Below, in pieces: positions 1 to 64,000 of a stretch of DNA of 64,000 nt (positions within the stretch are counted from its first letter, which is position 1; each line of letters starts with the position of its first letter). The DNA lies in NCBI GenBank assembly GCA_019752045.1, contig JAIEMP010000011.1:62001-126000 (forward strand), written 5' to 3'. The notes under the pieces were generated by a model, which searched no databases, had not been told where the DNA came from, and saw nothing but the letters and a program-made list of their open reading frames with translations. The stretch comes from Chitinophagaceae bacterium. Its GTDB lineage: Bacteria; Bacteroidota; Bacteroidia; Chitinophagales; Chitinophagaceae. The translations under genes and the position numbers were made by a program.

Positions 1-1
1 C

Positions 2-484
2 ATGGTGAGTACGGGCGCTACACCTGACTCAGCGGGTTACTACCGAAAGTCGGGTGCAGATTATTTCAGGTATATGGATATGGGCGATTTTATTGGCTTT
101 GATCAACCTCTATGGGCAGAGTATATTTTTTTAAAAGAAGCAGTAGCAGGTACAAACTTTAAAAGCGCCGCTTTTCAGGGAACAGTTACCATTGCTCCCT
201 ATCCACCGCAAACACTCATCATCCGTTTCAGTAATACAGTTCTTGCAAAAGATATTGCTGTTGCTGTAACAACTTCTGCCGGAACGGTTAATTATTCAAA
301 CGTCATTGTTATGGAAGAAACGTATGAGCGTTTTGAAAGTGGTACATGGGTAAACATCAGTCCGGTGGTGGGATCGCTAAAACGTTATTATGCAAAAAAT
401 ATAGGGATGATTAAATATGAATCAATTACTGGTACTGGTTCCATCAGTGCGTTGTTTGAACTGAAACGATACCAGGTATTCTGA
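2..484 (+). CDS. C-terminal part of a hypothetical protein, truncated by the window start
   Basis: Open frame from the window edge to TGA at 482-484; no family recognised. Confidence 0.6.
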   Translation: MVSTGATPDSAGYYRKSGADYFRYMDMGDFIGFDQPLWAEYIFLKEAVAGTNFKSAAFQGTVTIAPYPPQTLIIRFSNTVLAKDIAVAVTTSAGTVNYSNVIVMEETYERFESGTWVNISPVVGSLKRYYAKNIGMIKYESITGTGSISALFELKRYQVF

Positions 485-530
485 TTCATGTTGAATTTTA
501 AATAATGATGAACTCTAAACTATAAGCTGC

Positions 531-1790
531 ATGCTGAAGAAGTTGATTGTTTATTTATTTTATCGTCGCACTGTTCGGTTGTTGCTTGTAACAGCATCCG
601 GCATTTTTTTACTGGTACGTTGTATGAGTGATACTGCAGTTGCTGAAAATACTTCACCTTCTTTTTCAGACTTTGCTGGTTCAGATAAATGCATGAGCTG
701 TCATCAAGCTGTTTATGATGCACACTCAAAATCGGCACATTACCTCACCGCAAAACCTGCCGAAGAAAAATGGATACATGGCAGTTTTGAAAAAGGGAAA
801 AATACATATGCTTATTCAGAGCTCATTCAATTATTTATGGAGCGAAGAGACAGTGGATTGTTCCAGGTAGTACATTATAAAGGAGAAGAAAAAAAAGCCA
901 TGCGGTTTGATATGGTCATTGGATCAGGTGCAAAGGGCCAGTCTTTTGTTACATTTAGAGGAGATCGTTTCTATCAATTACCCATCACTTATTTTACGGC
1001 AGCCGATCTATGGTCAAACAGCCCGGGCTATCCTGCCGGTAAAGTGGTGATTGATAAACCCATAACTGCACGATGCCTTGAGTGTCATGTAACATATGCA
1101 GAGGGCGTTGGAGAAAATGTAATGGAGCCCGTTTCATTTAACAGGCAGAATATTATTTATGGAGTTGATTGTGAAAAATGTCACGGGCCTGCAGCAAAAC
1201 ATGTTACCTATCAAACAGAAAATCCAACCGATACTGCAGCAAAGTTTATTGTAAATACTGCATCACTATCACGTCAGCAGCAACTTGATCTTTGTGCACT
1301 TTGCCATGGCGGAAGAATAGATAAAATAACAGCCTCCTTTTCTTATACTGCAGGCAACAATTTATCTGATCATTTTAAGATAGATACGTTAAACGATGAA
1401 GCTGTTAACAACGGAAATATTGATGTGCATGGAAATCAATATGGATTAATGCGGGCCAGTAAATGTTTTAGAATGAGTAAAACAATGACTTGTAATACCT
1501 GTCATAGTCCACATGAAAATGAACGTGGAAAGAAAGAGTTGTTTTCACAAAAGTGCATCAGTTGTCATGCAGTAACAGACAGTAAGTTTAATATTCCCTC
1601 GCACAAAAATGTGCAGCTGATTACCAAAAACTGCATTGATTGTCATATGCCTGCACAGCCGTCTAAAGCAATCACTGTTTTTCTTGAAGGTGAAGAAGTG
1701 CCGAGGGCTTCATTTGTACGTTCTCATTTTATTGGAATTTATCCCGATGAGATCAAGCCTAAATCCGGTCAGCAAAAAAAAATGTATTAA
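531..1790 (+). CDS. Multiheme c-type cytochrome (cytochrome c554-like)
   Basis: Seven CxxCH motifs in the translation (CMSCH, CLECH, CEKCH, CALCH, CNTCH, CISCH, CIDCH) and an N-terminal hydrophobic segment. Confidence 0.88.
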   Translation: MLKKLIVYLFYRRTVRLLLVTASGIFLLVRCMSDTAVAENTSPSFSDFAGSDKCMSCHQAVYDAHSKSAHYLTAKPAEEKWIHGSFEKGKNTYAYSELIQLFMERRDSGLFQVVHYKGEEKKAMRFDMVIGSGAKGQSFVTFRGDRFYQLPITYFTAADLWSNSPGYPAGKVVIDKPITARCLECHVTYAEGVGENVMEPVSFNRQNIIYGVDCEKCHGPAAKHVTYQTENPTDTAAKFIVNTASLSRQQQLDLCALCHGGRIDKITASFSYTAGNNLSDHFKIDTLNDEAVNNGNIDVHGNQYGLMRASKCFRMSKTMTCNTCHSPHENERGKKELFSQKCISCHAVTDSKFNIPSHKNVQLITKNCIDCHMPAQPSKAITVFLEGEEVPRASFVRSHFIGIYPDEIKPKSGQQKKMY

Positions 1791-1800
1791 AACCATTTGA

Positions 1801-3273
1801 ATGAAATACAATAACGAACTCACAACAAGATGGAAAAAATTGCTCAACATTTTTTTGTTTACAGCAATGATCGTACATGTACAATCACAATCACTCACCC
1901 GTGGCCGTTATGGCGATGGCCCCGACAGCATCGCACCTGTCGGCATCATTAAAAATTTAACCGATGATCAGTTGATGGAAGTTGTGCAGAAACAAACCTT
2001 CCGTTTTTTCTGGCATGGTGCACATCCGCATAGCGGCCTGGCTTTGGAAAGAAGCAACACTGTTCTGGCTGAGCACTACTGGGATTATATCAACGAAGCA
2101 TGGGATGAACCGAATTTTTCAAGAACAACTTTTGGCCCTGATGCAGGTGCCATTGGCGGTACAGGCTTTGGCATTATGAGTACCGTGGTGGCAGTAGAAA
2201 GAGGATGGATAGGAAAAGATACTGCTGTTCGCCGCTTAATAAAAATTGCAGATTTTTTAATTAATGCCGATTGCTTTCACGGCATCTATCCGCATTTTAT
2301 GGATGGAAGAACAGGTAAGACAATTAAGTTTGATCGCCTTGATGATGGTGCAGACATTGTTGAAACATCTTACCTGCTCATGGGTTTTTTATGTGCAAGA
2401 GAATATTTTAATGGCAATACACCAAGAGAAGTTTACTTGCGCAAACGCATCAATCAAATGTGGGGTGCAGCCAACTGGAAATGGCATACCAACAATGAAA
2501 AAAAATTATACTGGCATTGGAGTCCTACCAACGGGTTTGATATGAATTTCCCGGTGTGGGGTTACAATGAATGTTTGATCACTTATATCATGGCGGCTTC
2601 GGCGCCTAATCCTTCAAAGGCAATTCCTAAAGATGCATATGATGGTACATGGGCAGGTAGCAATGGATTTAAAAATGGAAGAACTTATTACGGTTATGTA
2701 TTGCCACTTGGTAATTATGATAAAGATCAGGGTGGCCCCTTATTTTTTGAACAGTATACGTTCCAGGGCATCAACCCAAATGGATTAACTGATTCACTCG
2801 GCAACGATTATTTTTTGCAGGGAAAAAATCATACACTCATCAACAGGGAATATTGCAAAGAGAATCCGAAAAACTTTAAAGGCTATAGTGATAAAGTGTG
2901 GGGCCTCACTGCCGGCGACAGTTACAAAGGTTATGTAGCACACAGTCCGGAAAATGATCGTGGTGTTATTCAACCTACTGCTGCTATTTCATCTATGCCA
3001 TACACTCCCAAAGAGAGTATGGAAGCCATGCGTTATTTCTATTACAATCTCGGCGATAAAATCTGGAGCAAGTATGGTTTTGTTGATGGCTTTAGCATTC
3101 ACCACAACTGGTATGCAAAATCGCATCTGGCAATTGATCAAGGGCCCATCATCACCATGATTGAAAATCATCGCACCGGTTTGTTATGGAAATTGTTTAT
3201 GAATATTCCGGATGTGCAGAATGGATTAAAAAGATTGGGTTTTAAATCACCATTAATAAAAACAAACAATTGA
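1801..3273 (+). CDS. Glucoamylase-family (glycoamylase domain) secreted protein
   Basis: N-terminal signal-like segment; motifs QTFRFFWHGAHP, RTTFGPDAGAIGGTGFGIMSTVVAVERGWI, HWSPTNGFDMNFPVWGYNECLITYIMAASAP typical of the glucoamylase-like family. Confidence 0.8.
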   Translation: MKYNNELTTRWKKLLNIFLFTAMIVHVQSQSLTRGRYGDGPDSIAPVGIIKNLTDDQLMEVVQKQTFRFFWHGAHPHSGLALERSNTVLAEHYWDYINEAWDEPNFSRTTFGPDAGAIGGTGFGIMSTVVAVERGWIGKDTAVRRLIKIADFLINADCFHGIYPHFMDGRTGKTIKFDRLDDGADIVETSYLLMGFLCAREYFNGNTPREVYLRKRINQMWGAANWKWHTNNEKKLYWHWSPTNGFDMNFPVWGYNECLITYIMAASAPNPSKAIPKDAYDGTWAGSNGFKNGRTYYGYVLPLGNYDKDQGGPLFFEQYTFQGINPNGLTDSLGNDYFLQGKNHTLINREYCKENPKNFKGYSDKVWGLTAGDSYKGYVAHSPENDRGVIQPTAAISSMPYTPKESMEAMRYFYYNLGDKIWSKYGFVDGFSIHHNWYAKSHLAIDQGPIITMIENHRTGLLWKLFMNIPDVQNGLKRLGFKSPLIKTNN

Positions 3274-4544
3274 AAAAACTGCTGATTATATTGGCCTTGT
3301 TTATTCAGTGTATGGCTGTTGCACAACAAAAAAACGCAATAGCTGATACAACATTTCTACGTACTAAAATAAAAGGGTTAATCACAGGCACTTTGCTTGG
3401 AGATGCTCTCGGCGGCCCGATTGAATTTCAAGGGCATCAGGAGATACAGGCATCACCACGTCCGCCGAAATTATGGATTGATACAACTGATTTAATGGAT
3501 GCTGTTGAACTGAAAGCTGCTGCAGAACGAATGTACTTCAGAGAATATAAATACATTCTGCCGCATGTGCAGCCTTATGGCAGCTGGAGTGAGAATGCAG
3601 CACCCGGTACAGTAACAGACGACAGTCGGCATAAAATGATTTTAATGTATATGCTGCGTACAGCGATGCAGAAAAATCAATGGCCTGTTAGTGAAATACA
3701 TTCGGCACATGCATATCTTGATTGGTCGAAATCTAAAACAATCAAAACACATTCCGGTTATGATACCTTGTGCAAACAATGGCTGGGCGAATCGTACAAA
3801 TCAATTAACTGGATACTGGGTAACAGAAAAATAGGCGAAGCGTATCCGGTAGAACGGATGTGGAATGCACTGCCCACCTGTTACGGGCAAATGGCATTAA
3901 CACCATTGGCTGCAATTTATCCGGGACAGCCGCAAAAAGCTTATTTGGCTGCTTATAATACCGCATGGTTTGATATTGGGTTTGCAAAAGATATGAGCGC
4001 CGCATCTGTTGCAGGAATATCTGTTGCATTAACGCTTGATCCAACTAAAATGACCAATGAAGAATTGTGGAAAAAAGTATTTGATGCAATGTTAACTACT
4101 GATCCTTATGATTATTTAAAAATACCCTGGTGCGAAAGACAGGTACAGCGTTGGCTCAACCTGTCTGATGTATTTGTACAACAGGCGAATGGTTCGCCTG
4201 CAAAATTATTTTCATTACTCGATAAAGAATTTATGTACACTACTAAATGGGAAGCACAGGTTCCGTTTCTGGTTGTGTTTTCTATTTTAAAAATTTGTAA
4301 CTACGATCCATTGGCAGCAATGCAGCTTTCTATTGAATGGGGAAACGATCATGATACCTATCCGCAATTTCTTGGTGCATTTGTTGGTGCTCTTTATGGA
4401 GCGGAAATATTTAAAGCAGATATGCGGTCAACCATATCAAAAAGATTGCAACTGGATTATGATGAAAATATAGATGAGTGGGTGAATACATTGATGAAGG
4501 TGCAGGAGTTGGGGAAGAAGAAGATCCTGTTCAAAACAAATTAA
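3270..4544 (+). CDS. ADP-ribosylglycohydrolase-fold family protein, secreted
   Basis: GTLLGDALGGPIEF and TVTDDSRHKMILMYML motifs, late WGNDHDTYPQFLGAFVGALYGAE; signal peptide; 4-bp overlap with the upstream gene. Confidence 0.8.
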   Translation: MKKLLIILALFIQCMAVAQQKNAIADTTFLRTKIKGLITGTLLGDALGGPIEFQGHQEIQASPRPPKLWIDTTDLMDAVELKAAAERMYFREYKYILPHVQPYGSWSENAAPGTVTDDSRHKMILMYMLRTAMQKNQWPVSEIHSAHAYLDWSKSKTIKTHSGYDTLCKQWLGESYKSINWILGNRKIGEAYPVERMWNALPTCYGQMALTPLAAIYPGQPQKAYLAAYNTAWFDIGFAKDMSAASVAGISVALTLDPTKMTNEELWKKVFDAMLTTDPYDYLKIPWCERQVQRWLNLSDVFVQQANGSPAKLFSLLDKEFMYTTKWEAQVPFLVVFSILKICNYDPLAAMQLSIEWGNDHDTYPQFLGAFVGALYGAEIFKADMRSTISKRLQLDYDENIDEWVNTLMKVQELGKKKILFKTN

Positions 4545-4551
4545 TGCTTTC

Positions 4552-4690
4552 GGAAACATCCCCTCCCTGGAGGGGCGAAATTAGGACTCATAATACTAAA
4601 GGAAAATGGGGTGGGTTGTTGAATAAAGAACAGAACGATGAAGAGTGCGACGCAACAGACGATGCCCAATGAACGGGACGATGACAACCA
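4552..4690 (+). repeat. Composite GC-hairpin repeat (short hairpin plus gatgaatag/agtgcgacgcaaca module)
   Basis: cccctccctggagggg hairpin followed by ggggtgggttgttgaataaag...agagtgcgacgcaacagacgatgccc; shared with other junctions in the window. Confidence 0.7.
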
Positions 4691-4723
4691 AAAAATATTT
4701 TATTCTATTATAAAAATTGAATC

Positions 4724-5911
4724 ATGGAGAATAACAAAACAAAAAGTGGCATCAGCCGACAGCAATTTTTACAACAAACGGCTATGGCAGGTGCGGCCGT
4801 GTTATTGGCAAACCTCGAAAGTTTTGCATTAACAACAGCCGATAAAAAATTAAGAGTAGCAGTGATAGGTTGCGGAAGTGTAAGCAACCGCTACCTGCCG
4901 CAATTGCAATCATCAAAACTGATTGAAGTAGTAAGCTTGTGCGATATAAAACCCGAAAGAGCCGAAGCACAAAACAAACAATATAATGTTGGCGCAAAAA
5001 CCTATCCGCATATTGATGCCATGCTGAAAGGAGTTCCATTTGATATGATGGTAACATTAACCGATATGCAAATTCATGGTGCTTTAAATAAAAAAGCATT
5101 GCTGTCGGGCAAGCATGTGTGGAGCGAAAAACCAATGGCCAATACATATGCAGAGGGAAAAGCTTTGTTAGATTTAGCAAAAAGTAAAAAGTTGCGTTTG
5201 TGGGGAGCTCCTGCGGTAGTAAACAGTCCGCAGTTTGCATTTATGAGCAAAACAATCCAGGATGGAAAGCTGGGAAAAATTGCAGCGGCACACGGACAAT
5301 ACGGACACACCGGCCCAACATGGTCTGCATTTTTTTATGAGAAAGGCGGCGGCAGCATGCCCGATCTTGGTGTGTATAATATGGCCACACTAACGGGCTT
5401 GCTTGGGCCAGCAAGAAGTGTGATGGCAATGACGAGTATTGTAAAACCCGAACGTACTGTTGATGATAAAGGAAAAATAAAAGTAGAAGCAGAAGACAAT
5501 GCACATGTTTTATTGGAGCATGATAAAGGTGTGATCAGTCATGTAATGTGTGGCTTTAATTATTTTGATCCGCATGGTCACGAAGCAGGAAATCAAACAT
5601 TGCATTCTATTCAGATTTATGGTGATTATGGTAATATGCGTTTGATCGGTTACGATTGGGAAACCAATGGTGTGATGCTGGATACATCGGAGAAGGAACC
5701 TGCAAAATTAGTGAGCACCGATAAAGGTGGATACGAATGGCAGGAAGGTGCAAGGGTAACCGGTGAAAGCATCATAACCGGTGTAGAACCAAAAATAAAT
5801 GTAGAGCATGCATTGCATGTATTGGAAATTATTGAAGCAGCAAGAAAATCGCAGGCAACAGGGATGAGGATAAAGTTGAAGAGTAAGTTTCCGTTTCCGG
5901 TAGTGAAGTGA
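4724..5911 (+). CDS. Gfo/Idh/MocA family oxidoreductase with a Tat-like N-terminus
   Basis: SRQQFLQQTAMAGAAVLLANLESFA leader; LRVAVIGCGSVSNRYLPQL Rossmann start; LSGKHVWSEKPMANTYAEGKALLDLA (EKP motif). Confidence 0.88.
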   Translation: MENNKTKSGISRQQFLQQTAMAGAAVLLANLESFALTTADKKLRVAVIGCGSVSNRYLPQLQSSKLIEVVSLCDIKPERAEAQNKQYNVGAKTYPHIDAMLKGVPFDMMVTLTDMQIHGALNKKALLSGKHVWSEKPMANTYAEGKALLDLAKSKKLRLWGAPAVVNSPQFAFMSKTIQDGKLGKIAAAHGQYGHTGPTWSAFFYEKGGGSMPDLGVYNMATLTGLLGPARSVMAMTSIVKPERTVDDKGKIKVEAEDNAHVLLEHDKGVISHVMCGFNYFDPHGHEAGNQTLHSIQIYGDYGNMRLIGYDWETNGVMLDTSEKEPAKLVSTDKGGYEWQEGARVTGESIITGVEPKINVEHALHVLEIIEAARKSQATGMRIKLKSKFPFPVVK

Positions 5912-5965
5912 GTATATTGATAGAAAAAATTAATTTTTTTCGCTAACAGTAGAAATGAGAAGATT

Positions 5966-6676
5966 ATGAAAGCCAAAATTTATTCTCATAAACAATTAAT
6001 TGCGACAACTGATTTGCAGGTTGGAGATTTTGGTATGGGCTGTGTTTATGGAATTATAATTCCAACAGATTTTTATTTTGATGAAATACAAAGAAGGGTT
6101 TGGGATTTTTGGAGTACAAATAAACCAAATTATGAAAAATGGTATTCCTTAAGATTAAATGTTCAGCTAGAGAATGGATATTTTCTTTATTCTGCTGGAG
6201 GGTATACTATCGATGATATTCCTGACTTGCCAAATGAGCCAAAAAGAATAGATATCGCAGGAGTTGATATGCATATTATAGAAGATTATTTCTTGCAGGA
6301 AATACCTCGAACCTTTATAGAGGATCCTTGGGAAGAGATTAATATCGGAATGAAGATTGGGTTTGAGGATGAATTAAAAAAGGAAATTGGTGTTTCAGTA
6401 AAATCTGTATTTAATTTTTTTAAATCACAAGGTAAAAAACATGAGCTAGCTGAGTTTGAATTCTCAGCATTGTGTAAATATCGTTGCAATGATGATGTAT
6501 TGTTTGTAGCAAGGAAAGAAGGTTTCGATATGAAATTTGCTGTAATCCATTTAACTTGGAAAGGGAGTAAAGAAGAAAAAGGCTTTCCTGGAGTAGACTT
6601 TTATAATGATTTTGAAGATTTCAAGAGGTTAAGAATGAACCCCGATGTATTGGAATGGAAATTAGACAACGAATAA
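5966..6676 (+). CDS. Hypothetical cytosolic protein, family not recognised
   Basis: 236-aa ORF filling the gap between two Gfo/Idh genes; no known motif recognised. Confidence 0.6.
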   Translation: MKAKIYSHKQLIATTDLQVGDFGMGCVYGIIIPTDFYFDEIQRRVWDFWSTNKPNYEKWYSLRLNVQLENGYFLYSAGGYTIDDIPDLPNEPKRIDIAGVDMHIIEDYFLQEIPRTFIEDPWEEINIGMKIGFEDELKKEIGVSVKSVFNFFKSQGKKHELAEFEFSALCKYRCNDDVLFVARKEGFDMKFAVIHLTWKGSKEEKGFPGVDFYNDFEDFKRLRMNPDVLEWKLDNE

Positions 6677-6716
6677 TATTGCTGTAGCTCATCGTTGATG
6701 AATAAAAAATATAATA

Positions 6717-7898
6717 ATGAATCTTGCCATCCTCGGTTCCGGTTTTATCTCCCGCTTTTATGCCGATGCATTAGTAGCGCAGCGGCGTAAAGATGTAATT
6801 ATTTCTGTGTACAGCCGCACAGAAGCCAACGCAAAAAAGTTTGCGGATGAGTATGAAGTGCCTCATTTTACTACCAGCATAAAAGAATGTGTTGAAAATA
6901 AAGAAGTAGATACAATCATTATTGGTTTGTCAAACGATATGCATTTGGAAGCAGTGCTGGCCTGCGCAGCCGCAGGCAAGCATGTATTGTGTACAAAACC
7001 ATTAGGAAGAAATGCAGAAGAGGCATTACAAATGTTGCAGGCAGTAGATAGAGCAAAGATTGTTGGCGGTTATTTAGAAGACCTTTGTTACACACCAAAA
7101 TTTTTAAAATCATTAGCAGCAATAAAAGCCGGCAGCATTGGTGAAGTTATTTGGACGAAAAGCAGAGAAACACATCCCGGTCCGCACAGCGACTGGTTTT
7201 GGGATAAAGAAAAAAGTGGTGGCGGTTGCATCATTGATCTCGGTTGTCATTGTGTAGAGATCAGCAGAAATTTTATTGGAAAAAATATTAAACCCATTGA
7301 AGTAATGTGCTGGGCCGATACAAGAGTGCACCCGATTGATGCAGAAGACAATGCCATTGGTTTGGTAAAATATGAGAACGGTGCTATTGGACAATTTGAA
7401 GTGAGTTGGACGTTTCGTGGCGGTATGGATTTGCGTGACGAAGTGATGGGTACCGAAGGAACCATCTGGGCCAATAATTTTTTACGCACCGGTTTTGAAA
7501 TGTTTACCAGTGGTAAAGGCGGCGATTACATTGCAGAAAAAGCAGAGAGCAACAGCGGCTGGTTATTTCCTGTTGGCGATGAAGTGCATGAGCTGGGCTA
7601 CAGTCATATGTTTACTGATATGTTTGATGCGATTGATAACAAAGTGCAACCTTCCGAAACATTTTATGATGGCTATATTGTAAACGCCATTTTAGATGCA
7701 GCCTATCTTTCTGCCAAAACAAAAAACTGGGAGCCGGTAAAGTTGGATGTGTGGCGTGGCGATACAACAACAAAAACGTCAAAGCAAATGACCAGCTATG
7801 ATGAAAATTATTTTTTAATAAAAGAAGAAGTATTGCCAAATGGTGAAAAGAAGTTTATCATCAAACATAAAATTACAGGATCAATAGAGAGAAGATAA
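6717..7898 (+). CDS. Gfo/Idh/MocA family oxidoreductase
   Basis: MNLAILGSGFISRFYADAL, AAAGKHVLCTKPLGRNAEEALQML, GGGCIIDLGCHCVEISRNFIG. Confidence 0.88.
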   Translation: MNLAILGSGFISRFYADALVAQRRKDVIISVYSRTEANAKKFADEYEVPHFTTSIKECVENKEVDTIIIGLSNDMHLEAVLACAAAGKHVLCTKPLGRNAEEALQMLQAVDRAKIVGGYLEDLCYTPKFLKSLAAIKAGSIGEVIWTKSRETHPGPHSDWFWDKEKSGGGCIIDLGCHCVEISRNFIGKNIKPIEVMCWADTRVHPIDAEDNAIGLVKYENGAIGQFEVSWTFRGGMDLRDEVMGTEGTIWANNFLRTGFEMFTSGKGGDYIAEKAESNSGWLFPVGDEVHELGYSHMFTDMFDAIDNKVQPSETFYDGYIVNAILDAAYLSAKTKNWEPVKLDVWRGDTTTKTSKQMTSYDENYFLIKEEVLPNGEKKFIIKHKITGSIERR

Positions 7899-7940
7899 TT
7901 CAACCCCGACGGCGGCTGAAAGCCCCGTCGGCGGTTAATA
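7899..7940. repeat. Short GC repeat (ccccgacggcggctgaaagccccgtcggcggtt)
   Basis: Near-identical units at 15000-15060, 19646-19685 and 22100-22136, all intergenic. Confidence 0.65.
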
Positions 7941-7953
7941 GAAAAATAAATAT

Positions 7954-8730
7954 ATGCTGAAGAATAAAAATATCGTCATCATCGGTGGAACCACAGGCCT
8001 CGGTTTATCAGCAGCAAAAGCCTTTGTGGCCAACGGAGCAAATGTTGTTGTTGTAGGAAGAAGCGAAGAAAGTGTAACCGAAGCAAAAAAAATTTTGGGA
8101 AATAATGCTATCGCCATCAGCGGCGATGCAACAAATCCTGATACTGCCATCAACGCCATCAACAGCTGCATAGAAAAATTTAAAACATTCGATGGCCTCT
8201 ATCATGTTGCAGGTGGCAGCGGAAGAAAATTCGGTGATGGTCCCTTGCACGAACTAACACTGGAAGGCTGGAACAAAACCATGGAGTTTAACCTTACTTC
8301 TTTAATGTTAAGCAACCAGGCTGCAGTAAAACATTTTTTAGAAGCTAAAACGGCAGGAACTATTTTAAACATGGGTTCTGTACTAAGCTATTCACCATCG
8401 CCACAATTTTTTAGTACACATGCCTATGCCGCAGCAAAAGCTGCTATTATTGGTTTTACAAAATCAGTTGCAGCATACTATGCAAAAAATAATATCCGCA
8501 TCAATGTAATTGCACCGGCATTGGTAGAAACACCAATGGCACAACGGGCTGCAAATGATGAAGAAATTTTAAACTTTATCAAAACTAAACAACCATTGGA
8601 CGGTGGACGCATAGGCCAACCCGAAGACTTAAACGGACTGGCCATTTATTTTATGAGTGATCAATCAAAGTTTACAACGGGTCAGGTGATAGCGGTGGAT
8701 GGGGGATGGACAACAGGAAGCCCCACCTAA
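7954..8730 (+). CDS. SDR family oxidoreductase
   Basis: IVIIGGTTGLGLSAAKAF (TGxxxGxG-like), YAAAKAAIIGFTKSVA (YxxxK), INVIAPALVETPM. Confidence 0.88.
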   Translation: MLKNKNIVIIGGTTGLGLSAAKAFVANGANVVVVGRSEESVTEAKKILGNNAIAISGDATNPDTAINAINSCIEKFKTFDGLYHVAGGSGRKFGDGPLHELTLEGWNKTMEFNLTSLMLSNQAAVKHFLEAKTAGTILNMGSVLSYSPSPQFFSTHAYAAAKAAIIGFTKSVAAYYAKNNIRINVIAPALVETPMAQRAANDEEILNFIKTKQPLDGGRIGQPEDLNGLAIYFMSDQSKFTTGQVIAVDGGWTTGSPT

Positions 8731-8912
8731 ATCCTCCCCCGAGGGGAGGACTTGCGAAGAGTATGAAAATTTGAAGATGGGTTAAAAATGATAGAGTAAT
8801 TCAATAATTGTTGAGTAAAGATTTATTGTTGATATGGAAGATAAAATTTTTAGCGATGGTATACTGCACCGCTCCTTCCCTTCGGGGGAAGGAGATGGAG
8901 GAAGGGGCCTTT
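8719..8912 (+). repeat. Two-hairpin repeat element between the SDR and ROK genes, extending into both CDS
   Basis: Left hairpin cctcccccgaggggagg, AT-rich middle with gttgagtaaag...gttgatatggaag, right hairpin gcaccgctccttcccttcgggggaaggagatggaggaaggggcc. Confidence 0.75.
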
Positions 8913-9805
8913 TCATCGGCATCGATCTCGGCGGCACCCGCATTAAAGGAGTTGCCATCGACAGCAATGGAAATGTATTACATCAAACCTACACAGCTAC
9001 CAATGATGGCGAAGGTGAAGTATGGAAAGTGGCAATAAAAAAAACAGTAAATGATTTAAAAGAAAAATTAAAAGCAGATGAAATTGGTGTAGGTATTTCT
9101 GCTCCCGGTTTACCTAATAAAGAAAATACAGCCATAGGTTTTATGCCCGGGAGATTAGAGGGATTAGAAAATTTTATCTGGAGTAATTATTTAAACTGTC
9201 CTGTGTATGTTTTGAATGATGGAGTAGCAGCATTAGTTGCTGAAGCAAAAACAGGTGCTGCAAAAAATAGTATCAATGCAATCATGGTAACACTCGGTAC
9301 AGGTGTTGGTGGTGCATTATTAATAAATGGTAAACCGTTCCAGGGTTCGTTTAATAAAGCAGGACATATTGGTCATACGGTTTTAGATAGTGATGCAGAC
9401 TGTGATGTTACAGGTATGCCCGGCAGTTTGGAAGAATGTATTGGCAATTGCACTATTGAAAAAAGAACAAACGGAAAATTTACTTCCACTCATGAATTAC
9501 TGAAAGCACACCGGAATGGCGATGCGTTTGCAAAAGAGGTGTGGTTGACATCAGTAAGAAAATTGGCAATGGGTATTGCATCAGCCAGTAATCTGATATC
9601 ACCTGATACCATTATAATTGGCGGCGGTATTGCAGAAGCAGCTGATGATTTGTTTATACCATTAAATAAATGGATGGATGTGTATGAATGGCAGCCCGGT
9701 GGCATTCGTCCGCAAATTGTAAAAGCAATACATGGAGATATGGCTGGTGCCATTGGTGCCGCATGTTTTGCAATGAGTAAAGAACAAAAAATAATAATCG
9801 AGTAA
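8834..9805 (+). CDS. ROK family sugar kinase / glucokinase-like
   Basis: LFIGIDLGGTRIKGVAID nucleotide-binding start and VTLGTGVGGALLINGKPF. The N-terminal ~25 aa are repeat-derived. Confidence 0.85.
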   Translation: MEDKIFSDGILHRSFPSGEGDGGRGLFIGIDLGGTRIKGVAIDSNGNVLHQTYTATNDGEGEVWKVAIKKTVNDLKEKLKADEIGVGISAPGLPNKENTAIGFMPGRLEGLENFIWSNYLNCPVYVLNDGVAALVAEAKTGAAKNSINAIMVTLGTGVGGALLINGKPFQGSFNKAGHIGHTVLDSDADCDVTGMPGSLEECIGNCTIEKRTNGKFTSTHELLKAHRNGDAFAKEVWLTSVRKLAMGIASASNLISPDTIIIGGGIAEAADDLFIPLNKWMDVYEWQPGGIRPQIVKAIHGDMAGAIGAACFAMSKEQKIIIE

Positions 9806-10593
9806 TGAACTTAACAGAAACGTATTTACAAAAATGCAGCGGCATTATTGAAACAGTAAAAGCCCAACAGCAGCAAATGCAGAAGGCTGCTCAATGGTTT
9901 GCCGAAAGTATTCTGGCAGAAAGAATGGTGCATCTCTTCGGCAGTGGTCATAGTCGCATCATGGTAGAAGAAATGTGGCCACGGTATGGATCTTTTCCGG
10001 GCTTTAATCCGATAGTAGAATTATCATTGACGAATCATAACAATGTCATTGGTGCTAACGGTCAACGGCAGGCGATGTTTTTAGAAAACGTAAGCGGACT
10101 GGCTGAACGGATCTTACGCAACTTTCATTTAAGTGAAAAGGATTGTGCATTGATCGTCTCCTCAAGCGGAAGCAATATTGTTCCCATTGAAATAGCCGAA
10201 CTTTTTCAGCAGAATAAAGTTAAAACCGTAGCACTCATCACCAAGGAGCATTCAGCAAAAAGCAAAAGCAAAAGAGCGGATGGAAAAAAGCTGAGCGACT
10301 TTGCTGATATCATTTTAGACAGTGGTGCACCTGTTGGTGATTCAATGATTTATATTGATGGATTAGAAACGCCGGTTTCACCAGGTTCTACCGTTGGGGG
10401 TATTTTGATTGTGAATTGTATTAAAGCAGAACTGGCTAAACTGTTGACAGCAGCAGGTCAACCACCAAAAGTATTAACAGCAAGTGCTATTGCAGGAGAT
10501 GAAAAAGCAAAAGAATTATTTGAAGCCGCTTATGATGAACATGCAGAAAGAATGTCGGAACTTTATAAGCATACCTCTCAACGAAAATTGTAA
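9805..10593 (+). CDS. SIS domain sugar isomerase (UPF0309-like)
   Basis: VHLFGSGHSRIMVEEMWPRYGSFPGF and CALIVSSSGSNIVPIEIAE; TAATG overlap with the ROK gene suggests translational coupling. Confidence 0.82.
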   Translation: MNLTETYLQKCSGIIETVKAQQQQMQKAAQWFAESILAERMVHLFGSGHSRIMVEEMWPRYGSFPGFNPIVELSLTNHNNVIGANGQRQAMFLENVSGLAERILRNFHLSEKDCALIVSSSGSNIVPIEIAELFQQNKVKTVALITKEHSAKSKSKRADGKKLSDFADIILDSGAPVGDSMIYIDGLETPVSPGSTVGGILIVNCIKAELAKLLTAAGQPPKVLTASAIAGDEKAKELFEAAYDEHAERMSELYKHTSQRKL

Positions 10594-10616
10594 CTCATTT
10601 TCTTTACACAATTGAA

Positions 10617-13358
10617 ATGAATATCAAAAGATCAAATAAAATACTTGTAGTTGTCGGTCTGCTTTTTTTTGCAGGTACTGTCTGGTATTTTTTGATGCGT
10701 CAGGAAGATAAAATTGATTTCAACACACAGATAAAACCCATCTTCAACAAACAATGCATCAGTTGTCATGGTGGTGTACGGCAAAAGGCCGGCTTTAGTT
10801 TGTTGTTTCGAAATGAAGCACTGGCACCAACAGAATCGGGTAAACCGGCCATCATTCCCGGTAATGCATCAGCAAGTGAATTGATCAAACGAATTACCGC
10901 TAATGATCCCGATGAACGAATGCCGTATAAACATGATCCTCTTTCAAAAGAAGAAATAAAAATTTTACGTAAATGGATCAATCAGGGTGCAGAGTGGGGT
11001 GATCATTGGGCTTATGTTTCAGTAAAAGAAACACTGGTGCCCGATGAAGTGGAAGAGGGCTGGAACAGAAATTCAATTGACAATTTTGTCTTAAAGCAAT
11101 TAAAAGAAAATAAACTCACACATTCGCCGCAGGCAAATAAACATGTATTGCTGCGCAGAGCAAGTCTCGATATTATCGGAATACCTGCACCTACACATCT
11201 TCAACAGCAATTCTTAAATGATAACACCGATCAGGCTTATGAACATTTAATTGATTCATTGCTGGCCAGTCCGCACTTTGGTGAAAAGTGGACTTCCATG
11301 TGGCTCGATCTTGCACGGTATGCCGATACCAAAGGATATGAGCATGATGGCAACAGAAAAATATGGCGTTACCGTGATTGGCTCATCAAATCATTTAATA
11401 AAGACATGCCTTATGATCAGTTTTTAGCTGAGCAGTTAGCAGGAGATTTAATGCCCGATGCCGATGAAGACAAATTGATTGCTACTGCTTTTCACCGCAA
11501 CTCGATGTGTAATGATGAAGGCGGCACCGATCCGGAAGAATTCAGGACAGCATCGGTAATAGACAGAGTGAATACCACTTTTGAAGCATTGATGGGAACC
11601 ACTTTTGCATGTGTGCAATGTCATGCTCATCCTTACGATCCGTTTAAGCATGATGAATATTATAAGTTCATGGCTTTCTTCAATAATGCAAGAGATGAGA
11701 ATACAGAATTTGATTATCCACTGCTCCGCCACTTCTCCGATTCGGCCAATGAAAAATTAAATGAATTGGTAAGCTGGTTAAAAATAAATGTAGGCGAAAA
11801 AAGAACGAAGGAAATAACACAGTTTATCAAAACCTGGCAGCCATCTTATAATTCAGTCGTGTTTGATAAGTTTGTAAATACTGAGTTAGGCGATGGAAGA
11901 AGAGTGATGCTGCGAAATAAATCGATCAGCCGTTTGAAAAATGTTGATCTTACGAATAGAGATCAGTTTATTTTTCGCTACGATGCATTTGTAAATAATG
12001 GCAAATTAGAAATTCACATTGATAAACCAGATGGGCCATTGTTATCATCCATTAAATTAGATAAAGGTAAACCCGGTTTAAAAATTACCAGCAACGATTT
12101 TGTTTCGCCGCAGGGTGTGCATGATCTGTATTTCACTTACAGTACAACTGCACCATTAAAAGAAAAGGATGAAGACTGCGCCATGATTGAGTGGATTCAT
12201 TTCACACAAAAATTTCCGGGAGAAGGAAAGCCCGGTTTTGCCGAAATGAAAAAACGATTCTGGGATTTATTAAAACTGCAAATGCCTACCACACCGGTGA
12301 TGATGGATAATCCGGCAGACATGTTTCGCCCCACCAATGTTTTTGAAAGAGGTAACTGGCTTGTAAAAGGCGATGAAGTAAATGCCGATGTGCCCAAATC
12401 ATTAAATCCATTTCCCAATGCAGCACCAAGAAATCGTTTGGGCATGGCTATGTGGTTAACGGCAAAAGAAAATCCATTAACTGCAAGAACAATGGTGAAC
12501 CGGGTATGGGAACAACTGTTTGGAATGGGGCTTGCCGAAACATTAGAAGACATGGGCACACAAGGCATACCACCTGTACATAAAGATTTACTCGATTGGC
12601 TGAGCTGGCGTTTCATGCATGATAATAAATGGAGCATGAAAAAATTGATCAAGGATATTATGATGAGTGCAACGTATATGCAGCAATCAAACGTAAATGA
12701 ATTGCTCATTGAAAAAGATCCTACTAATAAATATTATGCAAGAGGACCAAGAGTAAGATTGAGTGCAGAACAAATCAGGGATCAGTCATTAGCCGTAAGT
12801 GGATTATTAAGCGATAAAATGTTTGGCGAACCCGTCATGCCATGGCAGCCCAAAGGCATCTGGTTATCGCCATGGAATTATGAAGACTGGAAATTGAGTA
12901 AAGGTGAAGATCAATATCGCCGTGCTATTTATACTTTCTGGAAACGTACCGCTGCTTATCCAAGTATGTTATCGTTTGATGGTGTTGCAAGAGAAGCCTG
13001 CCAGGCAAGAAGAATAAGAACCAACACACCGTTGCAAGCATTGGTTACGTTGAATGATTCTGTTTATTTAGAGGCGGCCAATTATTTCGCCATAAAATTA
13101 TTAAAGAAACATAAAGAGGCCAATGTGGATGCTATTCTTAAAGAGGCGTATGCAACGGCTATGTTACACGAAGCAGATGAAAAAAGTTTAGCAGCGTTAA
13201 AAAATTTATATCAAACGGCATTTATCAATTATTCCAATAACAAAGAAGAGAGAGAAAAACTTTTAGCCAACAATGAAATTAAAAAACCGGAAGCTGCTGC
13301 ATTAACGGTGGTAGTAAATGCCATTTTTAATTTGGATGAATTTGTGATGAAGAATTAA
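10617..13358 (+). CDS. PSCyt1/DUF1549/DUF1553-type cytochrome protein
   Basis: FNTQIKPIFNKQCISCHGG, WTSMWLDLARYADTKGYEHD, FACVQCHAHPYDPFKHDEYY, NPLTARTMVNRVWEQLFGMGL, RIRTNTPLQALVTLNDSVYLEAA. Confidence 0.9.
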   Translation: MNIKRSNKILVVVGLLFFAGTVWYFLMRQEDKIDFNTQIKPIFNKQCISCHGGVRQKAGFSLLFRNEALAPTESGKPAIIPGNASASELIKRITANDPDERMPYKHDPLSKEEIKILRKWINQGAEWGDHWAYVSVKETLVPDEVEEGWNRNSIDNFVLKQLKENKLTHSPQANKHVLLRRASLDIIGIPAPTHLQQQFLNDNTDQAYEHLIDSLLASPHFGEKWTSMWLDLARYADTKGYEHDGNRKIWRYRDWLIKSFNKDMPYDQFLAEQLAGDLMPDADEDKLIATAFHRNSMCNDEGGTDPEEFRTASVIDRVNTTFEALMGTTFACVQCHAHPYDPFKHDEYYKFMAFFNNARDENTEFDYPLLRHFSDSANEKLNELVSWLKINVGEKRTKEITQFIKTWQPSYNSVVFDKFVNTELGDGRRVMLRNKSISRLKNVDLTNRDQFIFRYDAFVNNGKLEIHIDKPDGPLLSSIKLDKGKPGLKITSNDFVSPQGVHDLYFTYSTTAPLKEKDEDCAMIEWIHFTQKFPGEGKPGFAEMKKRFWDLLKLQMPTTPVMMDNPADMFRPTNVFERGNWLVKGDEVNADVPKSLNPFPNAAPRNRLGMAMWLTAKENPLTARTMVNRVWEQLFGMGLAETLEDMGTQGIPPVHKDLLDWLSWRFMHDNKWSMKKLIKDIMMSATYMQQSNVNELLIEKDPTNKYYARGPRVRLSAEQIRDQSLAVSGLLSDKMFGEPVMPWQPKGIWLSPWNYEDWKLSKGEDQYRRAIYTFWKRTAAYPSMLSFDGVAREACQARRIRTNTPLQALVTLNDSVYLEAANYFAIKLLKKHKEANVDAILKEAYATAMLHEADEKSLAALKNLYQTAFINYSNNKEEREKLLANNEIKKPEAAALTVVVNAIFNLDEFVMKN

Positions 13359-13387
13359 GGCGTTGATTTTTGGTTTAAAAAAAATGA

Positions 13388-13470
13388 GCCGCAGATTCGC
13401 AGATTATGTTTTAAAAGATCGAAACCGCTGATTCAAAGAATATGTATTAAATAATCTGCGAATCTGCGGC
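13388..13470. repeat. Inverted-repeat element with 19-bp perfect arms
   Basis: gccgcagattcgcagatta at 13388-13406 and its exact reverse complement taatctgcgaatctgcggc at 13452-13470; a third near-identical arm at 20336-20354. Confidence 0.85.
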
Positions 13471-13488
13471 AAATAATAATAGTAAGCA

Positions 13489-14988
13489 ATGAAAGATCAT
13501 TCAAAAATTATCAACGAATCGCTGGAAGAAAAAAACCGTTTCTTCACAAGGCGACATTTTTTAAAAGAAGCCTCTTTCGGTTTTGGAGGTTTAGCATTGG
13601 CTAATTTATTAGGTGGCTGCAATTTTAATGACAGCACTGCAGCCAGCAATATTTTATTCGATCCTGCAAATCCGTTGCTGCCAAGGTCGCCCATGTTTGC
13701 CGGCAAAGCAAAGTCGGTAATTTATTTACACATGGCCGGCGCACCATCTCAATTAGAATTATTCGATTACAAACCTGAGCTGATGAAAATGGACGGACAG
13801 GATTGTCCGCAAAGTTTATTAGAGGGAAAAAAGTTTGCATTCATCCGTGGTGTTCCAAAAATGTTGGGGCCGCAAGCGAAATTTAAACAACATGGAGAAA
13901 GCGGCGCATGGATCAGTGATTACCTGCCGCACCTCTCCACCATTGCAGATGAAGTAAGTTTTTTAAAAGCAGTAACTACCGATCAGTTCAATCATGCACC
14001 GGCTCAATTATTAATGCACACCGGTTCACCACGGTTAGGAAGACCAAGCATGGGCTCATGGGTAACGTATGGATTGGGAACAGAAAATCAGAATCTGCCG
14101 GGGTATGTAGTGTTAACATCCGGCGGCAGAAATCCTGATAGTGGTAAAAGTGTTTGGGGCAGTGGATTTTTGCCAAGTGTTTATCAGGGGGTGCAATGCC
14201 GTAGTGAAGGCGATCCTGTTTTATTTTTAAATGATCCTGATGGTATCAGCAGAGATTTGCGCAAAGCAAGTATCAATACCATCAATGAAATAAATCAGCA
14301 GCAATACAAAGAATTTAAAGATCCCGAAATATTAAGTCGCATTGCACAATATGAAATGGCGTACAAGATGCAGATATCTGTGCCCGGGGTAATGAACATT
14401 GCAGATGAACCGCAATACATTCATGATATGTATGGCACCAAACCCGGCAAAGAAAGTTTTGCCAACAATGTTTTGCTTGCAAGAAAATTAGTAGAGAAAG
14501 GTGTTCGCTTTGTACAGTTGTTCGATTGGGGTTGGGATGCACATGGCACCGATGCCAATCTTGCCATTGATATTGGTCACATCAACAAATGCCGCAGCGT
14601 TGATAAAGCAATGACTGCATTGATACTCGATTTAAAACAAAGAGGTTTGTTAGATGATGTTTTGGTAGTGTGGGGTGGTGAGTTTGGAAGAACACCCATG
14701 CAGGAAAATCGTGCAGGCAAGGCCGTGCCTTTCAAAGGAAGAGATCATCACACCGAAGCATTTACTATTTGGATGGCAGGCGGCGGTATAAAAAAAGGCG
14801 GCAGTTATGGCGAAACAGATGAAATTGGTTACAGCAGCATCAGTGGTAAAACAACTGCATTCGATATACAGGCAACAATATTAAATCAATTAGGTTTCAA
14901 TCATGAAAAGTTTACGTATCAGTTTCAGGGGCGGCCATTCAGATTAACAGATGTGAGCGGAAGAGTGATAACGGAAATTTTAGCTTAG
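13489..14988 (+). CDS. DUF1501 domain-containing protein
   Basis: RRHFLKEASFGFGGLALANLLGG leader; AKSVIYLHMAGAPSQLELFDYKPEL; LVVWGGEFGRTPMQENR; GRDHHTEAFTIWMAGGGIKKG. Confidence 0.9.
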   Translation: MKDHSKIINESLEEKNRFFTRRHFLKEASFGFGGLALANLLGGCNFNDSTAASNILFDPANPLLPRSPMFAGKAKSVIYLHMAGAPSQLELFDYKPELMKMDGQDCPQSLLEGKKFAFIRGVPKMLGPQAKFKQHGESGAWISDYLPHLSTIADEVSFLKAVTTDQFNHAPAQLLMHTGSPRLGRPSMGSWVTYGLGTENQNLPGYVVLTSGGRNPDSGKSVWGSGFLPSVYQGVQCRSEGDPVLFLNDPDGISRDLRKASINTINEINQQQYKEFKDPEILSRIAQYEMAYKMQISVPGVMNIADEPQYIHDMYGTKPGKESFANNVLLARKLVEKGVRFVQLFDWGWDAHGTDANLAIDIGHINKCRSVDKAMTALILDLKQRGLLDDVLVVWGGEFGRTPMQENRAGKAVPFKGRDHHTEAFTIWMAGGGIKKGGSYGETDEIGYSSISGKTTAFDIQATILNQLGFNHEKFTYQFQGRPFRLTDVSGRVITEILA

Positions 14989-14999
14989 TTAATATAACA

Positions 15000-15145
15000 A
15001 CCCCGTTGGCGGTTGCAAACCCTGACGGCCCTGCCCGTCCGTTCAGGCGGGGGTTGAAAAGGATTTGTTAACCAGCTTTAGTAACTCCGATCATCGTCCC
15101 TTGCGTCGCACTCTTGTGCTGCATGAATTCTATTCGACTATTTTA
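15000..15145. repeat. Repeat cluster: ccccgttggcggttg unit plus inverted copy of the agtgcgacgcaa module
   Basis: aaccagctttagtaactccgatcatcgtcccttgcgtcgcactcttgtgctgcatgaattctattc closely matches 22199-22265 and, in reverse complement, 62700-62760. Confidence 0.75.
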
Positions 15146-15175
15146 GAAAGAAAATGTATAAACATTAGTAAAGTA

Positions 15176-16108
15176 ATGAATCAAAACCGGCGAAATTTTA
15201 TCAAAACAACTGCCAGCGGCTCCGCTGCTTTACTATTATCATCATTAGAAAATTTTGCAGCAAGTAATCAACCCATCTTCTCTTCCAATAAAAATTATGA
15301 GTTGAAAATCTTCAATACCGATTGGGGATTTGAAGGAAGCCGTGACGCATTTTGTGCAAAAATAAAAGCAGCCGGTTATGATGGCTTAGAAACAAGCTGG
15401 CCCGATGATGCGAAGGACAGGGAAAATTTATTTGCAGCATTAAAGAAGCATAATCTTGATGTTGGCTTTCTATGTGGTGCATGGGGAAAAACAGCTGCAG
15501 AGCATCTTTCTAATTTTAAAAAATCAGTTGATGCTGCTGCTAAACAATCTGTACAAAAGCCTTTGTACATCAATTGCCATTCGGCAAAGGATTTTTACAG
15601 TTATGAAGACAACAAAAAATTCATCGATTACACCACGGCGGTATCAAAAGAAACCGGAATAAAAATATTGCATGAAACACACCGCAGCCGTATTTTATTT
15701 GCCGCACATATCACTAAACAGTTTATCCAAAAAATTCCTGACTTACGGTTAACACTTGATATTTCGCATTGGTGCAATGTGCATGAAAGTTTATTGGGCG
15801 ACCAAGAAGAAGCAGTAGCCATGGCATTGGATCGTACTGATCATATACATGCAAGAATAGGATATGAAGAAGGGCCACAGGTAAATGATCCCCGTGCACC
15901 TGAGTGGGACTATGCAGTGAAAAAACATTTTGAATGGTGGGATTTAGTAGTAGCACAAAAAAAGAAAAGTGGTGAACGAATGACATTCTTAACCGAGTTT
16001 GGTCCACCGATGTACATGCAAACATTGCCTTACACATTACAAACGGTGAGTGATCAGTGGGCTGTTAATGTGCACATGTTGCAGTTGCTAAGAAAACGTT
16101 ACTCATGA
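15176..16108 (+). CDS. Sugar phosphate isomerase/epimerase (TIM barrel) with Tat-like leader
   Basis: ATG at 15176 (MNQNRRNFIKTTASGSAALLLSSLENFA) is preferred over the ORF-track start at 15065, because the extra N-terminus is repeat sequence. DGLETSWPDDAK, LTLDISHWCNVHES. Confidence 0.8.
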   Translation: MNQNRRNFIKTTASGSAALLLSSLENFAASNQPIFSSNKNYELKIFNTDWGFEGSRDAFCAKIKAAGYDGLETSWPDDAKDRENLFAALKKHNLDVGFLCGAWGKTAAEHLSNFKKSVDAAAKQSVQKPLYINCHSAKDFYSYEDNKKFIDYTTAVSKETGIKILHETHRSRILFAAHITKQFIQKIPDLRLTLDISHWCNVHESLLGDQEEAVAMALDRTDHIHARIGYEEGPQVNDPRAPEWDYAVKKHFEWWDLVVAQKKKSGERMTFLTEFGPPMYMQTLPYTLQTVSDQWAVNVHMLQLLRKRYS

Positions 16109-16124
16109 TTTTTATAAACAATAA

Positions 16125-17531
16125 ATGATAGGAACTATTACAGAATTTATTGGCCATTTTCACCCGGTATTGGTACACCTGCCGATAGGTATTCTATTGC
16201 TGGCAGCATTACTGTTTTTTCTTTCTGCAAAAGAGAAGTATCAGTCACTGCGACCAGCAGTAGGTATTTCACTTTTAGCCGGTGCATGCAGTGCAATTTT
16301 ATCCTGCATCAGTGGATATTTTTTGTCAACAACCGATGATTATGATCAACAGTTGGTTTTTCAGCATCAGTGGATGGGAATTGCAACTGCAATCCTATCA
16401 GTTCTGGCTTATTTAATTTTTAAACAGCAAAAATCCTGGTTTAAATGGATCATGATCCTGTTAACATTGATGATTATTGTTACCGGTCATTTAGGCGGCT
16501 CACTTACTCATGGATCAGATTATCTCACAGCTTCACTAGGAAATATAAAAAACAACACAGGAAATGCCACACTAAAACCAATTGCAGATGTGCAGGAAGC
16601 TGTGTTGTATGCTGATGTTGTGCAACCGATTCTGCAAAGCAAATGCTACAGTTGCCATGGATCCAATAAACAAAAAGGAAAACTTCGGCTCGATCAACAG
16701 GAGTTTATTTTAAAAGGAGGCAAGAGCGGCGAAACATTAGTAGCAGGAAAAACCGACGAGAGTGAAATGATCAAACGAATACTGTTACCAAAAGAAGATG
16801 ATGATCATATGCCACCTGTTGAAAAACCACAACTCAGTAAAAATGATATAGCGTTGATAAATTGGTGGGTTGCAAGTGGTGCAGATTTTAATAAAAAAAT
16901 TAAAGAGTTGCCGCAAAATGAAAAAATTAAACCTGTATTGCTTGCACTCCAATCGGGACGGGTAACAGAAGAAATTAAAATTTCTGCCATTCCGTTGAAA
17001 CCAGTGGAAAAAGCAAGAGATTCAATTTTACTGAAATTAAAAGCAGCAGGTATTATGATAGTACCTGTTGCGCAAAACAGTAACTATCTGTCGGCTAACT
17101 TTATTACAACCGAAAATATTGATAAGCATATAGGTTTACTCCTGTCGATTGCACCTCAGTTGATCTGGTTAAAACTAGGTAATACAAAAGTTTCTGATTC
17201 AGGTCTTGCAATTCTGGCTAAGTTGCCAAATATTACAAGGTTATATCTCGACAATACAAAGATTTCAGATGTTGGTTTGCAATCTGTAAAACAACTTAAA
17301 CAGTTGCAGTACATTAATCTTACCGGCACATCTGTTACACTGAATGGAATTTTACAGTTGAAGGAACTGAAAAACTTACAGGAACTGTACTTATATAAAT
17401 CCGGAGTAACAAGTGCAGATTATATATCGCTTAAAAATATATTTCAAAAAACAAAAATAGATACAGGTGGCTATAAGCTGGAGATGATTGCCAGCGACAC
17501 CTTATTGGTAAAACCTCCATTAGGAAAATAG
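16125..17531 (+). CDS. DUF2231-like membrane protein with PSCyt1 heme domain and leucine-rich repeats
   Basis: N-terminal TM helices (HFHPVLVHLPIGILLLAALLFF); VVQPILQSKCYSCHGSNKQKGKLRLD; C-terminal LRR-like repeats (LAKLPNITRLYLDNTKISDVGLQSVKQLKQLQYINL). Confidence 0.85.
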   Translation: MIGTITEFIGHFHPVLVHLPIGILLLAALLFFLSAKEKYQSLRPAVGISLLAGACSAILSCISGYFLSTTDDYDQQLVFQHQWMGIATAILSVLAYLIFKQQKSWFKWIMILLTLMIIVTGHLGGSLTHGSDYLTASLGNIKNNTGNATLKPIADVQEAVLYADVVQPILQSKCYSCHGSNKQKGKLRLDQQEFILKGGKSGETLVAGKTDESEMIKRILLPKEDDDHMPPVEKPQLSKNDIALINWWVASGADFNKKIKELPQNEKIKPVLLALQSGRVTEEIKISAIPLKPVEKARDSILLKLKAAGIMIVPVAQNSNYLSANFITTENIDKHIGLLLSIAPQLIWLKLGNTKVSDSGLAILAKLPNITRLYLDNTKISDVGLQSVKQLKQLQYINLTGTSVTLNGILQLKELKNLQELYLYKSGVTSADYISLKNIFQKTKIDTGGYKLEMIASDTLLVKPPLGK

Positions 17532-17575
17532 AAATAAAATGAAACATCAATTAATTCAATCATTAAATAACTAGT

Positions 17576-18604
17576 ATGAATACAATTCCAATTCGCACAA
17601 CAGTAGTAGGCAGTTATCCTTTTCCGGGTTGGCTGGAGTTTGCTTCGCAAAACATGGATAAGTTTGGTAAAGCCGATATTGAAGAAATGATTGAAGACGC
17701 CGTGATCGCTGCTATACATGATCAGGTAACTGCAGGTTTGGATGTAATTACCGATGGCGAACAAACCCGTCTCGATTTCAATTTGTCTTTTTATGGTTTT
17801 ATCAAAGGCATTGAAAATAATGATACCGAAACAAGAAAATTTGGCCCGGCTGCACATGATCAACGTGGAAAAAATAATATAGTAGGAGAGTTGCTTGCAC
17901 CAAATGGTTTAGGGGCAGTTGCAGAATATTTAAGGTTGAAAAAATTAGCACCTGCAGGCCCCACATTAAAAGCAAGTATACCGGGCCCGTTTACACTAAG
18001 CGGTAGATTATTGCCAAATGAAAAATACAAAGACCGCTACGAAATTACTGAGGCATTGCTGCCCATCATCAGTAAAGAACTGGAAGCATTGGTAGCAGCA
18101 GGGTGCACAGAAATAACTGTTGATGAACCCAGCATGAGTTGTTATGCTTATAAAGAAGACACCAAACGTTTTGTTGATATTTTTAACCGTACGGTAAAAC
18201 CCATTGTGGGCAAATGCAATCTCAGCACCCATTTATGTTTTGGAAATTTTAAAGGTCGCCCGGTTGGTTTCAGAACTTTGAAACCCATGTTGCCCGATTT
18301 TTTAGAAATGAATGTTGATGAAATTCATATTGAAATGGCCAACCGTGAATTTGCCGAAATCGAATTACTGGCACCGTTTGCTGAAAAGATGAATGTGGCT
18401 GTCGGCATTATTGATGTAAAAAATTATTACATCGAATCGGTGGAGGATGTGGTGGAAAGAATCAACCGGTGTCTGAAATATATTCCTGCAGAAAAATTAT
18501 CGGTAGCACCGGATTGCGGACTCAGTCAAACAGCAAGATGGGCCAGCAGACAAAAATTAAATAATATGGTGAAGGGAGCAAAGAAAGTAAGAAGCCTCCT
18601 CTAA
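17576..18604 (+). CDS. MetE-like (cobalamin-independent methionine synthase C-terminal-domain) family protein
   Basis: IRTTVVGSYPFPGWLEFA, DGEQTRLDF, EITVDEPSMSCYAYKEDTKRFVDIFNR, VAPDCGLSQTARWASRQKLNNMV. Confidence 0.85.
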   Translation: MNTIPIRTTVVGSYPFPGWLEFASQNMDKFGKADIEEMIEDAVIAAIHDQVTAGLDVITDGEQTRLDFNLSFYGFIKGIENNDTETRKFGPAAHDQRGKNNIVGELLAPNGLGAVAEYLRLKKLAPAGPTLKASIPGPFTLSGRLLPNEKYKDRYEITEALLPIISKELEALVAAGCTEITVDEPSMSCYAYKEDTKRFVDIFNRTVKPIVGKCNLSTHLCFGNFKGRPVGFRTLKPMLPDFLEMNVDEIHIEMANREFAEIELLAPFAEKMNVAVGIIDVKNYYIESVEDVVERINRCLKYIPAEKLSVAPDCGLSQTARWASRQKLNNMVKGAKKVRSLL

Positions 18605-18890
18605 CTCCTCCAAAGGAGGAGAACAAAGCAAGAACTCAAAAGTGGTAAGTGCTTTTTGAATACTGCAGCCTTTGATTTTATTTTGAATAAAGATGAAATG
18701 TTGAAATGGAAGATTAGATGTTTATTAAAGATTTGAAGCACCGTCCCTTCTCTTTTGGAGAAGGAATAAGAGGGATGAGGTCTTGGCGTAGAATAAAAAA
18801 CCAATGTTGAAATGGAAGATAAAATGTTAACCGAAGGTATAGTGCACCGCTCCCTCTCTACGGGAGAGGGAGCTGGAGGGAGAGGCCTAT
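18594..18890 (+). repeat. Two-hairpin repeat element with a duplicated right module
   Basis: Left hairpin actcctccaaaggagga; right hairpins gcaccgtcccttctcttttggagaagg (near 18740) and gcaccgctccctctctacgggagagggagctggagggagaggcc (18845-18888). Confidence 0.75.
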
Positions 18891-19645
18891 GGTGGCTTGG
18901 ACAAAGCGGCTACCTGTTACAATGGAACGGCAAACGAGTGTTGCTCGATCCATACTTATCAGATTCACTCACAAAAAAATATGCAGCCACGGATAAACCG
19001 CATACAAGAATAGGTGAGATGGTAGTAAAACCGGAGTTGCTGAAAAATATTTCGATCGTTACTTCAAGTCATAACCATACCGATCATTTGGATGCAGAAA
19101 CATTAATGCCCATTTTACAAAATAACTCAGGAATAAAATTTGTTATTCCTGAAGCCAACAGAATTTTTGTGGCCGACAGGGTTAAATGTAAAAACGATTT
19201 TCCTATTGGATTAAATGATGGGCAATCGGTAACTATTGATGACTTTACATTTCACGGCATACCTGCAAAACATAATGAAATAGACCGTGATGAAAAAGGC
19301 AATTGCAAATACATGGGTTATGTAATTGTGTTTGGTCCATATAAAATTTATCACAGCGGCGATACGCTTTGGTTTGATGGAATGGTGGATTTATTAAAGC
19401 CCTTTAATGTGGATGTGGCATTGTTGCCTATAAACGGTAATAAACCTGATCGGAAAGTGGCAGGTAATTTAGATTGCAAAGAAGCGGCAGAACTGGCAAA
19501 AGCTATCAATGCAAAAATGGTTATTCCCTGTCACTATGACCTTTTTGAATTTAATACTGCTGATGTAAACGAGTTTGTGATGGAAGCAGAAAAAATTAAT
19601 CAGCCATATAAAGTATTGAAAGGAGGAGAAAGATATAGTTTTTAA
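18812..19645 (+). CDS. MBL-fold metallo-hydrolase (UlaG/PNP-like)
   Basis: WWLGQSGYLLQWNGKRVLLDPYLSD, SSHNHTDHLDAETL, YKIYHSGDTLWFDGM, MVIPCHYDLF. The N-terminus is repeat-derived. Confidence 0.85.
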   Translation: MEDKMLTEGIVHRSLSTGEGAGGRGLWWLGQSGYLLQWNGKRVLLDPYLSDSLTKKYAATDKPHTRIGEMVVKPELLKNISIVTSSHNHTDHLDAETLMPILQNNSGIKFVIPEANRIFVADRVKCKNDFPIGLNDGQSVTIDDFTFHGIPAKHNEIDRDEKGNCKYMGYVIVFGPYKIYHSGDTLWFDGMVDLLKPFNVDVALLPINGNKPDRKVAGNLDCKEAAELAKAINAKMVIPCHYDLFEFNTADVNEFVMEAEKINQPYKVLKGGERYSF

Positions 19646-19685
19646 TACCCCGTCGGCGACTGAAAACCCGGACGGCGGTTGTAAA
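19646..19685. repeat. Short GC repeat (ccccgtcggcgactgaaaacccggacggcggttg)
   Basis: Same family as 7899-7940 and 22100-22136. Confidence 0.6.
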
Positions 19686-19708
19686 TATTAATTTTAAACT
19701 AGAAACAT

Positions 19709-20128
19709 ATGAACAAATTCTTTTCACCCACACCATGTTCTCAAAACTACGGCATTGCTTTAGTACGCATTATCACAGGTATTTTATTAGTATGGCATGG
19801 CTGGGAATGTTTTGATGCAGAAAAAATGAAAATGTACACCGGGTGGTTTATAGACAGAAAATATTCCAATCCGGAGCTATGGGCTTATGCAGGAAAAGTA
19901 GCAGAACTATTGGCAGGCATTGGTTTTGTGCTGGGATTATTTACAAGACTGGCATCCATTGCAACCATCGCTGCTTTTGCCGGAGTAATTTTTATTTTGG
20001 GAGATAAAGGAAAAATTTTCCAGGGAGATCAGCATCCGTTTTTATTTATTTTATTAGCAGCCGTGTTTTTATTTACCGGTCCGGGTGCTTTGAGTTTGGA
20101 TGGGTTGTTTTTTAATAAGAGTAGATAG
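19709..20128 (+). CDS. DoxX family membrane protein
   Basis: ALVRIITGILLVWHGWECF, AELLAGIGFVLGLFTRLASIATIAAF and four hydrophobic segments. Confidence 0.82.
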   Translation: MNKFFSPTPCSQNYGIALVRIITGILLVWHGWECFDAEKMKMYTGWFIDRKYSNPELWAYAGKVAELLAGIGFVLGLFTRLASIATIAAFAGVIFILGDKGKIFQGDQHPFLFILLAAVFLFTGPGALSLDGLFFNKSR

Positions 20129-20356
20129 GTTTCACGCAAAGACGCAAAGAAACAGCGGCGCAAAGAAGAAAATAAAATAGGTTGCTTGTATAGATTGAGA
20201 AAAAAAGCTGCCATGAAAACTAAAGGTACAAGCCCGCCCGGCTGAACGCCGTTCGGACGGGTGAGTGACACAACAGACGATGCCATGAATACTTCGGCTG
20301 GGCTCAGTACTAAAGCTGGGTTCAAAAAAAATATTGGCGCAGATTCGCAGATTATT
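20129..20356. repeat. Mosaic of dispersed repeats
   Basis: ttcacgcaaagacgcaaagaaa...gcgcaaag; gtgagtgacacaacagacgatgcc module; ggcgcagattcgcagatta (20336-20354). Confidence 0.65.
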
Positions 20357-20368
20357 TAATTAAATTAA

Positions 20369-22096
20369 ATGCCCGATAGTACACATATAAATATAAATAC
20401 GAAAGGTAAAGATCAAAATACTTTCGATGCAATTGTGATCGGCAGCGGCATCAGCGGCGGATGGGCTGCAAAAGAATTGTGTGAAAAAGGATTAAAAACA
20501 TTGGTGCTGGAAAGGGGAAGAGATGTGCAGCATAATAAAGATTATCCTACTGCTAATTTATCAAGGTGGGAATTGCCGCATCGTGGACGAGTAACACAAC
20601 AAACTGTAAAATTAAATCCATTAATAAGCAAAGCTGCAGGATATGATGAAGCCACACAACATTTTTTTGTAAAAGATGCAGACCATCCTTATGTGCAGGA
20701 AAAACCTTTTGATTGGATAAGGGGTTACCAGGTGGGTGGCAAATCTTTAACATGGGGCCGTGCCTGTGCAAGATGGAGTGCATATGATTTTACTTCGCCC
20801 AAGCGTTTTGGTTATGGCGAAAGTTTTCCGATAAGTTATCATGATATTAAAGATTGGTACAGCCATGTAGAAAAATTTATTGGTGTGTGTGGCAATGCCG
20901 ATGGCATTCCATCAATGCCCGACGGAGAATTTTTGCCTGCATATGAATTGAATAAAGTTGAGCAGCATTTACAAAAAGTGATTAAAGAGAAATTTAACCG
21001 CCATTATGTGTCGGGACGTTGGGCACATATCACTGAACCAACGCAAATTCATATTGATCAGGGCCGCACACAATGCCTCAACAGAAATTTATGCATGCGG
21101 GGTTGTCCGTTGGGTGGCTATTTCAGTTCGGTAAGCAGCACCTTGCCGTGGGCAAACAAAACAGGCAACTTGACAGTGCGGCCGCATTCGGTGGTACATT
21201 CTATTATTTATGATGAACAAAAAGGAAAGGCAGTTGGCGTAAAAGTGATTGATGCCAACAGCAAAGAAGAAATTAATTTTTATGCAAAAATTATTTTTGT
21301 AAATGCATCGGCATTAAATACCAATTTAATTTTATTGAACTCTACCTCCAATCGTTTTCCCAATGGATTAGGAAATGACAGCGGCGTATTGGGGAAATAT
21401 ATTTGTTTTCATAATTACCGTGGCAGCATGTGGGGTTATATGCCGGGTTTTGAAGATTGGTATTATAAAGTTTCCAAACCTGCAGAATGTATCATTGCCA
21501 ACTTTCGCAATGTAGAAAAAAGAGACACTGATTTTTTGGGGGGTTATGTTGTTTACTCCGGAGCCAGTCGTGAAAAATTAAGTGATGCCAATGCAACTAC
21601 TCTATTAGGTGCTGAATATAAAAATGCATTGAGCCAGCCCGGCCGCTGGACAGTGTACATGTATATGCAGGGAGAAACCATTGCAAAGGAAACCAATCAT
21701 GTTCGTTTGAGTACAACTGAAAAAGATCAGTGGGGCATTCCGTTATTAATTACATCTGTTGATTATGATGATAACGATGATAAGATGGTGCAGGATTTTT
21801 TGCAACAGGGCAAAGCGATGATGGAAGCTGCCGGTGTAAAAGATATCAGCACATGGGATAGCAAACAACCACCGGGCCTCGATATACATGAAATGGGTGG
21901 TGTACGAATGGGCAGCGATCCCAACACTTCAATGCTGAATGAATTTAATCAACTGCATCTTTGTAAAAATGTTTTTGTAACCGATGGTGCCTGTATGACG
22001 AGTGCCGGCAGCCAGAGTCCGTCAATTTTGTATATGGCTTTTACTGCAAGGGCAGTGGCGCATGCGGTGGAAGAAATGAAAAAAGGAAATTTGTAA
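20369..22096 (+). CDS. GMC family oxidoreductase
   Basis: FDAIVIGSGISGGWAAKELCEKGLKTLVLERG FAD-binding motif; VGGKSLTWGRACARWS; C-terminal GGVRMGSDPNTSMLNEFNQLHLCKNVFVTDGACMTSAGSQSPSILYMAFTARA. Confidence 0.9.
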   Translation: MPDSTHININTKGKDQNTFDAIVIGSGISGGWAAKELCEKGLKTLVLERGRDVQHNKDYPTANLSRWELPHRGRVTQQTVKLNPLISKAAGYDEATQHFFVKDADHPYVQEKPFDWIRGYQVGGKSLTWGRACARWSAYDFTSPKRFGYGESFPISYHDIKDWYSHVEKFIGVCGNADGIPSMPDGEFLPAYELNKVEQHLQKVIKEKFNRHYVSGRWAHITEPTQIHIDQGRTQCLNRNLCMRGCPLGGYFSSVSSTLPWANKTGNLTVRPHSVVHSIIYDEQKGKAVGVKVIDANSKEEINFYAKIIFVNASALNTNLILLNSTSNRFPNGLGNDSGVLGKYICFHNYRGSMWGYMPGFEDWYYKVSKPAECIIANFRNVEKRDTDFLGGYVVYSGASREKLSDANATTLLGAEYKNALSQPGRWTVYMYMQGETIAKETNHVRLSTTEKDQWGIPLLITSVDYDDNDDKMVQDFLQQGKAMMEAAGVKDISTWDSKQPPGLDIHEMGGVRMGSDPNTSMLNEFNQLHLCKNVFVTDGACMTSAGSQSPSILYMAFTARAVAHAVEEMKKGNL

Positions 22097-22099
22097 CAC

Positions 22100-22136
22100 A
22101 ACCCCGTTGGCGGTTGAAAACCCCGACGGCGGTTGA
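22100..22136. repeat. Short GC repeat (accccgttggcggttgaaaaccccgacggcggttg)
   Basis: Fourth copy of the family also at 7899, 15000 and 19646. Confidence 0.65.
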
Positions 22137-22198
22137 TTCAAAAATATTTCGATCAAATAATATTTTATGAAATTGAGAACAACGAATATTTTTTTTTA

Positions 22199-22270
22199 CC
22201 CAGCTTCAGTACTACTATCATCGTCCCTTGCGTCGCACTCTTGTACTGCAGGAATTCTATTCAGCAATCG
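22199..22270 (-). repeat. agtgcgacgcaa module, inverted orientation
   Basis: cccagcttcagtactactatcatcgtcccttgcgtcgcactcttgtactgcaggaattctattc; near-identical to 15072-15145. Confidence 0.75.
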
Positions 22271-22292
22271 TACTATTTATAAAACCATTCCT

Positions 22293-24059
22293 ATGACAAG
22301 AAAGTTCAAAATCAATTTTCGATTATTAATTTTCTCCTTTTCTCTTTTTCTCTTTTCTTCTCTTAGCCTTGCGCAGCAAAAAACTTATTGCAACCCCATC
22401 AATATCGACTACGGTTACACACCCATCCCTAATTTTTCCGATTGGGGCAGGCACCGTGCCACGGCCGATCCTGTTGTTGTAAATTATAAAAACGATTATT
22501 ATTTATTCAGCACCAATCAATGGGGCTATTGGTGGAGCAGTGATATGCTCAACTGGAAATTTATCAGCAAAAAATTTTTACGTCCGTGGAATACCGGCAC
22601 CTACGATGAGCTATGTGCACCTGCTGTTGGTATCATCGGTGATACGATGATCGTATTTGGTTCTACATATACCAGCAAGTTTACCATCTGGGGAAGTACT
22701 GATCCAAAAGCAAACAAGTGGTTTCCCATTGTGGACAGTTTCGATATTGGCGGATGGGACCCTTCATTTTTTACCGATGATGACGGCAGGTTGTATATGT
22801 ATAATGGTAGCAGCAATAAATTTCCCATGTATGGTATTGAGCTAAACCGAAAAACATTTCAACCGATTGGTACAAGAAAAGAAATGTATTTATTAGAACC
22901 ATGGCGTTATGGCTGGCAACGTTTTGGTGAGCATATGGATAATACTTTTTTAGATCCTTTTATTGAAGGAAGTCATATGACGAAGTACAACGGAAAATAT
23001 TATTTGCAATATGGTGCACCCGGCACCGAGTTCAGTGGTTATGCAGATGGATTGCTGGTAGGTGATGATCCGTTGGGACCATTCACTGCTATGAGTGATC
23101 CGTTAAGCATGAAGCTCGGTGGTTATGTAAGAGGTGCAGGACATGGTGCTACTTTTCAGGACAATAATAAAAACTACTGGCATATTTCAACTACTGTGGT
23201 TTCTGTAAAAAATACATTTGAAAGAAGACTTGGCATCTGGCCTGCTGGTTTTGATCAAGATGGAGTGATGTGGTGCAATACAAGTTTTGGAGATTATCCG
23301 CATTATCTGCCAACATCATCACGAAATGAAATAAGGCCGAATTGGTTTTTGTTGAATTACAATAAACCCGTTCAAGTCTCTTCTACAATGGGTGGATATG
23401 TTCCTAACAATGCAGTAGATGAACTTGCTAAAACATACTGGAGTGCAACATCAGCCAACAAAGGCGAATACATACAAACTGATCTTGGAAACGTTTCAAC
23501 AGTAAATGCTATACAAATCAATTATGCTGACCAGGATGTAGCTGATGATCATTTAGGAAAAATAAATGGCGGCGAACAATATCATCAATACAAATTGTCT
23601 TCATCTGTTGACGGGAAAAAATGGAATGTGTTGGTTGATAAAAGCAAAAACAAAACAGATGTGCCGCATGATTATGTAGAATTAGAAAAACCGGTACAGG
23701 CAAGATTCATCAAACTGGAAAACATTCACATGCCCACAGGTAAGTTTGCCATCAGCGGACTTCGTGTATTTGGTAATGGCAATGGCGCAAAGCCTGAAGC
23801 TGTTAAAAATTTCATTGTACTGCGTACAGAAAAAGACAAACGCAGTGCATTCATCAAATGGAGACCAGTAGATAATGCATTTGCATATAATATTTATTAC
23901 GGCACTCATCCTGATAAATTGTATACCTGCATTATGGTGCACAGCAACAATGAATACTGGATGAAAGCTATGGATTCTCAAAAAGCCTATTATTATAGTA
24001 TTGAAGCAATCAACGAAAATGGAGTGAGTGAGAGAACGGCAGTTATGAAAGTCGAATAG
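22293..24059 (+). CDS. Family 43-like glycosyl hydrolase with discoidin (F5/8 C) and FN3-like C-terminus
   Basis: ATG at 22293 (MTRKFKINFRLLIFSFSLFLFSSLSLAQQ signal peptide) is preferred over 22167. RATADPVVVNYKNDYYLFSTNQ, ELCAPAVGIIGDTMIVFGST, FIEGSHMTKYNGKYYLQYGAPGTE. Confidence 0.8.
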   Translation: MTRKFKINFRLLIFSFSLFLFSSLSLAQQKTYCNPINIDYGYTPIPNFSDWGRHRATADPVVVNYKNDYYLFSTNQWGYWWSSDMLNWKFISKKFLRPWNTGTYDELCAPAVGIIGDTMIVFGSTYTSKFTIWGSTDPKANKWFPIVDSFDIGGWDPSFFTDDDGRLYMYNGSSNKFPMYGIELNRKTFQPIGTRKEMYLLEPWRYGWQRFGEHMDNTFLDPFIEGSHMTKYNGKYYLQYGAPGTEFSGYADGLLVGDDPLGPFTAMSDPLSMKLGGYVRGAGHGATFQDNNKNYWHISTTVVSVKNTFERRLGIWPAGFDQDGVMWCNTSFGDYPHYLPTSSRNEIRPNWFLLNYNKPVQVSSTMGGYVPNNAVDELAKTYWSATSANKGEYIQTDLGNVSTVNAIQINYADQDVADDHLGKINGGEQYHQYKLSSSVDGKKWNVLVDKSKNKTDVPHDYVELEKPVQARFIKLENIHMPTGKFAISGLRVFGNGNGAKPEAVKNFIVLRTEKDKRSAFIKWRPVDNAFAYNIYYGTHPDKLYTCIMVHSNNEYWMKAMDSQKAYYYSIEAINENGVSERTAVMKVE

Positions 24060-24087
24060 AGGTTTAAAATATAAGTACTCAATTTTT

Positions 24088-24240
24088 TTATATCACCCTT
24101 TCAGGGTTAAAGCATTAAAGTGGTAAAGTAATTATAATAATATCATCCCTTTGGGATTTGAAAGCCTGAAAGGCTGATATTATTATAGCTGTTAAATAAA
24201 TAAATGTCTTAAACCCCGAAGGGGTGATATTAGAAAGTAA
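24088..24240. repeat. Nested inverted-repeat element
   Basis: Outer arms tatcaccctttcagggttaaa and ttaaaccccgaaggggtgata; inner arms ataataatatca and tgatattattat. Confidence 0.8.
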
Positions 24241-24269
24241 AACATTGAAAAGAAAAAAGAAAATAAACA

Positions 24270-25004
24270 ATGGAAACAAAAATTTATCCGGACTACGAAA
24301 CTTTATCAGCAGCCGTAGCACAAATTATGTTTGATACTATTCAGCAAAAACCAACTGCTGTTATTTGTTTGGCATCCGGCCATACACCTTTATTGCCCTG
24401 CCAGTTATTTGTAAAGAAAGCAAACGATGAGCATCTTCATATTTCCGAAGCAACTTTTTTAGGATTGGATGAATGGGTGGGTGTGCCACCGGAGAATGAA
24501 GGGAGTTGTCATTATTTTTTATACAATACAGTTTTTAATCCATTGGGTTTGCAGGCAGGTCAGATACATTTATTTAATTCGATGGCCGATGATTTATCAA
24601 TTGAATGCATTACCATGGATGAAGTAATTGAAAATAATGGCGGCATAGATTTAATGATCGTTGGAATTGGTATGAACGGACATATTGGTTTTAATGAACC
24701 GGAAGTTTCTTTCACTAATTTATCTCATGTGATAGAACTGGATAAAACAACTATTGAAGTAGGACAAAAATATTTTCCTGCCGCCACCACTTTATCCAAA
24801 GGCATCACCATCGGTTTGCAACATTTGATGAATACCAAACAGGTTTTATTAATTGCTAACGGCGAAAAGAAAGCTACTATTATTCAACAAACAATTGAAA
24901 GCGAAGTATCCAACCAGATTCCGGCTACAATTATGCAGACACATAAACACGGAGTGATTATGCTCGACGATGCCGCTTCATCCAAGATCAATAAAATAAA
25001 CTGA
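24270..25004 (+). CDS. Glucosamine-6-phosphate deaminase / 6-phosphogluconolactonase family (NagB-like)
   Basis: AVICLASGHTPLLPCQLF, ATFLGLDEWVGVPPENEGSCHYFLYNTVF, DLMIVGIGMNGHIGFNEPEVSF. Confidence 0.88.
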   Translation: METKIYPDYETLSAAVAQIMFDTIQQKPTAVICLASGHTPLLPCQLFVKKANDEHLHISEATFLGLDEWVGVPPENEGSCHYFLYNTVFNPLGLQAGQIHLFNSMADDLSIECITMDEVIENNGGIDLMIVGIGMNGHIGFNEPEVSFTNLSHVIELDKTTIEVGQKYFPAATTLSKGITIGLQHLMNTKQVLLIANGEKKATIIQQTIESEVSNQIPATIMQTHKHGVIMLDDAASSKINKIN

Positions 25005-25009
25005 TCCGA

Positions 25010-26179
25010 ATGAGTAAAGCCACCACCGTCCGCATTATTTATTTTTTGGTTTTCTGTTGCACTGGTGCATGGTTGCCTAAATTATATGATTATTGTATTT
25101 ACAAAGGTCTCACTGGTCCGCAGAGTGCATTGATCTTAAGTATCACACCCATCATGATGTTTGCCGTGCAACCACTCTATGGTTTTTTTGCAGATAAACT
25201 AGGGTATAAAAAAACATTATTGTTCTCTACGTTGTTAGCATCCATCAGTTACCTCGGTTTTTTACTGAATGTTGGCTTTACAGAATTAATTATCGTAACC
25301 ATAATCATGTCGTTGTTTTATAACACCATACAACCTGTGCTGGATAGTATGGCACTGCAGATTGCAAAGACAAACCACAAATTTTCTTATGGCAGTTTAC
25401 GTTTTTATGGCGCAGCAGGTTTTGCTTTTACTACTATCATTACCGGGCAGGTTATTGATGCAGTAGATATCACGGTGATTTTTATGGTTTCATCTGTCAC
25501 CATGTTCTCAGCTTTTATTTTTTGTTTTTTTCTGAAAGATGAAGTGTATGAAAAAACTACGGTTAATGCCTATAGCAATGTGTGGGGAGTAATAAAAAAT
25601 CCTCCACTGATCATTTTATTGTGTTGCGTTTTCCTTGTGTCGTTGAGTGCTACCACTATCTGGAATTTTTATTCTGCTTACCTCAAAGAAAATGGGGCAA
25701 CCGATTCACTCGTTGGATATGGTTTATCATTCCAGGGTTTGTGTGAACTGCCGATATTTTATTTTTCTACCCGAATAATTTTAAAGCTGGGATTAAAAAC
25801 AACATTGCTTATTACTATACTTTCCACTGCCATCAGAATGAGTTTATATTCCATTATCAAAACTCCTGTTGCCACTTTACCGGTTGAGTTACTGCACGGA
25901 CTTTCATGGAGTTTATTTTGGGTAGTGTGTGTGGAGTATGTAAATATGTTGGTAGATGAAAGATGGCTTGCCACAGGCCAGTCGCTTTTATATGCTGCAT
26001 ATTTTGGCGCAGGTGCCATTGCCGGTAATTACTGGACAGAATATTTTTTAAGCAATGGAATGAAATTATCTGAAATCTTTTTATTGAATGCAGGAATAAT
26101 TTTTTTAACCGGGATAGGTGTGTGGATATTTATGCAGAAAAAATCAGCAGGCAATATTATTGCTTCAGCCCCAAAGTAA
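25010..26179 (+). CDS. MFS transporter (nucleoside:H+ symporter / LacY-like group)
   Basis: About 12 hydrophobic segments; QPLYGFFADKLGYKKTLLFSTLLASISYLGF. Confidence 0.82.
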   Translation: MSKATTVRIIYFLVFCCTGAWLPKLYDYCIYKGLTGPQSALILSITPIMMFAVQPLYGFFADKLGYKKTLLFSTLLASISYLGFLLNVGFTELIIVTIIMSLFYNTIQPVLDSMALQIAKTNHKFSYGSLRFYGAAGFAFTTIITGQVIDAVDITVIFMVSSVTMFSAFIFCFFLKDEVYEKTTVNAYSNVWGVIKNPPLIILLCCVFLVSLSATTIWNFYSAYLKENGATDSLVGYGLSFQGLCELPIFYFSTRIILKLGLKTTLLITILSTAIRMSLYSIIKTPVATLPVELLHGLSWSLFWVVCVEYVNMLVDERWLATGQSLLYAAYFGAGAIAGNYWTEYFLSNGMKLSEIFLLNAGIIFLTGIGVWIFMQKKSAGNIIASAPK

Positions 26180-26180
26180 T

Positions 26181-26206
26181 AAACCTCCGGCATGGAGGTT
26201 TATTTA
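26181..26206 (+). terminator. Intrinsic terminator after the MFS gene
   Basis: aaacctcc-ggcat-ggaggttt stem followed by attt. Confidence 0.7.
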
Positions 26207-26225
26207 CATGAAATTTTTAAAATAC

Positions 26226-26819
26226 TTATTTCATTTTTTTCTGTATCATCTTCCCCATTTCCAAATGATGCTCTACTGTTTTCTTTGTACTCATCACCAT
26301 TTTTTTAAATTCAGCATCAGTTACATTTTTTTCAGCATCATTTAATTTGCCAAGAATTTCTTCATGATCCGAAATTAATTTTTCTGTCCAGGCTTTATCC
26401 CATTCATTACCAGGACTTGCATTAATGTTAACTGCATTGGTAGTATCTATGTTGGGCATGTTAATATTGCTGTGAGCTTTTATATACTTGCCTACCTCTT
26501 CGGATAATTTTTTATGATCTGCCAGCATCATGCGGCTGTGATCTTTTATGTCTTTCATTTTTCCATTAGAAATGCCCGCATTTAAAAAAGCAATCTCACC
26601 TGCATTCTTTGGCACCAGGTAATTTAAAGCATCCTGCTCCGGACTGGAAGTTGACATAGGAGTTGTAGTATTCTGATCGTTCATTGTATTGTCTGTTCTA
26701 CTATTATCCATATTGTTAGTAGTATCAAGATTTGTAGTTGTTTTTTCAGTGGCAGTATCATTGCAACTTATTATTAATAAAGCAGCAGCAAAACAACTGG
26801 TTATTTTAATGATTTTCAT
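26226..26819 (-). CDS. DUF4142-family lipoprotein
   Basis: Start at MKIIKITSCFAAALLIISCND (lipobox IISC) rather than ORF-track 26882; EIAFLNAGISNGKMKDIKDHSRMMLADHKKLSEEV. Confidence 0.75.
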   Translation of the reverse strand: MKIIKITSCFAAALLIISCNDTATEKTTTNLDTTNNMDNSRTDNTMNDQNTTTPMSTSSPEQDALNYLVPKNAGEIAFLNAGISNGKMKDIKDHSRMMLADHKKLSEEVGKYIKAHSNINMPNIDTTNAVNINASPGNEWDKAWTEKLISDHEEILGKLNDAEKNVTDAEFKKMVMSTKKTVEHHLEMGKMIQKKMK

Positions 26820-27203
26820 AATTATGTTTTTGATATAAAATATATTTCTTTCATTAGAAAGTAATAAATATTTATGCCACATTTAATATAGAACCTGAGA
26901 CTACTTTATAGTCTATTTCTTTAATTTAATGATAAAAGCATTTATGACTTAGATTAATGGACTTATTGTAAATAACAGGTAAATAATCTGGTATTTTTTA
27001 TTTTGAGGTATTATTAGCTCAAATTGACCTGTATAATTTACAGTACTATAGAATTATCTTGTAGAATATAAATCCCCACACTGAGAAAATAATTGCTGGA
27101 CTTTTAGTAAAATATTTATTTCAAGATTGAGAATTAATGCTTATAATTATTTTTAAAAGATAAAAGAAAGTGATATCGAATCCGAAAAATATTTGATCCA
27201 ATT

Positions 27204-28394
27204 TTACCTCAATCCCTTCTTCATCTCCTCCACACACCAGTTTACAAAATTGATCACTTGGTCTTCAACCGGTGCATAGGGCCCGGGGCGATAGCCATTC
27301 GTTTCTATTCCTCTGAAATTATTTTCACAGAGTTGTCCATCCTGCTCTCCGGTGATTTCCCAAAATTCAGTCAGACGATTCAGATCATAATCGTTTCCTT
27401 CAACTGCATTTTTATCAATCAGCCAGCAAAATTCAACATCAGTTGTTGATGCATTTACAACAGTTACTCTCATCGTCCATATATAATCACTCACCGCATC
27501 CATCCAGAAGTTGGGATAATTCACCAAGCCAATCACTCCTGCATCATAATCTTTATGAGTGCCCATCGGTATAGAAATTTTTTTTCCATCCACACTATAA
27601 CTTTCTACACCCGGTCGCAACGGATAACGAACGGCATACGTAGTAGTGCCGGGAGTTACTTCTACCAGTTCAGTCGCCAATCCGTTTGCCTGCCATGTTT
27701 TTTGTTTGGTAGCCGTAAGTACATCGGTATCTTCCCGAAGGTTGGCACCAATCACTGCACTGCAATATTCGGGATGTGCAGCACCACAATGATAACATTC
27801 ACGAAAATTTTCTGCTACTAATTTCCAGTTGGCTCTTAATGTGTAATTTTTTATAGCAGCAACTTTTGCATCATTGATCTGGAAAGGTGCTAAGTAAGGA
27901 GTTAAACTTTTTTGGATGTTAAAAAAATCAGGAGCTTCATCAGCAATACAAATAAAGATCAATCCTTCTACTGTATCAACATGAACAGATCGTAAGTTGA
28001 ATTCATCTTTACAAAAATCATCAGGCATCATCCGGGCATTCAGTAATGTGCCATCTTTATCATACACCCATTGATGATAAGGACAAATCAATTTCGCCGC
28101 ATTACCTTTTTGTTCTAAACAAATAGCAGATCCTCTATGTGCACAGGTATTATAATGTGCATACACTTCACCTTTATTTCCACGAATAATTATGATTGCA
28201 TCTTTTTGCAGGTTGTAAATAAAATAATCGCCTGCCCTGGGTATTTGTGCCGTGTTACCTGCAAACAACCAGTTTGTTTGCCAGATAGATTTCCATTCAA
28301 AACCTAACAACTCTTCGTTGGTATAGAATGCTTGTTCTAAACTGAAGCCTGGTTTTTGCCGGGAAATCAACTCTTCTATTTGCGATTTTTTCAT
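27204..28394 (-). CDS. Aromatic ring-hydroxylating dioxygenase alpha subunit (Rieske)
   Basis: CAHRGSAICLEQKGNAAKLICPYHQWVYDKDG (Rieske CxH-X17-CxxH); AENFRECYHCGAAHPEY. Confidence 0.9.
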   Translation of the reverse strand: MKKSQIEELISRQKPGFSLEQAFYTNEELLGFEWKSIWQTNWLFAGNTAQIPRAGDYFIYNLQKDAIIIIRGNKGEVYAHYNTCAHRGSAICLEQKGNAAKLICPYHQWVYDKDGTLLNARMMPDDFCKDEFNLRSVHVDTVEGLIFICIADEAPDFFNIQKSLTPYLAPFQINDAKVAAIKNYTLRANWKLVAENFRECYHCGAAHPEYCSAVIGANLREDTDVLTATKQKTWQANGLATELVEVTPGTTTYAVRYPLRPGVESYSVDGKKISIPMGTHKDYDAGVIGLVNYPNFWMDAVSDYIWTMRVTVVNASTTDVEFCWLIDKNAVEGNDYDLNRLTEFWEITGEQDGQLCENNFRGIETNGYRPGPYAPVEDQVINFVNWCVEEMKKGLR

Positions 28395-28431
28395 GCCAAC
28401 TATTGTTGGATAAATATACTTTTAATTTAGT

Positions 28432-28443
28432 GACCAACTGGTC
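28432..28443. promoter_or_regulatory. Palindrome gaccaactggtc, candidate TetR-type operator
   Basis: gacca/tggtc arms with 2-bp centre, ~38 bp upstream of the Rieske gene start. Confidence 0.5.
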
Positions 28444-28520
28444 TTTATGTGGGATAAATGGAAGAAAATAACTCTTGGCCAATCGCTACTTTTGGGCATT
28501 AAGTATTACCTTAAAGCATT

Positions 28521-29189
28521 ATGAAGATGAAGCTCAAAAACGCTCTGTTTTTTCTTATTTCTTTTCTTTTTTTTAGTGTTACTGCTAAGACCCAACCATT
28601 TTTTGAAGACATACAGGCGTTCAAAAAAATGGATAGCATCAGTATGCCTGCAAAAAAACAAATTTTGCTCATCGGCAGTTCTTCTTTTACCATTTGGAAA
28701 GATGTACAAACTTATTTTCCGGGGTATTCCATATTAAATCGTGGCTTTGGCGGCTCCTCTTTGCCGGATGTAATAAGGTATAGTGATGATGTAATTTTCA
28801 AATATCAGCCCAAACAAATTTTGATTTATTGTGGCGAAAACGATTTTGCGGCCAGCGATACTGTTTCAGTACAAACAGTAGTGAACCGGTTTAAAGAATT
28901 GTATCTTTTAATAAGAATGAAATACAAAAAAGTGCATGTGGCATATGTTTCTATGAAACCAAGTCCCAGCCGGAAACACCTGATGCTAAAATTCGATGCA
29001 GCCAACAAAGCCATTCAGCAATTTTTAGCTACACAAAAGAAAACTGCTTTCATTGATGTATATCATGCAATGCTCAAATCAGATGGTACAGCAATGACAG
29101 ATATTTTCCTTGAAGACGAGCTGCACATGAATGCAAAAGGATATGCTATCTGGCAACAAATTATTCAACCATATCTAATAAATAAATGA
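28521..29189 (+). CDS. SGNH/GDSL hydrolase family esterase
   Basis: ILLIGSSSFTIWKDVQTYFPGYSILNRGFGGSSLPDV, YCGENDFA, ELHMNAKGYAIW. Confidence 0.88.
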   Translation: MKMKLKNALFFLISFLFFSVTAKTQPFFEDIQAFKKMDSISMPAKKQILLIGSSSFTIWKDVQTYFPGYSILNRGFGGSSLPDVIRYSDDVIFKYQPKQILIYCGENDFAASDTVSVQTVVNRFKELYLLIRMKYKKVHVAYVSMKPSPSRKHLMLKFDAANKAIQQFLATQKKTAFIDVYHAMLKSDGTAMTDIFLEDELHMNAKGYAIWQQIIQPYLINK

Positions 29190-30232
29190 TGATGAAAAAA
29201 AATGCTTTTGTTATTGTATTGATCCTGATCATTACTGCCTGTAGCGATAAAAAACCGACAGTCACTAAAATCGCTTTTGGCAGTTGTGGCGATCAGGATT
29301 GGCCGCAACCTGTTTTAAGCCTTGCAGCAGCTGAGAAACCAGATGCATTTGTTTTTTTGGGCGACAATATTTACGGCGATACCGATAATATGGATACGCT
29401 GCGTAATAAATATGCAAGATGGCAGGCACAGGCCGATTATAAAAATTTAGCAAGTGCTGCTAAAATCTTTGCTATATGGGATGATCATGATTTTGGACGT
29501 AATGATGCCGGAGTTCATTATCCCTGGAAAAAAGAAGCAAAAGAAATTTTCTTAACTGTTTTTAATGAACCGGCAGAAAGTGAAAGAAGAAAGCATGAGG
29601 GCATTTATACAACAGAGTATATTAAAAACGGCGATAAAATTATTCAGTTACTATTATTAGATGTCAGAACATTCAGGAATGATTTGTTATTGTATGATAC
29701 ATTTGCCAAACTGCCCAGAGAGCATTATTTCTACAAACCGGATTATAAACCACACACATCCCCCGATAGTACATTGCTGGGTGCAGAACAATGGAAATGG
29801 CTGGAAGGCGAACTGAAAAAACCGGCTGATATACGATTGATATGCAGCGGATCTCAGTTCAGCATTGAATATAATGGCTACGAAGCGTGGGCTAATTTTC
29901 CGCATGAACAGCAACGAATGTTAGACCTTATTAAAGCAACAAAAGCAAATGCTGTACTTTTCTTAACAGGCGATGTGCATTATGCAGAAATTTCTAAACT
30001 GCAGGTGCCGGGCTTATATCCTGTTTATGATGTAACGTCAAGCGGCATTACTTCTACCTGGGATTTTGCTGCTCAGAATGTCAACCGTATTGAAGGTCCG
30101 GTAATGGAAAATCATTTTGGGTTACTTACAATTGAATGGAAAAAAGATCCGGTCATTAAAATGGAAATCATTGATAAGAACAACAACCATCGAATTGAAT
30201 ATACGATCAATAAAAGTGAAATCAGTTTTTAA
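29186..30232 (+). CDS. Alkaline phosphatase D-like metallophosphatase
   Basis: KIAFGSCGDQDWPQPV, PDAFVFLGDNIYGDT, FAIWDDHDFGRNDAG, AVLFLTGDVHYAEISKL; ATGA overlap with the upstream gene. Confidence 0.87.
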   Translation: MMMKKNAFVIVLILIITACSDKKPTVTKIAFGSCGDQDWPQPVLSLAAAEKPDAFVFLGDNIYGDTDNMDTLRNKYARWQAQADYKNLASAAKIFAIWDDHDFGRNDAGVHYPWKKEAKEIFLTVFNEPAESERRKHEGIYTTEYIKNGDKIIQLLLLDVRTFRNDLLLYDTFAKLPREHYFYKPDYKPHTSPDSTLLGAEQWKWLEGELKKPADIRLICSGSQFSIEYNGYEAWANFPHEQQRMLDLIKATKANAVLFLTGDVHYAEISKLQVPGLYPVYDVTSSGITSTWDFAAQNVNRIEGPVMENHFGLLTIEWKKDPVIKMEIIDKNNNHRIEYTINKSEISF

Positions 30233-30253
30233 CAGAAATAAAAAAGAAGAGAC

Positions 30254-32560
30254 ATGAAACAAGTAATAGTGATACTAATTTTTTTAAACGGCTTCAGTGT
30301 GCAAACAAAAGCTCAGGTTGCCGTAGATGCAAAAATGAAAGTGTTTATTGATGCATTGATGAAAAAGATGACGGTAGATGAAAAAATCGGTCAACTGAAT
30401 TTACCCGGCTCGGGTGATATCGTAACAGGGCAGGCTGCCAATTCTGATATTGGAAAAAAAATAAAAGAAGGAAAAGTAGGAGGACTCTTTAATATTAAGT
30501 CGGTTGAAAAAATTAAAGCTGTTCAGAAAGTGGCAGTAGAAGAAAGCCGTTTAAAAATTCCATTGATTTTTGGAATGGATGTTATTCACGGTTATCAAAC
30601 TGTTTTTCCTATTCCGTTGGGGTTAAGTTGCAGCTGGGATATGCAACTCATTGAACGAAGTGCAAGGATTGCTGCTGTTGAAGCAAGTGCTGATGGTATT
30701 AACTGGACGTTTTCTCCCATGGTAGATATTGCACGTGATCCACGCTGGGGAAGGATTGCAGAAGGTAGTGGCGAAGATGCTTACCTTGGTTCGCAAATTG
30801 CCAGAGCCATGGTAAAAGGTTACCAGGGAAATAATCTTTCGCTCAACAATACCATTATGAGTTGCGTAAAACATTATGCTTTATATGGTGCTGCAGAAGC
30901 CGGTCGTGATTACAATACAACCGACATGAGCCGTTACCGGATGTACAACGAATATTTTCCGCCCTACCAGGCAGCAGTTGATGCAGGTGCAGGAAGTGTG
31001 ATGGCTTCGTTTAATGATGTGGATGGAATTCCGGCAACTGCTAACAAATGGCTCATGACAACAGTATTGAGAAATCAATGGGGGTTCAACGGATTTGTTG
31101 TTACAGATTATACAGGCATCAATGAAATGATTGATCATGGAATAGGCGATTTGAAAACTGTTTCTGCTAAAGCTTTGCAAGCCGGTATTAATATGGATAT
31201 GGTAGGCGAAGGATTTTTGTTAACCTTAAAGCAATCATTGAAAGAAGGAAAGATTACTATGCAGATGATTGATGCAGCATGCAGAAGAATACTGGAAGCA
31301 AAATACAAACTCGGTTTGTTTGATGATCCCTATCGCTATTGTGATGAACAGCGTTCTAAAACAGAAGTATTTACAGCAGCACACAGGAAAATAGCCAGAG
31401 AAACTGCGGCTCAAAGTTTTGTACTATTAAAAAACAGTCCGATGCGTACAGGAAACGGTGCACCTGTATTACCATTAAAAAGATCGGGAACCATTGCGCT
31501 TATTGGACCAATGGCCGATAATAAAGAAAACATGCCGGGTACATGGAGTGTAGCGGCAGAATTTGATAAGGCCATTTCTGTATTAACGGGATTAAAAGAA
31601 GTTGCAGGTAACAATGTAAATATTTTGCATGCAAGAGGATCGAACCTTGATGCAGACAGTTTATTTGAAGAACGTGCAGGTATGTTTGGAAAATCATTGC
31701 GGAGAGACAGCCGTCCTGCTGATGTGATATTAAAAGAAGCACTTGCAATTGCCAATCAAAGTGATGTAATTGTTGCCGTGCTTGGAGAGAGCGCAGAAAT
31801 GACCGGAGAGTCATCAAGCAGAAGCAGCATTGAAATACCGCAGGTGCAAAAAGAATTATTGCAGGCCTTGCTCAATACAGGAAAACCCGTGATATTGGTT
31901 TTATTTACAGGCAGGCCGCTGGCTCTTAAATGGGAAAATGAACAGGTTCCTGCTATATTAAATGTTTGGTTTGGCGGCAGTGAAGCAGGTTATGCTATTG
32001 CAGATGTGTTGTTTGGTGATGTAAACCCATCAGGAAAATTAAGTACCAGCTTTCCGCAAAATATTGGGCAGGTTCCTTTGTTTTATAATCATAAAAATAC
32101 TGGCAGACCATTGGCAGATGGTCAGTGGTTTCAGAAATTCCGCAGTAATTATTTAGATGTAAGTAACGAGCCTGTGTATCCGTTTGGTTTTGGATTAAGC
32201 TACACATCATTCAGCTACAGCAATATCAAACTCAGCAATACAGCTTTAAAAGGAAATCAAACACTTACGACTTCTGTAACTGTTACCAATACCGGTAATG
32301 TAACGGGTAAAGAAGTGGTGCAACTGTATATCCGTGATGTAGTGGGCAGTGTTACTAGGCCTGTGAAAGAACTCAAAGGGTTTCAAAAAATTGAACTGAA
32401 ACCAGGTGAGAGCAAAACCGTTTCATTCCGTATAACGGTAAATGATCTGAAGTTTTACAATTACGATTTAAAGTATGATTGGGAGCCCGGCGAGTTTCAG
32501 ATCATGATTGGTACCAACTCCAGAGATGTAAAAATGGAAAAAGTAAACTGGCAGAAGTAA
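30254..32560 (+). CDS. bglX: GH3 beta-glucosidase
   Basis: KIPLIFGMDVIHGYQTVFPIPLG, SPMVDIARDPRWGRIAEGSGEDAYLG, GFVVTDYTGINEM, C-terminal FN3-like domain. Confidence 0.92.
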   Translation: MKQVIVILIFLNGFSVQTKAQVAVDAKMKVFIDALMKKMTVDEKIGQLNLPGSGDIVTGQAANSDIGKKIKEGKVGGLFNIKSVEKIKAVQKVAVEESRLKIPLIFGMDVIHGYQTVFPIPLGLSCSWDMQLIERSARIAAVEASADGINWTFSPMVDIARDPRWGRIAEGSGEDAYLGSQIARAMVKGYQGNNLSLNNTIMSCVKHYALYGAAEAGRDYNTTDMSRYRMYNEYFPPYQAAVDAGAGSVMASFNDVDGIPATANKWLMTTVLRNQWGFNGFVVTDYTGINEMIDHGIGDLKTVSAKALQAGINMDMVGEGFLLTLKQSLKEGKITMQMIDAACRRILEAKYKLGLFDDPYRYCDEQRSKTEVFTAAHRKIARETAAQSFVLLKNSPMRTGNGAPVLPLKRSGTIALIGPMADNKENMPGTWSVAAEFDKAISVLTGLKEVAGNNVNILHARGSNLDADSLFEERAGMFGKSLRRDSRPADVILKEALAIANQSDVIVAVLGESAEMTGESSSRSSIEIPQVQKELLQALLNTGKPVILVLFTGRPLALKWENEQVPAILNVWFGGSEAGYAIADVLFGDVNPSGKLSTSFPQNIGQVPLFYNHKNTGRPLADGQWFQKFRSNYLDVSNEPVYPFGFGLSYTSFSYSNIKLSNTALKGNQTLTTSVTVTNTGNVTGKEVVQLYIRDVVGSVTRPVKELKGFQKIELKPGESKTVSFRITVNDLKFYNYDLKYDWEPGEFQIMIGTNSRDVKMEKVNWQK

Positions 32561-32587
32561 ACAGATCGTTACGGAATAAATTGCAAG

Positions 32588-32625
32588 CGGCATCACCAAC
32601 AACAGGTGATGCCGATTTGTTTCTA
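32588..32625. terminator. Intrinsic terminator between convergent genes
   Basis: Perfect 10-bp stem cggcatcacc-aacaaca-ggtgatgccg followed by atttgtttct. Confidence 0.8.
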
Positions 32626-32629
32626 TGCA

Positions 32630-35524
32630 TCAGTTAATATTGATGAGATAGTCGAACAGATTAACCTCAGAGCTGATGCCTAATTTTTTACGTAATCTGT
32701 AACGGCTTATTTCAACCCCACGAACAGAAATATTCAGCAGTTGTGCAATTTCTTTGGTTGATAAATTCATGCGCAAGTAGGCACACAGTTTTATTTCATT
32801 ATTGGTAATGGAAGGATGTTTTTCTTTTAAACTTAAAATAAAATTGCTGTGCACCTGATCAAAATGTTTGGTGAAGTTTTCCCACTCCTGATCCATATGA
32901 TCATCTTCACTCAATGTTTTGATCATTTTCTTCAGTTCACTAACCGACTGTGGATTGTCCATCACCTTCATTACATGTGTTAATTCTGTTTTTATTTTGG
33001 TGAGCAGTTCACCTTTTTTTACCAGGTGCATGGCAGAGGAAGCCAGCTCGGAGTTTTTATAATTGATTTCAACTTCCAGCTTTTCATTACGCAAAGTTAC
33101 CAGCTCACTTTCTGTTTTTGAACGTTCCAGTTCGTGAATGTATAAGAGACGTTTTTGTTCTTCTTCAAATTTTGCCTGCTGAAGGATAAACTTTTTTTGT
33201 TGCCACCTGAACACCGTGTAAATACATGCGCAGAGAATGAGAAAGTAAAGTATATTAGCCCAGATGGTTTGATACCATGGTGGCAACATTTTAAAATTAA
33301 AAATGGATGCCTGCGATTCATTGCCGAGGTTATTCCGCACTTTTACTTCAAACTGATAAGTACCTGCAGGTAAATTACTGTATTCTTTTTCTGTACGTTT
33401 CGTCCATTCAGACCAGTTATTATCAAACCCCTTTAAACGGTAGCTGTATTCCAGATTGGCCTGCATGCCAAACAACGCAGATGAAAATTCAAACCGGATA
33501 CTTTTCCATTGATCAGCAATTTCAGGTACTGCATCTGTCTGTTGTAACTGTTTTTCATTCACATCTTTAAAGTAACCACCAAACAGCAGGCTGTCTTTTT
33601 GGTGAATGATCCGCACAGATCGTATCTGCACCTGAAGGTTAGCTGATGTACGTTTATACTTGTCGTAGTTCACATGAAAAAATCCTTTCTCACCTCCCAT
33701 GAAAATATTCTGCTCGTTTACAGGATAGATAAATTCAAAACCACTCAGCAGTTTATTACTCAGTTCCGGCAAAAAAATCACTACCGGTTTTTTGCCTGAG
33801 TAATCAATCACTCCCAGTGATTTTTCATGAATGAACCAGATGTTGCCATTGGCATCTTCTTTCAGATAACGGATACTCTGTGTGCCGAGTAATTGTTTAT
33901 AAACAGGAGATGATTCAAAACTGTTTTTACTGCGGTTAAAGACATAGATTCCTTTTTCAGTAGCTGCAACAACTTCGTTTTTTATTTTAAAAACATGATT
34001 GTTCAGAATGGATGGAAGCCCGTTTTTATTGGTATACGATTTTACTGTAAATAAACCGGTCTTGTTTTTCAGTATCTGATAAATTCCATGATAAGGATGC
34101 GATACCCAGATATGATCCTGTTCATCAATGGTTACAAACCGTGATGATTCAATAAAATCGGGGACTTCTTTCGCCGGTATAAACCGTCCGTTTACATAAT
34201 CAAAAAACTGAACGCCTTTATAGTTACCTGCAACAATCTGTGCTGCCGGGAATGTAGCAGAAACAGGAACAAAATTCCAGAACCCCGGATTGCTGTTTAG
34301 AGGTTGTGCAATATTTTCATTTACAGTGAATGCACCTTCATGGTGGCCCAGTAAAAGTTGGTTATTGATTTCTGCTAAACTCCATGTCTGTCCTTTAGTA
34401 TTGGCAACGGCGGTAAAATCACCTTTGCTGAAACTCAGGTCTGTCATGGGTTGCAGCGGAACACTGAACAGTCCGTTTGAAGTGCCGGTATACAAGCGGT
34501 TTTTAAAAATGGCAGCAGTGTATCCTGATCCGTCCTGTTGATTGGGTATAATCCGTTTTACTGCACTGTTATACGCAATAAAATCAATTCCATTATCCAA
34601 ACCAAGCCACAGGTTACTCTGGTTGTCAAGAAAAATACTCAGTACATTATTATTCTGCAAACCTTCTGTTTTTGCAAAACGCTGAATGATATTTCCTTTC
34701 CAGTCTGCAATGTATACTCCGTTGTTACTGGTGGCAAACGCTGCCCATTCTTTGCTGATAGAAACAGAAGCATAAATCCGGTCACTTTCAAATAAACCTG
34801 AGTTAGGTGTGTTTACTTTTGAAAGATTGTTGGCCGAAAGAATATACAAACCGTTTTTAAGCATTGTGATCAACACACTGTCTTTATTCCCCTGCAGCAA
34901 ACCGGTAACCGGATCATTAAGCGGTAATGTACCCGAAACTGCAATTGGTGACAATACATTATTTTCAAGTTGCATGAGGCCGGCACGGTAATCATGTGCA
35001 TACACCTTATTATTACATACACCCATGTACGACCATTCAGATACTGCTTTGTAGGTTGCAACTGCCAGATTACTGAATTTAAAAATTTTGGTAGTTGAAC
35101 GGAAGTACACATCTTTTTTAAACGAAACAATATCCCATACATCACCAAAAGGCTGATCTTTTTCAGGAATATAGCTGTTGAGTGGGTAGTATTGTAAACG
35201 ACCATTTTTACCCGGCGAAAAATAACCCAGCTCATCCTGCCCGCCCACATAAATTTTATTGTCGTTACCAATTTCAATTGACCTTACAATGGTACGGTTG
35301 GGCAACGGGTATAAGTTCCAGTACCTGCCATCAAAACTCAACAACCCCTCGTTGTTGGCAATATAAATAATGCCGTTTTTGTCCTGCTTTATATCCCAGT
35401 TTTGAAGGCCCGCATTGTACGACGATTTAGAATAATTTATAACATCAGGGAGGCCAATGGTATTTTGACCATTCATCCAGAGCGGAAGAATTAATAAAAC
35501 GAACAATTTTTTCATTGCAGGCAA
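32630..35524 (-). CDS. One-component membrane regulator: beta-propeller, Y_Y_Y domain, TM helix, LuxR-type HTH
   Basis: YNAGLQNWDIKQDKNGIIYIANNEGLLSFDG propeller repeats; EYSYRLKGFDNNWSEWTKRTEKEYSNLPAGTYQFEVKVRN; C-terminal ITNNEIKLCAYLRMNLSTKEIAQLLNISVRGVEISRYRLRKKLG. Confidence 0.9.
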   Translation of the reverse strand: MPAMKKLFVLLILPLWMNGQNTIGLPDVINYSKSSYNAGLQNWDIKQDKNGIIYIANNEGLLSFDGRYWNLYPLPNRTIVRSIEIGNDNKIYVGGQDELGYFSPGKNGRLQYYPLNSYIPEKDQPFGDVWDIVSFKKDVYFRSTTKIFKFSNLAVATYKAVSEWSYMGVCNNKVYAHDYRAGLMQLENNVLSPIAVSGTLPLNDPVTGLLQGNKDSVLITMLKNGLYILSANNLSKVNTPNSGLFESDRIYASVSISKEWAAFATSNNGVYIADWKGNIIQRFAKTEGLQNNNVLSIFLDNQSNLWLGLDNGIDFIAYNSAVKRIIPNQQDGSGYTAAIFKNRLYTGTSNGLFSVPLQPMTDLSFSKGDFTAVANTKGQTWSLAEINNQLLLGHHEGAFTVNENIAQPLNSNPGFWNFVPVSATFPAAQIVAGNYKGVQFFDYVNGRFIPAKEVPDFIESSRFVTIDEQDHIWVSHPYHGIYQILKNKTGLFTVKSYTNKNGLPSILNNHVFKIKNEVVAATEKGIYVFNRSKNSFESSPVYKQLLGTQSIRYLKEDANGNIWFIHEKSLGVIDYSGKKPVVIFLPELSNKLLSGFEFIYPVNEQNIFMGGEKGFFHVNYDKYKRTSANLQVQIRSVRIIHQKDSLLFGGYFKDVNEKQLQQTDAVPEIADQWKSIRFEFSSALFGMQANLEYSYRLKGFDNNWSEWTKRTEKEYSNLPAGTYQFEVKVRNNLGNESQASIFNFKMLPPWYQTIWANILYFLILCACIYTVFRWQQKKFILQQAKFEEEQKRLLYIHELERSKTESELVTLRNEKLEVEINYKNSELASSAMHLVKKGELLTKIKTELTHVMKVMDNPQSVSELKKMIKTLSEDDHMDQEWENFTKHFDQVHSNFILSLKEKHPSITNNEIKLCAYLRMNLSTKEIAQLLNISVRGVEISRYRLRKKLGISSEVNLFDYLININ

Positions 35525-35559
35525 TCCAATTGGTTTGTGAATGTATATAATTTATTGTT

Positions 35560-35621
35560 GATGTAGTAATGATGTAGTGTAAATAGCCTGAAAATCAATT
35601 TTTTGAATTTTCTGATGTAGT
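35560..35621. promoter_or_regulatory. Three GATGTAGT direct repeats, candidate operator
   Basis: gatgtagt at 35560-35567, 35571-35578 and 35614-35621; start-to-start spacing 11 and 43 bp. Confidence 0.6.
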
Positions 35622-35645
35622 AATGTTGGGCCTCCGTTTTTCTTT

Positions 35646-35676
35646 TTTGTAGCAGGAGGAAGTAGTTTTAAATTCT
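35646..35676 (+). promoter_or_regulatory. Candidate Bacteroidota sigma-ABfr-type promoter for the PUL operon
   Basis: TTTG (35646-35649), N19, TAAATTCT (35669-35676); partial match to TTTG-N19-TAnnTTTG. Confidence 0.5.
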
Positions 35677-35715
35677 CAATTCCCTCGATTATTTTAAAAC
35701 TAAAACGATTGCTTT

Positions 35716-38700
35716 ATGAAATGTAAGATCACAATTCTGTGTCTTGTAATTTTCCTCGGCACTTTTATGCAACAGGCACTGGCGCAGAACATCTCTGTTA
35801 CAGGTACCGTAAAAAACAAGGCTACCGGCGAAGCGCTGGTTGGAGCCACTGTTCAGGTGGTGGGCACATCTACTTCTGTACTTACAGATGCGAATGGCCG
35901 CTTTTCTCTTACTGCCAACAAAGGATCAGTTTTACTGGTTTCTTATGCAGGCATGACCCCTTTCCGTTACACAGTTAACAGCAATACATTGGCCAGTATT
36001 GTAATGGAAGAAAGCGCAGCAACCAGCCTGGGTGAAGTGGTAGTTGTAGGATATGGTACCCAAAAGGTGACCAAGGTATCCGGCGCTATCTCTACCATTA
36101 AAGCCGGTGATATTGACAAACTGAAACCCGTACGAACAGAAGATGTGCTGCAGGGCAGGGCATCGGGTGTAAATGTTATTCAAAGCGGTTCGCCCGGTTC
36201 AAAACCTACCGTACTCATCCGTGGTATTCCTTCTTTTTCGGGAACAGATCCGGTGGTGATTATTGATGGTGTTCCTCAAACGCTTACAGATTTTAATGCA
36301 ATCAGTCCGGCTGATATTGAATCAATCAGTGTATTAAAAGATGCAGCTGCAACAGCAATTTATGGTGTGAAGGGAGGTAATGGTGTTATTGTGGTTACCA
36401 CCAAATCAGGCAAAAAGAATCAGAAATCAGAAATCACCATCAGCAGCAACTATGGTGTACAGGAAGTGATGAATACGATTGGAGTATTAAATGGTACTGA
36501 ATATGCAGCTATCGTAAACGAAGGAAGTGTTACAGCCGGTGGTTCGGTTATTTTCCCCAACCTTAGTACCGTTGGTGTTGGCACCAACTGGCAGAACGAA
36601 ATATTTAAAAATGCCACTTTCCAGACACACACTGTTTCTGCACGTGGCGGCAGTGATAAGATGAGTTATTTTCTTTCAGCAGGGTTTCTTAATCAGGGTG
36701 GTATTGTTGGCGGTAACGATAAATCAACTTTCAACAGAGGAAACTTTACATCTAACCTTTCGTTCAATCTTACTTCGAAGCTCAAGTTTATCTTAAACAC
36801 ATCGGCCGTATTGCTCAATGCAAAAGGCGTACAGGAAAATTCCTTTAATAGTGTGTTGGGCAGTGCAATCAATTTCGATCCTACTGTTCCTGTTTATAAT
36901 ACAGTACCAAACACCGTTGGTAAATATGGTTACAGTAATCTGTTGTTATCAGAAATCTTTAATCCGCTCACCAAGCTCGATAATACATACAACAAGAACA
37001 TTGGTAACAAGCTATACGGTAAGTTTGAAATGCAGTATGAAGTAGTGAAAGATCTTACACTTACTTCACGTTTTGGATACACCAAGTTCGATGGGAATGC
37101 CAAATCATTTAACCCATTGGTATTTTATGGTCCTTTAAACGTTGAAAATACCATGTTTGCTGATGGTTCGCAGGTGCCCGGCCGTTTCAACAGTGTATCG
37201 CATGAAAAATCAAGCAACTTTAATTATACCTGGGAAACATTTGGTAACTACGATTTTGAAATCAACAACAAACACCGTTTTGAAACCGTGTTGGGTGTAT
37301 CTGTTGCTAAAGTAACCGGTAATGCAGCAGGTGCAAGCCGGCAGGATGTGCCGTTTAACTCATGGGAGTTTGCAGATTTTACTGCAGCTACCGGGAATAA
37401 TATTGCAACCAATACCAACGCATTATCAGGTTATTATTATCAGTACTTCAGAAGAAACCTTTCTTACTTCACCCGTATCAATTATGATTATGAAGGAAAG
37501 TATCTGGCGTCTTTCACTGCACGCAGAGATGGTTCTTATGCATTTGGTACCGATAATAAGTTTGCCAACTTCTTATCCGGATCTGCCGGTTGGGTTCTGT
37601 CAAACGAGAAATTCTTTCAATCAAACTTTATCGATCATCTCAAAATAAGAGGCAGCTACGGTTCAATCGGTAATGAGAATGTAAACCCTCAGTTTGTAGG
37701 TATTGTAACCGGTGGTGTTAACACAGGTTATGGTCCAACTGCAAACAGTAACGGATATACTTTTGGAGATGTATTTTTTAACGGCTCTACTGTTGGCTCT
37801 GCAGCAAACAATACGTTGCGTTGGGAAAAACAATTGCAGATGAACGTAGGGTTTGACATTACTTTCTTTAATAAAAAATTCTCTGTATCGGCTGATTATT
37901 TTCAAAAGAATGTAGATGGTCTGCTCTTTACACCTTCTGCTTCATTATATCTGGGTACAGTGCCCATCCCCACTGCCAACATCGGTTCAACATCTACAAA
38001 GGGTGTTGATGTAACAGTGAATTACAATGAAACATTTGGAAAAGATTTCCGTTTCACTACTTCACTCACTTTTACCACTGCTGAAAATAAAGTAACAGCA
38101 ACTAACAGTGATGGTACAGCTAAAATATTAGGTGGTTATTATTTTAACGGACAATCACAAAGTGTAACCGTATTTGAAAAAGGGTTTACTCCCGGATATT
38201 TTTACGGATACCAAACCAACGGTCTGTTTCAAACCTTTGATGAAATTTCGAAAGCACCCACACAAAATGGTGCACAACCCGGCGACATCCGTTTTGTTGA
38301 TACAGATGGTGATGGAAAGATTACTGCTGCTGATCAAACAAAAATCGGAGATCCCTTCCCTGACTTTACCATGGGCTGGAACATTGGACTGGAGTACAAG
38401 GGATTCGACTTTAATATGTTTACCTATGCTTCTGTTGGTAACGATATTTACAAAGCATATGAGCGCAATGCCAACTTCTCAAACAAATCAAGAGAAGTGC
38501 TGGGCCGTTGGACAGGACCCAACACAACCAATGATGCACGTACACCACGATACTCATTTACAGATGCCAACAGCAACATCCGTGTATCTGACAGATATGT
38601 AGAGGATGGATCGTTTGTAAAAATTAAGAACCTGCAGCTGGGTTATACGTTTTCAGAAAAAATAACAAAGAAGTTTCTCAGCCGTGCACGCATTTATCTG

Positions 38701-38841
38701 CAGGTGCGTAATGCATTTACGTTTACAAAATACACCGGATTTGATCCTGAGATTTCTGGAGGCATTCTGGATACAGGAATTGATCGTGGTGCATATCCGC
38801 AGGCAAGAACGTATTCATTTGGTGTAGACATTAAATTATAA
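35716..38841 (+). CDS. susC: SusC/RagA family TonB-linked outer membrane protein
   Basis: VTGTVKNKATGEALVGATVQVVGTSTSVLTDANGRFSL CarboxypepD-like domain; VVVVGYGTQKVTKVSGAIS; plug VLRGIPSF-like and C-terminal YPQARTYSFGVDIKL. Confidence 0.95.
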   Translation: MKCKITILCLVIFLGTFMQQALAQNISVTGTVKNKATGEALVGATVQVVGTSTSVLTDANGRFSLTANKGSVLLVSYAGMTPFRYTVNSNTLASIVMEESAATSLGEVVVVGYGTQKVTKVSGAISTIKAGDIDKLKPVRTEDVLQGRASGVNVIQSGSPGSKPTVLIRGIPSFSGTDPVVIIDGVPQTLTDFNAISPADIESISVLKDAAATAIYGVKGGNGVIVVTTKSGKKNQKSEITISSNYGVQEVMNTIGVLNGTEYAAIVNEGSVTAGGSVIFPNLSTVGVGTNWQNEIFKNATFQTHTVSARGGSDKMSYFLSAGFLNQGGIVGGNDKSTFNRGNFTSNLSFNLTSKLKFILNTSAVLLNAKGVQENSFNSVLGSAINFDPTVPVYNTVPNTVGKYGYSNLLLSEIFNPLTKLDNTYNKNIGNKLYGKFEMQYEVVKDLTLTSRFGYTKFDGNAKSFNPLVFYGPLNVENTMFADGSQVPGRFNSVSHEKSSNFNYTWETFGNYDFEINNKHRFETVLGVSVAKVTGNAAGASRQDVPFNSWEFADFTAATGNNIATNTNALSGYYYQYFRRNLSYFTRINYDYEGKYLASFTARRDGSYAFGTDNKFANFLSGSAGWVLSNEKFFQSNFIDHLKIRGSYGSIGNENVNPQFVGIVTGGVNTGYGPTANSNGYTFGDVFFNGSTVGSAANNTLRWEKQLQMNVGFDITFFNKKFSVSADYFQKNVDGLLFTPSASLYLGTVPIPTANIGSTSTKGVDVTVNYNETFGKDFRFTTSLTFTTAENKVTATNSDGTAKILGGYYFNGQSQSVTVFEKGFTPGYFYGYQTNGLFQTFDEISKAPTQNGAQPGDIRFVDTDGDGKITAADQTKIGDPFPDFTMGWNIGLEYKGFDFNMFTYASVGNDIYKAYERNANFSNKSREVLGRWTGPNTTNDARTPRYSFTDANSNIRVSDRYVEDGSFVKIKNLQLGYTFSEKITKKFLSRARIYLQVRNAFTFTKYTGFDPEISGGILDTGIDRGAYPQARTYSFGVDIKL

Positions 38842-38862
38842 TCTTCCTTAAAATAAATTACA

Positions 38863-40374
38863 ATGAAGAAGATCGCAATAAAAATATCAACGCTGTTTCT
38901 GTTTACACTGATGCTTGCATCATGTAAAAAATGGGTGGATTACAATCCACGTGAAGATTTCAAAATAACGGAACTGGATTATCTGCAATCAGAATCAGAT
39001 TACCGTACAATGGTGGTAAGTGTTTACACACCGCTGCAATGGATTAATCAGGTAGTTCCTATCGGCGATATTGCATCAGACAATGCTGTAAGCGGTGGAG
39101 AAAATGCATCGGATGTATTATCACTTCAGCAAATAGATGATTACACACATACACCGGTTAACTCTACTTTAACTGACATCTGGGTTTCGGCTTATGAAGG
39201 TGTGAACCGTGCCAATTATATGACGCAGTACAAAGAAAAAAATCTTGCCGGCAACAGTATTGAGTTTGCAGGTAAAGAAGCATTGTATGGCGAAGTATAT
39301 TTCATACGTGCTTACTACTATTTTACACTGGTAAAAATGTTTGGTGATGTGCCGCTGTTTGTAGACAAACGTTTAGGTCTTACTGAAAGTAAAACCCTGC
39401 AACGTGCACCAAAAGCAGAAGTGTACAAACAAATTGAACTGGATCTTAATAATGCAATTACAGCTTTACCTGCCGTTCAACAGCAAAAAGGACGTATTAC
39501 AAAGTATGCTGCACAGGCTCTGTTAGGAAAAGTGTTGTTGTATCAAAATAAGTTTGATGCAGCAGCTACCGTACTGGAAAGCGTTATCACTGCGAGTTCA
39601 TTTTCATTGGTAAATGATTTTGGTTCGATGTTTTTATCAACAGGTGAAAATGGTACTGAGTCTGTTTTTGAAATACAATATTCTAACACTTCACCTTATT
39701 ACAACTGGGGCGGTGTTACAAGAGGTCAGGGAAATTATGCAGCGCAACAATGCGGCATCAGAGGTTTAAATGGTACTGCAGCTATGCCTTATGCAGCAGG
39801 TTGGAGTACCAATCTTCCTGCACAAAATCTTGCCAATGCATATGAAGCAGGCGACCGTCGCAAAGCAGTAACCGTTTTGGATATTGAAGCGTATAAAAAT
39901 GCCAATCCATCGTTTAATATTACGTATCAGGTAGCTCCTTATAAAAATACCGGATTGTATAATCAGAAATATTTACCACGCAAAGGCGAAACATCCGGAC
40001 AGCTTGAACTCAACTATGCCAACAACTTCCGCATTATCCGTTTTGCAGAAGTATTGCTCATGGCAGCAGAAGCATTTAACCGTTCAACTGCTCCAAACGA
40101 TGCAAAAGCACAAACCTATCTCAACAGAGTTCGTCAGCGTGCATTTGGAGATAACATGCACAACATTATTTCTACGGGAGCTGCACTGCGCCAGGCTATA
40201 TGGGATGAACGTCGTCTGGAACTGGGTATGGAAGGAGATCGTTTTTTTGATCTGGTACGCACAGGACAGGCCGCCACAAAAATTACAGGCTTTGTTGCAG
40301 GCAAGCACGAAGTGTTTCCCATACCACAACAGGAAGTACTTGTATCAGGCTTAACTCAAAATAATGGATATTAA
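38863..40374 (+). CDS. susD: SusD/RagB family nutrient-binding lipoprotein
   Basis: MLASCKKWVDYNPREDF lipobox; EALYGEVYFIRAYYYFTLVKMFGDVPLF; IRFAEVLLMAAEAFNR; IWDERRLELGMEGDRFFDLVRTG. Confidence 0.95.
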   Translation: MKKIAIKISTLFLFTLMLASCKKWVDYNPREDFKITELDYLQSESDYRTMVVSVYTPLQWINQVVPIGDIASDNAVSGGENASDVLSLQQIDDYTHTPVNSTLTDIWVSAYEGVNRANYMTQYKEKNLAGNSIEFAGKEALYGEVYFIRAYYYFTLVKMFGDVPLFVDKRLGLTESKTLQRAPKAEVYKQIELDLNNAITALPAVQQQKGRITKYAAQALLGKVLLYQNKFDAAATVLESVITASSFSLVNDFGSMFLSTGENGTESVFEIQYSNTSPYYNWGGVTRGQGNYAAQQCGIRGLNGTAAMPYAAGWSTNLPAQNLANAYEAGDRRKAVTVLDIEAYKNANPSFNITYQVAPYKNTGLYNQKYLPRKGETSGQLELNYANNFRIIRFAEVLLMAAEAFNRSTAPNDAKAQTYLNRVRQRAFGDNMHNIISTGAALRQAIWDERRLELGMEGDRFFDLVRTGQAATKITGFVAGKHEVFPIPQQEVLVSGLTQNNGY

Positions 40375-40400
40375 TTCCAACACATTTTAAACTGAAGATC

Positions 40401-42470
40401 ATGAACACAATAAAAAATATATTTCGGTTTGCACTTCTGCTGTTGCTGCTTACGGGTTGTAAACAGGAATTAACAGATGATTTATCGTTCCTCGAAAGTG
40501 CAGCTAAGGCCGATAAGTTATCTGCCATGTTCGATATTACGCAGGATAACACAGGCAACGTAACCATTACTCCAAACGGAGAGGGTGCTGTTTCTTATGA
40601 TGTTTTCTTTGGCGATGCCACAACTGCTCCTGCAAAAGTTGCAGCGGGAAAAAGTGTTACACATAAGTATGCAGAAGGTGTATATAATGTAAAACTGGTA
40701 GCTTACAATATCACTGGTGTAACAACTGAAGCAACCAGGCAGCTTACTGTTTCATTCAGAGCTCCTGAAAATCTGGAAGTAATTGCAGAAGTTGATGCAG
40801 TGAATAATTTTAAAGTAAACGTTTCTGCTAAAGCGTTGTACGAAACCATGTTTCGTGTATACTTTGGCGATGTGCCCAACGAAGTGCCGAAAACATTTTT
40901 AGAAGGTGAAACCATCAGCCATACATACGCTGCAGTTGGCACATATACTGTTCGTGTAGTGGCTTTGAGTGGTGGTGCTGCAACAACAGAGTTTACAAAA
41001 AATATTACGATTGTTGATCCGGTTTTATTGCCCATTACATTTGAATCGGCAACTGTACAATACAACTTCATCAATTTTGGTGGAGGTGTGGTAACGGTGA
41101 TTAACAACCCGCAGTCGGGTGGTATCAATACCAGTTCTAAAGTAGGACGGATGGTTAAAAATCCCGGTGAAGTATATGGCGGCAGTCTGATTACATTGGG
41201 AGCACCGATTGATTTTTCTGCTAACAAAGTTTTCAGAATGAAAGTGTTTTCTCCACGTGTTGGAGCAAGAGTGTTACTGAAAGTGGAGAATGCAACAAAC
41301 GGCGGTATCTTTTTTGAAAAAGAAGTAGCCACCACCGTTAGTAATGCGTGGGAAGATCTGGCGTTTGATTTCAATGCTGTAAATACCGCCAACAGCTATC
41401 AGAAAATCGTACTCATTTTTGATCTGGGTGTTGCAGGCGATGGTTCGCCCAACTTTACATTTCTCTTTGATGATATCAGACTAACCAATCAGCTGCCTGT
41501 AGGTTTACTGGCCTTGCCGGTTACATTTGATGAGACGGGTGTAAATTATGCCGTGATTGATTTTGGCGGTAACCAGTCTGTTGCAGCAGTTGATCCTACA
41601 AGTGCAACAAACAATGTAAAACGTACAACCAAACCAAACGGAGCCGAAACATGGGCAGGTACAACAATCGGATCGGGCTTTACAGCACGTATACCTTTTA
41701 CAGCTACAGCTACACAAATGAGTGTACGTATATACTCTCCATCTGCAGGATTAAGAATTCGTTTTAAAGTAGAAGACAAAAATGATAATACCAAGTCGGT
41801 TGAAACAGATAAACTTACTACCGTGGCCAATGCATGGGAAACACTGGTGTTTGATTTTGCCAACCAGGCTGCTGGTACTGCAGCAATGAATTTATCTTAC
41901 AACTACAACATGGGTTCTCTGTTTTTCGATTTTGGAAATCCTGGAAATGGAAAAGTGTTTTTGTGGGATGATGTAAGATTTTTAACGACCAACGTTGCAG
42001 GTGTTGTGCTGCCGCTCGATTTTGAATCTACAACACTCGTTTACAACATTACCAATTTTGAAGGAGGTGATTTAACCATCATCAACAATCCGCAGTCGAA
42101 CGGTATCAATACCAGCAGCCGTGTTGCAAGGATGATAAAAAATGCCGGCCAAACCTACGGCGGTAGCTTTATTACACTGGATGCACCCATCAATTTTTCA
42201 ACACAAAAGATTGTACGGATGAAAGTGTTTTCACCAAGAGTGGGAGCCAAAGTATTACTAAAGGTTGAAAACTTAACAAACGGTGCTCTCTTTTTTGAAA
42301 GAGAAGTGCTCACAACAGTTGCCAACGGATGGGAAGACCTCACCTTTGATTTCAATGCCGTCAACACCGCAAATTCTTATCAAAAGGTGGTGTTGATATT
42401 TGATAACGGTACAATGGGAGATGGTTCACCCAACTTCACCTTTTACTTAGATGATATCAGGCTTAATTAA
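40401..42470 (+). CDS. PUL surface lipoprotein with PKD-like domains and three repeated CBM-like modules
   Basis: LLLLTGCKQE lipobox; three units LPITFESATVQYNFINFGGG..., LPVTFDETGVNYAVIDFGGN..., LPLDFESTTLVYNITNFEGG... Confidence 0.8.
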   Translation: MNTIKNIFRFALLLLLLTGCKQELTDDLSFLESAAKADKLSAMFDITQDNTGNVTITPNGEGAVSYDVFFGDATTAPAKVAAGKSVTHKYAEGVYNVKLVAYNITGVTTEATRQLTVSFRAPENLEVIAEVDAVNNFKVNVSAKALYETMFRVYFGDVPNEVPKTFLEGETISHTYAAVGTYTVRVVALSGGAATTEFTKNITIVDPVLLPITFESATVQYNFINFGGGVVTVINNPQSGGINTSSKVGRMVKNPGEVYGGSLITLGAPIDFSANKVFRMKVFSPRVGARVLLKVENATNGGIFFEKEVATTVSNAWEDLAFDFNAVNTANSYQKIVLIFDLGVAGDGSPNFTFLFDDIRLTNQLPVGLLALPVTFDETGVNYAVIDFGGNQSVAAVDPTSATNNVKRTTKPNGAETWAGTTIGSGFTARIPFTATATQMSVRIYSPSAGLRIRFKVEDKNDNTKSVETDKLTTVANAWETLVFDFANQAAGTAAMNLSYNYNMGSLFFDFGNPGNGKVFLWDDVRFLTTNVAGVVLPLDFESTTLVYNITNFEGGDLTIINNPQSNGINTSSRVARMIKNAGQTYGGSFITLDAPINFSTQKIVRMKVFSPRVGAKVLLKVENLTNGALFFEREVLTTVANGWEDLTFDFNAVNTANSYQKVVLIFDNGTMGDGSPNFTFYLDDIRLN

Positions 42471-42490
42471 TTTAATAAAAAGTAATTTTT

Positions 42491-43390
42491 ATGATCAAGC
42501 ATAATCAATATACAATCGGATTTCTTTTTGTGTTGCTCGCCTTTATTACGGGTTGCGAAAAAAAAGAATATTCACTCGGCAATTTAACTACGCCTGCAGC
42601 TCTTACATTAACGACAGTTGTTGCCGGTGCAGATGTTGCCAATCCTAACGGTAACGGAACTGGTACAGTAAACATTACTGCATCTGCAACAAATACTATT
42701 ACTTATAAAATTGATTTTGGTAACGGCGATTCGCTGATAGTGCCATCTGGTACGATCAGTTATAAATACAGAACTCCCGGTACGTTCAGATATAACATTA
42801 CTGTAAACGCAATTGGTACAGGTGGCATTACTTCAACCATCAGTAAAACAATTACAGTTTTTGTTGCATTTGAAATTCCTGCTGATATGCTGGCATCGCT
42901 TACAGGCGGCAGTTCAAAAACATGGGTTACGGATAATGGAGCTATGGGTCATTTTGGTGTGGGACAACCTGATTTATTTTTCCCTAACTATTACGCAGCA
43001 CCACCAAATACAAGAGAAGCATGTGCTTATGATGATGAGATAACCCTCAGCAAAGATGCAAACAACGGTATTTCCATGCAGGTGAATAATAAAGGCGAAT
43101 CGTTTTCTATTGGAGGAGCTACTGCTTTTTATGGTTTCGGCGGTGGTGACGGTTGTTATCCGATCAATACCGGCGGACTTAAAAAGCTCATCTTTATGGA
43201 TGCATCATCAACATCTACACCGGCAACATCTACAAGAATTCAATTTGTAGTTCCGGGTAACGGGATCATTAATTTTGGTACAGGTGCAACGGAATATGAA
43301 ATATTATCTTTTACCAATACAGAGCTTCACCTGAGAAGCGTTGGTGTAACAGGGCTGGCATGGTATATGAAATTAAAAGTAAAACCCTAG
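42491..43390 (+). CDS. PUL lipoprotein with PKD-like domain
   Basis: FITGCEKKEY lipobox; NTITYKIDFGNGDSLIVPSGTISYKYRTPGTFRYNITVNA. Confidence 0.75.
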   Translation: MIKHNQYTIGFLFVLLAFITGCEKKEYSLGNLTTPAALTLTTVVAGADVANPNGNGTGTVNITASATNTITYKIDFGNGDSLIVPSGTISYKYRTPGTFRYNITVNAIGTGGITSTISKTITVFVAFEIPADMLASLTGGSSKTWVTDNGAMGHFGVGQPDLFFPNYYAAPPNTREACAYDDEITLSKDANNGISMQVNNKGESFSIGGATAFYGFGGGDGCYPINTGGLKKLIFMDASSTSTPATSTRIQFVVPGNGIINFGTGATEYEILSFTNTELHLRSVGVTGLAWYMKLKVKP

Positions 43391-43393
43391 TGT

Positions 43394-44416
43394 ATGAATA
43401 AGCTGTCCATCATCAGCATGATGTTAGTGGTTATGTTTTCTTTTTGTAAAAAGAAAAATAATCCACCTCCTGTTGAAGCTGCACCGGAAAATTTCACGTT
43501 GTCTGCTGTGGTCAATACAGATAACAGCGGTAATGTAACGTTTACTGCTTCTGCAGTTAATGCAGTGAGTTATGAGTATGGATTTGGTAACGGCGCATTT
43601 CAAATTGTCACATCGGGTACAGTTACATATAAATACCCGGCATCGGGTACTTATACAGTAAATGTTATTGCAAAGAGTGCATCCGGTAAAACAGCTTCCA
43701 AATCAATACAGGTTACTGTTACTGTTGCCTTATCTCTTGTTTGGAGCGATGAGTTTAATGCCAATGGTGCTCCGGATCCTGCTAAATGGGGATACGATCT
43801 TGGTGGCGGTGGTTGGGGTAACGGTGAGTTACAATATTATACCAGCCGTGCAGAAAATGCAGTGGTTCAAAACGGTGTATTGCGCATCAACCTCATCAAA
43901 GAAAATTTCAGCGGAAGTAATTATACATCGGCACGTTTGCTTTCCCGTGGAAAGTTTTCTTTTAAATATGGTACGGTTGAAGCAAGAGCCAAGCTGCCTG
44001 CAGGTGGTGGCACATGGCCTGCTATCTGGATGTTGGGTAATAATATTTCTACTGTAAGCTGGCCTGCATGCGGCGAAATTGATATCATGGAACATGTAGG
44101 AAACAGTTTGAACCGCATTCATGGTACACTGCATTATCCCGGCAGATCGGGCGGTAATGCAGATGGGAACAGTAAACTCATCAGCAACGCAACAACAGAG
44201 TTTCATTTGTACAAATTAGAATGGACTGCTGCAGCAATAAAAATTTATGTTGATAATGAAATCATCCATACAGTTGTTAACAGCAATGCGTTGCCGTTTA
44301 ATCAGGAATTCTTTTTCATTCTCAATGTTGCAATGGGCGGTTCGTTTGGCGGCGCAGTTGATCCTGCTGTTACAAATGCTGCGATGGAAATAGATTATGT
44401 AAGAGTATTTCAGTAA
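43394..44416 (+). CDS. GH16 beta-1,3-glucanase (laminarinase-like) with N-terminal PKD-like domain
   Basis: VWSDEFNANGAPDPAKWGYDLG, GTWPAIWMLGNNISTVSWPACGEIDIMEHVG (ExDxxE catalytic motif). Confidence 0.92.
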   Translation: MNKLSIISMMLVVMFSFCKKKNNPPPVEAAPENFTLSAVVNTDNSGNVTFTASAVNAVSYEYGFGNGAFQIVTSGTVTYKYPASGTYTVNVIAKSASGKTASKSIQVTVTVALSLVWSDEFNANGAPDPAKWGYDLGGGGWGNGELQYYTSRAENAVVQNGVLRINLIKENFSGSNYTSARLLSRGKFSFKYGTVEARAKLPAGGGTWPAIWMLGNNISTVSWPACGEIDIMEHVGNSLNRIHGTLHYPGRSGGNADGNSKLISNATTEFHLYKLEWTAAAIKIYVDNEIIHTVVNSNALPFNQEFFFILNVAMGGSFGGAVDPAVTNAAMEIDYVRVFQ

Positions 44417-44526
44417 ACGTTTTTTTATAATCAATAGCAGAAGTGAATCATGTTTTCTTTTTTAATTAAATATCTTTCACTTTCTTTTTAGCGAAACAAT
44501 TTCTTTTACTTCTCAACCGTATACAT

Positions 44527-45345
44527 ATGATCAGCAGAAATCAATCTGTTTATTTTTTACTTGCTGCATTGTTTTTCTGCAGTTTCAGTTTATATGCAAC
44601 CGCACAAAAGAAATATAAAAAACTGGTATGGGCCGATGAGTTTAATTATACCGGACTGCCCGATTCATTAAAGTGGAGTTATGATCTTGGAAGAGGCTGC
44701 CCGCAAAACTGCGGTTGGGGAAATAACGAACTGCAGTATTATACACAACGTCGCAAAGAAAATGCACGGGTTGAAAACGGGAAACTGATTATTCAGGCTC
44801 ATAAAGAAAATTATCAGGATGCTGCTTACACCTCTGCACGTTTAGTTTCTAAAAATAAAGGCGACTGGACCTATGGCCGCTTTGAAGCAAAAGCAAAATT
44901 ACCTGCAGGCACGGGTATGTGGCCCGCCATCTGGATGTTGCCTACCAACTGGGAATATGGCGGATGGCCGCACAGCGGTGAAATTGATATCATGGAAAAT
45001 GTAGGTTACTGGCCCGACTCCGCTCTGGGTACCGTTCACACCAATGCTTACAATGGTATGAAGGGAACACAACGCACCAACGGTTTACGGATCACCGATT
45101 TGTCAACAGCTTTTCATGTGTATGCCATTGAATGGACGCCGGAGAGTATTCTTTTTTTTATTGATGGTAAAAAGTATAATGAGTTTAAAAACGAACATAC
45201 CGGAAAAGATGCCTGGCCATTTGATAAAGCCTTTCATTTGCTGTTAAATGTTGCCGTAGGCGGTAACTGGGGTGGTAAATTTGGTGTTGATGATAAAATT
45301 TTTCCACAAAAAATGGAAGTTGATTACATCCGTGTATATCAGTAA
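44527..45345 (+). CDS. GH16 beta-1,3-glucanase (laminarinase-like)
   Basis: LVWADEFNYTGLPDSLKWSYDLG, GMWPAIWMLPTNWEYGGWPHSGEIDIMENVG. Confidence 0.93.
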   Translation: MISRNQSVYFLLAALFFCSFSLYATAQKKYKKLVWADEFNYTGLPDSLKWSYDLGRGCPQNCGWGNNELQYYTQRRKENARVENGKLIIQAHKENYQDAAYTSARLVSKNKGDWTYGRFEAKAKLPAGTGMWPAIWMLPTNWEYGGWPHSGEIDIMENVGYWPDSALGTVHTNAYNGMKGTQRTNGLRITDLSTAFHVYAIEWTPESILFFIDGKKYNEFKNEHTGKDAWPFDKAFHLLLNVAVGGNWGGKFGVDDKIFPQKMEVDYIRVYQ

Positions 45346-45416
45346 TAAAACAGCAGCCGATTACAGTATCTTTCAGCCGGCAAACAATTTCCAATCATAT
45401 TTACAATTTCACAACT

Positions 45417-47678
45417 TTGAAATCAAGAGCCTTTAAGCATGTCCTCATGCTGTTGCTTGTGTGTTCTCAGGTGCAGCATGCAACTGCACAGATCAGTAAA
45501 ATTGATCAGCGGGTTGAATCTGTTTTAAAACGGATGACACTGGAAGAAAAGATCGGTCAAATGAACCAGTACAATGGCGACTGGGCAGCTACCGGTCCCA
45601 TTACAAAAGATGGTGATAAACAAAATCAGATCAGAAAAGGAATGGTGGGAAGTATGCTCAACGTTACCGGTGTAAATCATACCAGAACATTGCAGGAAAT
45701 TGCCATGCAGTCACGAATGAAAATTCCGTTGTTATTTGGTCAGGATGTGATACATGGTTACCGTACAACATTTCCCATTCCTTTAGCAGAAGCAGCAAGC
45801 TGGGATATAGAAGCCATTGAACGCAGTGCAAGAATAGCTGCTGTTGAAGTAGCTGCAGCTGGTATTCACTGGACCTTTGCACCCATGGTCGACATCAGCC
45901 GTGATCCACGCTGGGGAAGAGTTATGGAAGGTGCAGGTGAAGATCCTTATCTGGGAAGCATCATAGCAAAAGCAAGAGTAAAAGGTTTTCAGGGAAAAGG
46001 TTTTGGCAACACCGATGCAGTGATGGCTTGCGTAAAACATTTTGCAGCTTATGGTGCAGCAGTTGGCGGCCGTGATTATAATTCGGTTGATATGAGTATG
46101 CGTACACTGTACGAATTATATCTGCCACCATTTAAAGCAGCGCTTGATGCAGGTGCTGCAACATTCATGAATTCATTTAATGATCTCAACGGAATTCCTG
46201 CAACAGGAAATACTTTTTTACAACGTGACCTGCTGAAAAATAAATGGAAGTTTACAGGATTTATTGTGAGCGATTGGGGAAGTGTGGGCGAAATGATTAA
46301 CCATGGTTTTGCAAAAGATAATGCACATGCTGCCATGCTTGCTGCCAATGCAGGCAGTGATATGGATATGGAAAGCAGAAGCTATATTCAACACTTGGCA
46401 AGAATGGTGAAAGAAGGAAAAGTGAAGATGAGTGTAATTGATGATGCTGTACGCCGCATACTAAAAAAGAAATTTGAAATGGGTTTGTTTGATGATCCGT
46501 TTAAATTTTGTAATGAAGCAAGAGAAAAAGAACAATGGAACAATCCTGCACATTTATCTGCAGCAAGAGATATAGCAAAGAAGAGTATTGTGTTATTAAA
46601 AAATGAATCCCCTCTTGGGAGGGGTGCAGGGGTGGGTTTGTTGCCAATCAGCAAACAAACCAAAACCATTGCTGTCATTGGTCCATTTGCAAAAGCGGTG
46701 AAAGACAATTTAGGTTTCTGGAGTTACGACTGGGCCGATGATACAGCAAGAATAAAAACGTTGTGGAGTGGTATTCAAAAAAAATTAAGTGCCGACTCTA
46801 AGATGATTTATGCAAAAGGATGTGGTATTACAGATACAAGTAAGGCAGGTTTTAGTGAAGCGGTGAATGCAGCTATGAATGCCGATGTTGTTGTGGTAAC
46901 GGTTGGTGAAGAAAGAGCCATGAGTGGTGAAGCTAAAAGCCTCAGCAGCATTCAGTTGCCGGGTGTACAGGAAGAATTGATAAAAGCATTGATGGCAACA
47001 GGTAAACCGGTTGTGGTATTGATCAGTGCAGGTCGTCCATTGATTTTTAACTGGACGGCCGATCATGTACCTGCTATTCTTTATACCTGGTGGTTAGGTA
47101 CAGAAGCAGGCGATGCTATTGCTGATGTGTTGTTTGGAGATTTTAATCCATCGGGTAAATTACCCATGAGTTTTCCAAGAACAGAAGGACAGATTCCTGT
47201 TTACTATAATTATTACAATACAGGACGTCCGGCAAAAAATGAAAACGATCTCAACTATGTATCGGCTTATATTGATTTACCCAACAGTCCAAAATTTCCG
47301 TTTGGTTATGGGTTGAGTTATACAAGGTTTGAGTATGGACAACTGCAGCTCAACAAAACATCGTTAAAAGGCAATGAGCAATTGAAAGTAAGTGTTACTG
47401 TCAGCAACTCCGGACAATATGCAGGAGAAGAAGTAGTGCAATTGTACATCAGGGATATGGTGGGTTCGGTTGTAAGACCTGTGAAAGAATTAAAAGGCTT
47501 TCAAAAAATCATGCTGCAGGCAGGGGAAAGCAAAACAGTTTCATTCGTGATTACAACAAACGATCTCCGCTTTTATAATAATGAGTTGAAGTTTGACTGG
47601 GAAGCAGGAGAATTTGAAATCATGATTGGAGGAAATTCAAAAGATGTGAATGTTGAGAATGTAAGCTGGAGTAAATAA
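45417..47678 (+). CDS. bglX: GH3 beta-glucosidase (second PUL copy)
   Basis: KIPLLFGQDVIHGYRTTFPIPLAEA, APMVDISRDPRWGRVMEGAGEDPYLG, GFIVSDWGSVGEM. TTG start proposed by the track; exact start uncertain. Confidence 0.9.
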   Translation: MKSRAFKHVLMLLLVCSQVQHATAQISKIDQRVESVLKRMTLEEKIGQMNQYNGDWAATGPITKDGDKQNQIRKGMVGSMLNVTGVNHTRTLQEIAMQSRMKIPLLFGQDVIHGYRTTFPIPLAEAASWDIEAIERSARIAAVEVAAAGIHWTFAPMVDISRDPRWGRVMEGAGEDPYLGSIIAKARVKGFQGKGFGNTDAVMACVKHFAAYGAAVGGRDYNSVDMSMRTLYELYLPPFKAALDAGAATFMNSFNDLNGIPATGNTFLQRDLLKNKWKFTGFIVSDWGSVGEMINHGFAKDNAHAAMLAANAGSDMDMESRSYIQHLARMVKEGKVKMSVIDDAVRRILKKKFEMGLFDDPFKFCNEAREKEQWNNPAHLSAARDIAKKSIVLLKNESPLGRGAGVGLLPISKQTKTIAVIGPFAKAVKDNLGFWSYDWADDTARIKTLWSGIQKKLSADSKMIYAKGCGITDTSKAGFSEAVNAAMNADVVVVTVGEERAMSGEAKSLSSIQLPGVQEELIKALMATGKPVVVLISAGRPLIFNWTADHVPAILYTWWLGTEAGDAIADVLFGDFNPSGKLPMSFPRTEGQIPVYYNYYNTGRPAKNENDLNYVSAYIDLPNSPKFPFGYGLSYTRFEYGQLQLNKTSLKGNEQLKVSVTVSNSGQYAGEEVVQLYIRDMVGSVVRPVKELKGFQKIMLQAGESKTVSFVITTNDLRFYNNELKFDWEAGEFEIMIGGNSKDVNVENVSWSK
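46605..46636 (+). repeat. Short GC-hairpin repeat inserted in frame inside the GH3 gene
   Basis: tcccctcttgggaggggtgcaggggtgggt, encoding SPLGRGAGVG. Confidence 0.65.
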
Positions 47679-47700
47679 ATAAATTAAAAAACTTTATATA

Positions 47701-47772
47701 GCCGGTAAGACGGGAAGTAGGGGAGAATACATTATTGTACTTCTTTTATTTCCGTCTTCCCGGCATTTTTTT
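47701..47772. terminator. Terminator-like inverted repeat between convergent genes
   Basis: gccggtaagacgg (47701-47713) pairs with ccgtcttcccggc (47752-47764), one mismatch, followed by attttttt. Confidence 0.7.
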
Positions 47773-47780
47773 AGAACTAA

Positions 47781-49838
47781 TTATTCTCCCGGATGATAAA
47801 CCCGTTCAGCATTTTTATACACTTCTTCTTTATTGAGCGTCATCTTTTTTGTTTTCTGTTGTAAATACATTTCCACCTGATCATCAAAATGTTTGTTGCC
47901 CGGCTTTGCTGAGGCACCATACATATTTACGGTTTCAATTTGCGGCAAGGTATTTTTTTGAAAACGGATAAACATGATCAATCCGTCACCACCAACAGAT
48001 TTTAATTTGCCGTCTTTATAAGGAGCGGTCCATTGTGGAGAGAGCAAATCAGGAAAGCCCCAGAGCGGCCATTCTTTATTTCCACGCACCAGTTTTTGAA
48101 GATCGCCCAAAGTAAGATCAGTTGTGTTGAAATGCTTTATCATATAATCATGTGCATAGGCATAGGTTTCAACAGCCTCATTTTTGGTAATACTTCGTGG
48201 CGCCTGCATACTTAGTTTTTTGGAAAGATGCAGATAGCTCAGCAGAAATACAGCAGCACCTTTGCTGTCGGCGGTTCCTTTTTTATCCCATGCTTTTAAA
48301 TGTTTAATGACTGTTGCAAATTGCGGATAATCAGTTTCATTCAACAGAAACATCGTATCAATATTGTGCGGATATCGAAGTGTTGCGGGCAGTTGCTTAT
48401 CGAATTTGATTTGTTTGAAGCTTGTGTAATCTAATTTTGCAGTGGGCATTTGTTCCACCACTCGCATGCTGCGGTTGTTATGCCAGGTTTCCCAACCATC
48501 AGCAGCAGGAAATTGATTGGCATTTAAATTATCTGCAGCAGCTGTTGCAAAAAAGGGAGAATGATTGGTGTTGAACAGATAGCCGCTTTTTGGATTTACA
48601 TATTGAGGCAGTTCACTGAACTTGCGAAAGCCTGTCCACAATGTTTGGGATGTATTGCCCGCTACAGTTGATTTCCAATTGTATTTAGGCGAAGGGTTAC
48701 GCACAGGCACCAATCCATTGTTTACATAAAAGATGGTGTCGTATTTATCTGCATAGGTAATATTAAACATGGATAAACGCTGATCTTTAATGGCCGCATA
48801 AAACTCGGTAAAGTTTTTTGCTTTATCCATTGCATACCATTGTTCTAAAGCACGGATGTCCATATTGGCTCCAAGACGAATGGAAAAATAACCTTGCTTA
48901 TTTTTCATGGTGGCTCCATACTTACTCCAATACACTTTCCGCTTAACGCCAACCGGAATTCCTTTAATGCGAAGTGTAATGGTTTTTTCTTCTAACTCAA
49001 TCCATTCGCCGTCAAACTTATATTGCTTTTCATTTGCCGGATTCATTTCCAATTGAAACACATCTACACGATCTACATAATTCACCGTATGCGCCCAGCC
49101 AAGGTTTTCATTTACACCATGCAGAATGCAAGGGCCACCTGCCAGTAATCCACCATGTACATTCAATCCTTCTTCGCTGTTAATATGTGCTTCGTAAAAA
49201 GCTTGTGAGCCTGTGTTGGGCTGGTGTGCATTAATTAACAGAAATGCTTCACCTGTGTTTGTTTTGGTTGGATGCACAGCTATTGCATTACTTCCTTTCT
49301 TGTTTAACTCCGGATCGGTTTCAATTGCATTGTTGAAAATGCCCATCAGTGCTTTATCGGCGCCGTTAAAAACAGTAAGTGCAAGAACAGATGAAGAGAT
49401 GTATTCTTTTGTTGTAATGGGGAATATTTTTTTGTGCAGCACTTCATTGGGATGTGCTTTTGCATAAGCGTTGATACCCTGCACATAACCATCAATCAAT
49501 TGTAGAAAAGCAGGAGAGAGGGTGTTCCATTTCTCTTCGGTAATTTCCTTGCAACGAAAAAGTGCGAATGCATAATCACCTGCAGCACCTGCTTTGCCCT
49601 GCACACGGCCCATCAATCCTTTGGCAGGGAGAATAATATCCTGCAGGCTTTTAAAATCATCTTCTGCATGTGCCCATGCCAGGCCATACGCAACTTCAGC
49701 ATCTGTTTTGGCAAAGATGTGCGGTACACCAAAACTGTCACGCACAATTTCAATTTTAGCAGGATCAATTGTTGATTGTGCAGACGCATTAAATGATAAA
49801 AGAAATGTCAGCAAAAAGAGGTGAATCATTATTTTCAT
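47781..49838 (-). CDS. Penicillin acylase family (Ntn hydrolase) protein
   Basis: IVRDSFGVPHIFAKTDAEVAYGLAWAHAEDDF; KGSNAIAVHPTKTNTGEAFLLINAHQPNTG (internal Ser nucleophile context). Confidence 0.9.
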   Translation of the reverse strand: MKIMIHLFLLTFLLSFNASAQSTIDPAKIEIVRDSFGVPHIFAKTDAEVAYGLAWAHAEDDFKSLQDIILPAKGLMGRVQGKAGAAGDYAFALFRCKEITEEKWNTLSPAFLQLIDGYVQGINAYAKAHPNEVLHKKIFPITTKEYISSSVLALTVFNGADKALMGIFNNAIETDPELNKKGSNAIAVHPTKTNTGEAFLLINAHQPNTGSQAFYEAHINSEEGLNVHGGLLAGGPCILHGVNENLGWAHTVNYVDRVDVFQLEMNPANEKQYKFDGEWIELEEKTITLRIKGIPVGVKRKVYWSKYGATMKNKQGYFSIRLGANMDIRALEQWYAMDKAKNFTEFYAAIKDQRLSMFNITYADKYDTIFYVNNGLVPVRNPSPKYNWKSTVAGNTSQTLWTGFRKFSELPQYVNPKSGYLFNTNHSPFFATAAADNLNANQFPAADGWETWHNNRSMRVVEQMPTAKLDYTSFKQIKFDKQLPATLRYPHNIDTMFLLNETDYPQFATVIKHLKAWDKKGTADSKGAAVFLLSYLHLSKKLSMQAPRSITKNEAVETYAYAHDYMIKHFNTTDLTLGDLQKLVRGNKEWPLWGFPDLLSPQWTAPYKDGKLKSVGGDGLIMFIRFQKNTLPQIETVNMYGASAKPGNKHFDDQVEMYLQQKTKKMTLNKEEVYKNAERVYHPGE

Positions 49839-49865
49839 CGTGTAACAACTTTTATATAGCAGAGT

Positions 49866-51407
49866 TTATTTTTTCTGTTTAAATTTTTCATGAATAATAT
49901 CCTGTACCCTGATATTTTCAATTTTACTTTCCAGCCAGCTGATAACATCTAAATACACAAAAGCCCTTGTTTCAAAACGGTTGCCTTCGAATTGTTTTAT
50001 TCGTTGTAAAAGCTTTTCAAAGGCGGGCTTAAGCTGTTGCGGGTGCAATTTAAATGACTGGCGCAAAAACCTGAACATTTCTTCTTCCACTGCACTCAGG
50101 TTTTTCATATTACCCATAAAGCGGTAAACCGATTTAATTAAATATTCCAGTAAATCAAAATTACCCAGTTCATAATGTGCAATCAGGTGCAACAGACGGG
50201 CATAGCATTGCAGATCGGTCCGCAGATCCACTTTCCAGTTAATAATTTTATTGAGGTACTCAATGGCTTTTTCATTATCACCGCTTCCAAAATACAAACA
50301 GGCAATTTTGTAGTAGAAAGTAAGCACACGGTGGCGGTCTATAAACAATTCATACTCTTCCAGTTTCTCTTCGATATGCGGCACCAGTTGCAGCCCTTTT
50401 GTAAAAGTACCTTCCAGAAAATGCTGATTAATTTTTGCGAGGTAGAGATACATAAAACAAAGAATGCGGTAGTTGTCGTTTTGCTTTACCACTTTTCTGT
50501 GTGTAAATTTTTCAAAGCGATCAATGGATTCAATTAATTTTTTTTCCTGCTGCACATCAAAATGAGCACTCATTAAATTGTGCATACCTTTTATATAGTG
50601 TGCAGTTTCTGCCTCCATCATTGCCGGGTATTTTGTATACAGATCAACCCATTTCTGTGCATAGCGGTAATACAGCAGATAGTCCTGCCGTATAAATGAA
50701 ACCCAGCATTGCGATTGATAGAGGTAGAGCTGCTCATAAAAACCGGTTGGTTTTTCTGCACTTGATGGCAAGCGGCTTTCAAAAAAATGTTTTACTTCAT
50801 TACCTTCTTTCTCATTCCGTGCAACCCCGTTTTTTATGTACCAGCTGTATAACTGAAGTGATAAATTGGAAAGCTGCGAGATGGTGCTCAACTGTTGTTC
50901 TACCGTATCTGATTCACGGGCAAGTTGTTCAGCCCTGTTTTGCATACTTCGTGTAATATATAAGGCCTCAATCTTTTTTTCAAAAAACAGGATTTGCTGC
51001 AGATAAGTAATTTGTTCAAACTGCTTGGCCTGTTCTTTCATTTTATCCAGCACTTTAAGTGTTTGCAGATACAGCCCTTTATTGTACAGGATCCGTGCAA
51101 AATCCATCTGTTCATTGAGCTGAATAGTTATATTATCTTCCTGTTTAATTAAACGCAGACTCTGAAGAATGGATTTATACAAATGCGCCTTTAAATTACT
51201 CAGTTGCTGTTTGGCGATCTCTTTGTTTTTGCGGAGCAAAAGGGCCTCATCATATACTTCCATCTTATCCATCGCATCAAAAAGCTGAATGATCTTGAGA
51301 TTGGAATCGGCTGAATTTCGTTTCACATAGAGCTTGAAATTGCGTTTCTCACTCTTTTCCAGCGATTTTATCAGTTGAAATGTTGTATCGGTCGATCGGT
51401 TGGGCAT
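49866..51407 (-). CDS. Hypothetical helical-repeat (TPR-like) protein
   Basis: 513-aa, alpha-helical and Lys/Gln-rich, with TPR-like stretches (YFGSGDNEKAIEYLNKIINW). Confidence 0.65.
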   Translation of the reverse strand: MPNRSTDTTFQLIKSLEKSEKRNFKLYVKRNSADSNLKIIQLFDAMDKMEVYDEALLLRKNKEIAKQQLSNLKAHLYKSILQSLRLIKQEDNITIQLNEQMDFARILYNKGLYLQTLKVLDKMKEQAKQFEQITYLQQILFFEKKIEALYITRSMQNRAEQLARESDTVEQQLSTISQLSNLSLQLYSWYIKNGVARNEKEGNEVKHFFESRLPSSAEKPTGFYEQLYLYQSQCWVSFIRQDYLLYYRYAQKWVDLYTKYPAMMEAETAHYIKGMHNLMSAHFDVQQEKKLIESIDRFEKFTHRKVVKQNDNYRILCFMYLYLAKINQHFLEGTFTKGLQLVPHIEEKLEEYELFIDRHRVLTFYYKIACLYFGSGDNEKAIEYLNKIINWKVDLRTDLQCYARLLHLIAHYELGNFDLLEYLIKSVYRFMGNMKNLSAVEEEMFRFLRQSFKLHPQQLKPAFEKLLQRIKQFEGNRFETRAFVYLDVISWLESKIENIRVQDIIHEKFKQKK

Positions 51408-51498
51408 CGTAATTCGGTTCTTCTAAAATCCTTTACTGACAGGGGTTTTCGAAATAATGGGCACATTTATCTGTCGTAAAATACATGAAATATAGGTT

Positions 51499-51590
51499 TG
51501 CAGGCCCCTTCTAACTGAAATAATTTTATCCTGCAGGTTCATTGCTTCAATCCGGTGAATGAAATGAAGTGATACAACCTGCATTTTTTT
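51499..51590 (+). terminator. Terminator/anti-terminator-like leader upstream of leuA
   Basis: tgcaggtt (51532-51539) pairs with aacctgca (51576-51583) followed by TTTTTTT; tgcagg (51499-51504) can instead pair with cctgca (51530-51535). Confidence 0.6.
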
Positions 51591-51608
51591 ACCTTTTTAA
51601 AGTTTCAT

Positions 51609-52769
51609 ATGGCACACAAACAAGTGTTCATTTTTGATACCACACTCAGAGACGGTGAGCAGGTTCCGGGTTGTAAATTAAACACAACCGAAAAAGTTGA
51701 GCTTGCATTAAAATTAGAAGCGTTGGGTGTTGATATTATTGAAGCGGGGTTTCCCATTTCCAGTCCGGGCGACTTTGAAAGTGTAAATCAAATTTCAAAA
51801 GTAATTAAGAACGCTACGGTATGCGGATTAACCCGTGCAGTACAAAAAGATATTGAAGTAGCGGCTGAAGCGTTGAAGCCTGCTGTTCGTCCACGTATCC
51901 ATACCGGTATCGGAGCGTCTGACAATCACATCAAATACAAATTCAATTCTACCAGAGAAGAAATACTTAAACGTGCCGTTAATGCTGTAAAGCTTGCCCG
52001 TAATTATGTACCCGACGTTGAGTTTTATGCCGAAGATGCAGGTCGTGCAGACCTGCAGTTTTTGGCACAATTGACAGAAGCAGTGATTGCTGCCGGTGCA
52101 ACGGTAGTAAACATCCCCGACACAACCGGTTTTTGTTTGCCGCATCAGTATGCAGAAAAGATGGCTTACTTAATGAACAATGTCAGCAATATCGATCAAG
52201 CAATTCTTTCCTGCCATTGTCATAACGATCTTGGTTTAGCAACAGCTAATTCTATTGCAGGTGCCATTGCAGGGGCCAGACAAATTGAATGTACCATCAA
52301 TGGTATTGGTGAGCGTGCAGGTAATACTTCGTTGGAAGAAGTGGTGATGACGATTCGTAAACACCCCGAACTCGAGTTGTTTACAAATGTAGACCCCAAA
52401 CAACTGTTGCCGATGAGTCGTTTGGTAAGCGAAACCATGCGGATGGTGGTGCAGCCAAACAAAGCTGTTGTAGGCGATAATGCATTCTCTCATTCATCAG
52501 GTATTCATCAGGATGGATTTTTGAAAGAAGCAACCACCTACGAAATTATTGCACCGGAAGAAGTGGGTGCCGATACATCGAAGATTGTACTAACGGCAAG
52601 GAGTGGTCGCAGTGCATTAGCGTATCGTTTCAAAAATCTCGGTTACAGTTTCGATCGTAACCAGGTAGATGAATTGTATGAGCGTTTTCTTACACTTGCT
52701 GATTCAAAGAAAGAAGTGGAAGACGCCGATTTAAAAACATTAGCAGAACAAATTGCAGTAACAGCTTAA
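51609..52769 (+). CDS. leuA: 2-isopropylmalate synthase, catalytic domain only
   Basis: [94 protein letters not shown]. Confidence 0.93.
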
Positions 52770-52782
52770 AGCAAGTTGGTTA

Positions 52783-52922
52783 TCCCCTCCTTGGAGGGGC
52801 ATCGGAGTTTTACACTAACAGATAAATCGAAAGGGGTGCCTGCCCGACTAATTCATTCAGGCGGGGGTTTGATGAATAGCATTACTGAACGTACAAGTGA
52901 GTGACACAACAACAGTACAATA
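52783..52922 (+). repeat. GC-hairpin composite repeat, leuA-leuC junction
   Basis: cccctccttggagggg...gcccgactaattcattcaggcgggggtttgatgaatag...gtgagtgacacaacaa. Confidence 0.7.
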
Positions 52923-52955
52923 GAAAATCAAAAGTTCGAAACAAAAAAGTAAAAA

Positions 52956-54356
52956 GTGGGAAAATCATTATTTGAAAAAATCTGGGAACGTCACGTAGTG
53001 AAAACGATTGAAGGCGGTCCATCTGTTTTATACATCGACACACATTTTATTCACGAAGTAACCAGCCCGCAGGCATTTAACGGGTTGAATAAAAGAGGTA
53101 TCAACGTTTTTCGTCCGAAACAAACTGTTGCAACGGCCGATCATAATGTACCAACACTCAATCAACACTTACCTATTAAAGAAGAGTTGAGTCGTAAGCA
53201 AGTGGAAGCGTTGATTAAGAATTGTGATGAGCATGGAGTGGAGTTATATGGGTTGGGACATCCGTACCAAGGCATTGTGCATGTAATTGGTCCGGAGTTA
53301 GGTATTACACAGCCGGGCGCAACGATTGTTTGTGGTGATAGTCATACATCAACGCATGGTGCGTTTGGTGCCATTGCATTTGGTATTGGTACCAGCGAAG
53401 TAGAAATGGTATTGAGTACGCAATGTTTGCTGCAGAGTAAACCCAAACTGATGCGCATTAATGTGGAAGGTGAATTAAATAAAGGTGTGGTTTCAAAAGA
53501 TATTGTGTTATACATCCTTTCTAAAATTTCTGCCAGTGGTGCTACGGGTTATGCTGTTGAGTTTGCCGGTTCTGCCATCCGTTCTTTGAGCATGGAAGCA
53601 CGGATGACCATTTGTAACATGAGTATTGAAATGGGCGGACGTTGTGGCTTGATTGCTCCTGATGAAACAACCTTCAACTATATAAAAGGAAGAACGTTTG
53701 CTCCGTCGGGTGAAGAATGGGATAAAGCATTGGCGCATTGGAAAACATTTTTCAGCGATGCGGATGCAATATTCGATAAAGAAATAAATATCAATGCAGC
53801 TGCTATTGAACCGATGATCACGTACGGAACAAATCCGGGTATGGGCATCAGTGTAAATGAAACAATACCAACTGCTGCAACGATAAATGAAAATGATCAA
53901 TCGGGTTTAAGCAAATCACTTGCTTATATGGGCTTGCAGGAAGGCACAGCAATTAAAGGACAAAAAGTGGACTATGTTTTCATCGGCAGTTGCACCAACA
54001 GCCGCATCGAAGATCTGCGCATGGTTGCATCATTTGTAAAAGGAAAGAAGAAAGCCGATGATGTGGAAGTATGGATCGTTCCGGGAAGTAAACAAGTTGA
54101 AGCTCAAGCGAAAGCTGAAGGCATTGATAAAGTATTTGAAGAAGCAGGATTTGTGTTACGTCAGCCGGGTTGCAGTGCTTGTCTTGGTATGAATGAAGAT
54201 AAAATTCCTGCAGGTAAATATTGCATCTCTACTTCCAACAGAAATTTTGAAGGAAGACAAGGTGCGGGTGCAAGAACATTGCTGGCGAGTCCGTTAACGG
54301 CAGCTGTTGCAGCGATTACGGGGAAGGTGGGGGATGTGAGAGAGTGGCCCCTCTAA
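52956..54356 (+). CDS. leuC: 3-isopropylmalate dehydratase large subunit
   Basis: GTG start; [75 protein letters not shown]. Confidence 0.95.
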
Positions 54357-54525
54357 ATCTCCCCGAAGGGGAGACTTCGCTACGCACATGCTTGCTTTTT
54401 TAAAGTGATCGATAAAATTTAAAATACTGTTTGATAAAATGATTTTTAAAAATAAAAAAAGATTTCCCGAAAAACTGGGGCCTTGCAGTGATGGTCCCGT
54501 TTCGACGGGATCGGAAGGGGGCTTT
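54346..54525 (+). repeat. Two-hairpin repeat, leuC-leuD junction
   Basis: ggcccctctaaatctccccgaaggggaga...gatggtcccgtttcgacgggatcggaagggggc. Confidence 0.7.
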
Positions 54526-54530
54526 AAATT

Positions 54531-55145
54531 ATGAGTAAAGCATTTACAACAATAACAAGCCGGTTTGTTCCACTCAACATGGAGAATGTTGATACGGATC
54601 AGATCATCCCTGCACGATTTTTAAAAGCAACAACAAGAGATGGGTTTGGTAAAAATCTGTTTCGTGACTGGCGTTATGAAAATGATGATGAAACAAAACC
54701 CAAAGCAGATTTTGTATTGAATCAACCGCAATACAGTGGTGAAATTTTAGTTGCTGCGAAAAACTTCGGTTGTGGCTCTTCACGTGAACATGCTGCATGG
54801 TCTATCCAGGATTATGGTTTCAATGTAGTAGTGAGCAGTTTCTTTGCAGATATATTCAAGAACAATGCATTGAATAACGGAGTGTTGCCAGTAACAGTTT
54901 CGGATTTTTTTTTAGAAAAAATATTTGCTGCATCTCGTGTAAATCCAAATGCTGAATTAGAAATCAACCTACAGGAGCAAACGATTAAATTATTAGGGTC
55001 TGAAGCCCCTCCTTCGGAGGGGTTTGGGGAGGTATTCGAGATCAATGCATATAAGAAAACATGCATGATCAACGGGTATGATGATATTGATTATTTGCTG
55101 AGTATAAAAGAAGATATCATCAATTATGAAAACTCGGCCCCCTAA
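54531..55145 (+). CDS. leuD: 3-isopropylmalate dehydratase small subunit
   Basis: [82 protein letters not shown]. Confidence 0.95.
55003..55034 (+). repeat. Short GC-hairpin repeat inside leuD, in frame
   Basis: gcccctccttcggaggggtttggggagg, encoding APPSEGFGE. Confidence 0.65.
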
Positions 55146-55290
55146 ATCCCCCAAAGGGGGACTTGGTAACATGTTGCATAAATAACGAATAACCTAAATA
55201 GAAAAAATAAAGAAGATGGATAATACCAATGATGATAGAAAAGCGAATGCCGACAGTTCCTCCCCTTCGGGGAGGTTAGGAGGGGCCTAT
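55136..55290 (+). repeat. Two-hairpin repeat, leuD-leuB junction
   Basis: ggccccctaaatcccccaaaggggga on the left; cctccccttcggggaggttaggaggggcc on the right, inside the leuB start. Confidence 0.75.
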
Positions 55291-56397
55291 AAGATTGCCA
55301 TATTAAACGGTGACGGGATTGGTCCTGAAGTAACGGCCCAGTCCATTAAAGTATTAAATGCCATTGCACATCAATACGGACATACATTTCATTATAAAGA
55401 AGCATTGATCGGAGCAGATGCAATTGATAAAACAGGAGAAGCATTGCCATCTGCAACAGTTGATATTTGTTTAGACAGTGATGCAGTTTTGTTTGGTGCT
55501 GTTGGTCACCCTAAGTATGATAATGATCCTTCTGCAAAGGTGCGTCCGGAGCAAGGGATTCTCGGCATCCGCAAAGCATTGCAATTGTTTGCAAATATTC
55601 GTCCTGTTACTACTTATCCAACCTTGCAACATTTATCACCCTTAAAATCTTCGCAACTGGAAGGTGTTGACTGTGTCATCTTCCGTGAGTTGACCGGTGG
55701 TATTTATTTTGGTAAGAAATCAACCAGTGAAGATGGAAACAGTGCAAGCGATGAATGTTACTACACACGTCCGGAAATTGAACGTGTTACACATCTTGCG
55801 TTCAGGTATGCACAAAACAGAAAGAAGAAAGTAACGCTCATTGATAAGGCCAATGTTTTGGAAACTTCCAGACTGTGGCGAAAAGTAGTACAGGAAATTG
55901 CTGCACAGTACAGCGACATTGCCATCGATTATATGTTTGTTGACAATGCAGCCATGCAGATGATCTTAAACCCCAAGCAGTTTGATGTGGTGTTAACGGA
56001 AAATATGTTTGGTGATATCATCAGCGATGAAGCAAGTGTATTAAGTGGATCATTGGGAATGCTTCCTTCTGCTTCAGTAGGAAACGGTACAGCGTTGTTT
56101 GAACCAATTCACGGTTCGTATCCGCAAGCTGCGGGGAAAGATATTGCCAATCCAACAGGTTCTATTTTGTCAACAGCAATGATGCTGGATCATTTTGGTT
56201 TACAGGCAGAAGCGCAGGTGATTCGTGAAGCAGTAGACTGGACACTCCAAAACAACTTTGTTACAAAAGATATTGATCCGGTGAATTTTTATTTCACAAG
56301 CACCATTGGTGATTTGATTGCAGATTATGTGAGTGGAAAAATTCCGGGATCTGTTCATAAAGGGAATATTGAGTTAAGGAAGTCGACGATTATATAG
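55216..56397 (+). CDS. leuB: 3-isopropylmalate dehydrogenase
   Basis: YKIAILNGDGIGPEVTAQSIKVLNAI; ENMFGDIISDEASVLSGSLGMLPSASVG; FEPIHGSYPQAAGKDIANPTGSILS. N-terminus is repeat-derived. Confidence 0.94.
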   Translation: MDNTNDDRKANADSSSPSGRLGGAYKIAILNGDGIGPEVTAQSIKVLNAIAHQYGHTFHYKEALIGADAIDKTGEALPSATVDICLDSDAVLFGAVGHPKYDNDPSAKVRPEQGILGIRKALQLFANIRPVTTYPTLQHLSPLKSSQLEGVDCVIFRELTGGIYFGKKSTSEDGNSASDECYYTRPEIERVTHLAFRYAQNRKKKVTLIDKANVLETSRLWRKVVQEIAAQYSDIAIDYMFVDNAAMQMILNPKQFDVVLTENMFGDIISDEASVLSGSLGMLPSASVGNGTALFEPIHGSYPQAAGKDIANPTGSILSTAMMLDHFGLQAEAQVIREAVDWTLQNNFVTKDIDPVNFYFTSTIGDLIADYVSGKIPGSVHKGNIELRKSTII

Positions 56398-56590
56398 CAG
56401 CCCCTCCAAACCTCCCCCGAGGGGAGGCTTGCTGAGCACAAGCCAAGCTTAACTAAGAGGTTGAATAAAATGCCAGTGGTTGGTGTGTGATGATTAAAGA
56501 TATAACGATGATGTGGTAGATAATTAGATTGGTAAAAAAGTGATGCGCCGCTCTTTCCCTTCCGGGGAAAGAGAAGGAGAAAGGGGCATA
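56396..56590 (+). repeat. Full-length two-hairpin repeat, leuB-ilv leader junction
   Basis: gcccctccaaacctcccccgaggggaggcttgct...gtgatgattaaagatataacgatgatgtgg...gcgccgctctttcccttccggggaaagagaaggagaaaggggc. Confidence 0.8.
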
Positions 56591-56594
56591 GTTC

Positions 56595-56625
56595 TTTGTT
56601 TATTTGATTAAAGGCGGTATATTCG
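56595..56625 (+). promoter_or_regulatory. Candidate Bacteroidota promoter for the ilv leader
   Basis: TTTG (56595-56598), exactly 19 nt, TATATTCG (56618-56625); close to TTTG-N19-TAnnTTTG. Confidence 0.65.
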
Positions 56626-56642
56626 TTGTACAACAAACAACG

Positions 56643-56744
56643 ATGTTGAAGAACAGTAACAATAATGTCATCTCTGCAATCGCAATAAATATTGTGGCAG
56701 TCATTATTATTCCTGTAATCAACGGAGGTGCAAGTTGTATGTAA
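56643..56744 (+). CDS. Putative ilv operon leader peptide, Ile/Val-rich
   Basis: Manual translation: MLKNSNNNVISAIAINIVAVIIIPVINGGASCM*; 12 of 33 residues are Ile or Val; followed by an intrinsic terminator and ilvE. Too short for the supplied ORF track. Confidence 0.75.
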   Translation: MLKNSNNNVISAIAINIVAVIIIPVINGGASCM

Positions 56745-56768
56745 CAAATAAAACGAATTAACATAACG

Positions 56769-56797
56769 ACCCGCCTCCAAAAGAGGCGGGTTTTTTT
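56769..56797 (+). terminator. Intrinsic terminator (attenuator) upstream of ilvE
   Basis: acccgcctc-caaaa-gaggcgggt perfect 9-bp stem followed by a run of T. Confidence 0.88.
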
Positions 56798-56798
56798 A

Positions 56799-56828
56799 TC
56801 CCCTCCCTGGAGGGGTAGGGGTGGGTAA
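56799..56828 (+). repeat. Short GC-hairpin repeat immediately upstream of ilvE
   Basis: tcccctccctggaggggtaggggtgggt; same as 4557-4572 and like 46605-46636. Confidence 0.65.
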
Positions 56829-56845
56829 AAGGTAAATCACAACAC

Positions 56846-57781
56846 ATGACAAACTATTATAACAACAACACAATACTTTTTCTCAACGGAGAATTTGTAA
56901 AAGCAGCAGAAGCAAAGATGGATTTCTACAGTCAGTCTTTGCATTACGGGTACAGTGTGTTCGAAGGAATTCGATCATACAAAACAACAAATGGAGAAAC
57001 AAAAATTTTCAAAGCTGTTGAACATTATGAGCGGTTGAAAAATTCTGCTGCAGCTATGAATATGCCCTATCACTGGTCAACAGAAGAATTGATTCATGCA
57101 ACATATGAAGTATTAACAAAAAATAATTTACAGGATGCATACATACGGCCCGTTGTATACGCACCGGCAAACATGAAGTTTGATGTAAATGAGCAATCAT
57201 TCATTGTTATTGAAGCATGGGCTATGCAACCGTTTTTAGGAGATCAGTTGCTCCGCATCATGACCAGTTCATTTGAACGGCCCAACCCGAAAGGGTTTAA
57301 GATACATGCAAAGGCAGCAGGGCATTATGTGAATTCCATTTTAGCAAGTCAGGAAGCAAAAGCCGCTGGTTATGATGAAGCACTGTTAACTGATATGAAT
57401 GGGTTTGCTGCAGAAGGTCCCGGTGCTAATTTATTTTATGAGAAAGATGATAAGCTTTTTACACCCGCATTGGGAAATATTTTACCCGGCATTACAAGAG
57501 CAACTGTATTAGAGTTATGTAAAGAGTTGAGTATAGAAGTGGAAGAAACATTTTTCACAATTGAAGAATTAAAAACAGCTGACGCTGCATTCTTTTGCGG
57601 CACTGCAGCAGAGGTGATTGGATTTGAAAGCCTGGATGCGTACAAATTCCCGATGAAATGGAATGAAAGTGTAAGTAGAAAAATTCAGGTGGCGTATAAA
57701 GAATTGGTGGTGGCCCCTCCAAACCTCCCCCGGGGGGAGGTTTACTTCGCACAGCCCTTGCTTAGCGGAGTGGTTAAGTAA
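56846..57781 (+). CDS. ilvE: Branched-chain amino acid aminotransferase
   Basis: MDFYSQSLHYGYSVFEGIRSYKTTNGETKIFKAVEHYERL; GYDEALLTDMNGFAAEGPGANLFYEKDDKLFTPALGNILPGITRATVLEL. Confidence 0.94.
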   Translation: MTNYYNNNTILFLNGEFVKAAEAKMDFYSQSLHYGYSVFEGIRSYKTTNGETKIFKAVEHYERLKNSAAAMNMPYHWSTEELIHATYEVLTKNNLQDAYIRPVVYAPANMKFDVNEQSFIVIEAWAMQPFLGDQLLRIMTSSFERPNPKGFKIHAKAAGHYVNSILASQEAKAAGYDEALLTDMNGFAAEGPGANLFYEKDDKLFTPALGNILPGITRATVLELCKELSIEVEETFFTIEELKTADAAFFCGTAAEVIGFESLDAYKFPMKWNESVSRKIQVAYKELVVAPPNLPRGEVYFAQPLLSGVVK

Positions 57782-57955
57782 TTTGAGAAAGTTTGAAATG
57801 TGATGAGTAAAGAACATAAGTTGAAATGCTTAATTACAAATATTGATGAAGAAGTTGAGGCTGGGTCTCCCCTCATGGGAGGGGATTAAGGGGTGGGTTG
57901 ACGAATAGAATAGCCAAACGCAGAAGTGTGCGACGCAACAAAAGTTAAATAGAAT
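57712..57955 (+). repeat. Two-hairpin plus gcgacgcaaca composite repeat, ilvE-ilvD junction
   Basis: ggcccctccaaacctcccccggggggaggtttact...gtgatgagtaaagaacataagttgaaatg...ctcccctcatgggaggggattaaggggtgggttgacgaatagaat...gtgtgcgacgcaacaa. Confidence 0.8.
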
Positions 57956-57980
57956 AATAACAGACGACAACAAAATAAAA

Positions 57981-59693
57981 ATGGACGAACTCAATAAATA
58001 TTCAAAGACATTAACACAGGATGAAACACAACCTGCAGCGCAGGCGATGTTGTATGGTATTGGATTAACAGAAGAAGATCTAAAGAAACCGCAGATCGGT
58101 GTGTGCAGCATGGGATACGATGGAAACACCTGCAACATGCATTTGAATGAGTTGGCAAAAGATGTAAAACAGGGTGTATGGAAAAATGAAATGGTGGGAT
58201 TGATTTTTAACACCATTGGTATCAGCGACGGAATCAGTAATGGTACGGATGGTATGCGTTATTCATTAGTGAGTCGTGATATTATTGCTGATAGTATTGA
58301 AGCAGTGTGCGGCGGATTTTATTATGATGGGCTGATTGCATTACCCGGCTGCGATAAAAATATGCCCGGTGCAATTATGGCCATGGGTCGTTTAAACCGT
58401 CCTTCAATCATGGTATATGGTGGTACAATTGCTGCAGGACATTACAAAGGCGAAGAGTTGAATATTATTTCGGCATTTGAAGCATTGGGTAAAAAAATTG
58501 CAGGCACCATCACGCCTGAAGATTTTAAAGAAGTGGTGAAACATAGTTGTCCTGGTGCAGGTGCATGTGGTGGAATGTACACAGCAAATACAATGGCAAG
58601 TGCTATCGAAGCATTGGGTATGAGTTTGCCATTTTCATCGAGCAATCCTGCGTTGAGTGAGGATAAGAAAAAAGAATGCCTCGATGCAGGCAAAGCAATT
58701 AAAGTGTTGCTGGAAAAAGATATCAAGCCAAAAGATATCATGACAAAGAAAGCATTTGAAAATGCAATTACTACAATCATGATCTTCGGCGGAAGCACCA
58801 ATGCTGTATTGCATCTCATTGCAATGGCAAAGAGTGTGGATGTAGAATTAACACAGGACGATTTTCAACGCATCAGCGATACAACACCTGTGCTCGCCGA
58901 TTTTAAACCAAGTGGCAAATATCTCATGCAGGAGTTACATGCACATGGTGGTGTGCCTGCAGTGATGAAATATTTATTGCAAAAAGGATTGCTGCATGGC
59001 GATTGTTTAACTGTTACAGGCAAAACAGTTGCTGAAAACTTAGAAAATATTGCGCCGGTAAATTTCGATACACAAAAAATTATTTATCCCTTAGAAACTC
59101 CGTTGAAAGCAACCGGTCATTTACAAATATTGTACGGCAATCTTGCAGAAAAAGGAAGTGTTGCAAAAATCAGCGGTAAAGAAGGAGAACGTTTTGTTGG
59201 ACCGGCACGAGTGTTTGATGGTGAAAAAGATTTAGTAGCAGGTATTGCAAACGGAAGAGTGAAAAAAGGAGATGTAGTTGTTATACGTTACGAAGGGCCA
59301 AAGGGTGCACCGGGTATGCCGGAGATGTTGAAACCAACTTCAGCTATAACTGGTGCTGGGTTAGGTAAAGATGTTGCATTGATCACTGATGGACGATTCA
59401 GCGGTGGTTCACATGGATTTGTTGTTGGACATATAACGCCTGAAGCATTCAATGGTGGATTGATTGCATTGGTAGAAGATGATGATATGATTGAACTGGA
59501 TGTTGCTGCAAAAAAAATGACATTGAAAGTGAGTGAAGAAGTAATTGCCGAAAGAAGATTAAGATGGAAACAACCTGCATTAAAAGTAACCAAAGGTGTG
59601 TTGTATAAATATGCCATGTGCGTGCAGGATGCAAGTGAGGGGTGTGTCACGGATGAGCCGGCCTCCCCAAACCCCTCCAGAGGAGGAGCTTAG
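57981..59693 (+). CDS. ilvD: Dihydroxy-acid dehydratase
   Basis: [107 protein letters not shown]. Confidence 0.96.
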
Positions 59694-59862
59694 CAAGGCA
59701 CAGCCCTTGCTTGTTAAGATGACTAATGAAATGCAGATTGGTTGATGGTTGGTGATTAAAGATTTTAAGTTGAAGAGGAAGAAATGAAGTTTATCATATA
59801 GATAGTGTACCGCCTCCTCTCTTTTGGAGAGGAGGAAGGGAGGTGAGGCCAAGTAGGCAAAC
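59660..59862 (+). repeat. Two-hairpin repeat, ilvD-ilvB junction
   Basis: ggcctccccaaacccctccagaggagg...aaggcacagcccttgcttg...gtaccgcctcctctcttttggagaggaggaagggaggtgaggcc. Confidence 0.8.
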
Positions 59863-59884
59863 ATTGATTAATAAATTATTTGTA

Positions 59885-61633
59885 ATGGAAACGCTTGAAG
59901 TAAAAGAAAAAAAAGTAGAAGAAGTAACATCGAAATCCATCAGTGGTTCTGTTGCTGTATTGGATGTTCTTCTCTGCGAAAATGTATACAGCATCTTTGG
60001 TTATCCCGGTGGAGCTATTATGCCCATCTATGATGCATTGTACGATTACAAAGATCGTCTTCAACATATACTTGTTCGTCATGAGCAGGGTGCTATTCAT
60101 GCAGCACAGGGTTTTGCAAGAGCAAGTGGTAAAACAGGTGTTGTGTTTGCAACAAGCGGTCCCGGTGCAACAAATTTAGTAACAGGTTTGGCCGATGCGA
60201 TGATTGATTCAACGCCATTAGTATGTATCACCGGACAAGTGTTTGCACATTTGCTCGGCACCGATGCATTTCAGGAAACAGATGTCATTAATATAACAAC
60301 ACCTGTTACGAAATGGAATTATCAGGTAACTGATGCAACAGAAATTCCTGCGGTATTGGCAAAAGCATTTTATATCGCAGGCAGTGGTCGTCCGGGTCCT
60401 GTATTGATTGATATTACAAAGAATGCACAGCTGCAAATGTTTCAATACGAAGGATACAAAAAGTGCGATCACATCAGAAGTTATCGTCCTAAACCAATTG
60501 TACGTAAAGAATATATTGAAGAAGCTGCAAAATTGATTAATGAAGCAGAAAGACCATTTGTGATTTTCGGACAAGGTGTTATTCTTGGTAAAGCCGAACA
60601 GGAATTTAAACAGTTTATTGAAAAAGGCGGTTTGCCTGCTGCATGGACCATCATGGGCATGAGTGCAATACCAACTGATCATCCCTTAAGTGTTGGTATG
60701 CTGGGTATGCATGGTAATTACGGACCAAATGTATTAACAAATGAGTGTGATGTGTTGATTGCAGTAGGTATGCGTTTCGATGATCGTGTTACCGGGCGAC
60801 TGGATAAATATGCCAAACAGGCAAAGATCATTCATCTGGATATTGATCCTGCTGAAATTGATAAGAATGTAAAAGCAACTGTTGGTGTTTGGGGCGATTG
60901 TAAAGAAACATTGCCCTTGCTCACTTCATTGATTGAAAAGAAAACACATCCGAAATGGTTACAACTTTTTCATGATTACATGAAAAAAGAAACGGAGAAA
61001 TGTATTGAACCGGAAATGAATCCGTCTGGAGATGTGTTGTCAATGGGTGAAGTAATCAACGCATTGAATGAATTAACAAATGGCAACGCCATTATTGTAA
61101 CCGATGTTGGTCAGCATCAAATGGTCGCCTGCCGTTATGCAAAAATGAATTTTTCTAAAAGCAATATCACCAGCGGTGGATTGGGTACCATGGGTTATGC
61201 ATTGCCGGCAGCCATTGGAGCAGCATATGGTGACCCGTCTCGTACAACCGTTGCAATTATTGGTGATGGTGGTTTTCAAATGACGATACAGGAGTTGGGA
61301 ACCATCATGCAGTTTAAACCAAACGTGAAGATCATGATTTTAAATAATCAGTTTCTCGGAATGGTACGCCAATGGCAGCAGCTGTTTCATGAAAAGCGTT
61401 ATTCGTTTGTTGATATCACCAGTCCTGATTTTGTAGCAGTGGCAAAAGGATATTATATAGACGGGCAACGTGTTAGTGAAAGAGATAAACTAAAAGACGC
61501 TTTGCAAACCATGCTCAATCATGATGGAAGTTATTTATTAGAAGTGATGGTGGGTAAAGAAAATAATGTATTTCCCATGGTGCCGCAGGGAAGAGGTGTG
61601 GCGGAGTGTGTGTTGAGTAAAGAAGAGATATAG
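59885..61633 (+). CDS. ilvB: Acetolactate synthase large subunit
   Basis: ATG at 59885 (METLEVKEKKVEE...) is preferred to ORF-track 59843, which lies in repeat sequence. FGYPGGAIMPIYDALYD, VFATSGPGATNLVTGLADAMIDSTPLVCITGQV, GDGGFQMTIQELGTIMQ. Confidence 0.95.
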   Translation: METLEVKEKKVEEVTSKSISGSVAVLDVLLCENVYSIFGYPGGAIMPIYDALYDYKDRLQHILVRHEQGAIHAAQGFARASGKTGVVFATSGPGATNLVTGLADAMIDSTPLVCITGQVFAHLLGTDAFQETDVINITTPVTKWNYQVTDATEIPAVLAKAFYIAGSGRPGPVLIDITKNAQLQMFQYEGYKKCDHIRSYRPKPIVRKEYIEEAAKLINEAERPFVIFGQGVILGKAEQEFKQFIEKGGLPAAWTIMGMSAIPTDHPLSVGMLGMHGNYGPNVLTNECDVLIAVGMRFDDRVTGRLDKYAKQAKIIHLDIDPAEIDKNVKATVGVWGDCKETLPLLTSLIEKKTHPKWLQLFHDYMKKETEKCIEPEMNPSGDVLSMGEVINALNELTNGNAIIVTDVGQHQMVACRYAKMNFSKSNITSGGLGTMGYALPAAIGAAYGDPSRTTVAIIGDGGFQMTIQELGTIMQFKPNVKIMILNNQFLGMVRQWQQLFHEKRYSFVDITSPDFVAVAKGYYIDGQRVSERDKLKDALQTMLNHDGSYLLEVMVGKENNVFPMVPQGRGVAECVLSKEEI

Positions 61634-61634
61634 A

Positions 61635-61812
61635 ACGGCCCACTCTAACTCCCCCCGAGGGGGAGGATACCAACACACAGCCCTTACTTTTTTGAGTGTT
61701 TGATAAAGTATAAAGAAGTTGAAATTTAAAAGATTGAATCATGAATACGTTACAATTTAATCATACTGCTGCCCAACTCTCCCCCTTGGGGGGAGGCGGA
61801 GGGGGCCGCAAG
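61635..61812 (+). repeat. Two-hairpin repeat, ilvB-ilvN junction
   Basis: ggcccactctaactccccccgagggggagg...cacagcccttac...ctctcccccttggggggaggcggagggggcc; right hairpin lies inside the ilvN start. Confidence 0.8.
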
Positions 61813-62391
61813 GAATTCACAATAACAGTTTACACCGAAAACCAAGTTGGGTTATTAAACCGCATCGCTATAATTTTTTCCAAGCGGAAAATTAATATCG
61901 ACAGTTTAAATACATCGCCCAGCGAAGTGGAAAGTGTACATCGTTTCACCATTGTCATCCATGAAACAGAAGAAGTGGTGCGAAAACTTTGCAGACAAAT
62001 TGAAAAGCAGGTTGAAGTATTAAAGGCCTATTACAATACCAATGATGAAATCATCTGGCAGGAGTTGGCCATGTACAAAGTGCCTACTGATATAATTGCT
62101 GAACAGGTAAAAGTAGAAAGGCTGTTGAGTCAGCACGGAGCCAAAGCTGTAGTGATACGTAAAGATTATACGGTGTTTGAAGTAGCGGGACAAAGAGAAG
62201 AAACAGACAATTTAATTAAAGTATTAGAACCTTACGGTTTAATTGAGTTTGTACGCAGTGCAAGAATTGCCATTATTAAAAGCAGTGATGGCTTTCATAA
62301 TAAATTGAAAGAGTTTGAATACAAAGAGCCGGGTGAAGTGGTGATTGAGAATGAGTATTTGAGTGAGAATGAAAAGGTGTTTAGTATGTAG
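61741..62391 (+). CDS. ilvN: Acetolactate synthase small (regulatory) subunit
   Basis: KEFTITVYTENQVGLLNRIAIIFSKRKINIDSLNTSPSEVESVHRFTIV (ACT domain). The N-terminal ~22 aa are repeat-derived. Confidence 0.93.
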   Translation: MNTLQFNHTAAQLSPLGGGGGGRKEFTITVYTENQVGLLNRIAIIFSKRKINIDSLNTSPSEVESVHRFTIVIHETEEVVRKLCRQIEKQVEVLKAYYNTNDEIIWQELAMYKVPTDIIAEQVKVERLLSQHGAKAVVIRKDYTVFEVAGQREETDNLIKVLEPYGLIEFVRSARIAIIKSSDGFHNKLKEFEYKEPGEVVIENEYLSENEKVFSM

Positions 62392-62762
62392 GTGGCCCCT
62401 CCAAACCTCCCCCGAGGGGAGGCTTTCTAAGGCACAGCCCACGCTATTCAAAGGTGAAGAATAATGTTACGCTATTTAAAAATTTAATAGTCCCGTATGG
62501 ACAAAAGCTTTGTATAAAAAATGATAGTGTTCATGAGCGTCACGTAGAGACGCAACCTGGAAGGAAGACTAGAAGTGGATTGGCAATAATTAGAGTGGTT
62601 GAAGTGTGTTGAGCAAAGAACAAAACTTGATGTGGTAGTTAAATAGAAAGTATGAGGTATACGGTGCCGTCCTTCTCCTTGGGAGAAGGAAAAGAGGATG
62701 AGGTTGATGAATAGAATTCAAAACGTACAGGAGTGCGACGCAACAGTAACTCAATAGATGCT
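62392..62762 (+). repeat. Composite two-hairpin plus gcgacgcaaca repeat, ilvN-ilvC junction
   Basis: ggcccctccaaacctcccccgaggggaggctttctaaggcacagccc...gttgagcaaagaacaaaacttgatgtgg...gtgccgtccttctccttgggagaagg...gatgaatagaattcaaaacgtacaggagtgcgacgcaaca. Confidence 0.8.
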
Positions 62763-62821
62763 TAGTAGCTGGTAACATAAAAGTAAAAAACAAAAAAAAT
62801 AAAAACATAAACGTTTAAACA

Positions 62822-64000
62822 ATGGCAAATTATTTTAATTCTCTTCCACTTCGTGAACAACTGAACCAATTAGGTGTGTGTGAATTTATGAACCGCAGTG
62901 AGTTTGCGGATGGTGTAAACGTCCTTAAAGGAAAAAAGATTGTGATTGTGGGTTGCGGTGCACAGGGTTTAAACCAGGGATTAAACATGCGTGACAGCGG
63001 ATTGGATATTTCTTATGCATTGCGTAATGAAGCAATTGCAGAAAAAAGAGCATCCTGGAAAAATGCAACTGAGAATGGTTTTACTGTTGGTACATATGAA
63101 GAGCTGATTCCTGTGGCGGATCTTGTTTTGAACTTAACACCCGACAAACAACATACATCAGTCATTAAAGCCATCATGCCGTTAATGAAAAAGGGAGCTA
63201 CGCTTTCTTATTCACATGGTTTTAATATTGTAGAAGAAGGAACGCAAATCAGAAAAGATATTACTGTGATTATGGTGGCACCTAAATGTCCGGGTACCGA
63301 AGTACGTGAAGAATACAAGAGAGGATTTGGTGTGCCTACTTTAATAGCAGTGCATCCTGAAAATGATCCGGAAGGAAAAGGGTTGGCGCAGGCAAAAGCT
63401 TATGCTGTTGCAACAGGTGGACACAGAGCAGGTGTTTTGCGTTCTTCTTTTGTGGCTGAAGTGAAAAGTGATTTAATGGGCGAGCAAACCATTTTATGCG
63501 GTGTGTTGCAAACCGGTTCTATTTTATGTTTTGATAAGATGATTGAGAAAGGTATTGAAGCATCATATGCAGCAAAGCTGATACAGTATGGTTGGGAAAC
63601 GATTACTGAAGCATTAAAGCATGGTGGTGTTACTGCCATGATGGACAGATTGAGTAATCCTGCCAAGCTCAAAGCATATGAATTATCAACTGAGTTGAAA
63701 AATATTTTACGTCCGCTTTTTCAAAAACATCAGGATGATATCATGAGTGGTCATTTCTCTAAAACCATGATGGAAGACTGGGCTAATGACGATGTTAATT
63801 TATTAACCTGGCGCAAAGCAACCGGTGAAACAGCATTCGAAAAAACTTCTCCCACAGCTGCACCAATTGCCGAGCAGGAGTTTTTTGATAACGGTTTGCT
63901 AATGGTTGCATTTGTTAGAGCAGGAGTTGAGCTGGCTTTTGAAACCATGGTAGAAGCCGGTATTAAAGAAGAAAGTGCTTACTATGAATCATTACATGAA
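62822..64000 (+). CDS. ilvC: Ketol-acid reductoisomerase (class II-like), truncated by the window end
   Basis: Manual reading from ATG 62822: [68 protein letters not shown]...; open to 64000. Missing from the ORF track because no stop is in the window. Confidence 0.94.

Follow-up and report, generated by a model that had tools for sequence, protein, structure and literature searches.

An isoleucine/valine leader peptide and RNA switch that very probably control ilvEDBNC in Chitinophagaceae

The leu-ilv region and its leader

The window, the whole 64,000-nucleotide stretch of DNA analysed here, carries a leu-ilv gene cluster in which the ilvEDBNC operon follows leuB on the forward strand. The first structural gene is ilvE (56846-57781), followed by ilvD (57981-59693), whose presence in relatives goes with that of the leader described below, ilvB (59843-61633, start codon uncertain), ilvN (61741-62391) and finally ilvC, which runs off the window. 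The names ilvB and ilvN come from sequence, ilvN being an ACT-type small subunit. Of the 150 family genomes, 149 contain an ilvE homologue at E<=0.001; weaker matches among these probably represent paralogous aminotransferases. The closest named record is a Chitinophagaceae metagenome-assembled genome (MAG) with a 96% identical IlvE and the same leader with two substitutions, in agreement with the earlier placement of the host in Bacteroidota.

A REP-like, GC-rich palindromic repeat, GCCCCTCCAAACCTCCCCCGAGGGGAGGC, lies between most genes of the cluster (54347-62431), with copies at 54347, 56400, 57713, 59661, 61638 and 62395. The sequence-only reading, made before any comparison with relatives, had set the regulatory element between two repeat copies. 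GC-rich REP-like copies do lie upstream (56400-56436 and 56489-56589), but the downstream stretch CCCCTCC..GGAGGGG (56799-56826), repeat-like by eye, was not returned as a copy in the repeat search. Upstream of leuA (51470-51612), a run of seven T follows a long-loop inverted repeat, TGCAGGTT...AACCTGCA. This stretch contains no leader ORF for Leu, and its full-length match is in a congener only (73% identity).

Between leuB and ilvE, the sequence contains a TTTG -33 element (56595-56598, within AGTTCTTTG) and, 19 nt downstream, a -7 box, TATATTCG (56618-56625), that follows the sigma-A type consensus TAnnTTTG (PMC9723704). Every base of the TTTG-N19-TATATTCG promoter proposed earlier matches at 56595-56625. 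Similar signals precede the leaders of relatives. Of 83 family leaders, 71 have the motif AG[TC]TCTTT 30-75 nt 5' of their ATG, and 68 have T[AG]NNTT[TC]G at most 42 nt from it, the latter compared with 4.3 expected after shuffling. According to PMC9723704, the flavobacterial TAnnTTTG box occupies positions -12 to -5, so transcription would start near 56630 and leave a predicted 5' UTR of only 13 nt (56630-56642), the candidate region 1 of the switch.

The leader ORF begins 17 nt after TATATTCG and spans 56643-56744, with 33 codons that encode MLKNSNNNVISAIAINIVAVIIIPVINGGASCM and a TAA stop at 56742-56744. As had been read earlier, 12 of its residues are Ile or Val and include an III run. The ATT ATT ATT codons of this III (Ile 21-23, 56703-56711) are the last of the Ile/Val run and the putative control codons. 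Among 530 ATG ORFs of 20-40 amino acids on both strands of the window, this one alone has at least 12 Ile and Val residues, and shuffled sequence yields such a count in 1 of 1326 ORFs. The leader is thus no chance ORF.

Conservation among relatives

A covariance model (R1) was built on 36 leaders with a terminator, taken from the ilvE loci of relatives. Searched with R1 at E<=1.5e-7, 84 of 150 family genomes contain the element; one further, weaker match lacks a leader ORF. The device is present in most relatives that make Ile and Val, and occurs in 83 of the 105 genomes with ilvD versus 1 of the 45 without it (Fisher p 3e-20, with relatedness ignored). The first homologue of a window gene downstream of the element is ilvE in 49 of the 84 loci and ilvD in 28. 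Conservation of the leader ORF in relatives, on which the sequence-only reading had staked its interpretation, was found: 83 Ile/Val-rich leaders were extracted, and the element almost always stands immediately upstream of ilvE or ilvD. They are 20-38 codons long, with a mean of 32.7 residues, 12.7 of them Ile or Val and 15.2 Ile, Val or Leu.

In the 22 remaining ilvD-bearing family genomes there is no strong R1 match with a leader ORF, and at least one of them (G101, L050) has a divergent candidate. It had seemed that many relatives carry a divergent ilvD in place of the leader. This was rejected, as the minus-strand loci, once reverse-complemented, carry the leader too.

Alternative hairpins and the predicted switch

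The leader ORF is followed by an intrinsic terminator (56768-56797), composed of a hairpin (56768-56792, -18.5 kcal/mol) and a T tract, which lies 48 nt upstream of the ilvE start codon. The GC-rich stem described earlier is present, with 10 pairs, nine Watson-Crick and one G-U. In the alignment of 36 sequences, 92.9% of terminator stem cells are paired, two-sided changes occur in six of nine pairs, and none of 500 shuffles scores as high for covariation. The competing structure forms between GGAGGTG inside the leader ORF (region 2, 56724-56730) and CGCCTCC (region 3, 56772-56778), which is also part of the 5' arm of the terminator, so that 2:3 and the terminator pairing 3:4 are mutually exclusive. 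Both arms of this antiterminator had been proposed from the sequence, and their computed duplex has an energy of -13.8 kcal/mol.

Covariation supports the switch between antiterminator and terminator. In a fixed alignment, the antiterminator GGAGGTGG x CCGCCTCC is 89% paired and varies little, with two-sided changes in two of eight pairs. A second approach paired windows of each leader with its own terminator arm and with the arms of other leaders, anchoring the windows at the end of the Ile/Val run, independently of terminator pairing. Around region 2, the 83 family leaders pair better with their own arm (-15.1 vs -14.3 kcal/mol, 0 of 1000 permutations, kinship ignored). There is no difference elsewhere in the leader, and a smaller gain appears again where the windows enter the terminator. 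A scan of the phylum added 22 leaders outside the core set, upstream of genes of several pathways, and among these the advantage of own over foreign pairing is greater (-12.8 vs -8.3 kcal/mol, 0 of 5000, kinship ignored). All these permutation tests ignore relatedness, and the control windows alone account for it.

Individual leaders point to what is conserved in region 2. One (L031) keeps GGAGGTGG but translates it in another frame (..REVV), and in a second (L023) the stop codon of the leader precedes region 2. In a third (L040) both antiterminator arms have changed together, to CAGAGGAGC x GCTTCTCTG, and a fourth (L033) has GGCGGG opposite CCCGCC. These cases argue that region 2 is kept as RNA and not as peptide where frame or peptide has changed. 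In region 3, TCC is conserved though unpaired in many terminators. A synonymous-codon test of region 2, with codon weights taken from the leaders themselves, carries little information in most leaders.

These observations bear on the idea that the ORF makes a functional small membrane peptide and that the hairpin does no more than terminate the leu operon or this small gene. An Ile/Val run does resemble a transmembrane segment, and leu genes lie upstream. A generic membrane helix, however, would not have Ile and Val so far in excess of Leu (12.7 vs 2.5 residues), nor would it explain a C-terminus kept as RNA rather than peptide (L031, L023), a region 2 that co-varies with the terminator, or the equivalent His-, Thr- and Phe-rich leaders before hisG, thrA and pheA. 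This makes the membrane peptide highly improbable. A riboswitch or a protein- or tRNA-binding (T-box-like) amino acid sensor, to which the ORF would be incidental, shares with our element the terminator/antiterminator switch common to such systems. No Rfam family matches at its gathering threshold, however; the resemblances below threshold are to leader-peptide families such as Thr_leader, and conservation outside the switch tracks the ORF with its Ile/Val codons. Such a sensor is likewise highly improbable.

Ribosome-mediated transcription attenuation of ilvEDBNC very probably accounts for the locus, and the interpretation proposed earlier on classical lines is supported by the comparative evidence of leader conservation together with antiterminator and terminator covariation. 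The spacing fits as well. The last Ile/Val/Leu run ends 11-13 nt 5' of region 2 in 61 of 83 leaders (12 nt in 35, 11 nt in 18 and 13 nt in 8), and the stop codon mostly ends 15-22 nt past the start of region 2. In computed folds of the nascent RNA, in which a mask of 30 nt stands for the ribosome, 95% of leaders form 2:3 if the mask sits at the last codons of the run, and 2% if it sits at the stop codon. The position of the control codons is thus such that stalling there would expose region 2, which would be covered once the ribosome reaches the stop codon.

The predicted sequence of events begins with RNA polymerase starting near 56630 and transcribing the short 5' UTR and leader ORF. With ample charged tRNA-Ile and tRNA-Val, the ribosome would reach the TAA and cover region 2, region 3 would pair with region 4, and transcription would end upstream of ilvE. 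Under Ile or Val shortage, the ribosome would stall in the Ile/Val run, whose last codon lies about 12 nt 5' of region 2. Left just outside the ribosome, region 2 would pair with region 3 as soon as the latter emerges, pre-empting the terminator and allowing ilvEDBNC to be transcribed. Shortage of either amino acid would in this way very probably induce the operon through the leader and its RNA switch. Equilibrium folding at full length favours the terminator in nearly all conditions, even with a stalled ribosome. The switch must therefore be kinetic, decided while region 4 is still being made. Classical attenuators are likewise kinetic.

A third pairing, absent from the sequence-only reading, involves the 5' UTR. 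The 16 nt immediately 5' of the leader start codon form a more stable duplex with their own region 2 than with foreign ones (-8.5 vs -6.9 kcal/mol in 83 leaders, 0 of 1000 permutations, kinship ignored), with an anchor independent of the 1:2 pairing. The gain, 1.5-1.7 kcal/mol, is confined to region 2 windows; other windows of these leaders show about none or a difference of opposite sign. Statistically, then, the 5' UTR abutting the leader start codon co-varies with region 2 and takes the place of region 1 in a classical 1:2 hairpin. In an untranslated leader, this pairing would occupy region 2, let the terminator form and so block read-through; it may also, or instead, pause polymerase until a ribosome loads. 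Stalling could be the right mechanism and 1:2 non-functional, with region 2 free whenever no ribosome covers it. In the window itself the pairing is weak and AU-rich (TACAAC x GTTGTA, GTTGA x TCAAC), and relatedness could inflate the permutation test. The confinement of the gain to region 2 windows speaks against a non-functional 1:2, which we consider fairly unlikely, though a serious contender.

Known attenuators and related leaders

Enterobacterial ilvGMEDA and ilvBN (ivbL) are controlled through an Ile/Val-rich leader ORF with a mutually exclusive antiterminator and terminator. The Chitinophagaceae element shares with them the leader, the exclusive hairpins and the pathway, a likeness in general features. 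It differs in belonging to another phylum with no recognised sequence relation, in its sigma-A type TAnnTTTG promoter, and in a 5' UTR that is very short and lacks a Shine-Dalgarno sequence. Furthermore, its putative region 1 lies in the 5' UTR, whereas that of trpL lies in the coding region. The Rfam families Thr_leader (RF00506), Phe_leader (RF01859) and Trp_leader (RF00513) have the same architecture. Their scores over the same stretch are 23.4, 20.6 and 15.4 bits against gathering thresholds of 55, 55 and 41, and the element is not a member of any of the three.

The mechanism is thus the textbook one, absent from Rfam in this form and barely described in Bacteroidota; the 5' UTR region 1 is possibly one new design detail. 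Lopatovskaya et al. 2010, cited in PMC4833913, may already include cases from Bacteroidetes. For Flavobacterium psychrophilum, of the same phylum, the main text of PMC9723704 gives one predictive sentence on 'strong clues' to leader-peptide attenuation, without an alignment or structure of an Ile/Val leader, and PMC7366714 makes a general remark for B. thetaiotaomicron. Leader peptides controlling ilv operons are described in other phyla, in the uORF of Corynebacterium ilvBNC (PMC10272879) and in the ilv leader of Staphylococcus (PMC5794164). According to PMC2965389 (2010), until its Firmicutes case leader peptides had been demonstrated in Proteobacteria and Actinobacteria only.

The earlier reading also missed that similar leaders precede his, thr and phe genes across the phylum. 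Most of the best R1 matches in the rest of the phylum are again leaders, of the Ile/Val type before ilvE, ilvD, ilvN-like genes and ilvA, of the His type before hisG and of the Thr type before thrA, with one Phe leader before pheA. The pathways are named by reading the sequences of downstream proteins and, for the window's own genome, by Pfam searches. That genome encodes HIHHHH before hisG, TTTIITTT before thrA and FFYFSFFYY before pheA. Two weak R1 matches in it (G000:C8:33799 and G000:C1:228737) were rejected as leaders, since they look like ordinary terminators after genes.

It is quite conceivable, though we lean slightly the other way, that these leaders represent a Bacteroidota-wide form of attenuation (ilv, his, thr, phe) with a design of its own. 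Region 1 would lie in a 13-16 nt 5' UTR that lacks a Shine-Dalgarno sequence and directly adjoins the start codon of the leader, and region 2 would be opened by initiation itself. The GGAGG of region 2, which in most other bacteria would work as a Shine-Dalgarno element, would be largely ignored by Bacteroidota ribosomes. Ribosomes of F. johnsoniae are described as depending little on the anti-Shine-Dalgarno sequence (PMC8710568), and GGAGG inside a leader may, speculatively, be tolerated for this reason.

Amino-acid control in Bacteroidota is little studied, and the attenuator represents a specific, testable, family-wide candidate regulator of branched-chain amino acid synthesis, with the same leader design preceding several pathways across the phylum. 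It offers a clean system for studying how transcription and translation are coupled in bacteria with no reliance on Shine-Dalgarno sequences, and a candidate new Rfam family usable for annotating short ORFs that are currently missed.

Several of the other leaders have features of their own. In the window's genome, the His leader ORF MITSTHIHHHHTFLNR (L138, G000:C5) lies about 0.2 kb before hisG, and the Thr/Ile leader ORF MKQLVVNITSPSLASAANTTTIITTTIR (L145, G000:C5:86300-88200) lies 175 nt before the thrA ATG. The Phe/Tyr leader ORF MTNNKGYRFFYFSFFYYKRKPGNLLLNAN (L139, G000:C7, upstream of pheA on the minus strand) is followed by a CCCGGCC hairpin, with which GCCGGGA in the leader can pair. 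In another genome (L144, G005:C1:2565000-2568200) an Ile/Val leader precedes an ACT-domain, ilvN-like gene, and the ilvE of the same genome has no leader. Finally, upstream of ilvE in an uncultured Flavobacteriales MAG (L152), two Ile/Val leader ORFs with terminators, MRNINNIPSIIKVVVISYGH and MQHLGNIIIVVVIIICTPSG, stand in tandem.
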